Source of the DNA: a virus
Length of the DNA: 43,276 nucleotides
IMG/VR virus record: IMGVR_UViG_3300030090_005324
Span: 1 to 43,276 of that record
Direction: 5' to 3' (one strand)
The notes under the pieces were generated by a model. That model saw only the letters and a program-made list of their open reading frames with translations. It was not told where the DNA came from and searched no databases. This document shows, piece by piece, positions 1 through 43,276 of this stretch. Positions within the stretch are counted from its first letter, which is position 1, and each line of letters opens with the position of its first letter. A program made the position numbers and the translations under genes.

Positions 1-2
1 CT

Positions 3-359
3 CAAACGTCTGAAGGCGATTTTGTTAGATGTGTTGTAGTAGATAATACTATACCTTTATTTGATGCTTTAGGAAAACATGCTAGTCATATAATAGATTT
101 TATTAAAGATATGACTAAAATATTCCCAACATTAAAAGATGATTGGGGTATTTATATGCCTGAAGTAAAATATTTATCACCTGAACCATTAGTAAATTAT
201 AAAAATTTAAGTCTTACTAGGTTTCCTAATGTCTATTTCGTAGGTGATGCATTATCAGCAAGAGGTATTACAGTATCAGGAGCTCAAGGTACTTATGTAG
301 CTGAAAGTATATTAGAAAATAAAAAATATCCTGAATTCGTAGAAACAGCAAATTTTTAA
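3..359 (+). CDS. FAD-dependent oxidoreductase, C-terminal part (5' truncated)
   Basis: The frame is open from the first bases of the window, so the gene begins upstream; 118 residues are visible. The C-terminal stretch 'NVYFVGDALSARGITVSGA' followed by 'QGTYVAESIL' has the pattern of the last FAD-contacting segment of NAD(P)/FAD-dependent oxidoreductases of the amine-oxidase/UDP-galactopyranose-mutase type, where a GD motif after a hydrophobic strand binds the flavin and the next helix packs on the ring. An internal ATG at 111 exists, but the codons before it continue the same protein-like sequence, so 111 is not the true start. Only 4 bases separate it from the next gene. The substrate cannot be told from this fragment. 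The family assignment rests on the C-terminal motif only. Confidence 0.6.
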   Translation, partial: QTSEGDFVRCVVVDNTIPLFDALGKHASHIIDFIKDMTKIFPTLKDDWGIYMPEVKYLSPEPLVNYKNLSLTRFPNVYFVGDALSARGITVSGAQGTYVAESILENKKYPEFVETANF

Positions 360-363
360 TATT

Positions 364-678
364 ATGAAAGATTTTGGAGACATAGAAGTAGAAGGTTTTA
401 AAAGAACTGGAGGTAAAAAGAAATTTAGAACAAGAAAATTAATTAAAATTGAAGAAGATGGTTCTAAAACAACAGCTTATACTTTAGAAATTAATGGAGA
501 AAATAAACTTCATAATTGGGAAGGTCCAGCATTAATTAATGAAAAACAAAAATTAAAAGAATACTATTTAAATGGTATTATATATGATTATGATATGTGG
601 AATGAAATTAAAAAATCAGGAGAAGGATTACCATGGTATAAACAATCAGGAAATACAATAAAAACAGCAAGATTTTAA
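364..678 (+). CDS. Hypothetical protein, 104 aa, with a 'GPA...YYLNG' motif
   Basis: A small basic protein, not recognised as a whole. Residues 51-57 (NWEGPAL) followed by 66-75 (EYYLNGIIYD) and a conserved-looking W at 79 form a 'GPA ... EYYLNG ... Y..W' pattern. I know this pattern from short beta-hairpin repeat proteins that occur in phages and bacteria and are usually unannotated. No signal peptide or membrane segment is visible. It starts 4 bases after the oxidoreductase and ends 1 base before the P-loop protein, so the three genes are probably co-transcribed. The coding call is firm because of the tight packing and consistent codon use; the function is unknown. Confidence 0.7.
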   Translation: MKDFGDIEVEGFKRTGGKKKFRTRKLIKIEEDGSKTTAYTLEINGENKLHNWEGPALINEKQKLKEYYLNGIIYDYDMWNEIKKSGEGLPWYKQSGNTIKTARF

Positions 679-679
679 T

Positions 680-1219
680 ATGAAAATAGGTTTATGTGGA
701 ACAATGAGTGTAGGTAAAACTACTTTAGTGAATGCATTAAAAAAAGAACCTGAATTTAAAAATTATACTTTTAGAACAGAAAGAAGTAAATATTTAAATT
801 CAATAGGAATACCTTTAAATACAGATAGTACTTTAAAAGGTCAATTAGTTTTTGCAGCTGAAAGATCTGCAGAATTAATGCAAGAAAAAATAATCACAGA
901 TAGAACTATTATTGATGTTATGGCTTTTTGTGCTTTATCTAAATCAATGAGTGAAGCTGAAAAACAACACATAAATGGTGTTTTATGGCATCTTATAAAA
1001 GAATATGACATTATATTTCATATAGATGATTTATCAGTACCTATTGAAGATAACGGAGTTAGAGAAACAAATAAAGATTATAGATTAGATATTCACCAAA
1101 AAATATCATCTATATTAGGAATGCACAGATGGATGCCAGGTAAAGTAGTTACAATATCAGGAACTACAGAAGAAAGAATTAGCAAAATAAAATCTACTCT
1201 AGATATGTATAATAAATAA
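680..1219 (+). CDS. P-loop NTPase / nucleoside-kinase-like protein (AAA_28 type)
   Basis: 179 residues beginning with a beta strand and a classical Walker A motif, GTMSVGKT (residues 7-14), immediately at the N-terminus as in small kinases. Further on, 'IITDRTIIDVMAF' (about 71-83) resembles the DR(T/S) segment of nucleotide and nucleoside kinases and of the NadR/Ttd14-like AAA_28 family. 'YDIIFHIDD' (about 109-117) is a plausible later strand. The protein probably phosphorylates a nucleoside, nucleotide or related small metabolite in the infected cell, but the substrate cannot be read from the sequence. It lies 1 base after the upstream gene and 1 base before the terminase. The P-loop is certain; the kinase subfamily is inference. 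Confidence 0.7.
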   Translation: MKIGLCGTMSVGKTTLVNALKKEPEFKNYTFRTERSKYLNSIGIPLNTDSTLKGQLVFAAERSAELMQEKIITDRTIIDVMAFCALSKSMSEAEKQHINGVLWHLIKEYDIIFHIDDLSVPIEDNGVRETNKDYRLDIHQKISSILGMHRWMPGKVVTISGTTEERISKIKSTLDMYNK

Positions 1220-1220
1220 T

Positions 1221-2816
1221 ATGTCTCAACAAAATATAAAACAAATAATAAAACAAGAGTACTTAAAATGTGCAAAAGATCCTGTATATTTTATGAAAAA
1301 GTACTGTATGATTCAACACCCTACAAGAGGACGTATTCAATTTAATTTATTTACATTTCAAGAAAAAGTTTTAGGTTTATTAAATAAAAATGAAAGAAAC
1401 ATAATACTTAAGTCTAGACAACTAGGTATATCTACTCTTTCAGCAGGTATGTCTTTATGGTATATGTTATTTCAAAAAGATATAAATGTATTAGTAATTG
1501 CAACTAAACAAGATACCGCTAAAAACTTAGTAACAAAGGTAAAATTTATGTATGAAAATTTACCTTCTTGGTTAAAATTAGGCTTTGAAGAAAATAATAA
1601 ATTAGCTCTTCGACTTAAAAATGGTTCTCAAATTAAAGCAGTATCAGCAGCAAGTGATGCTGGTAGATCAGAAGCAATTTCTTTACTAATAATTGATGAA
1701 GCTGCTTTTATTGAAGAAAATAGAATAGAAGAAATTTGGGCATCATCACAACAAACATTATCAACAGGAGGTAGAGCAATTGTATTATCTACACCTAATG
1801 GAACTGGAAATTTCTTTCATAGAATGTGGGTTAAAGCAGAAACAGGCGAAAATGGATTTTTACCTATTAGATTACCATGGACAGTACATCCTGAAAGAGA
1901 TAAAAATTGGAGAAAACAACAAGAAGATGAATTAGGTCCTAGAATGGCATCACAAGAATGTGATTGTGATTTTACAACCTCAGGTAATACTGTATTTGCT
2001 CCTGAATTATTAAATCATTATGAAGCTACTACTATATGTAATCCTGTAGAAAAAAGAGGAATAGATGGAAGTTTTCATGTTTGGGAATATCCTGATTACA
2101 ATAGAAGTTACATGGTAGTAGCTGATGTAGCTAGAGGAGATAGTCAAGATTATTCTGCTTTTCATATTATTGATATTAAAGAAGCTAAACAAATAGCAGA
2201 ATTTAAATCACAAATAGGTACTAAAGAATATGGGCATATGTTAGTAGCTGTAGCTACAGAATATAATAATGCTTTATTAGTAATAGAAAATGCAAATATA
2301 GGATGGAATACAATACAAGTAGTAATAGATAAAGGTTATAAAAACTTATATTATTCCCCTAAAGGAGACGCAGCAACAAATGCAGATGCTTTTTTAGCTA
2401 AGGGGTATGATATAATAGATACTACTAAAATGGTTCCTGGATTTACAATGTCTTTAAAAACCAGACCTTTAGTAATAGGAAAATTAGATGCTTATTTAAG
2501 GGAAAAATCAATTACTCTTCAAGGAAAAAGAACAATGGAAGAAATGCGTACTTTTATATGGAAAAATGGAAGAGCAGAAGCCCAAACAGGATATAATGAT
2601 GATTTAGTTATGGCTTTAGCTACAGCATGTTATGTTAGAGATACAGCTCTTAAGTTTGCACAACAAGGTTTAGATATAACACAAGCTGCATTAGGTAATT
2701 GGAGCAAAAGTACTCATTCTCCTATTTTTACTAGTAAACCTAGCAAAAAAGAAATAGGATGGACACAAGATATGGGAGAACATGGCCAACAAGATTTGAC
2801 TTGGCTTTTAGATTAA
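1221..2816 (+). CDS. terL: Terminase large subunit (gp17-like)
   Basis: 531 residues (T4 gp17 is about 610). The protein is the ATP-driven motor that packages DNA into the prohead and cuts the concatemer. ATPase domain: P-loop-like KSRQLGIST at 64-72, Walker B LLIIDEAAF at 155-163 with D159 and E160, and coupling motif STPNG at 190-194. RNase H-like nuclease domain: ADVARGD (D302), VIENANIG (E356) and YNDDLVMA (D460/D461), matching the three acidic metal ligands of T4 gp17. The usual GK(T/S) lysine is replaced (LGIST); Lys64 at the start of the loop may supply the charge, as in lambda-type terminases. No small-subunit gene is recognised next to it here. It precedes the portal gene by 21 bases. 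Confidence 0.96.
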   Translation: MSQQNIKQIIKQEYLKCAKDPVYFMKKYCMIQHPTRGRIQFNLFTFQEKVLGLLNKNERNIILKSRQLGISTLSAGMSLWYMLFQKDINVLVIATKQDTAKNLVTKVKFMYENLPSWLKLGFEENNKLALRLKNGSQIKAVSAASDAGRSEAISLLIIDEAAFIEENRIEEIWASSQQTLSTGGRAIVLSTPNGTGNFFHRMWVKAETGENGFLPIRLPWTVHPERDKNWRKQQEDELGPRMASQECDCDFTTSGNTVFAPELLNHYEATTICNPVEKRGIDGSFHVWEYPDYNRSYMVVADVARGDSQDYSAFHIIDIKEAKQIAEFKSQIGTKEYGHMLVAVATEYNNALLVIENANIGWNTIQVVIDKGYKNLYYSPKGDAATNADAFLAKGYDIIDTTKMVPGFTMSLKTRPLVIGKLDAYLREKSITLQGKRTMEEMRTFIWKNGRAEAQTGYNDDLVMALATACYVRDTALKFAQQGLDITQAALGNWSKSTHSPIFTSKPSKKEIGWTQDMGEHGQQDLTWLLD

Positions 2817-2837
2817 TATGTATTAAAAACAAACAAT

Positions 2838-4685
2838 ATGGCAGATACTAGTTTATTTTCAAGATTACAAAGACTTTTTTCAAGTGATGTTATTATTCGT
2901 AATGTAGGAGGAAAAAGACTTAAAGTAATGGATACGGGTAGAATTCAAAAATATGGAAATCTAGCTACAAATTCACTTTATGATAGATTTACAAGATTAC
3001 ATAAGCCTGTAGGATCTTCTTTACAATATAATCCTACACTTAACTACCAATCAATGCGGTTACAGCTTTATAGTGACTATGAAGCTATGGATCATGACCC
3101 TATTATAGCAGCTGCTCTTGATATAATTTCAGATGAAACTACTTCAAGAAATGAATATGGAGATGTTTTACAAATTAATTCTTCAAATGAAAATATTAGA
3201 AAAGTATTACATAATTTATTTTATGATGTTTTAAATATAGAATTTAACCTTCCTACTTGGGTTAGAAATATGGCTAAATATGGAGATTTTTATTTAAAAA
3301 TGGAAGTTTCAGAAAAATTTGGGGTATATAATGTTATACCATTATCAGTATATGAAGTAGTAAGGGAAGAAGGAACTGATCCTGAAAATCCTTCTTATAC
3401 AAGATTTACACTTGACCCTAATGGTTTAGCTAGTGGTGCTACTAACACAATTAGAAGAGATCAATTTCAATTAGAAAATTATGAAGTAGCTCATTTTAGA
3501 TTATTAACAGATTCAAATTATCTTCCTTATGGTAGAGCTTTTTTAGAACCTGCTCGTAAAGTATTTAAACAACTTATGTTAATGGAAGATGCTATGTTAA
3601 TTCATAGAATAATGAGAGCACCAGAAAAAAGGGTATTTTATATAAATATAGGTAATACTGATCCAGATAAAGTAGAACAATTTATGGCAGATACTGCTAA
3701 TAAAATGAAAAAAACACCTTATATAGATCAAAGTACAGGTGATTATAATCTTAAATTTAATATTCAAAATATGACTGAGGATTTCTTTATTCCTATTAGG
3801 GGTAATGATGCTTCAACTAGAATTGATACTACTAAAGGGTTAGATTATGATGGAACTACTGATATAGAATATTTAAAAAATAAAATGATGGCTGCTCTTA
3901 AAATACCTAAACCATTTTTAGGATATGAAGAAGGAGTAGAAGGAAAATCAACACTAGCAGGTATGGATATTCGTTTTGCACGAACAGTAGAACGTATACA
4001 AAGAATTGTAGAATCTGAATTAACAAAAATAGCTTTAGTACATTTATATTCACAAGGTTTTGACGATGAAGCATTAGTTGATTTTTCTTTAGAATTAACA
4101 ACACCATCTGTAATTTATGAACAAGAAAAAGTAGAATTATTTACAGCTAAAACAGCAGTAGCTCAAACTATGATAGATAATAAAATTTTTGGTAAAGATT
4201 GGGTATATGAACATATATATGGTTTATCTCCTGACGAATATGAAGATCAAAAAGAAGAATTAGTTAAAGATGCTATGGTTAGATTTAGAGTATCTCAAAT
4301 TGAAAATGAAGGAAACGATCCTGTAGAATCAGGAGTGTCTTATGGTACCCCTCATGATTTAGCTTCATTATATGGTAATAAAAGAGATAAAGCAGTAGGA
4401 CCTGCCCAAATCCCAACAGGTTATGATGAAAAAGACCCTGGTAGACCTATAGAAAGACCACAAAATTATGGGTCTGATAAAGGAAATTTAAGTAGAGATC
4501 CATTAGGTAAAGGAGGATTAGAAGTAGAACCTGTAGAAAAACCTACAAATAATAATAGAGTTTCTACATTCGAAAGAGCTAATATTAAAAAATCTTTACA
4601 AAAAATAAAGAAAAAGAAAAAAATATTAAAAGAAGAAACAGAAACAGGACTTTTATCTGAAAAAAATATTAAGTCTCAAAAATAA
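2838..4685 (+). CDS. Portal protein (gp20-like)
   Basis: 615 residues (T4 gp20: 524). The dodecameric portal sits at one capsid vertex, nucleates head assembly and docks the terminase. Recognisable conserved stretches are 'DHDPIIAAALDIISDE' near residue 80, 'MAKYGDFYLKME' near 145, 'LPYGRAFLEPARKVFKQL' near 230, 'EDAMLIHRIMRAPEKRVFY' near 250, and 'KKTPYID' followed by 'YLKNKMMAALKIPKP' near 340, all typical of T4-family portals. The C-terminal 100 residues are charged and low in complexity, ending in Lys/Glu-rich sequence, which is longer than in T4. Its position directly after the terminase and before the prohead core and protease genes matches the T4 late head order. Confidence 0.95.
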   Translation: MADTSLFSRLQRLFSSDVIIRNVGGKRLKVMDTGRIQKYGNLATNSLYDRFTRLHKPVGSSLQYNPTLNYQSMRLQLYSDYEAMDHDPIIAAALDIISDETTSRNEYGDVLQINSSNENIRKVLHNLFYDVLNIEFNLPTWVRNMAKYGDFYLKMEVSEKFGVYNVIPLSVYEVVREEGTDPENPSYTRFTLDPNGLASGATNTIRRDQFQLENYEVAHFRLLTDSNYLPYGRAFLEPARKVFKQLMLMEDAMLIHRIMRAPEKRVFYINIGNTDPDKVEQFMADTANKMKKTPYIDQSTGDYNLKFNIQNMTEDFFIPIRGNDASTRIDTTKGLDYDGTTDIEYLKNKMMAALKIPKPFLGYEEGVEGKSTLAGMDIRFARTVERIQRIVESELTKIALVHLYSQGFDDEALVDFSLELTTPSVIYEQEKVELFTAKTAVAQTMIDNKIFGKDWVYEHIYGLSPDEYEDQKEELVKDAMVRFRVSQIENEGNDPVESGVSYGTPHDLASLYGNKRDKAVGPAQIPTGYDEKDPGRPIERPQNYGSDKGNLSRDPLGKGGLEVEPVEKPTNNNRVSTFERANIKKSLQKIKKKKKILKEETETGLLSEKNIKSQK

Positions 4686-4688
4686 ACA

Positions 4689-4697
4689 TATATTTAT
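4689..4697 (+). promoter_or_regulatory. Candidate late promoter motif TATATTTAT
   Basis: An exact copy of the nonamer that recurs in gene-free gaps of this window. It sits in the 35-base gap between the portal gene and the gene at 4721, 23 bases before that ATG. The promoter role is inferred from recurrence and placement only. Confidence 0.45.
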
Positions 4698-4720
4698 ATC
4701 CAGATAATTCGAATTATATA

Positions 4721-5563
4721 ATGAAAATAAAACACTCTAAGTATAAAAATACTGGGATATTATTTGAACTTCTTACCCGACAAATAACAGCTGATACTTT
4801 ATCAGGAGATTCAAATAAATCTTTAGAATTCTTAAAAAAACATTTTAATTCTAAAACAGAGTTATTAAAAGAATATAAAATTTACCATACATTAAGTACT
4901 AAAAAATATGGTAAAGACAGTCAAGCAACTATATTAATTGAAACTTTAGTAGAAAATCATAAAAATTTAAATAAATCTAAATTAAGAAGAGAAAAATATA
5001 ATTTAATAAAAGAAATAAAAGAAAATTATGATATAACTGATTTTTTTAATTCTAAAATTAAAAATTATAAAATAATGGCTTCTATATTTAACTTATTAGA
5101 AAATCCAAATATTTCTCCCTTATCTACAGTTAATTCAAAGGTAACAATTTTAGAACACATTACAAATAAAACAAAATCTAAACCTAAAAACATTGTTTTA
5201 GAACAGTTAAAATCTTCTGATAAATCTACTAGATTACTTACTTATAAAGTAATATTAGAAAAATTTAATAATAAATACAATGATTTAGCAGATAATCAAA
5301 AATTATTACTAAAAGAATATGTTAATAGTGTAAGTAATAGCCCTTCTCTTAAAGCTTATATGAACCAAGAAATAAAACATATTAAATTAAATTTAAATAA
5401 ATATTTAAAAAAAATAGAAGATAAAGCTATTGCTATTAAATTAGTTGAAATAAAAGATTTAATTCAACCACTTTCTAAAAATCTATCAGTACAAGATGAA
5501 AATGTTGCTAATTTATTAAATTATTATGAACTTATAAATGAATTAAAAACAATCCATGACTAA
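4721..5563 (+). CDS. Hypothetical prohead-region protein, 280 aa
   Basis: A Lys- and Asn-rich, apparently all-helical protein with no recognisable domain, signal peptide or membrane segment. It starts 'MKIKHSKYKNTGILFELL' and contains several heptad-like helical stretches (for example residues 205-280). It lies between portal and prohead protease, the place where T4 carries the small prohead core genes 67 and 68. A role in the prohead core or in head morphogenesis is therefore possible, but this is positional inference and the protein is much longer than gp67 or gp68. The gene has a candidate late-promoter motif in front and overlaps the next gene by 8 bases (5556-5563), suggesting translational coupling. 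Confidence 0.75.
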   Translation: MKIKHSKYKNTGILFELLTRQITADTLSGDSNKSLEFLKKHFNSKTELLKEYKIYHTLSTKKYGKDSQATILIETLVENHKNLNKSKLRREKYNLIKEIKENYDITDFFNSKIKNYKIMASIFNLLENPNISPLSTVNSKVTILEHITNKTKSKPKNIVLEQLKSSDKSTRLLTYKVILEKFNNKYNDLADNQKLLLKEYVNSVSNSPSLKAYMNQEIKHIKLNLNKYLKKIEDKAIAIKLVEIKDLIQPLSKNLSVQDENVANLLNYYELINELKTIHD

Positions 5564-6233
5564 AAAATTTAATATACACGATTGGCAAGCAAAACATCTT
5601 TTTGAACAAGATGACTTTACTCCAGATTTAGAAGATGATGAATTAAAAAGATCTAAAATTCAACAAATGATGGCTAAAGAAAAAATACCTGCAGGTGGAG
5701 ATGAAAAATTAAGAAATGCTGTTGAAGCCATAGCAGATATGTATTCATATGGTGAAATATTAGATGCGATAGAATCATTTTACATTAAAAATGACGAACA
5801 AAAATCTGCTGAAATAGCAAGAAAACATGCTAAAGAATTTAGAGCTATGTTAGATGATGAAGATGAAGATGAAATGTTTATGGGAGATTGGGGTCCTCAT
5901 TTAGCTGAAGAAGATTTAGATGAAAATACGACAGGTACAGGTGCTTCATTTAAGGCAGGTGCTAGTATGGGTCATTTTGGTAAATCAAAAAAGAAACGAA
6001 AAAAAACACGTTCAGGATATATGGGTTATTCAGAACCTGTAAATGAACAAGAAGAAGAAGAAGAATATTCAAAAGATGTAGAAGCACTTGAAAAAATAAT
6101 TGATAGCAAAATCAATACAAAAGATGAATGGGTAGATATGTTTCAATTATTAATGGCTCATTCAGAAGAAATTCAAGGTTTAAGTGGTGGTCAAATAAAA
6201 AGTTTATTACAACAATCTCTAAAAGATATATAA
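5556..6233 (+). CDS. Hypothetical prohead core/scaffold-associated protein, 225 aa
   Basis: A strongly charged protein: an acidic block (residues 100-107, DDEDEDE), a basic block (143-152, KSKKKRKK) and a run of Glu (165-170). N-terminal 'NIHDWQAKHLFEQ' is a sequence style seen near the ends of virion proteins of marine T4-like phages. There is a helical region at 50-95 and another at 172-225. Charge-segregated, helical, low-complexity proteins in this position behave as prohead core components in T4 (gp67, gp68, gp22), so a core role is plausible but not shown. It overlaps the preceding gene by 8 bases and is followed after 3 bases by the protease gene. Confidence 0.75.
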   Translation: MTKKFNIHDWQAKHLFEQDDFTPDLEDDELKRSKIQQMMAKEKIPAGGDEKLRNAVEAIADMYSYGEILDAIESFYIKNDEQKSAEIARKHAKEFRAMLDDEDEDEMFMGDWGPHLAEEDLDENTTGTGASFKAGASMGHFGKSKKKRKKTRSGYMGYSEPVNEQEEEEEYSKDVEALEKIIDSKINTKDEWVDMFQLLMAHSEEIQGLSGGQIKSLLQQSLKDI

Positions 6234-6236
6234 ATT

Positions 6237-6860
6237 ATGTTATTAACAGAATATAGACCCTTTAAAGTAAATAAAAAATTAGTAGAACAGTCTATTAAAG
6301 AAAAAAAACCTTTAATAGTATCTGGTATTATTCAAAGAGCAGAAGCTAAAAACCAAAATGGAAGAATTTATCCTAAAGAAGTTTTAATGCGTGAAATAGA
6401 AAATTATGTTAATGGTCCTATTAAAGAAAGAAGAGCAACAGGCGAATTAGACCACCCAGAAAGTTCAGTAATTAATTTACAAAATGTATCTCATCACATA
6501 ACAGAAATAAAAGTAAAAGGCAATGACATATATGGCACATTTGAAATTTTATCAACTCCTGCAGGAAATATCCTTAAAGAACTATTCAGAAATGGAATTA
6601 CTGTTGGTGTATCTTCTCGTGGAATGGGTTCAGTAGAAGAAAATTTAAGTGAAGATGGTGAATCAACAGTAACAGTACAAGATGATTTTGAATTATTATG
6701 TTGGGATTTTGTAAGTACTCCTTCAACTCATGGTGCTTATGTTTCTCCTGTACGTTTAAATGAAAATAAAATTAAATTACCAAAATACAAATACACAAAA
6801 GTAAATAATATAATTAGAGATATTATTTGTGAAAACACAGGTGTATGTAGTGTTTGTTAA
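6237..6860 (+). CDS. Prohead maturation protease (gp21-like, peptidase family S80)
   Basis: 207 residues (T4 gp21: 212). The enzyme cuts scaffold, core proteins and the N-terminal part of the major capsid protein during prohead maturation. The characteristic sequence runs 'KNQNGRIYPKEVLMREI' (38-54), then 'TGELDHPES' (68-76) with the catalytic His73, then 'GITVGVSSRGMGS' (120-132) with the Ser nucleophile at 126 or 127, and 'DFELLCWDFVSTPS' (150-163), which is also highly conserved in the family. The C-terminus ends in a small Cys cluster (residues 198-207), which is unusual. It precedes the scaffold and capsid genes as in T4, except that two membrane-related genes are inserted between protease and scaffold. 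Confidence 0.95.
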   Translation: MLLTEYRPFKVNKKLVEQSIKEKKPLIVSGIIQRAEAKNQNGRIYPKEVLMREIENYVNGPIKERRATGELDHPESSVINLQNVSHHITEIKVKGNDIYGTFEILSTPAGNILKELFRNGITVGVSSRGMGSVEENLSEDGESTVTVQDDFELLCWDFVSTPSTHGAYVSPVRLNENKIKLPKYKYTKVNNIIRDIICENTGVCSVC

Positions 6861-6865
6861 AGTAG

Positions 6866-6883
6866 TGAACAATTAGTTGTTCA
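6866..6883 (+). other. Perfect 7-bp stem-loop after the protease gene
   Basis: TGAACAA, loop TTAG, TTGTTCA. It begins 6 bases after the gp21 stop and about 10 bases before the stronger terminator hairpin. It is AT-rich with no T-run directly after it, so it is more likely an mRNA-end or processing structure than a terminator. Confidence 0.5.
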
Positions 6884-6893
6884 TAAACATAAA

Positions 6894-6927
6894 AAGAGTC
6901 ACAAAAAATGTGGCTCTTCCATATTTT
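6894..6927 (+). terminator. Intrinsic terminator after gp21
   Basis: Stem AAGAGTCACA (6894-6903), loop of five A, stem TGTGGCTCTT (6909-6918); 10 pairs with one G-T wobble, followed by CCATATTTTT. It closes the head-gene block 1221-6860 before the accessory pair. A near-copy of the late motif (TGTATGTAT, 6931-6939) follows. Confidence 0.8.
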
Positions 6928-7001
6928 TATTGTATGTATATGCAACAATAAAGGTTACAATAAAATGACACACTCGACAAGAGATTAAAATATCAAAGCA
7001 T

Positions 7002-7028
7002 AAAGGTAGTTACGTCCAACTATCTTTG
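7002..7028 (+). promoter_or_regulatory. Hairpin and Bacteroidetes-type TAnnTTTG box before the outer-membrane gene
   Basis: AAAGGTAGTT (7002-7011), loop ACGTCC, AACTATCTTT (7018-7027): 10 pairs with one wobble. The 3' arm overlaps TATCTTTG (7021-7028), an exact match to the Bacteroidetes -7 consensus TAnnTTTG. I see no TTTG at the usual -33 distance. The box lies 33 bases before the ATG at 7061, so a short leader would result. An outer pair ATCAAAG (6992-6998)/CTTTGAT (7024-7030) competes with the base of the stem. The function is inferred. Confidence 0.4.
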
Positions 7029-7038
7029 ATTTCAATTT

Positions 7039-7052
7039 AGTATTAATTAAAA
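7039..7052 (+). repeat. 14-bp direct repeat, copy 1 (leader of outer-membrane gene)
   Basis: AGTATTAATTAAAA, ending 8 bases before the ATG at 7061. An identical copy at 7478-7491 lies before the next gene, and the core TTAATTAA is palindromic. It could be a shared translation leader or a trace of joint insertion. Confidence 0.6.
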
Positions 7053-7060
7053 AAAACATT

Positions 7061-7471
7061 ATGAAAAAATTATTTTTAAGCTTAGCTTTAGGACTGCTCT
7101 TCGCATTTGGAGTAAACGCACAAAATGCAAAAGGTAATTGGTATGTTGGAACAGGTGACATCGCGAATGTTGCGTGGACTGACTGGGCAATAAGCCCAAC
7201 AATCGGATACGCTGTAACTGATAACTTAGTATTAGGTGGTTCAGTTTCACATGCTGCCGGAGAAGACATGGATCTTGATTTTAATGTAAAATACTTCTTT
7301 AGTGGGTATTTTGTAGATGTAAATCTTGACGGTTTTAGTACGGATGGTATGGTATTCGGAATAGGTAAAATGTTTGATTTCCATAAAGGATGTTACATTG
7401 CACCGGTTTTCAATTACGCATATGATGCGGAAACTTTCAATTTAGGCCTAGGATTTGGCCTTAAGTTTTAA
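7061..7471 (+). CDS. Small outer-membrane beta-barrel protein with signal peptide
   Basis: 136 residues. A typical Sec signal peptide occupies residues 1-20 or so (MKKLFLSLALGLLFAFGVNA, cleavage before or at the following Gln), in the Bacteroidetes style. The mature part alternates polar and hydrophobic residues (for example 'WAISPTIGYAVTDNLVLGG', 'GYFVDVNLDG', 'MVFGIGKMFDF') and ends 'LGLGFGLKF' with the C-terminal Phe that marks proteins for the outer-membrane assembly machinery. It would make a barrel of roughly eight strands, like small OmpA/OmpW-type barrels. It sits inside the capsid operon between protease and scaffold, behind a terminator. Codon use is less AT-biased than in its neighbours (gcg, tcg, acg, ggc), consistent with recent acquisition from a host. 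A role in altering the cell surface is inference. Confidence 0.85.
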   Translation: MKKLFLSLALGLLFAFGVNAQNAKGNWYVGTGDIANVAWTDWAISPTIGYAVTDNLVLGGSVSHAAGEDMDLDFNVKYFFSGYFVDVNLDGFSTDGMVFGIGKMFDFHKGCYIAPVFNYAYDAETFNLGLGFGLKF

Positions 7472-7477
7472 TAACTG

Positions 7478-7491
7478 AGTATTAATTAAAA
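7478..7491 (+). repeat. 14-bp direct repeat, copy 2 (leader of small membrane protein)
   Basis: A second exact copy of AGTATTAATTAAAA, 10 bases before the ATG at 7502. I did not notice the full 14-mer elsewhere in the window, although I could not search exhaustively. Confidence 0.6.
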
Positions 7492-7501
7492 TTTTATAAA
7501 C

Positions 7502-7726
7502 ATGAAAAATGTATTTAGTATGGTAAATGATTTCGTAAAAGGACTTGCAGGTGTTTTTATGGGAATTATTCCATTAGCAATTTTATGGTTTGTATTAACT
7601 GGAACTTCAGCTCTAGGATTTGATGTAGTAGCTAATTTAACTACTTTAATTGGTTCACTTGCAAATGGTGGATTTATTGGATTAGTTGTATTAGTACTTT
7701 TAGCATCATTTTTTACAAATAAGTAA
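7502..7726 (+). CDS. Small integral membrane protein, 74 aa, two transmembrane helices
   Basis: A very hydrophobic protein with two clear membrane segments, about residues 14-35 and 52-71, separated by a short segment containing 'GFDVVANLTTLIG'. It ends 'ASFFTNK' and has no cleavable signal. The N-terminus (MKNVFSMVNDFVKGLAG) is amphipathic. It follows the outer-membrane gene by 30 bases, has the same 14-bp leader repeat, and is followed by a strong terminator, so the two genes look like one unit. It could be an inner-membrane partner, a superinfection-exclusion or lysis-related protein, or a membrane anchor used in head assembly. None of these is shown by sequence. Confidence 0.8.
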   Translation: MKNVFSMVNDFVKGLAGVFMGIIPLAILWFVLTGTSALGFDVVANLTTLIGSLANGGFIGLVVLVLLASFFTNK

Positions 7727-7749
7727 TTAATTTTACTAACATAAAAAAG

Positions 7750-7774
7750 AAAGGCGCCTTAGGGCGCCTTTTTT
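7750..7774 (+). terminator. Strong intrinsic terminator after the membrane-protein pair
   Basis: Perfect 9-bp stem AAAGGCGCC (7750-7758), loop TTAG, GGCGCCTTT (7763-7771), followed by T to 7774. It is the most GC-rich hairpin in the window and is immediately followed by a TATATGTAT motif at 7785. Confidence 0.9.
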
Positions 7775-7784
7775 GGTCTTTTAT

Positions 7785-7793
7785 TATATGTAT
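7785..7793 (+). promoter_or_regulatory. Candidate late promoter motif TATATGTAT before gp22
   Basis: The TATATGTAT variant of the recurring motif, 10 bases after the terminator T-run and 132 bases before the gp22 ATG. It overlaps the left arm of the 7791-7836 inverted repeat by three bases. The promoter role is inferred. Confidence 0.45.
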
Positions 7794-7836
7794 CAGGGAT
7801 TAAACATACGCGCTTTCTAATAAGACGTCCCTGATA
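7791..7836 (+). repeat. 9-bp perfect inverted repeat in the gp22 leader
   Basis: TATCAGGGA (7791-7799) and TCCCTGATA (7828-7836) enclose 28 bases. It would form a stem near the 5' end of any transcript begun at the 7785 motif, or it could be a protein-binding palindrome. Confidence 0.6.
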
Positions 7837-7847
7837 TTTATAAACCC

Positions 7848-7876
7848 TTATTAAGGTTCTTAATAACCTTATTTTT
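7848..7876 (+). promoter_or_regulatory. Overlapping, mutually exclusive hairpins (attenuator-like) before gp22
   Basis: Hairpin A: TTATTAAG (7848-7855), loop GTT, CTTAATAA (7859-7866). Hairpin B: TAAGGTT (7852-7858), loop CTTAAT, AACCTTA (7865-7871), followed by TTTTT (7872-7876). B looks like a weak terminator, and A would prevent it. An attenuation role is inference. Confidence 0.4.
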
Positions 7877-7924
7877 CGTACAATTTTATTAACGAAACTC
7901 GAAAGAGAAAAAACTTTTTATAAA

Positions 7925-9133
7925 ATGGCAAAAGGAAACATTTTAAAAGAAGCTATCGCTGACGCTAAAGCTGTTCGTGAAGTTGCTCTTGCAAATGCAA
8001 AAGCGGCATTAGAAGAAGCTTTTACTCCGAAATTACAATCAATGTTATCTGCAAGATTATCTGAAGATCTAGATGAAGACATGGATGAAGATATGGATGA
8101 AGACATGGATGAAACTTATATTTCAAATTATGAAGAAGGTGAAGACATGGACGAAGACATGTATGAAGACATGGACGAAGATATGGATGAAGAAAAAGAA
8201 GATCTAATGGATATGGATATGGATATGGATGAAAGAAAAAGTCACAATAAACAAGACAAATACAAAAAAATATTCAATCCTAATCCTACTCCACAATTCC
8301 CTGAACCCGATATGGATTTTGAGGAAGGTAAAGAAAAAGATATGGATGAAGATTACATGGATGAAGAAATCGATTTAGAAGAAATTCTTAACGAATTAGA
8401 AAATGAAGAAGATGATAGCAAAAAAGAAGAAGAAGTATTAGATGAAATGGGGAAACCAGTTTACAAAGCTGACTACGTACAATCACAACATATGTACAAA
8501 GCAGATGATGTAATGGAAAACGAAGAATTTGATCTAGACAGTCTTCTTGAAGAAATTAATAGTTTAGATAAAAAATCAACATCAAAAGTTCGAAGAAAAG
8601 TATCAAAAAGAAGAACACTTGCACCCTCTAGAACTCTTAATGAGAGAAAAAGATATGGATGTAGAGAAGCTTCTCAAAGTCTCGTAAAAGTTGAAAAAGA
8701 ACTTAACGAAGTAAAAAATGCTTATAAAAAAATTAAAAATGAACTTAATGAAGTTAATTTATTAAATTCTAAACTATTGTATGTTAACCGTATTTTTAAA
8801 GCAAATCAGTTAGATGATCCACAAAAACTACGTGTAGTTGAAACTTTGGATAAAGCTGAAAGCATTAAAGAAGCTAAATTAATATACGAAACAATTAAAG
8901 ATTCTTTTAGCATTTCTACTGAAGCTCTTGAAAAAGAAATTCAAAAAGAAGTAAAAAATAGTGTTAAAAAATCTAATTCTAAAAAACATCTTAGAGAGAA
9001 TTTAGGAATGGCTTCAAAAGCTACTGGAATTTCAAGAACAAAGAAAGTAGCACCTAAAAGAGCTGTTATTAATGAATCAGATAATATGGTTTCTAGATTT
9101 CAAAAATTAGCAAACATTAAAATAAGTGAATAA
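7925..9133 (+). CDS. Prohead core scaffolding protein (gp22-like)
   Basis: 402 residues (T4 gp22: 269). It sits directly before the major capsid gene, as gp22 does, and has the expected composition: highly charged, helical, no enzyme motif. The N-terminus 'MAKGNILKEAIADAKAVRE' is helical and contains ILKE|A, which fits the (L/I)-x-x-E cleavage rule of the T4 prohead protease. Residues about 47-104 are a low-complexity acidic tract built from DMDE units. A coiled-coil-like segment follows at about 235-275, and the C-terminus is 'RFQKLANIKISE'. It would line the prohead and be degraded by the gp21 protease. The acidic repeat tract accounts for much of the extra length. Confidence 0.85.
   Translation: MAKGNILKEAIADAKAVREVALANAKAALEEAFTPKLQSMLSARLSEDLDEDMDEDMDEDMDETYISNYEEGEDMDEDMYEDMDEDMDEEKEDLMDMDMDMDERKSHNKQDKYKKIFNPNPTPQFPEPDMDFEEGKEKDMDEDYMDEEIDLEEILNELENEEDDSKKEEEVLDEMGKPVYKADYVQSQHMYKADDVMENEEFDLDSLLEEINSLDKKSTSKVRRKVSKRRTLAPSRTLNERKRYGCREASQSLVKVEKELNEVKNAYKKIKNELNEVNLLNSKLLYVNRIFKANQLDDPQKLRVVETLDKAESIKEAKLIYETIKDSFSISTEALEKEIQKEVKNSVKKSNSKKHLRENLGMASKATGISRTKKVAPKRAVINESDNMVSRFQKLANIKISE
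8070..8232 (+). repeat. Tandem acidic repeat tract in gp22
   Basis: Imperfect in-frame repeats of GAAGACATGGAT-like 12-mers encode repeated Asp-Met-Asp-Glu. They are interrupted once (about 8112-8140) and end in short GAT-ATG repeats. Slippage or recombination could change the copy number. Confidence 0.75.
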
Positions 9134-9157
9134 TAATTTAATAAAATTGATAAAAAA

Positions 9158-10846
9158 ATGAATACAGTCAATCGATTATTAGAAGGTGCAAATCCCTATA
9201 AAGCCTTACAAAACGAAGCAGGTAAATTAGCTGCTAAGTGGAATAAGTCAGGCTTATTAGAAGGAATTGGAACTTCGACAGAAAAAAACAACATGGCTAT
9301 TCTTTTGGAAAATCAGGCAAAGCAGTTAGTAAACGAAGCTAATACTACGGGTACTGCTACTTCAATTCAAACTGGTAATTCAGAAGCATGGGCTGGTGTT
9401 GCTCTTCCATTAGTACGAAGAGTATTTGGTGAAATTGTAGCTAAAGATTTAGTTTCAGTTCAACCAATGAATTTACCAGCTGGGTTAATCTTTTATTTAG
9501 ATTTCCAGTATGGTTCAGATATAGCTTTAGATGGTAAAGATCTTAACGAATCCCTTTATGGTGCTACAGCAGATCAAAAAAGAACTGATGGAGCGTTTAA
9601 CAAAGGTTTATATGGTGCAGGTGAATTTGGATACTCACAAGAAGTTTCATCTTCAGATGCATTTGCTCTTACGTCTAACACAGCATCAGCTACTTTTGCA
9701 GGTGCTTTAAATTTTGATACTGAGTTTTCTTCTTCAAATGCAGGTACATTTGGTAGTGCTAATGGTACAGGTGATACAGTAGTATTACTTCAAATAGCTA
9801 CTAGTTCATTACCAGGATTTGATAAAGAAGCAGTTAGAGGTTTCCAAGTATCTGGTTCAGGTATATCATCACATTCTCCACAATTTACAAGACTAATTGA
9901 CGGAAATGTAGAATTTGCAGTTACATTAACAGCTGCTAATGTAGCAGGTGATGCTGTAATTGGTGTTCTATTAGGACCTGATAACTTAGATGATAGAGGA
10001 GACTTTGAGGATACAGTATTTGCTGATAATGCAGGTGCTGCTTATACTCAAGCAGGAATTGAAATTCCATCAATTAATGTACAATTAAGAAGTGACACAG
10101 TTGCTGCTAAAACACGTAAATTGAAAGCACAATGGACTCCTGAGTTCGCTCAAGACTTAAATGCTTATCACTCAATTGACGCTGAAGCAGAATTAACGTC
10201 TATCTTAAGTGAATACATTTCAATGGAAATTGATCTTGAAATTTTAGACATGTTACTTAGAAATGCCGACACAGTTGAAGGTTGGAGTGCTAAAGTTGCA
10301 AATGACGTATCTGTAAGTAGTAATAATACTGCTGGAGGTACATCTGCAATTACTTACTCTGCAACTCAAAACAATTTAGGTGTTTACTATACTAAAATGT
10401 CTTGGTTCCAAACTTTAGGTATTAAATTACAAAAAGTTAGTAATTTAATTCACCAAAAGACATTAAGAGGTGGTGCAAACTTTATGGTAGTTTCTCCAAA
10501 AATATCAACAATTTTAGAATCAATCCCAGGATTTGCTGCTGACTCTGCAGGAGACGAAAGTAAATACAACATGGGTGTTCAAAAAATTGGTGCTATTAAC
10601 AACAGATACACAGTTTATAAAAACCCTTATATCACTGAAAATGTGATTTTAATGGGATATAAAGGAAGTCAATTCCTTGAAACTGGTGCTGTGTTTGCTC
10701 CATACATTCCGTTAATTATGACTCCATTAGTATATGATCCTACTACCTTTACTCCAAGAAAAGGTATTATGACCAGATATGCTAAGAAAATGGTACGTCC
10801 TGATTTCTATGGAAAAATAACAATTGCTGACTTAAACGAACTATAA
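9158..10846 (+). CDS. Major capsid protein (gp23-like)
   Basis: 562 residues (T4 gp23: 521). Diagnostic sequence is 'AWAGVALPLVRRVFGEIVAK' (from residue 77), followed by 'DLVSVQPMNLPAGLIFYLDF', which is nearly invariant in marine T4-like capsids. Near the C-terminus 'FMVVSPKISTILESIPGF', 'YKNPYITENVILMGYKG' and 'TRYAKKMVRPDFYGKI' are equally typical. The N-terminal 60 residues contain LVNE60|A61, fitting the (L/I)-x-x-E rule for the prohead protease and close to the T4 cleavage at 65. The central part (about 160-280) is a variable Ser/Gly/Ala-rich insertion. The gene is followed by a perfect terminator hairpin. Very high expression is expected. Confidence 0.97.
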   Translation: MNTVNRLLEGANPYKALQNEAGKLAAKWNKSGLLEGIGTSTEKNNMAILLENQAKQLVNEANTTGTATSIQTGNSEAWAGVALPLVRRVFGEIVAKDLVSVQPMNLPAGLIFYLDFQYGSDIALDGKDLNESLYGATADQKRTDGAFNKGLYGAGEFGYSQEVSSSDAFALTSNTASATFAGALNFDTEFSSSNAGTFGSANGTGDTVVLLQIATSSLPGFDKEAVRGFQVSGSGISSHSPQFTRLIDGNVEFAVTLTAANVAGDAVIGVLLGPDNLDDRGDFEDTVFADNAGAAYTQAGIEIPSINVQLRSDTVAAKTRKLKAQWTPEFAQDLNAYHSIDAEAELTSILSEYISMEIDLEILDMLLRNADTVEGWSAKVANDVSVSSNNTAGGTSAITYSATQNNLGVYYTKMSWFQTLGIKLQKVSNLIHQKTLRGGANFMVVSPKISTILESIPGFAADSAGDESKYNMGVQKIGAINNRYTVYKNPYITENVILMGYKGSQFLETGAVFAPYIPLIMTPLVYDPTTFTPRKGIMTRYAKKMVRPDFYGKITIADLNEL

Positions 10847-10873
10847 TAGTTTAGTTTAAATCTTTTTAAAAGG

Positions 10874-10898
10874 GAGCCGCATTAGCGGCTCTTTTTTT
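10874..10898 (+). terminator. Intrinsic terminator after the major capsid gene
   Basis: Stem GAGCCGC (10874-10880), loop ATTA, GCGGCTC (10885-10891), followed by seven T (10892-10898). The last T is also the first base of the next late motif. Confidence 0.9.
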
Positions 10899-10906
10899 AT
10901 ATTTAT
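10898..10906 (+). promoter_or_regulatory. Candidate late promoter motif TATATTTAT after gp23
   Basis: An exact motif copy that starts within the T-run of the gp23 terminator and lies 113 bases before the ATG at 11019. The direct terminator-motif joint is repeated elsewhere in the window. Confidence 0.45.
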
Positions 10907-10913
10907 CTACGAT

Positions 10914-10978
10914 AAACAATATAGGTCACTATTGTTTTAACAATATAAAAACGGGAAAATGGCCTCTATGGATTGACC
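10914..10978 (+). promoter_or_regulatory. Structured leader with alternative pairings before the gene at 11019
   Basis: AACAATA occurs at 10915-10921 and again at 10939-10945, with its complement TATTGTT between them at 10930-10936, so two hairpins are mutually exclusive. GGTCA (10924-10928) can also pair with TGACC (10974-10978). A five-codon reading frame starts at 10959 and ends at 10976. This could be a regulatory leader; no known riboswitch class is recognised. Confidence 0.35.
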
Positions 10979-11018
10979 ACTATAGTTGTATCCCTATAAT
11001 GTCAAAAAATATAAAAAA

Positions 11019-11444
11019 ATGGCAAGACAAACTTATACGTTCTTAAAGAACTCAAACACAGATTTTAATAATATTATAGATTCATTAGCATTAAATTATG
11101 AATTTTCTAATCTAGTAACACTTACTGGTGATCATACATATGCGGCTGCAAACTTTGGACATCCAAATGTAGTAACAGCAGATGCTACAATTACATTACC
11201 TGCAACAGCAGCAGGGGTAAGTGTATGGCTTGTTTGTGGAGGAGATGGAGTAAGAGTAACTGTTTCACCAAATTCAAATGATAAATTTCTTATTGATGTA
11301 GCAGGAGCAGCAGGTACTGATAATAAGGATATTATTTTAGCAGCAGCAACTTCTAAGAAAGGAGATTATGTTAAATTACTAGCAGATGGTAGTAATGGAT
11401 GGAATATCTTAGAATTAGCAGGAACTTGGGTAGATGAATCTTAA
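11019..11444 (+). CDS. Small beta-rich virion protein (possible capsid decoration or fibre)
   Basis: 141 residues starting 'MARQTYTFLKNSNTDFNNII'. I chose the ATG at 11019, which has an A-rich leader; an in-frame TTG at 10986 would add eleven unlikely residues. The body has the pattern 'VVTADATITLPATAAGVSV', then 'DGVRVTVSPNSNDKFLID', a KGDYVKLLADGSNGW turn and a terminal GTW. This layout is common in small beta-sandwich or fibre-like virion proteins. It stands alone between two perfect terminators right after the major capsid gene, which fits an abundant capsid accessory protein. That role is inferred from position and composition. No signal peptide is present. Confidence 0.7.
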   Translation: MARQTYTFLKNSNTDFNNIIDSLALNYEFSNLVTLTGDHTYAAANFGHPNVVTADATITLPATAAGVSVWLVCGGDGVRVTVSPNSNDKFLIDVAGAAGTDNKDIILAAATSKKGDYVKLLADGSNGWNILELAGTWVDES

Positions 11445-11469
11445 TAGTTAATCTATTATTATTTTAAAG

Positions 11470-11497
11470 AAGAGTCGCAATAGCGACTCTTTTTTTT
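11470..11497 (+). terminator. Intrinsic terminator after the decoration-like gene
   Basis: Perfect 9-bp stem AAGAGTCGC (11470-11478), loop AATA, GCGACTCTT (11483-11491), with a T-run to 11497. It is immediately continuous with the TATATGTAT motif. Confidence 0.92.
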
Positions 11498-11505
11498 ATA
11501 TGTAT
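11497..11505 (+). promoter_or_regulatory. Candidate late promoter motif TATATGTAT before phoH
   Basis: The motif starts on the last T of the terminator and lies 18 bases before the preferred ATG at 11524. It argues against the in-frame ATG at 11500, which falls inside the motif. Confidence 0.45.
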
Positions 11506-11523
11506 TACCAAACGTTACATTAT

Positions 11524-12189
11524 ATGACTAAACAAAACAAGGATAAAAAACCACCAAAAGGTTCCGTAAAATTTTCTCTTACTTTATCACAAGAACAAAA
11601 AAAAGCTAAAACAGAAATACTAAAACACCCCTATAATTTTGTTGTAGGAAGAGCAGGTAGTGGTAAAACTTTATTAGCAGTTCAAATAGCGTTAGATCAA
11701 TTCTTTAAAAGAGAATTTAATAAAATTATTATAACTAGACCTACAGTATCTACTGAAGATAATGGTTTTTTACCTGGATCAGAACGTGAAAAAATGGAAC
11801 CATGGCTTGTCCCTATTCGTTCAAATATGCGAAAAATTTATAATAAACCTCCTATATTAGAAAAAATGGAAACTAATGAACAAATTGAATTATGTTCATT
11901 AGCACATTTTAGAGGACGTACATTTGATAATGCTGTAGTTATAGTAGACGAATTTCAAAATTTAACAAGACCACAATTAGCAATGGCTATTGGAAGATTA
12001 GGCCATGATTCTAAAATGATATTTTGTGGGGATTCATATCAAATTGATTTAAAAGATAAAAACCATTCAGCATATCATGATATGGCTAAATTAGTTTCTT
12101 CTGAATATGTTTTTAAATGTGTATTAAATGATAGTCATAGACATAGTGCTATAGAAGACTTATTAGAATTATTGAACGGCTATCATTAA
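11524..12189 (+). CDS. phoH: PhoH-like P-loop ATPase
   Basis: 221 residues from the preferred ATG at 11524; the ATG at 11500 lies within the promoter/terminator joint. Walker A is GRAGSGKT (42-49), preceded by the PhoH-type 'NFVVGRAGSGKT'. 'IIITRPTVSTEDNGFLPG' (68-85) is the family hallmark after the first strand. Walker B is VVIVDEFQN (138-146), with Phe where DEAQN is usual, and 'MIFCGDSYQID' (165-175) follows. PhoH-like genes are very common in marine phages, and their role in infection is unsettled; fused or related forms act as RNA helicase/RNase partners. It forms its own short unit between the preceding terminator and the neck genes. Confidence 0.93.
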   Translation: MTKQNKDKKPPKGSVKFSLTLSQEQKKAKTEILKHPYNFVVGRAGSGKTLLAVQIALDQFFKREFNKIIITRPTVSTEDNGFLPGSEREKMEPWLVPIRSNMRKIYNKPPILEKMETNEQIELCSLAHFRGRTFDNAVVIVDEFQNLTRPQLAMAIGRLGHDSKMIFCGDSYQIDLKDKNHSAYHDMAKLVSSEYVFKCVLNDSHRHSAIEDLLELLNGYH

Positions 12190-12205
12190 TTTTTCGTATT
12201 CTTTT

Positions 12206-12214
12206 TATATTTAT
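12206..12214 (+). promoter_or_regulatory. Candidate late promoter motif TATATTTAT before neck genes
   Basis: An exact copy in the 50-base gap after phoH, 26 bases before the ATG at 12240. No hairpin terminator is visible between phoH and this motif. Confidence 0.45.
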
Positions 12215-12239
12215 ATGAGAATAACCTAATTTAATTAAA

Positions 12240-13817
12240 ATGGCACACATTCCTATTTGGCCCGGATCATCATCTTTTAGTGCTGGTATAGCAGCATTTG
12301 GGTTTTATGATAAAGATAAAGATTTTCAAGTTGATGCACCTTTAGTAGCTAGTTGGTGTGCTCAAAGATTAGGATATCCTCTTGTAGATGTAGAATTACA
12401 AGATAAAAACCTATATACAGCATTTGAAGAGGCTATTACTGAATATGGAGCTCAAGTTTATCAATTCCAAATTATTAATAATTTAGGAAGAGTTAAAGGT
12501 ACTGACACAGGTTCAGCTCTTAATAACATTTATTTAGATGATTATTATGGTGGTAGTGGAGGAGCTGGAGGTGCTATGCAACAAGGTTCAGGAGTATCAT
12601 ATAATTTAACAGATAATAGATTATATACTGCTTCTTTAGCTGTTAAAAGAAATAGACAAAGATATAATTTATTATCACATTTACCAGGATATTCAACAGC
12701 TACTATTACTTTTACAGGTACTCCTGCAGTATCAGAATCAATAACATTAGTTTCTACAAATGGTGTTGAAACAGAATTTACTGCTTTTCCTTCTTCTAGT
12801 GTGTCTGCAAGTATAACATCATCAATTGATTTTAGAGATAATGAATTTGAAACAGGATCCTCAGCAGTAGTTGCAGCTACTTCTTTATTTAATGCTATAC
12901 GAAGTGGTTCGGCAGCAGAGTCTTATCATGTTACTTTATCTGCTAGTGCTTTACTTGTAACTCAATCTGTAGAAGGTTCTGCAGGAGATACAACAATAAC
13001 AAGTGGATTATCAAATGTTACAGTATCTAATTTTTCAGGAGGATCTACAGGATTGTCTTTTGAAGCTTCAGGTTCACAAATACAAGCAGGAACTAAAAAA
13101 ATTGTAATTAAAAAAATATTCCATTATCAACCTGCTGCTATTAATAGATATTTTGATCCTTATGCAGGTACAGGTACAGGAATACAATCATTAATGCAAG
13201 CCTTTGGATTTGGTAATTACTCACCAGGTGTAAACTTTATGTTAATGCCTATATATTTTGATGCTTTAAAATTACAAGCAATTGAATTTAATGACACTAT
13301 AAGAAAATCAGCATATCATTTTGAATTAAATGCAGGAAAATATTTAAGATTATTTCCTATTCCTACAAGAGACTATACATTATGGTTTGAATATACTATG
13401 GCTGACAGTGCAACTTCAGCTGCTACTACAGAAGATTCAGCAGGAAAAGAAGTACCAAAAGATAAAAATCTAATCACAGACATTTCAAATATTCCTTATG
13501 AAAGACCTACATATGCTTTTATTAATGCACCTGGTAGACAATGGATTAGAAAATATGCTTTAGCTTTAGCAAAAGAAATGTTAGGAGGAGTTAGGGGTAA
13601 ATATCAATCATTACCTATTCCTGGAGATGAAACAACTTTAGATTATAGTAGATTATTAAGTGAAGCATCAGCAGAAAAAGAAGCATTGATAACACAATTA
13701 AGAGAAGATTTAGATGCAACTACTACATTATCACAATCAGAAAGAAGTACAGCAGAAAGTGAACAAACACAATTAGGATATTCTTTAGATAATCCTTACC
13801 AAATATATATACATTAA
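12240..13817 (+). CDS. Neck/head-completion structural protein with inserted beta domain
   Basis: 525 residues. The N-terminal part 'APLVASWCAQRLGYPLVDVE' (33-52) plus 'NLYTAFEEAITEYGAQV' (57-73) is a helical pattern reminiscent of head-tail connector proteins and is a recurring start of neck-region proteins in marine T4-like phages. Residues about 152-278 form a Ser/Thr-rich beta insertion ('ESITLVSTNGVETEF ... FNAIRSG ... VTQSVEGSAGDTTIT'). The conserved body resumes at about 285 with 'KKIVIKKIFHYQPAAINRYF' and ends in a Ser/Thr/Gln-rich tail. Position before the gp14-like gene supports a neck role equivalent to gp13, but the gp13 identity itself is inference. It overlaps the next gene by one base (TAATG). 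Confidence 0.65.
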   Translation: MAHIPIWPGSSSFSAGIAAFGFYDKDKDFQVDAPLVASWCAQRLGYPLVDVELQDKNLYTAFEEAITEYGAQVYQFQIINNLGRVKGTDTGSALNNIYLDDYYGGSGGAGGAMQQGSGVSYNLTDNRLYTASLAVKRNRQRYNLLSHLPGYSTATITFTGTPAVSESITLVSTNGVETEFTAFPSSSVSASITSSIDFRDNEFETGSSAVVAATSLFNAIRSGSAAESYHVTLSASALLVTQSVEGSAGDTTITSGLSNVTVSNFSGGSTGLSFEASGSQIQAGTKKIVIKKIFHYQPAAINRYFDPYAGTGTGIQSLMQAFGFGNYSPGVNFMLMPIYFDALKLQAIEFNDTIRKSAYHFELNAGKYLRLFPIPTRDYTLWFEYTMADSATSAATTEDSAGKEVPKDKNLITDISNIPYERPTYAFINAPGRQWIRKYALALAKEMLGGVRGKYQSLPIPGDETTLDYSRLLSEASAEKEALITQLREDLDATTTLSQSERSTAESEQTQLGYSLDNPYQIYIH

Positions 13818-14158
13818 TGATTAGTTTAAAAAATATATTAGGTGAAGTAATAAACACTTTTAGTGTAGAAATAGATTTGTTTGTAGATTCTAAAGCTTTT
13901 ATATCTGACATATTAAATGAAATTAGAGCTGTAAGAGGAGTAACAATTGTAACTTCTATTACTCCTGATGATTATGTTCAAACAAAAGGAGATCAGTATG
14001 TTAGACTTAAAATGAAATTTATAACAAGAGATGAAGCTAAAGATGCTCTACAAAGGTTTTTAAATGATGTTTTGGCTACAGAAGAAGGTGAAGATGAATA
14101 TAGAATACAAGGTATAAAATCTATAAAATTTAGGGATGGAACTATAAAACGATTATAA
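13817..14158 (+). CDS. Hypothetical protein, 113 aa, probable alpha/beta fold, neck region
   Basis: The ATG overlaps the upstream stop by one base and the stop overlaps the next ATG, so it is translationally sandwiched between neck genes. 'DSKAFISDILNEIRAVRGVT' (24-43), then 'IVTSITPDDYV', a strand 'YVRLKMKFI' and a helix 'RDEAKDALQRFLNDVL' give a beta-alpha-beta-beta-alpha-beta order like a ferredoxin-like fold. The last part 'IQGIKSIKFRDGTIKRL' is a final strand. I do not recognise a named T4 counterpart. Its conserved-looking structure and position suggest a small head-completion or connector protein, which is inference. Confidence 0.7.
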   Translation: MISLKNILGEVINTFSVEIDLFVDSKAFISDILNEIRAVRGVTIVTSITPDDYVQTKGDQYVRLKMKFITRDEAKDALQRFLNDVLATEEGEDEYRIQGIKSIKFRDGTIKRL

Positions 14159-14703
14159 TGGCATTATTTGGAAGAAAAAGAGACGTACATTTATTTCATA
14201 CTATAAATAAAGAACTTTTAAAAGATATTATTCAAACAGAAGTTGCTTATTATAAATTTGCTTTAGAACAAACAACAGTAAATGTTTATGGTGAAGCCCC
14301 CGGAAAAAATTATTATGAACCATTAAAAATAGCGTGTTTAATTGACAGAAAAGATCAAGACTGGTCATCTGATGACTTTGGTTCTGACATAAATCAATCA
14401 ATTGGTTTTAATTTTTTAAAAGAAGAACTTAGAAATATAAATTTAGTACCTGAAGTAGGAGATTTAATTCTTTTTAGAAATAATTTTTATGAAGCAGATG
14501 GAAGAATTGAAAATCAACTTATATTAGGAAGAGATCCAGATTATGCAATTTCAACAGAAACTACAGAAGATGGTGACAGTTTTTCTATATTAGTTAATAC
14601 TCATATATCAAGAGTAGATAAATTAAATTTAATACCTTTAAGAGAAGGTAAATACCCAACAACTCAAAAATTAGATGGTGGAATAGCAAACCAAATACAA
14701 TAA
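14158..14703 (+). CDS. Neck protein (gp14-like)
   Basis: 181 residues. After a helical N-terminus, 'TTVNVYGEAPGKNYYEPLKI' (40-59) leads to 'FNFLKEELRNINLVPEVGDL' (89-108) and 'ILFRNNFYEADGRIEN'. The order 'Y.E....Y.P', an acidic F-rich turn, then 'GD(L/I)I.F.N..YE' matches what I know of gp14-type neck proteins, which close the head after packaging. T4 gp14 is 256 residues, so this is shorter. It overlaps the upstream gene by one base and precedes the next by 1 base. Alternative: another head-completion protein of the same neighbourhood. Confidence 0.55.
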   Translation: MALFGRKRDVHLFHTINKELLKDIIQTEVAYYKFALEQTTVNVYGEAPGKNYYEPLKIACLIDRKDQDWSSDDFGSDINQSIGFNFLKEELRNINLVPEVGDLILFRNNFYEADGRIENQLILGRDPDYAISTETTEDGDSFSILVNTHISRVDKLNLIPLREGKYPTTQKLDGGIANQIQ

Positions 14704-14704
14704 A

Positions 14705-15727
14705 ATGGCAGATAGAAAACAAATAAATCCAAGAAGACCAATACCTTCTTCACATTATGATAAATTAAGAAATAATTTATCTGCTAATTTTAACCCTGGA
14801 TTTCCTTCTATTGATGGAGGATTCCCTGGTCCTGATACTAGACCTAGTACTAATATAGGAACCCATATTACAAGAAAAGATGATACAGTACAAGACATCT
14901 CAATAGGCTTACAAGATCATGATGAAGCTATAATGTATTATTTTAATAAAGTTATAAAACCTTCAGTTATTGTAGGAGGTAATAGAACAAACGTTCCTAT
15001 AATTTATGGTTCTCCAGAAAGATGGAAAGGAGTACAAAAAGATGGCTATTATAGAGATAAAGAAGGCAAAATACAAGTTCCTCTTATTATGTTTAAAAGA
15101 GATAGTGTTGAAAAAAGAAGAGATTTAGGAAATAAATTAGATGGTAATAATCCTCAATTATATTATACTTTTCAAGAAAAATACACTAAAAGAAACAGAT
15201 ATGATAATTTTTCAGTTTTGCAAGGAAGAAAACCTCAAAAAGAAATGTATAGAGTAATAGTACCTGATTTTATTAAATTAAATTATACGTGTACTATTTG
15301 GTGTGATTATGTAGCTCAAATGAATAAATTAATAGAAATGATTAATTACACTTCAGATTCATATTGGGGGGATCCAGAAAGATTTCAATTTAATACAAAA
15401 ATCGATACTTATAATAATACAACAGAAGTATCTCAAGGAGATAATAGAGTTGTAAAAACAGATTTTGGTTTAACTATACAGGGTTATTTAGTACCTACTA
15501 GTTTAAATAAAGAACTTCTTAATGCTAATATGAATAAAGCTTTTAGTAGATCTAAAATAATATTTAATACAGAATTAGTAACAACAATAGAAGATGCTCC
15601 TAGAACTAGAGAAGAAGTAAGAGGTGTACTTGGAGGAGCTTTAGGTACAAACATAGAACCTACAGGAGAAGACACAGGAGGAGGTATAGGATATCAAATA
15701 GTAGAAAATAATAATAAAATAGGATAA
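14705..15727 (+). CDS. Conserved virion structural protein of the neck region, 340 aa
   Basis: The pattern 'NVPIIYGSPERWKGVQKDGY' (97-116), then 'GKIQVPLIMFKR' and 'LYYTFQEKYTKRNRYDNFSV' (152-171), then 'VPDFIKLNYTCTIWCDYVAQ' (190-209) and 'DSYWGDPERFQF' (218-229), and finally 'TDFGLTIQGYLVP', is one I associate with a widely conserved structural protein of marine T4-like phages. It is usually left without a T4 name. The first 60 residues are Pro/Gly-rich and probably disordered, as is the C-terminus (Gly-rich). It probably belongs to the neck or tail-completion complex. It overlaps the fibre-like gene downstream by one base. Confidence 0.7.
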   Translation: MADRKQINPRRPIPSSHYDKLRNNLSANFNPGFPSIDGGFPGPDTRPSTNIGTHITRKDDTVQDISIGLQDHDEAIMYYFNKVIKPSVIVGGNRTNVPIIYGSPERWKGVQKDGYYRDKEGKIQVPLIMFKRDSVEKRRDLGNKLDGNNPQLYYTFQEKYTKRNRYDNFSVLQGRKPQKEMYRVIVPDFIKLNYTCTIWCDYVAQMNKLIEMINYTSDSYWGDPERFQFNTKIDTYNNTTEVSQGDNRVVKTDFGLTIQGYLVPTSLNKELLNANMNKAFSRSKIIFNTELVTTIEDAPRTREEVRGVLGGALGTNIEPTGEDTGGGIGYQIVENNNKIG

Positions 15728-17217
15728 TGGCACAAGTAATAAATTCAACATTAAAAGGGTATTTTCAAACAGGAGATATACCTACTCAAGGTAATTATGT
15801 AGATTTAATAGATTCAAAAGCAGGTATGAAACCTGAAACTAATTCAGGAAGTCTTCATATAACAAATACTTTTAGCGCAAGTAAAGTAGATGTAAGTGAT
15901 TCTATATTTGCTGCAAATAGTATAACAGCTTCAAATATAAGTGCAAGTACACAATTAATAGCAGATTCTGTAACAGTAGCTACAGGATCTTTTAATTATG
16001 TTGAATCAGGATCTTTTGAATACATTAAAGTATTAGGAACTATAAGTTCAAGTGACGTAATTATGTCAGATGAATTTACTTTTGGTGATGGGGGAACAGC
16101 ATTACAACGTATTGGCACAGGTTCATTTATTGCTTATGCTGGAGGTATAACTGACATTAATATAGGTAGAGGATCAAATACAGTTACAACATTTGGGGGT
16201 CATATAGTACCTATTAATATAACAGCATCTGGTGATATAAGTGCAAGTGGAGATGTTACAAGTGTAACAGGTTCATTTAGTAGGCTTGATACCTCTGTTA
16301 TGAATGCTTCAGATTATTTTCTTAATAATACTCAAATATTTGATGTTACTGGTACAGGAACAGAAATTACACTTAATGTATCTACCCAAGCTACTCCTAA
16401 TACAGAATTAAAGGGGGGTGCAATTCTTATAAATAGTGATCCTTCTGGGTTTGGATCAGGAGACATTGAATTAAGAGCAAAAGGACGAAATATTAAATTT
16501 ACAACAGGAAGTAGTACTAAATTTGATTTTAATTTAGGTTCATCTCCTTCTTTAATAGCATCAGGTAGTGTTTTTAATATAATTTCTGATAATGATGAAT
16601 TTAATTTTGCAGATGGTAATTTTCAAAGAGTAAATAACATAACTTCTTCAGGTCATATAAGTGCAAGTGGAACAGGAGATCATAAATTTGGAGGAGACAT
16701 AATAACAGCAGGTAATATAACAGCATCAAATGGTTTATTATTTACAAATGAAACAATAGCAACTATAACTGCAAATGAAAGTTTAACTCTTAATTTAGAA
16801 AGAACCAATGATTTAAATACAACTTATTTTAAAATCCATAATTTAACTACAGATAGAACCATAATGGAAATAATGGACCTTGAAGTATTTACTTTTGGTT
16901 CACTTGATGCTTCTTTTGCTTCTAAAGGAAATTGGCAGTGGATGATTGATAGTGATAATAATGAAACTAATCAAAAATACACTTGGAAAAATTATGCTAC
17001 AGTAATGATGGAATTAAAAGAGTCTTCTAGTTTTGGAACTCTTGAAGTAACAGGAACAATATCATCATCAGCAGATGTAGTAGCAAATAATAAAGTAACA
17101 GCAATAACAGCTTCAGTTTCTTACTTAAAAGCAACAGATTTACCAACAGGAGACCCAGAAATAGCAGGAGTTATCTATAAAACTGTTGATGGGACTTTAA
17201 AAGTATCAGCAGGATAA
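15727..17217 (+). CDS. Tail-fibre/adhesin-like virion protein with ITASG repeats
   Basis: 496 residues. N-terminal 'STLKGYFQTGDIPTQGNYVD' (7-26) is the kind of short attachment segment that begins fibre proteins of flavobacterial phages. The body is Ser/Thr/Gly-rich beta structure with repeated 'NITASGDISASG' and 'ITSSGHISASG' units plus 'TGSF.Y' motifs. The C-terminus 'LKATDLPTGDPEIAGVIYKT' followed by 'VDGTLKVSAG' matches a motif that also closes the protein at 20153. The repeated units at DNA level (for example 16219-16250 and 16639-16670) are shared with the genes at 18094 and 18308. No enzymatic motif is visible. It probably is a trimeric fibre or receptor-binding component; receptor unknown. 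Confidence 0.7.
   Translation: MAQVINSTLKGYFQTGDIPTQGNYVDLIDSKAGMKPETNSGSLHITNTFSASKVDVSDSIFAANSITASNISASTQLIADSVTVATGSFNYVESGSFEYIKVLGTISSSDVIMSDEFTFGDGGTALQRIGTGSFIAYAGGITDINIGRGSNTVTTFGGHIVPINITASGDISASGDVTSVTGSFSRLDTSVMNASDYFLNNTQIFDVTGTGTEITLNVSTQATPNTELKGGAILINSDPSGFGSGDIELRAKGRNIKFTTGSSTKFDFNLGSSPSLIASGSVFNIISDNDEFNFADGNFQRVNNITSSGHISASGTGDHKFGGDIITAGNITASNGLLFTNETIATITANESLTLNLERTNDLNTTYFKIHNLTTDRTIMEIMDLEVFTFGSLDASFASKGNWQWMIDSDNNETNQKYTWKNYATVMMELKESSSFGTLEVTGTISSSADVVANNKVTAITASVSYLKATDLPTGDPEIAGVIYKTVDGTLKVSAG
16219..16250 (+). repeat. ITASG repeat unit, first clear copy
   Basis: A 32-base in-frame unit encoding I-T-A-S-G-D-I-S-A-S-G. A related copy is at 16639-16670 in the same gene; more are in the two downstream genes. 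Confidence 0.7.
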
Positions 17218-17220
17218 TAG

Positions 17221-17520
17221 ATGGTAGCAATAAAATGGGAAAATGCAAATTTTTTATGGGATAAAGCTCCTATATCTGGAACACCATATACTTGGAATGA
17301 TGTACAATTAATAATAAAAGCTGCAGGAGATGATTATACTCAGTGGGAAGATAAAGATAAAAAAAGATTAATAAAACTAATACTAAAATTAAATGGTAAA
17401 ACTATTACAGAATCTAAACGTAAACAAATTAAACAATATAAAATAAAAGTTAGTGACATTAAATTAGCTATTGAAAATATATCAAATGTTGAAATAATGA
17501 CTGAAAACATTAAGTTTTAA
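17221..17520 (+). CDS. Hypothetical protein, 99 aa, fibre region
   Basis: Starts with a Trp-rich segment: 'IKWENANFLWDKAPISGTPY' and then 'TWNDVQLI' (residues 4-31). The second half is a Lys-rich helical region. The W...W...W.DV arrangement recurs in small proteins encoded beside fibre genes in marine T4-like phages, but I know of no assigned function. It begins 3 bases after the upstream stop and ends 22 bases before the next gene, where a late motif lies. It may be a fibre chaperone or structural adaptor; both are guesses. The coding call is supported by packing and codon use. Confidence 0.7.
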   Translation: MVAIKWENANFLWDKAPISGTPYTWNDVQLIIKAAGDDYTQWEDKDKKRLIKLILKLNGKTITESKRKQIKQYKIKVSDIKLAIENISNVEIMTENIKF

Positions 17521-17529
17521 TTATAATTT

Positions 17530-17538
17530 TATATTTAT
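17530..17538 (+). promoter_or_regulatory. Candidate late promoter motif TATATTTAT
   Basis: An exact copy filling the short gap between 17520 and the ATG at 17543, only 4 bases before the start codon. If it is a promoter, the transcript would be nearly leaderless or would start inside the gene, which is a caution against this copy. Confidence 0.3.
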
Positions 17539-17542
17539 AACC

Positions 17543-18082
17543 ATGTACAAATTATTTACCGATAAATCAGAACTTTTTGAGTGTGATATTAAACTTCAAG
17601 GAGCAAGTTTAAAAAAATCAAAAGCTAGACTAGTAGTTGAAACACAAGATTATTCTTTAATGTTTAATGGTTCTATATCTACATCAGGTAAATGTGAAAT
17701 TCCAATTAGAAAATTAAAAGGTTTAATTGATGAAGACACTACAGGTAACATACGTTTAGAAGTAATAGCAGAAGATACTTTTTTTACACCTTGGGAATCA
17801 GATTTTGAAGTAGAAACAAGTAAAAAAGTAACAGTAGAAGTTAAAACACAAACTTCTAAAAAACCAATTGTAGAAGCAAAAGTTACAATTACTAATTCTG
17901 AACAACAACATGTAATTAATTTACTTAAATTACTTATAAAAGAAAATATTAATATTAAAAATATTTCATATAGAAGAAATAAACTTAATAATATAGTTGC
18001 AACATATTTAAAAGAAAACACTATAAAAAATACAGAAAAAATTATAGATGGTGTTTTAAAAAGATTACAAAAAGAAAAATAA
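17543..18082 (+). CDS. Conserved hypothetical virion-associated protein, 179 aa
   Basis: The N-terminal half is beta-rich: 'LFTDKSELFECDIKLQGASL' (4-23), 'KARLVVETQDYSLMFNG', 'CEIPIRKLKGLIDEDTTGNI' (51-70), 'RLEVIAEDTFFTPWESDFEV' (71-90). I recall this 'ARL..E...L.F.G .. G.C.IPI.KLK ... G...LEVIAEDT.F.PWES.F.V' pattern as conserved in marine T4-like phages without an assigned role. The C-terminal 75 residues are Lys/Asn-rich and helical. It sits among fibre genes, so a structural or assembly role near the fibres is plausible. Confidence 0.7.
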   Translation: MYKLFTDKSELFECDIKLQGASLKKSKARLVVETQDYSLMFNGSISTSGKCEIPIRKLKGLIDEDTTGNIRLEVIAEDTFFTPWESDFEVETSKKVTVEVKTQTSKKPIVEAKVTITNSEQQHVINLLKLLIKENINIKNISYRRNKLNNIVATYLKENTIKNTEKIIDGVLKRLQKEK

Positions 18083-18093
18083 AATGGTTATAA

Positions 18094-18291
18094 ATGGCAC
18101 TACCCGATTTAACAGGTCAAAACATACAAGATACTTATCAAAGAGTATTACAAACTGACAATGGTACCCTTAGAGATGGTACAGGCTCTTTAGTTACACT
18201 TACAAATATAACAGCATCAGGTAATATAAGTGCAAGTGGTGACATTCAATTTAATACTTTAACTGGAAATATAAATGGAGGAACTTTTTAA
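18094..18291 (+). CDS. Mini fibre-like protein, 65 aa, with one ITASG unit
   Basis: The N-terminus 'MALPDLTGQNIQDTYQRVLQ' is a phage-fibre-style attachment segment, followed by 'TDNGTLRDGTGSLVTLTNIT' and a single 'ASGNISASGDIQFNTLTG' unit. It ends 'NGGTF', like the end of the protein at 21032 (DGGSF). The gene is far too short to be a complete fibre. Either it is a genuine small adaptor or it is what remains after recombination between the repeat units it shares with its neighbours (repeat at 18208-18240). A stop follows, and the next gene begins 17 bases later behind AATATTTAT. Confidence 0.6.
   Translation: MALPDLTGQNIQDTYQRVLQTDNGTLRDGTGSLVTLTNITASGNISASGDIQFNTLTGNINGGTF
18208..18240 (+). 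repeat. ITASG repeat unit in the mini fibre gene
   Basis: A 33-base unit encoding ITASGNISASG. It differs at only a few positions from the copies at 18572 and 19157 and is long enough to support homologous recombination between neighbouring genes. Confidence 0.7.
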
Positions 18292-18299
18292 ATATTTAT
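18291..18299 (+). promoter_or_regulatory. Near-match late motif AATATTTAT
   Basis: One mismatch to the recurring nonamer, 9 bases before the fibre gene ATG at 18308. It overlaps the last base of the preceding stop codon. Weak on its own. Confidence 0.25.
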
Positions 18300-18307
18300 A
18301 ATAAACT

Positions 18308-20140
18308 ATGGCAAGTACAATACAAATAAAAAGAGGAACAGGATCAGCAGTACCATCAGGATTACTAGATGGAGAATTAGCACTTAATCTTGATAATGGT
18401 AAATTATATTATGGATCTGGTTCTGCTGTTGTAAATAGTTTTAGATTTACAAATTTAACTGCTGAAAATTATATAGTTTCCTCTTCAGTAACAAATATTA
18501 CAACTCAAGAACTATCAGGTTCAACTGTATTTGGTAATTCATCAGATGATACCCATACATTTACAGGAGCAATAACAGCATCAGGTGATATAAGTGCAAG
18601 TGGAACTATGCAAGTATCTGATAGTGGGTATTTTATAGGTACACAAGTTCCACCAGTTTTATCTTTAGCAGGACCACGATTAAGAGTTAGCTGTTCAAAT
18701 GATATATTATTTGATTCTGGTGACGACTATATATTCTTATCAGAAGGAACTGAAGTAGTTCATATAAGAGGAGATGAATCAATATTAGAAGTAACAGGAC
18801 AAATAAATACTACTTCTCACATAACAGCATCAGGTAACATAAGTTCAAGTGGTAATATACTTGGAGATTTCATTGTTTCAAATGGTGTTATGATAGGTAG
18901 GCATAATGGAACAACAACACTTCTAGCAGCTGATACTACACCAACAGAAATACAAGGAACAAATATAAATTTAGATGCTCCAATAACAGCATCAGGAGAT
19001 ATAAGTTCAAGTGGTAATATAATGGGTGATCATTTTATAGGATTAGATGGTATACGACTTATTGAAAATAATGCAGGTATAGTTACTGTAGGCTTTCAAA
19101 ATAATACACCTATTCACTTGGGTAAAGCATTTAACCCAATAACTTTTGTAAGTAATGTAACAGCATCAGGTAATATAAGTTCAAGTGGTACTATAATTGG
19201 GGAACATATATTTGTAGGAACTGCAGGTTCTGCAACTGGTCATATTAGTTCAAGTGGGAATATATTGACAGGCTTTGAACAAAGTGATAGTTCAAGAAAA
19301 GTTTGGCAATTTTCTGGAACAACTACCGGTGGATCAATATCAGTTTATAATACAGATAGTGCACAAATACAACTTAGTCCTAATACAGGTATATTTTTTG
19401 ATAGTAATTTAGTGGGGGTATCGATAGGGACTACAACAAGTGCAGAACCTGATTGTTTACTTTTAGCAGGTGCTGGTCATATAACAGCTTCAGGTAATAT
19501 AAGTTCAAGTGGTACTATAATAGCTACAACTGCTTCTATTGATGTATTAACAGGAACAGGAGGTGCTACAGGTTTAGAAGTTACAGGATTTGTTTCTGCA
19601 AGTAGCCAAGTATTATCAACAACAGGTTCATTTGGTGTTCTTAACGCTAGTAATGTAAGATCTTTTGTAGAATTAAAAGGTGATGATCTTTATTTAGTAT
19701 CACCTTCTTCACAAAATAGATGGTATGGTCTAGCTAGTAATGGACAAAGTATAGTAAATGCTAGTACTGTAAACGGTGTTGATACTTCAGATTCTTCAGC
19801 TATAAGAATGACTTCATTTGTAACTCCAAGAAATTGTACAGTACATACGATTACTACATGTTTTTATGGAATAGCTAATGATGCAGATTTAGAATTTGAA
19901 GTAGTTAAAGTTCCTTTAGTAGATGATTCAACTAGTAATGTTACTCTTTCAACAATGACTACTAGTAGTAGTCACAATGGAACCTTTACAGCTAATAAAA
20001 ATTATGTTAAAACTTTTACAATAACAGGTAATAACACATTAACTGCAGGTCAAGGATTAGCATTTGTTATAAGAAAAACATCTAGTGATAGTGTAAATTT
20101 ATACGGTCAAGCAACAGCAGAAATAGAAATAACATATTAA
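18308..20140 (+). CDS. Tail fibre / receptor-binding-type protein with multiple ITASG repeats
   Basis: 610 residues. The N-terminal 'IQIKRGTGSAVPSGLLDGEL' (5-24), 'ALNLDNGKLYYGSG' is the common phage-fibre head domain seen in tropism-determinant proteins (I.IKRG...P..L..GElA.n...g.LY.G). About seven 'ITASGNISSSG(T/N)I' units lie between residues 85 and 405, separated by different beta-rich blocks that contain G..T..L.I... patterns. The last 150 residues (from 'SQNRWYGLASNGQ') form a distinct C-terminal domain ending 'ATAEIEITY', the likely receptor-facing tip. No collagen-like or chaperone domain is visible. The modular repeats suggest evolution by unit duplication and exchange. Confidence 0.8.
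   Translation: MASTIQIKRGTGSAVPSGLLDGELALNLDNGKLYYGSGSAVVNSFRFTNLTAENYIVSSSVTNITTQELSGSTVFGNSSDDTHTFTGAITASGDISASGTMQVSDSGYFIGTQVPPVLSLAGPRLRVSCSNDILFDSGDDYIFLSEGTEVVHIRGDESILEVTGQINTTSHITASGNISSSGNILGDFIVSNGVMIGRHNGTTTLLAADTTPTEIQGTNINLDAPITASGDISSSGNIMGDHFIGLDGIRLIENNAGIVTVGFQNNTPIHLGKAFNPITFVSNVTASGNISSSGTIIGEHIFVGTAGSATGHISSSGNILTGFEQSDSSRKVWQFSGTTTGGSISVYNTDSAQIQLSPNTGIFFDSNLVGVSIGTTTSAEPDCLLLAGAGHITASGNISSSGTIIATTASIDVLTGTGGATGLEVTGFVSASSQVLSTTGSFGVLNASNVRSFVELKGDDLYLVSPSSQNRWYGLASNGQSIVNASTVNGVDTSDSSAIRMTSFVTPRNCTVHTITTCFYGIANDADLEFEVVKVPLVDDSTSNVTLSTMTTSSSHNGTFTANKNYVKTFTITGNNTLTAGQGLAFVIRKTSSDSVNLYGQATAEIEITY
18572..19513 (+). repeat. Dispersed 32-33-base ITASG units in the fibre gene
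   Basis: Near-identical in-frame units start at 18572, 18821, 18983, 19157 and 19481, with a partial one at 19235. Spacing is irregular (78 to 249 bases) and each copy keeps the codon order for I-T-A-S-G-x-I-S-(A/S)-S-G. Confidence 0.8.
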
Positions 20141-20152
20141 AATAAATAAATT

Positions 20153-20476
20153 ATGGCATTAGCAAGTAAAAAGTCTTCAGCAATACATTCTAAAACAGGA
20201 GGTGATAAAACTAAACTCCTAAAACATTTTCAATCAGGATCTTTAGATGATATTTCAACTAATCCTGATGATGATAGACATTTAGCTTCAATAATATACC
20301 AAATAGGAGAAATCCAAGAGGACATTGACGAATTAAGAAGATATGTTACAAATGAAGCAACTGGCTCAGCAGTTAAATCAATAAGATTTGTTAATGCAAG
20401 CGATTTACCTACATCAGGTAAGGGTTTAGCATCAGGAACATTATATAATGCTTCAGGAGTAATAAGAATAGCATAA
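20153..20476 (+). CDS. Small fibre-region virion protein, 107 aa
   Basis: A central helical segment, 'DDDRHLASIIYQIGEIQEDI' (39-58) continuing 'DELRRYVTNE', is probably a short trimeric coiled coil. The C-terminus 'FVNASDLPTSGKGLASGTLY' (80-99) then 'NASGVIRIA' repeats the DLPT...G.(L/I)Y...G...(I/V) motif that closes the fibre protein at 15727. This terminal motif presumably folds as a small beta domain shared by fibre or baseplate attachment proteins. The gene lies 12 bases after the large fibre gene and 1 base before the next, in an unbroken run. Its exact role is unknown. Confidence 0.65.
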   Translation: MALASKKSSAIHSKTGGDKTKLLKHFQSGSLDDISTNPDDDRHLASIIYQIGEIQEDIDELRRYVTNEATGSAVKSIRFVNASDLPTSGKGLASGTLYNASGVIRIA

Positions 20477-20477
20477 T

Positions 20478-21032
20478 ATGGCTATAGAAACTATATTACC
20501 AGACGCAACAACAACACCAAACCCAGCCTGGTCAGGTGCACCTCATACACTATTATCCGACCAAGGAAGTAATATTACTACTTGTGCAGGATCTCAACTA
20601 AATAAATTTATTATAGTTTCATTTGGTAATTTAACATCGGATATAGGGTCAATAAATTCAATAACATTTAGTGTTGCAGGAAATGTAAGTGTTGTTAGAG
20701 GAGAAAGTGCAGTAGTTGCTTTTGATTTATTAAATAGTTCTGATTCATCTTATAGTTTGTCAGAAAATAAAACTTTTGATGACACTACATTTTCTACTTT
20801 ACAAGCAGGAACAACAAGAACAACTAGTGATGGTTCAACTGCATGGACTGAATCTGATGTAAATGGCTTAAGAATGAAAATAACAGCTACTAGTATTACT
20901 AATAGTGGAGGAGATATAAATTTAGATTTTTTAAAAATTGATGTAGATTATAATGCACCTGTAACAGGTGCACCTATTAAATTAGATAGTGGATTAGTAA
21001 AATTAACAAGTGGACTAATTAGAATATCATAA
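20478..21032 (+). CDS. Beta-rich fibre-region protein, 184 aa
   Basis: Ser/Thr/Asn-rich beta-sandwich-like sequence with alternating hydrophobics, for example 'INSITFSVAGNVSVVRGESA' (60-79), 'TAWTESDVNGLRMKITATSI' (121-140) and 'GGDINLDFLKIDVDY'. It ends 'APIKLDSGLVKLTSGLIRIS', a duplicated (K)L.SGL(V/I)(K/R)(L/I) ending similar to short terminal motifs of neighbouring fibre proteins. The order resembles a carbohydrate-binding-like jelly roll, which is common at fibre tips, but I cannot assign a family. It overlaps the next gene by one base. Confidence 0.65.
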   Translation: MAIETILPDATTTPNPAWSGAPHTLLSDQGSNITTCAGSQLNKFIIVSFGNLTSDIGSINSITFSVAGNVSVVRGESAVVAFDLLNSSDSSYSLSENKTFDDTTFSTLQAGTTRTTSDGSTAWTESDVNGLRMKITATSITNSGGDINLDFLKIDVDYNAPVTGAPIKLDSGLVKLTSGLIRIS

Positions 21033-21367
21033 TGGCTATAAAAATTAAACATAGAGACCCAAGATCAACAGACTTTAGCCCTAAAGACATTGTAGTTAAT
21101 GTTAAAGAAGGCACTTTATTTTATAAGTCAGACACATCTATATTTAGAATTCAAGGAGATGATTTAAATACCTTAAATACAGAAGTTACTCATGATTTTT
21201 TAAATTTAAGTGGTTCTATGATTATAACTGGTTCTATAACTATAGCTGGTTCTATAACTCCTAAAAATGATATTTTTAATTTAGGTAACTCTACAAATAA
21301 ATGGAAAGAAATTGTCGCAACAACAGGCTCTTTTGATCTTATTGTATTTGATGGTGGGTCTTTTTAA
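21032..21367 (+). CDS. Short fibre-like protein, 111 aa
   Basis: The N-terminus 'DPRSTDFSPKDIVVNVKEGT' (9-28) followed by 'LFYKSDTSIFRIQGD' is a variant of the fibre head domain seen at 18308 (GELALNLDNGKLYYGSG). The middle has 'GSMIITGSITIAGSITPKND' (61-80), a short version of the ITASG-type repeats, then 'FNLGNSTNKWKEIVATTGSF', a phrase typical of phage fibre proteins. It ends DGGSF. It may be an accessory fibre or adaptor using the same attachment site as the long fibre. ATG overlaps the upstream stop. Confidence 0.65.
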   Translation: MAIKIKHRDPRSTDFSPKDIVVNVKEGTLFYKSDTSIFRIQGDDLNTLNTEVTHDFLNLSGSMIITGSITIAGSITPKNDIFNLGNSTNKWKEIVATTGSFDLIVFDGGSF

Positions 21368-21373
21368 AATTTA

Positions 21374-21382
21374 TATATGTAT
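21374..21382 (+). promoter_or_regulatory. Candidate late promoter motif TATATGTAT
   Basis: An exact TATATGTAT copy in the 33-base gap before the ATG at 21401, 18 bases upstream of it, the same spacing as at phoH. Confidence 0.45.
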
Positions 21383-21400
21383 ATCAAAAAACATTAAGTT

Positions 21401-21694
21401 ATGGCAATACAACAAAAAGTACCAAGTCCTCAAGAAGTTAAACAATCTCCACAAGCTTTTACTGAACAAGAGTTAAATCAATTAAAAAACTTAAGAGCAA
21501 AATTAAACAAAATTACAGCACAGTTTGGTCAACTTGCTATCAATAAAATAAAAATTAAAGAAACAGAAGATAGTTTAAAAACACAATTATCTGCTTTAGA
21601 AAAAGAAGAATCAGACATTGCAAAAGTTTTATCAAATAAATACGGAAAAGGAACTATCAACATAGAAACAGGAAATTTTACTCCAGTAGAATAA
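21401..21694 (+). CDS. Coiled-coil hypothetical protein, 97 aa
   Basis: After 'QQKVPSPQEVKQSPQAFTEQ' the region 22-80 is a continuous helix with heptad spacing of Leu and Ile (ELNQLKNLRAKLNKI, then QLAINKIKIKETEDSLKTQL and ALEKEE). The end 'VLSNKYGKGTINIETGNFTP' is a small conserved-looking motif (KYG.G.I...TG.F.P). I have seen this architecture in marine phages without an assigned function. It stands between the fibre block and the tail sheath, separated from both by late motifs, so it may be expressed separately. Confidence 0.7.
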   Translation: MAIQQKVPSPQEVKQSPQAFTEQELNQLKNLRAKLNKITAQFGQLAINKIKIKETEDSLKTQLSALEKEESDIAKVLSNKYGKGTINIETGNFTPVE

Positions 21695-21711
21695 TTTTTT
21701 AGCCTTTTTAT

Positions 21712-21784
21712 TATATTTATTAGCGATTAAATAGTAAAATGATCGTTTATTTTAGTTTGGTTTATATTCTTTTTTCATATTTAT
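21712..21784 (+). promoter_or_regulatory. Tandem candidate late motifs before the tail sheath gene
   Basis: TATATTTAT (21712-21720) and CATATTTAT (21776-21784, one mismatch) lie in the 135-base gap before gp18. No clear hairpin terminator is seen between 21694 and the first copy. Two promoters would fit the heavy demand for sheath protein; this is inference. Confidence 0.4.
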
Positions 21785-21829
21785 ATAGGAATCAAACAGC
21801 TAATTAACGTAATAAATTAATATAATAAG

Positions 21830-24826
21830 ATGGCAGAACAAATTATCTCACCAGGTGTATTTACAAGAGAAAACGACTTATCATTCTTACCTCAAGGAAT
21901 AGGTCAAATAGGAGCAGCAATTATAGGACCAACAGAAAAAGGACCTGCTTTTGTTCCAACAGTAGTAAGAAGTTTTTCAGATTTTGAAAGACGATTCGGA
22001 CCTTTAAGTTCAACAACATATGTCCCTCAAACAGTTTTAGAATATTTAAAAAATGCAGGGTCAGTAACAGTATGTAGAGTATTAGCAGGAGGTGGCTATA
22101 CTTTTGCAAATGGAACTAATGAATTTATAGTTTTAGCAGCTTCTGGTTCAGAAAAAGCTGGAGGGGTAAAAGATGATGTTATATTAGGTGTACTTTATCC
22201 ATCACAATTTGATGGAGTACCTGATTTAAAAGATACAACTTTAACTTCAAATGAAGGAACAGGAACTAATGATTTAGATCAAAACTTTAATATAGTATTA
22301 AGTGGTTCTGGTATTACTAGAACACCAATTTCTGCCTCTGTTAATCCAGCTAATAAAAATTATTTATTTAAAAGATTAGGAGACAAACCTTCAAATAGTA
22401 AAAATGGAGCTAACCAATACACAGGTACTCCAGCATACACATATAAAAATTGGAAAAATTTACAAACAAGTATATTTAATACAGTTGCAGAATCTACTAC
22501 AATAACTTTTGGAACTACTACTGACACTATATTAACAGCAAGTTTACAAAATATAGCTTTAAGTGCTACAGGTGCATTTTATTTTTCTGTTATGGACGTC
22601 GATGGACCTGTTGAGACGCGTACAAGTCATACTTTAGTTTTTTCTGGTAGTGGAGAAGCTTTAGGAGGAAAAGCACCAACTACACAAATATCAGGTTCTG
22701 TATTATTTGTAGCTTTAGATTCAACTACAGTTGTACCAGCATTAACTACATCAGCATCCTTTGCTGATATATCTACAGCATTTAGAGATAGAATTAATAC
22801 TTTTACACCTTTTAATAATTTAGTTTCAGCTTCATCTGGTACATCAGATGGAAAAGCTACAGTAACTTTAACTCAACTAGATGCAGGAGCTACATTAGAT
22901 ATGACTACAAATTTTGTTGCTGCTACAGCTTCTGTTGCTATAGGAACTCAAGGTACAAATATTACAGGATATTCGCTTAGTTCAGGAAAACAACTTAAAC
23001 TAATTACACAGTCAGCTGATATGGTGTATAGTGGAGAAATTGGTCAAGAAGAAGGATATGGATATGCTTCTACACCATTTATACAATCACAGTTTTTAGA
23101 TGTAAATAAAAATACTCAAAATTTATTTAAATTCCATACTTTATATCATGGAAAAGGAGTAGCTAAAGAATATAAGGTAAGTATTGCTAATTTAAGAGAA
23201 CCAAGTGATATTGATGGTGAAGAACAATATTCACAATTTTCAGTAATTTTTAGAACATATGGTGATAAAGATAAAGCACCTCGTATTATAGAACAATATA
23301 ATAAAGTAACTCTAGATCCAAATTCACCACGTTACATTTCAAGAGTAATTGGAGATAGATACCCACAATATAACGACGTTTTAGGTAAAGTAGAATTATT
23401 AGGTAACTATCCTAATATTTCAAGATTATGTAGAGTAGAAGTAGCTAATGAAGTAGCTGAAAGATCATTATCACCAAAATTATCACCTAAAGGATTTGCT
23501 GCAGTAACAAACCCAATTAGAACTGCTTCATTAAGTATACCATGTACTGTTCCTTCAGCATCGTATGAAACAATACAACAAGTAGGAACTAGTGGAACTT
23601 ATAATAGTAAAGGATATTTAGGATGGAAATTTAAAGATAAAGAAACTGACAATGAAAACTTTATATGTCCATTACCAGATGGAGCAGAATTAAATGTATT
23701 TGGTGCATTTAATGTTGAAAATTATTTTGGACACGCAAGTTCAAGTTTATGGTCAGGATCTTTAAGTGCTTCAATTGATACAACAGGAGACACAGGACCT
23801 AAAAATACACAACTTAAATTTACAGTACCTTTTCAAGGAGGAGATGATGGTATAGCTCCATATACTATAAAGAAAATTGGTCAATACATTACTAGTACTA
23901 ATGTATATGGGTTTGATTTAAGCGCTACTAATAAAGCAGGATATAAAGGATATAAAAAAGCTATTGACATATTATCAAATCAAGATGAATATGATATTAA
24001 TATGTTAGTAACACCTGGTGTTATTCATTCATTACACCCATTAATTACAAATTTAGGTATTGATATGTGTGAAGATAGAGGTGATGCATTTTATGTAATG
24101 GATTTAAACATACAAGAAGCCGCAGTAAACACTGCTGTAAGCAACGTAGATGGGTTAGACACTAATTATGCTGCTGTTTATTATCCATGGGTTAAAGTAC
24201 TTGATTCTTCAATTAATAAACCTGTATTAGTTCCACCATCAGTAATAGTTCCAGGAGCAATAGCTGCTTCAGATAGAATAGGAGCTGAATGGTTCGCACC
24301 TGCAGGTTTAAATAGAGGTATTTTAGGTAATGTATTAGAAGCTAAAATTAGATTAAATCAAGCTGAAAGAGATACTCTATATGATTCTAAAATTAACCCA
24401 ATAGCTACATTCCCTCAAACAGGAGTTTGTATTTGGGGTCAGAAAACATTACAAGAAAGATCAACAGCATTAGACAGAATTAATGTTCGTAGATTATTAA
24501 TAGCTCTTAAGAAATTTATTGCAAGTTCTTCTAGATATTTAGTATTTGAACAAAATACTTTACAAACTAGAACTAGATTCTTAAATATTGTAAATCCATA
24601 TTTAGAATCAGTACAACAACAACAAGGTTTATATGCCTTTAGAGTAGTAATGGATGAATCAAATAACACACCAGATGTAATTGATAGAAATCAATTAGTA
24701 GGAGGAATTTATTTACAACCTACTAAAACAGCTGAATTTATTATTTTAGATTTCAACATTTTACCAACAGGTGCTACATTTGATACAGGAGGCGGAGGAT
24801 CTGCAGGAGGAGGCGCAGGATATTAA
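21830..24826 (+). CDS. Tail sheath protein (gp18-like)
   Basis: 998 residues, much longer than T4 gp18 (659). The N-terminus 'ISPGVFTRENDLSFLPQG' and 'GAAIIGPTEKGPAFVPTVV' (about 27-45) plus 'VRSFSDFERRFGPL' are classical sheath sequence. The conserved C-terminal half includes 'WGQKTLQERSTALDRINVRR' (about 870-890), 'LVFEQNTLQTRTRFLNIV' and 'PTKTAEFIILDFNILPTGATF'. Extra length comes from a central Ser/Thr-rich beta insertion (about 215-390) resembling the one in the protein at 12240. The end is a Gly-rich tail (GGGGSAGGGAGY). Sheath subunits polymerise around the tube and contract to drive it through the envelope. Confidence 0.96.
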   Translation: MAEQIISPGVFTRENDLSFLPQGIGQIGAAIIGPTEKGPAFVPTVVRSFSDFERRFGPLSSTTYVPQTVLEYLKNAGSVTVCRVLAGGGYTFANGTNEFIVLAASGSEKAGGVKDDVILGVLYPSQFDGVPDLKDTTLTSNEGTGTNDLDQNFNIVLSGSGITRTPISASVNPANKNYLFKRLGDKPSNSKNGANQYTGTPAYTYKNWKNLQTSIFNTVAESTTITFGTTTDTILTASLQNIALSATGAFYFSVMDVDGPVETRTSHTLVFSGSGEALGGKAPTTQISGSVLFVALDSTTVVPALTTSASFADISTAFRDRINTFTPFNNLVSASSGTSDGKATVTLTQLDAGATLDMTTNFVAATASVAIGTQGTNITGYSLSSGKQLKLITQSADMVYSGEIGQEEGYGYASTPFIQSQFLDVNKNTQNLFKFHTLYHGKGVAKEYKVSIANLREPSDIDGEEQYSQFSVIFRTYGDKDKAPRIIEQYNKVTLDPNSPRYISRVIGDRYPQYNDVLGKVELLGNYPNISRLCRVEVANEVAERSLSPKLSPKGFAAVTNPIRTASLSIPCTVPSASYETIQQVGTSGTYNSKGYLGWKFKDKETDNENFICPLPDGAELNVFGAFNVENYFGHASSSLWSGSLSASIDTTGDTGPKNTQLKFTVPFQGGDDGIAPYTIKKIGQYITSTNVYGFDLSATNKAGYKGYKKAIDILSNQDEYDINMLVTPGVIHSLHPLITNLGIDMCEDRGDAFYVMDLNIQEAAVNTAVSNVDGLDTNYAAVYYPWVKVLDSSINKPVLVPPSVIVPGAIAASDRIGAEWFAPAGLNRGILGNVLEAKIRLNQAERDTLYDSKINPIATFPQTGVCIWGQKTLQERSTALDRINVRRLLIALKKFIASSSRYLVFEQNTLQTRTRFLNIVNPYLESVQQQQGLYAFRVVMDESNNTPDVIDRNQLVGGIYLQPTKTAEFIILDFNILPTGATFDTGGGGSAGGGAGY

Positions 24827-24842
24827 AAAAAAAGAAAAAATT

Positions 24843-24851
24843 TATATTTAT
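24843..24851 (+). promoter_or_regulatory. Candidate late promoter motif TATATTTAT before the tail tube gene
   Basis: An exact copy in an A-rich 52-base gap, 27 bases before the gp19 ATG. The next base makes TATTTATA, whose reverse complement is the T4 late consensus TATAAATA. Confidence 0.45.
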
Positions 24852-24878
24852 AATAAAACAATAAAAATAAAATAAAAG

Positions 24879-25364
24879 ATGGCAATATTAAGTACAAATG
24901 AAATGATGTTTACAGCATTTGAACCTAAACTACAAAATAGGTTTCTAATGGAAATTGAAGGCATCCCAGCATACCTTATTAAAAAAGTAGCTAGACCAAG
25001 TATTACTTTTGGAGAAGTAGTTCTCGATCATATTAACGTGAAAAGAAAAATTAAAGGTAAAGCTAATTGGGACAACATTACTATGGATTTATATGATCCT
25101 GTAACCCCTTCAGGAGCACAAGCTGTAATGGAATGGGTTCGTTTATCACATGAATCAGTAACAGGTAGAGATGGTTATTCAGATTTCTATAAAAAAGATG
25201 TATACATCCGTACTTTAGGTCCTGTAGGTGATGTTGTTGAAGAATGGATTTTAAAAGGAGCTTATTGTCAAAATGCTAATTTTGGTGACATGGACTGGAC
25301 ATCAGAAACACCAGCAAATATTAACATAACAGTTGTAATGGACTATGCTATCTTAAATTATTAA
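24879..25364 (+). CDS. Tail tube protein (gp19-like)
   Basis: 161 residues, close to T4 gp19 (163). Typical features: 'FEPKLQNRFLMEIEGIPAYL' (14-33), 'IKKVARPSITFGEVVLDHIN' (34-53) and 'DNITMDLYDPVTPSGAQAVM' (64-83). 'EEWILKGAYCQNANFGDMDW' (about 120-139) and 'INITVVMDYAILNY' at the C-terminus complete the tube fold. It stacks as hexamers to make the tube inside the sheath. It follows gp18 as in T4 and is closed by a perfect terminator. Confidence 0.96.
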   Translation: MAILSTNEMMFTAFEPKLQNRFLMEIEGIPAYLIKKVARPSITFGEVVLDHINVKRKIKGKANWDNITMDLYDPVTPSGAQAVMEWVRLSHESVTGRDGYSDFYKKDVYIRTLGPVGDVVEEWILKGAYCQNANFGDMDWTSETPANINITVVMDYAILNY

Positions 25365-25387
25365 GATTCTATATATATATTAAAAGA

Positions 25388-25414
25388 AAAGCGCTATTTT
25401 TTAGCGCTTTCTTT
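25388..25414 (+). terminator. Intrinsic terminator after gp19
   Basis: Perfect 9-bp stem AAAGCGCTA (25388-25396), loop of five T, TAGCGCTTT (25402-25410), then CTTTG. It is followed 8 bases later by TATATGTAT. Confidence 0.88.
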
Positions 25415-25422
25415 GTCTTACA

Positions 25423-25431
25423 TATATGTAT
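25423..25431 (+). promoter_or_regulatory. Candidate late promoter motif TATATGTAT before the gp26-like gene
   Basis: An exact TATATGTAT copy between the gp19 terminator and the ATG at 25460, 28 bases before the start. Confidence 0.45.
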
Positions 25432-25459
25432 ATCTGAACTAGTTTTAAATAATATCGTT

Positions 25460-26215
25460 ATGACAGAAAATAAAAAACCATTATTTCCTACAGAAGACAT
25501 TAAATTACCATCAAAAGGTTTACTTTACCCTGAAGAGTCTCCATTAAGTAAAGGAGTTATTGAAATGAAATACATGACTGCTAAAGAGGAAGACATCTTA
25601 ACAAACCAAAATTTTATTGAAAATGGTACAGTAATTGATAAATTATTAAAATCCCTTATTGTTGGTAAAATAGATTACAGTAAATTACTGTTAGGAGATA
25701 AAAATGCATTATTATTAGCAGCTCGTATCTTAGGATATGGTCCTGACTATACTTTTGAATATAGAGGTGAAAAAATAACTATTAATTTATCTGAAGTTGA
25801 AGATATAATAATAGATGAATCTTTAATTAAAACAAAAGGATTAAATGAATTTGACTTTACTTTACCTCATTCAAAAGTTAATTTAACTTTTAAGTTTTTA
25901 ACTCATGGAGATGAAACATCTATTAATAATGAGATAAAAGGTCTTAGAAAAATTAATAAAAATTCTTCTACTGAAGGATCTACTAGACTAAAACATACTA
26001 TTGTAGCTGTAGATGAAAATAGAGACAGAAAATTTATTAGAGAATTTGTTGATAATAGCTTTTTAGCTAGAGATGCAAGAGAATTTAGAAATTATATTAG
26101 AAAAATCCAACCCAGTGTCGACTTAACATACAATTATGAAGACAGGAGAGGGAATATTGAAAAAATAAATATTCCTGTTGGTATTAAGTTTTTTTGGCCT
26201 GACGCCACAATATAG
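25460..26215 (+). CDS. Tail/baseplate-hub assembly protein, gp26-like (zero-frame product)
   Basis: 251 residues (T4 gp26: 208). Conserved sequence: 'LPSKGLLYPEESPLSKGVIE' (16-35), 'MKYMTAKEEDILTNQNFIEN' (36-55), 'DKLLKSLIVGKI' and 'GDKNALLLAARILGYGPDYT' (79-98), matching the T4 gp26-type baseplate/hub family. The C-terminus runs 'IPVGIKFFWPDATI' and stops at 26215. The codons for KFFW contain seven T (26189-26195), and a second reading frame continues without its own clear start, so this gene probably also yields a longer frameshifted product. Placement just before the tape measure gene is that of tail assembly chaperones in other tailed phages. Confidence 0.82.
   Translation: MTENKKPLFPTEDIKLPSKGLLYPEESPLSKGVIEMKYMTAKEEDILTNQNFIENGTVIDKLLKSLIVGKIDYSKLLLGDKNALLLAARILGYGPDYTFEYRGEKITINLSEVEDIIIDESLIKTKGLNEFDFTLPHSKVNLTFKFLTHGDETSINNEIKGLRKINKNSSTEGSTRLKHTIVAVDENRDRKFIREFVDNSFLARDAREFRNYIRKIQPSVDLTYNYEDRRGNIEKINIPVGIKFFWPDATI
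26189..26207 (+). promoter_or_regulatory. Candidate programmed frameshift site (seven T plus small hairpin)
   Basis: Seven T at 26189-26195 read as TTT TTT TGG in the zero frame. A +1 slip (or -2) enters the frame of the following coding stretch. TGGC (26195-26198) and GCCA (26204-26207) can form a small stem directly after the run. Function is inferred. Confidence 0.55.
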
Positions 26216-26456
26216 AAATCTTTTATTTACCCAAATACATGACCTGGTGTTCCATGGTGGTGGTGGATTCCAACATTCAAGCGTATATAACATGCCTATT
26301 TGGTTAAGAAGATTTCACATCCAAAAGATTAATGAACATAATAAAGAAGAAAATGAAAGGATGGAAAAAGCAAAAAAAGGGTCTCCACTTAATAAAAACA
26401 ATAAAATACATGGGCCTAATATAAACCCTTCATCAACATATAACTTCAAAAAGTAA
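26196..26456 (+). CDS. Frameshift extension of the gp26-like protein (or separate small gene with weak start)
   Basis: This frame carries a conserved-looking sequence: 'GLTPQYRNLLFTQIHDLVFH' then 'GGGGFQHSSVYNMPIWLRRF' and 'HIQKINEHNKEENERMEKAK'. Upstream in this frame there is a TAA at 26166 and only CTG (26175) and TTG (26178) as possible starts before the protein-like region; the first ATG (26292) would remove the best part. The simplest explanation is expression as a fusion with residues 1-245 of the gp26-like protein through the T-run, giving about 331 residues. A separate TTG-initiated gene of 92 residues at 26178 is the alternative. It ends in a terminator hairpin that overlaps its stop codon. 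Confidence 0.6.
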   Translation, partial: GLTPQYRNLLFTQIHDLVFHGGGGFQHSSVYNMPIWLRRFHIQKINEHNKEENERMEKAKKGSPLNKNNKIHGPNINPSSTYNFKK

Positions 26457-26484
26457 AGATATCATAGATATCTTTCTTTTTTTT
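26455..26484 (+). terminator. Intrinsic terminator after the chaperone genes
   Basis: Perfect 9-bp stem AAAGATATC (26455-26463), loop ATA, GATATCTTT (26467-26475), followed by C and eight T. The first stem bases belong to the TAA stop codon of the preceding frame. Confidence 0.85.
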
Positions 26485-26492
26485 ATATTTAT
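26484..26492 (+). promoter_or_regulatory. Candidate late promoter motif TATATTTAT before the tape measure gene
   Basis: An exact copy starting on the last T of the terminator run, 26 bases before the ATG at 26519. Confidence 0.45.
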
Positions 26493-26518
26493 TACCACAA
26501 CCATATATAATATCAAAC

Positions 26519-28603
26519 ATGGCTAGAGGAGATAAAAAAACAAATGATGCTTTAATTAGTGGTACTGAAGCTATTAAAAGGCAAAAAGAAGGACTCCAAG
26601 AACTAAATAAAATGTTTAGTAATTTGGGGGACAATATATCTCGTCAAATATCTAATGTTTTAGGTATATCACAAGAATTAGGAAACGCAACTGAAAGAGT
26701 ATCAGACATATATAAAAATGATATAGCTAAACATATATCAAATGCTGCATCAAGTTTAAATAAACAATCTGACATTCAAAAGAAAATACTCGCTGGAGAA
26801 AATGCCTCTAAAGATATTAATGATGCTTTAGCTAAAAATAAAGCAAGAACTAGAGCTCTTATTGATAAAATAAGAATAATGAAAAAAAATGGTTTAGCAA
26901 TAGATCATGAACAAATTAAAGCAGCTAGAATAGCTCATAAAATAGAAAAAGAAACACTAGAAGAACAACTCAAACAAAATGTAGAAAGAAAAAGAGAAGA
27001 TGGAATTATAAAAGGTATAGGTAAAGCTTTATTAGACAATGTTGATAAACTAGATAAATCAGGAAATTTATCAAAAATACTTTCAGGTAATTTAAGTGAT
27101 ATGACAATGGGAGATGTTGGGGCTGCTGGTCAAGGTATGTTTATAAAATTTCTATTAGATGGTATAACACTAGTAAGTAAACTTGAATCAGAACTTAATA
27201 AAACATTAGGTTTATCATTAAAACAAGCTTCAGCTTTAAGACAACAATTTGCACAAGTTGCTTTAGCTACAAATAATGTTTCTATAAACTCAAGAGATAT
27301 TCAATCAACTTTTATGAGTTTAAATGAGCAGTTTGGAACTGCTAGTACTGTTTTAAGAAACGATATAGTAGCAGAAATGGCTATATTAGGAAAACTAACA
27401 GGCATGTCTGCAGAATCTCAAATGAGATTTGCTTCTACTATGATGAGAACAGGAAAAAGTGCCGAAGTAGTAACAGCAGAATCTCGAAAAGCAATAGTGA
27501 ATGCTGAAAAAGAACACGGAGTTAGGTTAGATATAAATAAAGTAATGGATGAAGCAGGTAAAATATCAGGAATGATAGCTGCTAATTTAGGTTATAATAT
27601 AACTGCTATTGCAGGAGCAGTAGCTAAAGCTAAACAATTTGGTATGACACTTCAAGGTTTAGCTGATATTAGTAATAATATGTTAGACTTTCAATCTTCA
27701 ATTGAAGCTGAATTACAAGCAGAATTATTTATTGGTAGAGACTTAAATTTAGAAAGAGCCAGATTATACGCACTAACAGGAGACTATGCAAATTTAGCAG
27801 AAGAAATAAAACATAATGCTGGTGGAGAACTTGCTTTTGCTCGAATGAATGTTTTAGAAAAACAAAAATTAGCAGCAGCTTTAGGAATGAGTGCAGATCA
27901 AATGTCAGATATGTTATTTAATCAAGCAAATTTAGCTGAACTAGCTCAAGAAGCTAGAGCAAATGGAGAAGATGACCTAGCAGATATGCTTGAAAAACGA
28001 GACATGCAACAACAATTTAATGATTTAGTAGAAAAAGTACAAATGACTTTTGTAGATATAGCTAATGGTCCATTAGGAATGATTGCAAATTTAATGGTAT
28101 CTATTTTAGATAGTAGTTTTGGATTTTTTGCAATAATGACTCTTATAGGAGGAATAAAAATAGCAGGTTTAATAATGAGTATGATGTCACTTTGGACTAC
28201 TTTAACAGCTGCAGGTATATCAGCAGCTACGTTAGCTTCTGCTCTTACTGTTGGTATAGCAGCTGTAGCAATTACAGCAGGAATTATAGCTATTGCATCA
28301 GCATCAACTAAATCATCAAAACAAGCACAAGCATCAAAACCTAAATTTGCTACAGGGGGTACAGTTGAACAAACAGGTATGGCTGAAGTACATGCTGGAG
28401 AAACTATAATCCCTGCAAAAGGATCAAATAATTTTCTTGAATTAGTAGCAGGCATTAATAAAATGGGAGGAAATGAAAAACAAATTAAAGAACTTATAAA
28501 TGTAAATAAAAAAAATGCACGAATAAACGAACAAAATCGTAAAGTGTCCTTTGATAATTTTGCTTTTGCAAAAGTAACAACAGATTATACAGGTTTTAGA
28601 TAA
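26519..28603 (+). CDS. Tape measure protein (gp29-like role)
   Basis: 694 residues. The first 200 are charged and helical with coiled-coil character. The middle is long helical sequence with typical phrases 'MFIKFLLDGITLVSKLESEL', 'LGLSLKQASALRQQFAQVAL' and 'EMAILGKLTGMSAESQMRFA'. Residues about 515-600 contain several hydrophobic segments (for example 'FAIMTLIGGIKIAGLIMSMM'), as expected for a tape measure that inserts into the inner membrane. The C-terminal 'KFATGGTVEQTGMAEVHAGE' followed by 'TIIPAKG' is a well-known ending of tape measure proteins. It directly follows the candidate frameshifting chaperone gene, the standard arrangement. It sets tail length and is ejected with the DNA. Confidence 0.88.
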   Translation: MARGDKKTNDALISGTEAIKRQKEGLQELNKMFSNLGDNISRQISNVLGISQELGNATERVSDIYKNDIAKHISNAASSLNKQSDIQKKILAGENASKDINDALAKNKARTRALIDKIRIMKKNGLAIDHEQIKAARIAHKIEKETLEEQLKQNVERKREDGIIKGIGKALLDNVDKLDKSGNLSKILSGNLSDMTMGDVGAAGQGMFIKFLLDGITLVSKLESELNKTLGLSLKQASALRQQFAQVALATNNVSINSRDIQSTFMSLNEQFGTASTVLRNDIVAEMAILGKLTGMSAESQMRFASTMMRTGKSAEVVTAESRKAIVNAEKEHGVRLDINKVMDEAGKISGMIAANLGYNITAIAGAVAKAKQFGMTLQGLADISNNMLDFQSSIEAELQAELFIGRDLNLERARLYALTGDYANLAEEIKHNAGGELAFARMNVLEKQKLAAALGMSADQMSDMLFNQANLAELAQEARANGEDDLADMLEKRDMQQQFNDLVEKVQMTFVDIANGPLGMIANLMVSILDSSFGFFAIMTLIGGIKIAGLIMSMMSLWTTLTAAGISAATLASALTVGIAAVAITAGIIAIASASTKSSKQAQASKPKFATGGTVEQTGMAEVHAGETIIPAKGSNNFLELVAGINKMGGNEKQIKELINVNKKNARINEQNRKVSFDNFAFAKVTTDYTGFR

Positions 28604-28616
28604 AAATTAAAAAAAT

Positions 28617-28625
28617 AATATTTAT
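28617..28625 (+). promoter_or_regulatory. Near-match late motif AATATTTAT
   Basis: One mismatch to the nonamer, 14 bases before the ATG at 28640. The following leader ATAATAAAACAATAAA nearly repeats that of gp19. Confidence 0.3.
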
Positions 28626-28639
28626 AATAAAACAATAAA

Positions 28640-30001
28640 ATGGGATTATTAGACAAAGTATCAATATTTAGTAGTACAACCCCAAAATTTGATCAAGGAA
28701 AAGCAGAATGGGGATCGGGGTTTTCTGCTGTACAACAAGAAATGTTATTAGCAGACACTATGACTGCTGATAATACAAATTTTTCAACCACAGGTGAGAA
28801 ATTTGGTAAACCTAAAGATTTAACAATAGGAATTAAAACCAATACATCTGTTCCTGATTTAGATTTAAATACTACCTTTGCAGTTGGAGACGACCCTGGT
28901 TTAGGTGATGTTAAAATTTTTGATTTAGGATATAATTCTACTTTACAACAAGATTCATTATTTGAATTAGGAGTTGCTTATGGTAACGATAATTGGGAAG
29001 CAGGAGAATCATACTATCAAGATTTAAATGGAATAAATCCCTCTGAATTAGGAATTGGTTTTGATTTAGGTATGGAATCTACACTACATGAAGATCTTTT
29101 AACCCAACAATATATACATAGCCATTTATGGTCACCACAAACCTTTTATAAAGTTGATCCAGGTACACTTGATTTAAATGGACAAGATGTAGGTAATGGA
29201 CTTTTTGGTGCTGCAGATAAACCTGGTAAAGGCCAAGGATTACAAGTAGGAGGTCAAGATTTACATGTACATTTATTAACAGGAGAATACAATTATCTTC
29301 ATGGAACAACTGTACCGTGGATTTCTCCTGGATCCGTAGGTCCTTCTCCAGGAAAAACAGGTAATTCTGAATTTCAAGATTTAAATGCTACTTTTACAGG
29401 TTTAGGAGATACTCCTATTTTTAATTTTGGAAAAGAACCACCTCAAGATCCTTCTAATCCTATTTATGATACTATACATGAAAGTTATTTACAACCTAAC
29501 CCACAACCAGGTTTTGAAGGAGAAGATCCTAAATACCTACATTTACAAGGTCAAACAGGGTTTTTTCAAGGAGCAAAAGATGTAAGAGATTCTGCTAATA
29601 GAAATTCATTAAATGCAGTACCAATAACTCCTTCACAGTATGCTGATTTAAATAATAGTGACGTTAATACTATACCTCCTTTTGGTGCTCCTACTCCAAA
29701 TGATAAATTTTTCTATCAAGATGATGGAATAGGGATAAATAGACCTGCAATAAAACAAGGATATAAATTAAATGGAGAAGATTTACATGTAAGTTTATTA
29801 TCAAATCCATACACTTATACTCACGGACAAAGTACTACAACTATAGCAGCTGCTGCTAGTTCTCAACAAAACTACAATTTCCAAGATTTAGATATTGATA
29901 TAGCTAGTACAACACCACCTCAATATGTAGAACAAATGCATAATGATATTAATCAATATATTGCAGGAGGAATGACAGGACTTGGTAATACAAATTATTA
30001 A
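28640..30001 (+). CDS. Unknown virion/baseplate-region protein with internal repeats, 453 aa
   Basis: I do not recognise a family. The sequence is Gly/Asp/Asn/Pro-rich with few Lys, and it contains degenerate repeats: 'DLHVHLLTGEYNYLHG' (207-222) and 'DLHVSLLSNPYTYTHG' (381-396), each preceded by a Gly-rich 'G(Q/E)' turn. Further 'DL(N/D/G)' units occur at 73, 95, 128, 142, 177, 247, 336 and 416 (for example FQDLNATFTG and FQDLDIDIAS). It begins 'MGLLDKVSIFSSTTPKFDQG'. The location between tape measure and baseplate genes implies a tail or baseplate structural role. No signal or membrane segment is visible. The repeats could form a beta-helical or arm-like structure. Confidence 0.7.
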   Translation: MGLLDKVSIFSSTTPKFDQGKAEWGSGFSAVQQEMLLADTMTADNTNFSTTGEKFGKPKDLTIGIKTNTSVPDLDLNTTFAVGDDPGLGDVKIFDLGYNSTLQQDSLFELGVAYGNDNWEAGESYYQDLNGINPSELGIGFDLGMESTLHEDLLTQQYIHSHLWSPQTFYKVDPGTLDLNGQDVGNGLFGAADKPGKGQGLQVGGQDLHVHLLTGEYNYLHGTTVPWISPGSVGPSPGKTGNSEFQDLNATFTGLGDTPIFNFGKEPPQDPSNPIYDTIHESYLQPNPQPGFEGEDPKYLHLQGQTGFFQGAKDVRDSANRNSLNAVPITPSQYADLNNSDVNTIPPFGAPTPNDKFFYQDDGIGINRPAIKQGYKLNGEDLHVSLLSNPYTYTHGQSTTTIAAAASSQQNYNFQDLDIDIASTTPPQYVEQMHNDINQYIAGGMTGLGNTNY

Positions 30002-30003
30002 TT

Positions 30004-31695
30004 ATGGCATTAGTTGATTTACTTAAAAACCCAGAAGCTTATAATGTTAGTTATGGAGGTCCTTCTAAAGGTATAACCTACTTACCTAACATGAAAGATT
30101 TTAAGGGTAACAGTGGTCAAAGTGGTATACAAAGAGTATCATGGGATGTTACTAATGATAATGCAGATCCTACTTATGAATTAGGAGATGGTATTGATAA
30201 AACTTTTAGAAATTCATTTGGAGTAACAGATGGTTTTATAAGAGGAGGAATTACTGCTAATATAAGGAGAAGACGTATTGATTATCAAAGAATATCTAAT
30301 TTTCTATCTGATCCTGCAAAAGGTACACAATTTATGCTTAGACAGGGATTATTACAATATTTAAACCCTCAACCTAACCAACGTATATGGTCACCTGGTA
30401 ATCTTTTATCTCAAATATTAGGAAGTGGACTTGTAAATATTAAAAGATCAGGTTTATTACCTATACCTGGAGGAATAGATACTTTCTTTTCTCCTGGTTA
30501 TTTACAATATTTTAAACATTATGGAATGAATCCTTTAATGTCAAAACAAAATGTAAAAGGAGTTGAACCTGCATATAAATGGGGAAGAGAAGGAAATAAA
30601 GGAGGTTATGGTATAGGATCTCCAGGAGCACAATATGGAGGATGGGCTAATCTTAAAAGAAAAATTTTAAGAAAAAAAAATCATTATAATGTATCTCTTA
30701 GAGACAGTTATGATAAAATAGACATTATCAATAGATTAGATATTATAAAAGGTGTAGATAATGCTTTACCTGAAAAAATAGCACCTTTAGCTAAAGACAT
30801 GGTAAATTTTAGGTTTGAAATCATGAATACAGATGACATAGAATCTCCTGACTTTATTATATTTAGAGCTTTTTTAGAAACTATGGATGATAATTTTGAT
30901 GCTAGTCATAATGAATATAAATATAATGGTAGAGGAGAAAAATTTTACATATATGAGGGTTTTGAAAGAAAAATATCAGTAAGTTTTAAAATAGCAGCTC
31001 AATCTAGACATGAAATGAAACCTTTATATAGAAAATTAAACTATTTAGCAGCCCAAACTGCTCCTAATTATTCACCAGGACAAGGTAGAATTAGAACTCC
31101 TTTTGCCAAACTAACTGTAGGAGATTATTTTAAAAGAGTACCTGGAGTAATAACTTCAGTAGGAATTTCATGGAGTAAAGAATATCCTTGGGAAATAAAA
31201 AACCACCCTGATTGGGATAGTGACATGAAAGTTTTACCCCACATATTAGATGTTACTGTTAGTTTCCAACCAATTCACAACTTTACTCCACAAAATCTTT
31301 ACAGTACTCCATTTATAGGAATTGATGGAGAAGATGATGATAATTGGTTAGCAAAAGGTATAGCTACAAATAAAGGTGAAGCTTATAAAAGAGATGGAAA
31401 TGAAGAAAATATTTTTCAAAGAATATTAAAAAGAGAAAAAGATGTATTAGATAAAGATAATCAAGAAGGAACAGGAGATGATGATGAAAAAGATGCTAAA
31501 AAATTTACTCTTTGGAGTAAAGATAAAAGATCTAATTTTAAAGATAAAATAGGAGATGGTTTAGATTCTGTAGGAGATTTCTTTGGTGATGCAGCAGGTA
31601 ATGTACAAGATTGGTGGAGAAAAAGAAGATCACAAAAAACAGGCATATATAATGCTGGTAATCAAAACTTAAATTCATTTACTGAAGGACTTTAA
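30004..31695 (+). CDS. Baseplate / tail-tube-junction structural protein, 563 aa
   Basis: The central region is the most conserved-looking: 'DMVNFRFEIMNTDDIESPDF' (265-284), 'IIFRAFLETMDDNFDASHNE' (285-304), 'YIYEGFERKISVSFKIAAQS', 'MKPLYRKLNYLAAQTAPNYS' and 'PFAKLTVGDYFKRVPGVITS', then 'DVTVSFQPIHNFTPQ'. This reads like a tube-fold domain, as in the T4 tube-initiation proteins gp48 and gp54, and the gene sits between the tape measure and gp53-like genes where such proteins belong. The assignment to either is positional inference. The C-terminal 110 residues are charged and low in complexity. It is separated from neighbours by only 2-3 bases. Confidence 0.6.
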   Translation: MALVDLLKNPEAYNVSYGGPSKGITYLPNMKDFKGNSGQSGIQRVSWDVTNDNADPTYELGDGIDKTFRNSFGVTDGFIRGGITANIRRRRIDYQRISNFLSDPAKGTQFMLRQGLLQYLNPQPNQRIWSPGNLLSQILGSGLVNIKRSGLLPIPGGIDTFFSPGYLQYFKHYGMNPLMSKQNVKGVEPAYKWGREGNKGGYGIGSPGAQYGGWANLKRKILRKKNHYNVSLRDSYDKIDIINRLDIIKGVDNALPEKIAPLAKDMVNFRFEIMNTDDIESPDFIIFRAFLETMDDNFDASHNEYKYNGRGEKFYIYEGFERKISVSFKIAAQSRHEMKPLYRKLNYLAAQTAPNYSPGQGRIRTPFAKLTVGDYFKRVPGVITSVGISWSKEYPWEIKNHPDWDSDMKVLPHILDVTVSFQPIHNFTPQNLYSTPFIGIDGEDDDNWLAKGIATNKGEAYKRDGNEENIFQRILKREKDVLDKDNQEGTGDDDEKDAKKFTLWSKDKRSNFKDKIGDGLDSVGDFFGDAAGNVQDWWRKRRSQKTGIYNAGNQNLNSFTEGL

Positions 31696-31698
31696 ATT

Positions 31699-32013
31699 AT
31701 GAGTAGAAATAGAACAAGATTTGTATCAACATTAGGATTTGAAGGAGGAGGACATTACTTTGATAATGTAAAATATCCAGAAATACCTTTATCTATAAAT
31801 GATATATATGTTATAACTCAAGCTGGTGATAGACTTGACTTATTAGCAGAGAATTTTTATAAAGATGTTAGGTTATGGTGGATAATATCTACAGCTAATA
31901 TGAATAAAATTCGTAGAGATAGTTTTCATTTAGAACCAGGATTAGAAATAAGAATTCCTACGGATACAACAAATATAATAAGAAATTTTGAAATTTTAAA
32001 TAAAAATTCGTAA
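31699..32013 (+). CDS. Baseplate wedge protein (gp53-like) with LysM-like motif
   Basis: 104 residues. 'INDIYVITQAGDRLDLLAEN' (34-53), 'FYKDVRLWWIISTANMNKIR' (54-73), and then 'LEPGLEIRIP' form a LysM-type fold pattern that is typical for gp53-like wedge proteins, as well as for P2 gpX-like tail proteins. T4 gp53 is 196 residues, so this is a shorter, mostly LysM version. The wedge component connects the baseplate ring and helps it close around the hub. The N-terminus 'RNRTRFVSTLGFEGGGHYFD' is not part of LysM. It lies between the tube-junction gene and the giant hub gene, separated by 3 bases on each side. Confidence 0.75.
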   Translation: MSRNRTRFVSTLGFEGGGHYFDNVKYPEIPLSINDIYVITQAGDRLDLLAENFYKDVRLWWIISTANMNKIRRDSFHLEPGLEIRIPTDTTNIIRNFEILNKNS

Positions 32014-32016
32014 GTT

Positions 32017-35000
32017 ATGAATGATACTATTGATGGTATATTTGAACCCTTTGATTCATATGTTAAAGATCAATTAGAACTTAGAAAAACTATTCTTTCA
32101 GATGAAAGAGCTAGAAAAGGAGGAGTTAAAGATGAATCTGTTGCTACAGTTGATTATGATACAGAAATTGCAGATACCGAATATGCGTATGATATTTTAA
32201 TAAATGATAAAAAATATTCACCTGACGTAATTGGTAATCTTGAAGGAGCTCAAAAAGTAAGTGATGGAATGTATTATCCTAATTTAACATCAACGGGTCG
32301 TCGAGAAATAGACCAAATACTAGACTCACTATTAAATACAGTTGTAGGTACCGTAATAGAACATAAAGTAACCCAAGAACAATTTTTTGCTTTAACTACT
32401 GAAAAACAAGCTGTAATTAGAATGGTTTCAGGAGTAGATTTAAAAAAATCATTTAAAAATGAATTAGAACCACATGAAGGTTACTTATTAGATAATGATG
32501 GACAAGGTTTAGCTAAACAATATATTTTGGAAGGAGGAACTCCTTTTTATAATAAAAAAGGAGATTATTTAGGAGTTAGAGAAGGATTTTTAGAACCAAC
32601 TTATCAAGGTGCAAATGTAGGAATAGAAGAAGCAGATAAAAAAAGAGGATTTACATATGGGGATAGAAATGTTAGAGCAAATCCTGATGATGGGTATGGT
32701 ATTGTACCTATGCCTGGTATTACAAATGCTGAAATTAGAACAAAATCACCTAATGGGTCTCTTAGAGAAGCTAAAATAGAATTTCATTGTCATAATAGAA
32801 GACAATTAGAAGTATTAGAAATGTTATACATGAGACCTGGTTATCCTATTATGATAGAATGGGGTTGGAGTCCTTTTGTATCCTCAGATAGTTTTAAAGG
32901 AGGAACTTATGGTACAGTAGAAGAATTGGACATGAGTGAAACTTTAACTGATTTTTTTAATAAAAATAATACATTAAATGATATAAACGTAACTATTCGA
33001 AATAAAAAAAGAGAATGTAGTGGGAATTATGATGGTTTTGTTGGATTTTGTAAAAATTTTTCTTTTAAAAATAGAGCAGATGGTGGGTATGATTGTACTA
33101 CTGAAGTTATAGCACATGGAGAAATTTTAGAATCATTAAAATCTAAAAAAATATTTACAAATGTAAGTGATAATCCCCAAAATGCACAAGGTTCATTTGG
33201 TATGAAATCTGTAACTGTTAATACAACAAGATATTATCTTCCTGTTCCTATGCCTATATTAGGTGCTTTTTTCCCTTTAACATGGCAACACAGTACAGTT
33301 GATGTAAATGCTACTGGGTCTTATGATTTAAAAACATCACATACAGAAGCTGATGATTCTTTTTTATTTCATTTAAAATCAATAAAAGCTAACTTAGATA
33401 AGGCAGGAGACTCAGCCTTTTTACAATATCATAGAGGTCATGGTGATGGTAAGCAAGAAGATGGTAGAGAAACATTACCAGATGATACAGGTAATCCTAA
33501 TTTAAGAAAATATATTAGAGAAGAATTAGGACAAGATTTTGATCCTCCTCAATTTCAAGATTGGGATTATGGAGACCCAATGCCCTATGAATTAGGTGAA
33601 TTAATAACTGCAGGTAATGAACAATATTATGCAGGACCAGGAGCTAAATTTACTCAAGAACAAAGGGAAGATATGAAAGAAAAACTTTTAGATCAAGGAT
33701 GGGTAGATGGTGTATATAGAAAAGGTTACAAATATGAATTAGATGATGGAAATAAATACGATTTATGGGAATTGAATTATGTTGAACCCCATTATTTAGA
33801 AGGTTTTAATAATGTAAAAAGATTATATAGTAGTATTACAAAAAAAGAACCAGATGGAGAAATTCCTAACATAGTAGAACCTATAAATTTAACCCCTGAA
33901 AATGATAGTGATTTATTCCTTGATAGTAAAAATGATGGGGGTGCAGGTCCAGGTGATTTTCCTATAGAAGGAATTCCATATGATTTTCAATATGATGGAG
34001 ATTCAAAATCTAATGGTTGGGAAAAAAGTGTAAATTATGAAGAAACTTTTATATATAAACCTATAAATATGAATACCGGAACTGGTAGACAATGGGAACA
34101 TGGAAGAGTAGAATGGAATTATACAAACTATGAAGGTATAGGTATAAGATCTATGTTAGGAGGAACTATTTTAAGACAAATTACAAAAAAGAATATGAGT
34201 CTAGAAAATGGCCCTGGAGACATAAGAAGAACAAAAACCTATAAAACAGAAGGAATCATGGACACTGGATACAGAAAACATATTTACATTAGATGGGATA
34301 TGTTATGTCAAATGATGAACCATTTATCTACAGAACAATATGCTCCAGGTGAACCTTTAGTAGAATTTACTTATGCATCTCCAAATATTCCTCTTACGGA
34401 ACTTAGTGCTTCAGGACAATTAGGTTATGCTCATATGAGAAGAAAAATGGGCTTAGATTCTTATGAAGATAAAGACACAGGTAGAACTCCAAAAATAAAA
34501 GATCATTATATACCTTATGCTGTTCCTAAATCAGATGCCCTTGATCCTACATGGGACGCTTCAACACATACAAATAATTTAGCACCAGGAAGATATGATG
34601 CAAATGGTAAGTATCATCCTTTAATAGGTCAAAGTTTTAATCATAATATTTGTTTAATGCCTCATATGCCTATGTTTGATAATTTAATGAATGAAGGATA
34701 CACTATGGTTGATGAATTTGCATTTGAAGCTTACAATAAAAGGCAAGATGGAAGTTATGGTTATGAAAAAATACATAGTTTAACTCCTGATTCTTACGAT
34801 CGTCCTATGGTTAAAATAGGACTTCGAGCTGAAAGAAAAAAACCAGGATCAGGAATGGCTTTATTAGAATTATATGGTACATGGACAACAGAAAAAAAGG
34901 AAACTGATGAAGGAACTTTTTACATAGACAGAAGTTCTAAATATAAATCTCCTTATAGACCTCTTTCAACATATGCAAATTTAAAAGCCAGCAGACACAG

Positions 35001-37248
35001 TATAGGATATGTATATTTTAATTTAGATCATTTAATTAAAAGATATTCTGAAATGAGTCAAGAATCAACAACAGAAGAAGACATAACAGGAGACAAAACA
35101 ACAACAATAAGATTTAAAGAAGACTTTAATTTTTTAAAATTTGTATCAGAAATATGGAATGATGTAAATAGTGCTTGTGCTGGAGTATATGATTTTCAAG
35201 TTAGTTCTGAACATGAAAGACCTAATGTAGTTAGAGTAATAGATAGAACAATATCAGGACAAGTTAAAAGTTTATATGAATTTGACCCTCAAGGATTACA
35301 ATCTGTAACTAGAGATCTTTATTATGATACTAGTATAGATAAAGATATGGCTTCTATGATTTCTATTGCTGCTCAAGCTCCTAATAATGTAAGTAATTTA
35401 CAATCTTTATCATTTAGAGCATTTCATAAAAACATAAAAAATAGATTTACGGATGCTAGTCTTATATCTAAAGATGAAGATGATCGAAGAAATAAAATGG
35501 CAGCTAAACAATTACAACAAGATGTAAATAGCTATGTAAAAACAATAGATGGGTTATTTTTATATATGGATCGTTTAAATTCAGGTAATTTTGAAGTTGA
35601 CTATACTTATGATGACACTTATAAGGAATACATATTAGAAGAAAAAATAATAGGTCCTGAAACAGCTATACGATTTGCCTCAACTATAGAGGAAATGAAA
35701 AACAACATATTACTTAGACATCCTTTAACGGGTTCAGATGGAAACCCTAATGAAGGACCTACAAAATCAGACCCAAAAAGACCTTGGGCTGGTACAGCTA
35801 ATCCAGATTCAAAATTTCATAGAAATGCAATTATTCCTTTAAATTTTAATATTAAAATGGATGGTATATCAGGAATAGTTCCTTTACAAATGTTTAAAAT
35901 AAATAAATATAAATTACCTATAGGTTATCAAGACGATAGAATAGCATTTATAGTTAGTAGTGAAAACCACAAAATAACAGCAGGTCAAGATTGGACGGTT
36001 GAATTAGGAGGTCAACTAGTTTTTACAGGAGGTCCTTCAACAACAGGAGTAGTTCGAAATAGATATAAGCCACCAGAAGCACCACCAAAACCACCTGAAC
36101 AAATAATTGAATCAAAAGAAAAACAATTAAACTATGAAGATGAAAAAGTAGAAGGACTAATGGATGCTCAGGGTGACACTTATAATTTAGGTTGGGTAGT
36201 TCCTCATGAACATTATGATAAATTTCCTCATGCAAAATATTTCTCAGAAAAATTAGGCAGACATACTAGTAAACGATGGAAAGATAAAAATGGAAACCCA
36301 TCAAGTACAGATAAAGGTTATGGAGAAAATCCTCCAAACCCTAAACATGGTAAACGTTTTACTACTCCATGGGGACAATTAAGAGTTGGTAATAAAGGTG
36401 TAAGAAGACACCAAGGAACAGATTTATATAAAGGAAAAAATTATTCTAGTACTGGTGAAAAACACATAGCTCCATTTGATGGAAAAATAAGATTTGCTCG
36501 TAAAGTTACATCAGGTCAAGGAAATGGTTGTGGTGGTGAAATAATTATTGATCATTATAAATCAGGACCTAGAGACGAACATGGTTATCTAATAAATAAA
36601 GAATTTGATGGTCGTTCTACTAGATTTTGTCACTTAATTTATGATGGTAAAGGTAAAGAAATCCATGTACAAAAAGGTCAAGAAGTTGTAAGAGGACAAC
36701 ACTTTGCTTGGATAGGAGGGGGTAAAGGTACAGCAGGAAGAGGAGGTAGTACAGGACCTCATGGTCATTATCAAGTACAATTACAAGCAAATCTTGATTG
36801 TAACTTTGATACAGCTAAAAAGACATCTTTTTCAGCATGTTATCCTGGTTGGCGAGAAATAAATCCAGCAACCGGCAAAATAACAAAAAGTTGGCTAGAC
36901 CAATTTGCTCATCCTAACCAACCAGATTGGTGGCAATCAGGAGGTGTAAATTCACATAAATTAAGATATAAACAAACTTATAAAACAGATGAAAACGGAC
37001 GTAATGAAGGTCACCCTCAATATGATTCTACAACAGCAATATATAGATACCCAAATACTCATACAGATGATCCTGCTTATTATTTTCCTAAAGAAGAAAA
37101 TCCATCAGGTACTACTAAATCTAAAAATACAACAAGGTTAAAAGAAGATAGTTGTGATATGGATTTAGTAATGAGTGAAGAGAAACATGCAGAAGCTCAA
37201 GCTGAATGGTTAAAATGTGAAACAGAATATAAAGGAATACATTATTAA
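32017..37248 (+). CDS. Giant baseplate hub protein with C-terminal M23 peptidase domain
   Basis: 1743 residues, the largest gene here. The N-terminal third contains 'LEVLEMLYMRPGYPIMIEWG' (near 267-286) followed by 'WSPFV', a hub signature seen in large tail proteins of marine phages. Residues about 1430-1610 are an M23 (LytM-type) zinc peptidase: HQGTD with His1465 and Asp1469, 'RFCHLIYDG' with His1539, and 'GPHGHYQV' with His1582 and His1584. The GQxV and 'APFDGKIRFA' elements are also present. So the murein-cutting role that T4 gives to lysozyme in gp5 is here probably done by an endopeptidase. The C-terminal 130 residues are of unknown role and end with several Cys. It is a fusion-like architecture. 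Confidence 0.8.
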   Translation: MNDTIDGIFEPFDSYVKDQLELRKTILSDERARKGGVKDESVATVDYDTEIADTEYAYDILINDKKYSPDVIGNLEGAQKVSDGMYYPNLTSTGRREIDQILDSLLNTVVGTVIEHKVTQEQFFALTTEKQAVIRMVSGVDLKKSFKNELEPHEGYLLDNDGQGLAKQYILEGGTPFYNKKGDYLGVREGFLEPTYQGANVGIEEADKKRGFTYGDRNVRANPDDGYGIVPMPGITNAEIRTKSPNGSLREAKIEFHCHNRRQLEVLEMLYMRPGYPIMIEWGWSPFVSSDSFKGGTYGTVEELDMSETLTDFFNKNNTLNDINVTIRNKKRECSGNYDGFVGFCKNFSFKNRADGGYDCTTEVIAHGEILESLKSKKIFTNVSDNPQNAQGSFGMKSVTVNTTRYYLPVPMPILGAFFPLTWQHSTVDVNATGSYDLKTSHTEADDSFLFHLKSIKANLDKAGDSAFLQYHRGHGDGKQEDGRETLPDDTGNPNLRKYIREELGQDFDPPQFQDWDYGDPMPYELGELITAGNEQYYAGPGAKFTQEQREDMKEKLLDQGWVDGVYRKGYKYELDDGNKYDLWELNYVEPHYLEGFNNVKRLYSSITKKEPDGEIPNIVEPINLTPENDSDLFLDSKNDGGAGPGDFPIEGIPYDFQYDGDSKSNGWEKSVNYEETFIYKPINMNTGTGRQWEHGRVEWNYTNYEGIGIRSMLGGTILRQITKKNMSLENGPGDIRRTKTYKTEGIMDTGYRKHIYIRWDMLCQMMNHLSTEQYAPGEPLVEFTYASPNIPLTELSASGQLGYAHMRRKMGLDSYEDKDTGRTPKIKDHYIPYAVPKSDALDPTWDASTHTNNLAPGRYDANGKYHPLIGQSFNHNICLMPHMPMFDNLMNEGYTMVDEFAFEAYNKRQDGSYGYEKIHSLTPDSYDRPMVKIGLRAERKKPGSGMALLELYGTWTTEKKETDEGTFYIDRSSKYKSPYRPLSTYANLKASRHSIGYVYFNLDHLIKRYSEMSQESTTEEDITGDKTTTIRFKEDFNFLKFVSEIWNDVNSACAGVYDFQVSSEHERPNVVRVIDRTISGQVKSLYEFDPQGLQSVTRDLYYDTSIDKDMASMISIAAQAPNNVSNLQSLSFRAFHKNIKNRFTDASLISKDEDDRRNKMAAKQLQQDVNSYVKTIDGLFLYMDRLNSGNFEVDYTYDDTYKEYILEEKIIGPETAIRFASTIEEMKNNILLRHPLTGSDGNPNEGPTKSDPKRPWAGTANPDSKFHRNAIIPLNFNIKMDGISGIVPLQMFKINKYKLPIGYQDDRIAFIVSSENHKITAGQDWTVELGGQLVFTGGPSTTGVVRNRYKPPEAPPKPPEQIIESKEKQLNYEDEKVEGLMDAQGDTYNLGWVVPHEHYDKFPHAKYFSEKLGRHTSKRWKDKNGNPSSTDKGYGENPPNPKHGKRFTTPWGQLRVGNKGVRRHQGTDLYKGKNYSSTGEKHIAPFDGKIRFARKVTSGQGNGCGGEIIIDHYKSGPRDEHGYLINKEFDGRSTRFCHLIYDGKGKEIHVQKGQEVVRGQHFAWIGGGKGTAGRGGSTGPHGHYQVQLQANLDCNFDTAKKTSFSACYPGWREINPATGKITKSWLDQFAHPNQPDWWQSGGVNSHKLRYKQTYKTDENGRNEGHPQYDSTTAIYRYPNTHTDDPAYYFPKEENPSGTTKSKNTTRLKEDSCDMDLVMSEEKHAEAQAEWLKCETEYKGIHY

Positions 37249-37254
37249 TAAAAT

Positions 37255-38367
37255 ATGCCAGGAGGAAAATACATACCAAAGTCAAAAATAGTAGTTAAAC
37301 AATCTAAAGGTAATTTAGCTTATGTGTCAAATAAAGCTCCATATAATGGTCCTTACATAGAAACTAGTGACGGAAGACTATTTGCAGGAACAGACAATGT
37401 TAATTTTGGAGAAGCTCTTTTTATACCAGAAGGATCAGTAGGTACTGTTTCAGTAGATTATAGTACTTTTGATTATAATACAGATGCAAATAAATTTAAT
37501 ATTATAAATTCAGGATTAAAAAAATTTATGGAAAAAATTCAAAAAATACCTTCTAACAAACCAAAACCTACTTTTAAAGATTATACTAGAGGTTATTTTA
37601 GAAGATATTTTGCACAAAGAATTAATAGTAGTAAATATATAGAAATAAGTAAAAAAACATATGATTCTATTCAAAAAAGAGAAGGTAAATATGATCATTA
37701 TTTATATAAAGTAGGACATCTTGCATGGTTTATATCTGGACGTAATGTACATAAATACAATAGTTTATCTTTACTTAGATCTAACACTGCTTTTCCTTAT
37801 ATTATGGCTTTATTTCCTATATTAAATGAATATTGGATGAGTGGGGATGATCCAAAAGCAATAGAAAACCAATATACAAATGGAAATGAATTATATTATG
37901 CTAATGGAACAACTTATGTAGGACCTTATCATACTCATCCAGAAAAAGGTCCTATGGTAGGAGCCGTTCATTCAAATGAACCACATGATAAACTATATTA
38001 TTTTAAAACTTCACTTAATCAATTTCCTACTTCTAATGATTATGAAACATTTTTACAAGAATACAATAAAATTAACTGTTACTCATGTGAAAATATAAAT
38101 GGAACTAATCAAATAATAACAACCCAAATATCAAGTTTAGTAGGATGTCCAGAAAATTCGTTCCTTAATTCTATAGAAGCTGAAGAATCTTGTTTTAAAG
38201 AAAGTGATACTCCTTCTATGGATGAAAATCAACCAACTGCTCAAGCTCCTCCTACTAATCAAGGAAATAATGCACCTTCTAGTGGTGGAAGTGTATCTTA
38301 TAGTAGTGGGGGTGGTGTATCTTCTGGTGGAGGAGGAACTTCTGGTGGTGGAGGAGGTGGATATTAA
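37255..38367 (+). CDS. Baseplate-region structural protein with Gly-rich tail, 370 aa
   Basis: Unassigned family. The N-terminus 'PGGKYIPKSKIVVKQSKGNL' and 'YNGPYIETSDGRLFAGTDN' looks like a small beta domain. The sequence 'NGTTYVGPYHTHPEKGPMVG' (about 217-236) and 'AVHS' matches a 'Y.G.YH.H...G.M.GA.HS' motif that I associate with structural proteins of the same region in marine phages. A Cys-containing segment follows (YSCENINGTN ... VGCPENSF). The last 45 residues are Ser/Gly-rich and end 'GGGGGGY', like the tail of the sheath protein. Its place directly after the hub gene suggests a baseplate-hub accessory; the function is unknown. Confidence 0.7.
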   Translation: MPGGKYIPKSKIVVKQSKGNLAYVSNKAPYNGPYIETSDGRLFAGTDNVNFGEALFIPEGSVGTVSVDYSTFDYNTDANKFNIINSGLKKFMEKIQKIPSNKPKPTFKDYTRGYFRRYFAQRINSSKYIEISKKTYDSIQKREGKYDHYLYKVGHLAWFISGRNVHKYNSLSLLRSNTAFPYIMALFPILNEYWMSGDDPKAIENQYTNGNELYYANGTTYVGPYHTHPEKGPMVGAVHSNEPHDKLYYFKTSLNQFPTSNDYETFLQEYNKINCYSCENINGTNQIITTQISSLVGCPENSFLNSIEAEESCFKESDTPSMDENQPTAQAPPTNQGNNAPSSGGSVSYSSGGGVSSGGGGTSGGGGGGY

Positions 38368-38390
38368 TAAAATCTTTCGTACATTAAGGT

Positions 38391-39716
38391 ATGTTTTACC
38401 TTATAGAGACCGATACACAATTTAAAATACTACAAAATAAAATAGCAAAATCATGCTATATAGATTATATCTATGGTAATGATAATATACACCCTGCTCT
38501 TGCACAAATTATTGCTATATACATTTCTAATTTAGATGAAGACAAAGGTTATATTTTACCTATTAAACATCCAGAATGTATAAATTTGCCAAAAGATAAA
38601 GTATTTGATTATATAAAAACATTAGAAAATATTTATGTTTTAGATAAAAAGGCCGCTTTACATGCAAACCCTTTAAAATCTTATACGGATATACAATACA
38701 AATACTACTACACAAAAAATGAGCCATTTCCAAACGAATTTGACACACAAGCTCACACGTATTTTTACCGTAAATTCCCACAAATAAAGGTAAATAAAAT
38801 GATACCTATTGGTAAACATTATGAGCGTTGTCAAGAAAGAAAACGTGCGCTTATGCCATGGTTTTCCGTTAGTGTAGGCGATTGGTTTGATAAAGATGTT
38901 ATACCTAACTTATACTTGTTAGAAAAAAATTCATTAGAAATTAATGATAAATTTGATGATTATCACAATCCAAAATATAAAAGACATTCTGTACAAAATA
39001 ATAATATATACGGATGGTATAATCCATACACAACAACAGGACGACCTGTAAATAATTTTAATGGAATAAATTTTGTAGGTTTAAAACATGACAATGGAGA
39101 ACGTGATTGTTTTACACCTAAAAATGATTATTTTATAGAAATGGATTATGATAGTTTTCATCCTCATTTAATAGCAAAAATGATAGGATATAACTTTAAA
39201 GATTATCCTTATAATGAATTAGCTAAAGTATATTTTGCAACCCACATTACAGGTGTTGAACCTACACCTGAACAATATAAAGAAAGTAAAGTTTTAACTT
39301 TTAAACAAATATATGGGGGTGTATTTACACAATATTTACATCATCCTTTCTTTAGAGGTATACAAGATTATACAGACAAACAATGGGATAAATTTCAAAA
39401 AGATGGTTTTGTAGTAAATGGTTTATTTAGAAAAATTACTAAAGAAAATTTTCCTGACATAACAAAATATCAATTATTTAATTATTTAATACAAGCTAAA
39501 GAAACAGGTCATAATTTTGAAATATTAAAAACTATAAATGGATTTTTAAAAGATTATAAAACTAATGTGGTTTTATATAATTACGATGCGTTTGTTTTTG
39601 ATTTTTGTGAAGATGAATATGATGTTATTTTTGGCATATTAAAAAATATAGTTATGTCCGATTTCCCGATAAGCATAAAAAGAGGAAAACATTATGGTGC
39701 TTTGTGTAAAGTTTGA
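38391..39716 (+). CDS. Compact DNA polymerase, family-A-like palm domain
   Basis: 441 residues. Motif order fits family A polymerases. 'TTGRPVNN' (215-222) matches the T.GRLSS segment. Motif A is 'EMDYDSFHPHLIAKMIG' (250-266) with Asp252. Motif B is 'YKESKVLTFKQIYGG' (296-310), aligning Lys300, Phe304 and Tyr308-Gly309 with the O-helix R..K...F...YG. Motif C is 'YNYDAFVFDF' (396-405) with Asp399 where the family has HDE. The N-terminal part 'YGNDNIHPALAQIIAIYISN' and 'VLDKKAALHANP' has the layout of a 3'-5' exonuclease domain without its usual acidic set. T4 uses a family B polymerase, so this is a different replication or repair enzyme. There is no overlap with neighbours. Confidence 0.72.
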   Translation: MFYLIETDTQFKILQNKIAKSCYIDYIYGNDNIHPALAQIIAIYISNLDEDKGYILPIKHPECINLPKDKVFDYIKTLENIYVLDKKAALHANPLKSYTDIQYKYYYTKNEPFPNEFDTQAHTYFYRKFPQIKVNKMIPIGKHYERCQERKRALMPWFSVSVGDWFDKDVIPNLYLLEKNSLEINDKFDDYHNPKYKRHSVQNNNIYGWYNPYTTTGRPVNNFNGINFVGLKHDNGERDCFTPKNDYFIEMDYDSFHPHLIAKMIGYNFKDYPYNELAKVYFATHITGVEPTPEQYKESKVLTFKQIYGGVFTQYLHHPFFRGIQDYTDKQWDKFQKDGFVVNGLFRKITKENFPDITKYQLFNYLIQAKETGHNFEILKTINGFLKDYKTNVVLYNYDAFVFDFCEDEYDVIFGILKNIVMSDFPISIKRGKHYGALCKV

Positions 39717-39723
39717 TATTTAT
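39715..39723 (+). promoter_or_regulatory. Near-match late motif GATATTTAT
   Basis: One mismatch to the nonamer, overlapping the stop codon of the polymerase gene and 23 bases before the ATG at 39746. Confidence 0.25.
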
Positions 39724-39745
39724 ACACAGAGCAACCCAATGATTT

Positions 39746-40141
39746 ATGAATAATCGTTTATATTGTACGTTCGTTGAACTTAACGAAATTAAAGAAACGT
39801 GTAATAGGATACAATCTTCTTACAAGGTTTTATTTGATAAAATATTTGTCTTAGAAAGCTTAGACGGAGATAAAATTATGCTTACATATAACGTTGATTT
39901 AGGTAATTCAAATGGTGAATTTGCAATTGGTAATACAATATTAGTACATCGTAAAAAACAAACAAATACTCTTTATACTATAAATGCTTTAAATGAGCTT
40001 ATAAAAAGTTTAAATAATGGGATTTTAGATAAATCATATTCTATAAATTGGAATGATTATAAAAATTGTATTTTATTAGTACAAGCAGATGGGTATAAAA
40101 AAATAGACACAAAAATAAAAGAAATTATTAATTTGTCATGA
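39746..40141 (+). CDS. Hypothetical protein, 131 aa
   Basis: Not recognised. The sequence alternates strands and helices: 'LYCTFVELNEIKETCNRIQS' (5-24), 'YKVLFDKIFVLESLDGDKIM' (26-45) 'LTYNVD', and a C-terminal part 'SINWNDYKNCILLVQADGYK'. There is no P-loop, signal or membrane segment. It shares 4 bases with the next gene (ATGA), which suggests the two are translated together, and it may be regulated with the polymerase gene upstream. Codon use matches the surrounding genes. Confidence 0.7.
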   Translation: MNNRLYCTFVELNEIKETCNRIQSSYKVLFDKIFVLESLDGDKIMLTYNVDLGNSNGEFAIGNTILVHRKKQTNTLYTINALNELIKSLNNGILDKSYSINWNDYKNCILLVQADGYKKIDTKIKEIINLS

Positions 40142-41562
40142 AGTTAATAAAAATAAAAAATTTAATAAAAGAAGCAATTTTAAAACTTCAAGAACAAGAA
40201 AAATTAGAACCTAATAAAGGTATAGCATTACCTTCTAAAGCAATATGTCCCTATTGGAATGAAGCTACAGAATTAGGACATAACAATGGGACTAAAGCCC
40301 AAATGGAAATAGTTTTTAATGTTTGGCAAGACCCAACAACAATGGGTTATCCTGATCCAGAATATTTTTATGATATGATATGTGCTGAAAACCACCCAAT
40401 TCAAGGTCCTGGAGTATGTCAATCATATGCAGATGGAACATTAGGATTTATTTCTCAAGTTGCATATTGTGCATGTTGTGATAATTTTCCTAATATTTTC
40501 TATACAGGATATACAGGAGGAACAGCAACTCCTAATAAAAAACTCTTTAAAAAACCTTTAAAAGAACAAATTAACCCTCAAAGTGAAGCATGTCAAGATA
40601 ATCTTTTTTTAATAATAGAATCTGATATATACATGGGAAGTTTTTCATTTGATGTAATTGAATTAATAAATTACATGGAAACTGGAGATTCAGGAAATTA
40701 TGATACTTATTTTAGTATAAGTATTGGTGGTGCTGGCTTTGGTGGGTTAAATTTACCAAATGTTTTAGGAGTTAATACTGAAGAATATGGTATATCTAAT
40801 TTAAATGATCTTTTATCTATTGTAGTATCTCAAAATAATTTAAGTATAGGTGATGTACCTGATATAGGTTTAGGAGATGCAGATTCTGAAATATATTGGA
40901 GTGAACTTCCCGGTGGTAATGCATCTGAATTATCTATGTCACAAGTAATGGAATTTGTTAATAGTTGCCTTGGAGAAGAAGAAGAAGAAGAAGAAGAGAC
41001 AGATTTAGATATATTATGTGCTGATGTATGGGGGCCATATGGTAATGCAATGGTTACGGGATGTAATGATCCCTTAGCTCTTAATTATGATCCTTGTGTT
41101 AATGCTTCTTGTAATATGAGTTTAACTGATACTAGTTGTTGTGAATACCCTAGTTGTGAAGATTTAGCAACTCAACCTGAACATTTAGGTTGTTGTGCTA
41201 AATGTGATAGTCCTGGTTTTAATCCAGAAGAAGATCCAACATGTGCTCCTCATTGTGAATGTTGTGGAGATAATTATATGAGATATACATGTTCTTCACA
41301 AGGAATTTGCCTTTCAGGTCCTAATCCAGATTATCCTTTTGAAACATTAGAAGAATGTGAAAATTCAGGTTGTGGAGAACCAGGAGGAGTTACTGATTAT
41401 ACAGGTCCTGTATTCCCTACTATGGGAGGAACTCCAAATACAGGAACTCCAATTAAAGATCCAGGTAAAGCACCTTTTATGGATAAACCTAGAAGAGCTC
41501 CTTCAAATAAAGTTATAAATCGCTTGAAAGAACTAGCAGGTATAAAAAAATTCAAAAAATAA
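40138..41562 (+). CDS. Cys-rich protein with marine-Bacteroidetes-type 'GC.DPLALNYDP' repeat; possible internal head protein
   Basis: 474 residues with about 34 Cys, mostly after residue 290. 'TGCNDPLALNYDPCVNASCN' and, later, 'CSSQGICLSGPNPDYPFETL' then 'EECENSGC' are versions of repeats that are widespread in secreted proteins of marine Bacteroidetes (GC.D..A.NYDP.A and f.tleeC...C). No Sec signal peptide is present. Instead, the N-terminus 'MKLIKIKNLIKEAILKLQEQ' is short and amphipathic and contains LIKE|A, fitting the prohead protease rule and resembling T4 capsid-targeting sequences (FIAE|A). The C-terminus 'INRLKELAGIKKFKK' resembles that of gp22. It may be packaged in the head and injected; that is inference. 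An acidic Glu run lies at about 281-288. Confidence 0.65.
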   Translation: MKLIKIKNLIKEAILKLQEQEKLEPNKGIALPSKAICPYWNEATELGHNNGTKAQMEIVFNVWQDPTTMGYPDPEYFYDMICAENHPIQGPGVCQSYADGTLGFISQVAYCACCDNFPNIFYTGYTGGTATPNKKLFKKPLKEQINPQSEACQDNLFLIIESDIYMGSFSFDVIELINYMETGDSGNYDTYFSISIGGAGFGGLNLPNVLGVNTEEYGISNLNDLLSIVVSQNNLSIGDVPDIGLGDADSEIYWSELPGGNASELSMSQVMEFVNSCLGEEEEEEEETDLDILCADVWGPYGNAMVTGCNDPLALNYDPCVNASCNMSLTDTSCCEYPSCEDLATQPEHLGCCAKCDSPGFNPEEDPTCAPHCECCGDNYMRYTCSSQGICLSGPNPDYPFETLEECENSGCGEPGGVTDYTGPVFPTMGGTPNTGTPIKDPGKAPFMDKPRRAPSNKVINRLKELAGIKKFKK

Positions 41563-41590
41563 TCAATAAAAAATTTGGTTTATTAAAAAA

Positions 41591-41614
41591 TACTTTATAC
41601 AATCGTGTAAAGTA
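41591..41614 (+). promoter_or_regulatory. Hairpin in the gp32 leader, candidate autogenous operator
   Basis: TACTTTATAC (41591-41600), loop AATC, GTGTAAAGTA (41605-41614), 10 pairs with one wobble. It is followed by a 35-base AT-only-like stretch reaching the ATG at 41650. In T4, gp32 represses its own mRNA by binding an AU-rich leader next to a pseudoknot; the layout here is similar, but no pseudoknot was established. Confidence 0.45.
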
Positions 41615-41649
41615 TAAAATTATTATATAAATTTATTAAATAAAATCGT

Positions 41650-42408
41650 ATGGATTTACAAAAAATTAAGAGTCGTTTAGACAGATTGAATAACCCCGGT
41701 GGGGGCAAAAGTAGTGATTTTAAAGCTAACTTTTGGAAGGCACCAGTAGGAGAGAAATCTCAAATTAGATTAGTACCTTATAAACATAATAAGGACTTTC
41801 CATTTAGTGAATTGTATTTTTATTTTGGTATTGGAAAACCAAGAATGATTGCATTAACAAATTTTGAAGAATCAGACCCAATTATGGAATTTGCTACACA
41901 ATTAAGAAAAACAGGTGAAAAAGATAATATGGATTTAGCTAAAAAATTATATCCTAAACTTAGAATTTTTGCTCCTGTAGTAGTACGTGGAGAAGAAGAT
42001 AAAGGAGTTAGATTTTGGGAATTTGGTAAAATGGTTTATCAAGAATTATTAGGCGTTATGTCAGATGAAGACTATGGTGATATTACAGATGTTTCTAAAG
42101 GTCGTGATATTAATGTAGAAGTAATTCCAGCTAAAGAAACTGGTAAAATGTTTAACACTACAACTGTAAGAGTTAAACCTAACCAAACAGCTTTAGCAGA
42201 TAACGCAAAAACAGTAGAGTCACTTTTAGATAATCAAAAAGATTTGGTTTCTTTATTTAAGAAATATACATTTGATGAAATGAAAGAAGAACTACAAGGA
42301 TGGTTAAAACCAGCTGATAAAGATGGAGGTAAAGAAACTGAAAAAGTAGAAGCACCTTCTAAAGCTAAACAAACTATCGATAATAAACTTGATGAATTAT
42401 TTGATTAA
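41650..42408 (+). CDS. Single-stranded DNA-binding protein (gp32-like)
   Basis: 252 residues (T4 gp32: 301). N-terminal 'LQKIKSRLDRLNNPGGGKSS' (3-22) includes the basic segment used for cooperative binding. The core 'FWKAPVGEKSQIRLVPYKHN' (28-47), 'FPFSELYFYFGIGKPRMIAL', 'LRIFAPVVVRGEEDKGVRFW' and 'EFGKMVYQELLGVM' is typical. The C-terminus is acidic (ending KLDELFD), the part that contacts other replication proteins. The protein has no Cys at all, so the zinc site of T4 gp32 is missing, as in several marine relatives. It coats replication and recombination intermediates and loads UvsX with its partners. It overlaps uvsX by one base. Confidence 0.93.
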   Translation: MDLQKIKSRLDRLNNPGGGKSSDFKANFWKAPVGEKSQIRLVPYKHNKDFPFSELYFYFGIGKPRMIALTNFEESDPIMEFATQLRKTGEKDNMDLAKKLYPKLRIFAPVVVRGEEDKGVRFWEFGKMVYQELLGVMSDEDYGDITDVSKGRDINVEVIPAKETGKMFNTTTVRVKPNQTALADNAKTVESLLDNQKDLVSLFKKYTFDEMKEELQGWLKPADKDGGKETEKVEAPSKAKQTIDNKLDELFD

Positions 42409-43276
42409 TGGCAAAGAAAAAAGAAGATACAAATAGAGATGAATTAACAGGGATACTTGCCGCTTCTTTAAACAAGAAGTTTAGTAAGACCCACCATAGA
42501 GTAGCTTATTTCCTAGATGGCAGTGAAGACTCACCAACAGATGTCCCCGATTGGGTTTCTACGGGTTCTACAGTTTTAGATCTTGCCATCTCAAATCGCC
42601 CGAATGGGGGATTCCCCGTTTCTAAGATTGTAGAAATCACTGGCCTAGAGCAGAGTGGTAAATCCCTGTTAGCATCTCACATTATAGCTAATACCCAAAA
42701 GAAAGACGGTATAGCAGTATACATTGATACAGAATCATCTTTAAACGCACAGTTTTTAGAAGCAATAGGAGTTGATTTAGAAAAAATGGTTTATTTACCT
42801 CTTGAAACAGTAGAAGATATATTCGACGCCATCGAGGATGTTATTCTTAAAGTTAGAGAAAAAAATCAAAATAAACTAATTACTATTGTAGTTGATTCTG
42901 TAGCAGCAGCTACTACAAAAATTGAATCAGCAGCTGATTTTGAAAAAGACGGTTATGCGACACAAAAAGCAATTATCTTATCTAAGGCAATGCGTAAAAT
43001 TACCAACTTAATAGGTAAAGAAAAAATACTTTTAGTGTTTACTAATCAACTTAGACAAAAAATGGGTGCAATGCCTTTTGCTGATCAATATACTACTTCA
43101 GGGGGTAAAGCATTACAATTCCATGCTTCCGTTAGGTTACGTTTAAAACAAGTTGGAAAACTTAAAGAAAAAATAAACGGAGTTGAGGAAATTGTAGGAT
43201 CTGAAGTAGAAGTAGCTGTAGTTAAAAACAGGATGGGTCCACCTAATAGAAAAATTCGATACAATGTTTTTTATAG
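42408..43276 (+). CDS. uvsX: UvsX/RecA-like recombinase (3' truncated)
   Basis: 289 residues are visible and the frame runs off the window. Start ATG overlaps the gp32 stop (TAATG). Walker A is GLEQSGKS (79-86); 'VYIDTESSLNAQFLEAIGVD' (104-123) is the RecA-type stretch after it; Walker B is 'LITIVVDSVAA' (157-167); 'LLVFTNQLRQKMG' (208-220) contains the conserved Gln-bearing sensor; 'TSGGKALQFHASVRLRL' (230-246) is also typical. The recombinase forms filaments on ssDNA with gp32 and drives strand exchange. The region 42540-42680 uses noticeably GC-richer codons (ccc, cgc ccg, ctg) than the rest of the window. UvsX versus RecA naming follows from the phage context. Confidence 0.95.
   Translation, partial: MAKKKEDTNRDELTGILAASLNKKFSKTHHRVAYFLDGSEDSPTDVPDWVSTGSTVLDLAISNRPNGGFPVSKIVEITGLEQSGKSLLASHIIANTQKKDGIAVYIDTESSLNAQFLEAIGVDLEKMVYLPLETVEDIFDAIEDVILKVREKNQNKLITIVVDSVAAATTKIESAADFEKDGYATQKAIILSKAMRKITNLIGKEKILLVFTNQLRQKMGAMPFADQYTTSGGKALQFHASVRLRLKQVGKLKEKINGVEEIVGSEVEVAVVKNRMGPPNRKIRYNVFY

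Follow-up and report, generated by a model that had tools for sequence, protein, structure and literature searches.

One gene of the viral sequence analyzed here, which encodes a gp26-like protein, is predicted to yield two tail assembly chaperones, a short and a long one, and the long one would best be explained by programmed +1 ribosomal frameshifting, in which the P-site tRNA slips on YUU_U while UGG occupies the A site. We put the probability of this reading at about 0.92. The window, i.e. the whole stretch of DNA that was analyzed, is the IMG/VR virus record IMGVR_UViG_3300030090_005324 with a length of 43 kb. The relevant features are:

24879 to 25364, plus strand: upstream gene for a gp19-like tail tube protein (phrog_4542, E=1.3e-28).
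25460 to 26215, plus strand: short form (G), a gp26-like tail assembly chaperone of 251 aa in the zero frame (phrog_150, sub-threshold PF12322, AlphaFold2/Foldseek).
25460 to 26456, plus strand: predicted long form (GT), a 331-residue fusion (...NIPVGIKFFGLTPQYR...) obtained by translation with one base skipped at UGG_C.
26189 to 26203, plus strand: frameshift site TTT TTT TGG CCT GAC (YTT TGG CC in relatives; blind scans).
26192 to 26194, plus strand: predicted P-site codon UUU, with the slip onto 26193 to 26195 and the A-site UGG at 26195 to 26197.
26196 to 26456, plus strand: T extension in the +1 frame, 86 aa (GLTPQYRNLLFTQIHDLVFHGGGGF...YNMPIWLRRF...), ending with TAA (conservation, coding signature, structure model, gp51 homology).
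26519 to 28603, plus strand: downstream gene for a probable tape measure protein of 694 aa (weak phrog_15478 tape measure match, E=2e-4).

The short form was assigned to the T4 gp26 family by its match to the 'baseplate hub' profile phrog_150 (E=1.8e-9). Its match to PF12322, the Pfam entry of the T4 gp26 family, is below the cut-off, while a relative of the window gene with zinc-ribbon cysteines (L219) reaches 71 bits and is above it. Structure prediction was run separately on the short form and on the extension. The AlphaFold2 model of the short form has a mean pLDDT of 92.9, and a Foldseek search with it matched many models of T4-like 'baseplate hub assembly proteins' (best E=5e-19). Sequence searches against solved structures gave no match for either part. 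The gene neighbourhood was also informative: of 204 relatives, 182 have a tube homologue directly 5' of the chaperone gene, and in 152 of 153 a long ORF begins less than 1 kb 3' of it, with a median gap of 46 nt. This order of tube gene, chaperone gene and long ORF is the location of G/GT genes; in the window, the tape measure gene is a tentative assignment from the weak PHROG match. Further upstream (21830-24826), the window encodes a very long tail sheath protein of 998 aa, in which the conserved sheath domains are found only in the last third.

The coordinates proposed in the earlier note for the gp26-like ORF, the T run and the second frame were all re-found in the sequence. The short form ends with KFFWPDATI, and its gene overlaps an open +1 frame at TTT TTT TGG CCT GAC, which contains a run of seven T (26189-26195). 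Directly after a TAA (26166-26168), the +1 frame opens at 26169 and continues to the stop codon at 26454-26456. As the note had stated, this frame contains no ATG or GTG before its conserved part; there is a TTG at 26178, and the first GTG (26247) lies already inside the conserved part. The proposed fusion has exactly 331 residues when TTT TTT is read, one T is skipped and translation continues with GGC.

The substitution pattern indicates that the extension evolves as a protein and is not a chance reading frame: in 1,003 codons past the short-form stop, the differences at codon positions 1, 2 and 3 were 0.24, 0.17 and 0.39, respectively. It is conserved from precisely the first codon read after the slip onward, beginning with the residues G-L-T, and further conserved residues are Y31, P34 and R38. 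The structure model of the extension is helical, with pLDDT values of 82-93 in the first 60 residues; a fold search with this model gave nothing significant. Membership in the family DUF6760 (PF20546) was considered and rejected, since the score was 18.3 bits against a curated cut-off of 27, and none of the five records searched was above it.

Apart from the window gene, the architecture with an extension in a shifted frame is common to its relatives. A protein search in IMG/VR retrieved 80 loci, and in all 80 the extension is in the +1 frame, as it also is in two isolates, the Flavobacterium phage immuto and the Microcystis phage Mel-JY01. The junctions of the 80 loci read TTT YTT TGG CCW GAC with almost no exceptions. 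A blind scan of IMG/VR with the 15-base DNA pattern TTTYTTTGGCCTGAC, in which the protein was not consulted, gave 120 loci, 118 of which are ends of gp26-like genes. A scan of genome contigs matched a single contig, within a MAG labelled Alphaproteobacteria. Altogether, YTT TGG CC is kept in 230 of 231 non-redundant relatives. Among the relatives, the closest +1-frame stop is 8 nt 5' of the P codon and the closest zero-frame stop is 9 nt after the start of UGG, so that only a few codons are left in which the frame can change. The overlap of the two frames and the slippery site are both conserved, as is expected of programmed ribosomal frameshifting.

The recurrence of the junction also bears on a trivial explanation, namely that an error of sequencing or assembly in a homopolymer split a single gene. 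Seven T in a metagenome contig are a plausible place for such an error, and according to the earlier note a run of six T would merge the two frames. Such an error is excluded, with a negligible remaining probability: relatives with as little as about 30% identity have this junction, and it is found again in many separate contigs, in the genomes of isolates and in variants that lack the homopolymer. Few loci deviate from the common pattern. One relative (L204) lacks the standard site and has TTT CTA TTC CCT instead, where UUU_C could slip. In a distant gp26-like gene (L415), AGT TTT TTC precedes the stop around oriented position 1317 and the extension is in the -1 frame.

The natural variation of the site is instructive with respect to the direction of the shift. 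In the 231 non-redundant sites the P codon is UUU (206), CUU (24) or UUC (1), and re-pairing of the P-site tRNA after a +1 slip is possible in 230 of them; the exception (L342) has TTT_T one codon upstream. At 70 sites found independently of the motif, in loci related to each other, the slip codon is UUU in 64 cases and CUU in 6. UUC is found at none of these 70 slip codons, against about 16% UUC among the Phe codons of the gene bodies.

A -2 frameshift, as was proposed for Mu, would lead to the identical final frame. In this case, the tRNA-Phe in the P site on the second UUU would slip two bases back onto UUU, and the window as well as 179 of 231 relatives would indeed allow perfect re-pairing. 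However, in the remaining 52 of the 231 sites the first Phe codon is TTC. There, after a -2 slip the tRNA would face UCU and be mismatched at the middle base, so that it does not re-pair, and therefore a -2 slip is not the shared mechanism. Furthermore, TTC in the second codon would be no obstacle to a -2 slip. A scan with the control pattern TTYTTCTGGCCTGAC, in which the slip codon alone is changed to TTC and the amino acids stay the same, gave a gp26 gene in only 1 of 120 matches, whereas with the TTC-first pattern TTCYTTTGGCCTGAC at least 54 of 120 matches were at gp26 ends. The sole gp26 match of the control is L342, which keeps TTT_T one codon earlier. In this locus, the region around 3513-3560 with the slip codon TTC contains an apparent partial duplication of the extension start (GLTYEFFGLTFEYN). 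In view of these counts, we consider a -2 frameshift very unlikely.

Still less probable is transcriptional slippage, in which RNA polymerase would stutter on the seven T and produce some mRNAs that are one base short. A run of seven T is present in the window and at 160 of 231 sites, and would suit such a mechanism, but at 70 of the 231 sites there are only three or four T, and these sites keep the architecture and the frame. Since runs of three or four T are too short for polymerase slippage, it is not the shared mechanism either. The run of seven T, the conservation of which the earlier note had proposed to check, is itself not conserved; the invariant part is YTT TGG CC.

Taken together, the TTC-first variants and the almost universal UUU or CUU in front of UGG (230 of 231 sites) lead to a +1 slip on YUU_U(GG). 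The comparative sequence evidence thereby supports the proposal of a programmed frameshift in a T4-type gp26 tail chaperone. Of its two options on poly-T, +1 or -2, the +1 direction is retained, while -2 and the poly-T are given up, since variants with TTC first or CTT second are common and disrupt both the -2 re-pairing and the T run. UGG is invariant in the A site, but TGG CCT GAC is read in both frames (as W-P-D and as G-L-T), and its conservation is therefore partly a matter of double coding, W-P in one frame and G-L in the other. To our knowledge, UGG has no status as a starved codon. CUU and UUU are among the codons most prone to +1 slips in prfB-type sites (PMC10885494). Universal stimulators were looked for on both sides of the site. 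Downstream RNA folding was weakly stronger than in the control (mean z -0.64 vs -0.13) and not conserved; upstream Shine-Dalgarno-like tetramers were present in 32% of the loci, compared with 13% of control windows, and were not conserved either. In the nearest relatives of the window TTT is preferred over TTC at the preceding codon, for which slippage in the P site alone is an insufficient explanation.

It could be argued that the extension is an independent gene, translated from a non-standard or internal start codon or by translational coupling. The TTG mentioned above could serve for this purpose, internal starts were picked by the annotators of immuto and P-SSM2, and two relatives (L456 and L461) carry the extension as a separate copy starting with ATG. 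However, ATG, GTG and TTG are all absent in frame before the slip in 89 of 230 loci, and in 54 of 230 even up to 45 nt past the short-form stop. Moreover, the slip marks precisely where conservation begins, and the slip codon itself is constrained. With no conserved start, independent initiation was rejected for the bulk of the relatives, for which it has a very low probability, and accepted for L456 and L461 only. In these two the extension starts with an ATG of its own and forms a separate gene in the other frame, and the frameshift architecture is lost. The possibility raised earlier that relatives encode the extension as a normal gene thus applies to a very small group. In the public annotation of immuto (L202, 4348-4458) the extension is a separate hypothetical gene with a truncated product of 36 aa; in that of Mel-JY01 (L203, 4249-4485) it likewise appears as a hypothetical gene of its own, whose frame begins shortly before the slip. 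More generally, the public annotations of immuto, Mel-JY01, P-SSM2 and Syn9 present the extension as a gene in its own right, often a truncated one.

In the proposed +1 frameshift model, most ribosomes would terminate at 26213 and release the short form of 251 residues. A minority would pause while tRNA-Phe is paired with UUU in the P site and the A site holds UGG; in relatives with CUU, tRNA-Leu would occupy the P site instead. The P-site tRNA would then move one base forward onto UUU, so that the next codon would be GGC, and the shifted ribosomes would read on into the small helical domain, giving the long form of 331 residues. By analogy to lambda gpG/gpGT, coating of the tape measure protein would fall to the short form, and the extension, at low stoichiometry, would serve to recruit tube subunits. 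We infer that the +1 slip occurs in cells, and the same applies to its efficiency and to the chaperone roles.

The end of the gp26 gene is also of interest in other T4-like phages. In P-SSM2 (L488), Syn9 (L489) and HTVC008M (L490), a domain annotated as gp51 is located in the -1 frame at the gp26 end, preceded by a T run ending with TTT TTC or TTT TTT, which corresponds to a conserved heptamer U_UUU_UUY. The heptamer T_TTT_TTC (U_UUU_UUC) is kept in all 57 non-redundant metagenomic relatives of the P-SSM2 gene, which are close relatives (from L491-L570). Since many of them have an ATG just after the stop, independent initiation of the gp51 domain may be an alternative in this group. A GGAGGG-like element is present about 12 nt upstream in many gp26/gp51 loci of cyanophages and pelagiphages.

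In T4 (L205), gp26 and gp51 are encoded separately, are listed as hub assembly chaperones, and gp51 is essential and of unknown function (PMC3004832). Both match PF12322 and phrog_150, gp51 over its full length, and of the two only gp51 matches phrog_634, the cyanophage gp51 family. Profile comparison of T4 gp26 with gp51 gave 99%. With hhalign, the extension of the window clade matched the cyanophage domain at 93%, and the cyanophage domain matched the end of T4 gp51 at 96%, while the direct comparison of the extension with T4 gp51 reached only 20%; the three tested extension scores were all above those of 100 column shuffles. The homology to the C-terminal domain of T4 and cyanophage gp51 was thus found between profiles by way of the cyanophage domain, and there was a signal only with family profiles, none between the extension and single T4 sequences. 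On the basis of these matches, T4 gp26 and gp51 are paralogues, and gp51 has an additional C-terminal domain related to the extension of the window clade. The natural reading would be that T4 duplicated the gene and separated the short (gp26) and the long form (gp51). We regard it as rather likely that G/GT is general in T4-like phages, by a +1 shift in this clade, a -1 shift in cyanophages and pelagiphages, a separate gene in L456 and L461, and duplication in T4. The earlier suggestion that the rule known from lambda and Mu extends to T4-like phages was right, and it goes further than proposed, with cyanophages appearing to use -1 and T4 duplication.

A review counts G-T frameshifting as a conserved feature of long-tailed phages, with T4 as the exception, and states that -1, -2 and +1 shifts are all known (PMC5009743). 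In lambda (gpG/gpGT), P2 (E/E'), HK97 and others, as predicted here, a single gene immediately upstream of the tape measure gene gives a short and a long chaperone, and the shift takes place near the short-form end and adds a C-terminal extension. There, however, the slips are -1 slips on heptamers, not +1 on YUU_UGG. No sequence relation of the window chaperone to gpG was found, and the match of its fold to the HK97 chaperone structure 2ob9 was not significant (E=1.5). In phage Mu the extension is also in the +1/-2 frame, but the natural variants described here exclude -2 as the shared mechanism. The shift in the tail chaperone gene of the haloarchaeal myovirus HSTV-2 was called 'very likely +1' (PMC5009743), which is the direction predicted here, in a myovirus as well, although HSTV-2 is an archaeal virus. 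In bacterial prfB (RF2; CUU_UGA) and influenza PA-X (UCC_UUU_CGU), too, the P-site tRNA slips by +1, on CUU_U or UUU. Their function differs from that of the tail chaperone, and prfB has a stop codon and a fixed internal Shine-Dalgarno sequence, while the site in the window has the sense codon UGG and no such fixed element. T4 and cyanophage gp26/gp51 are homologous to the window clade in the chaperone domain and the C-terminal domain, and differ from its +1 arrangement by two separate paralogous genes in T4 and by a -1 frame behind U_UUU_UUC in cyanophages. In the literature, with subscription papers mostly outside the reach of our search, we found no paper on a shift in a T4-like gp26 gene. 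Frameshifted tail chaperones as a kind are known and a +1 case was proposed with HSTV-2; what is new is the type of site (YUU_UGG), its family (T4-like), and a direction of the shift that depends on the lineage at a homologous joint.

Our results suggest that T4-like phages, the exception named in the review (PMC5009743), have G-T frameshifting, and that at one and the same joint the direction of the shift depends on the lineage. The relatives amount to a large natural collection of +1 sites with a sense codon (YUU_UGG), which is useful because +1 sites have no general motif (PMC10885494). Last but not least, T4 gp51, which is essential and has had no assigned function (PMC3004832), would gain a concrete and testable role.
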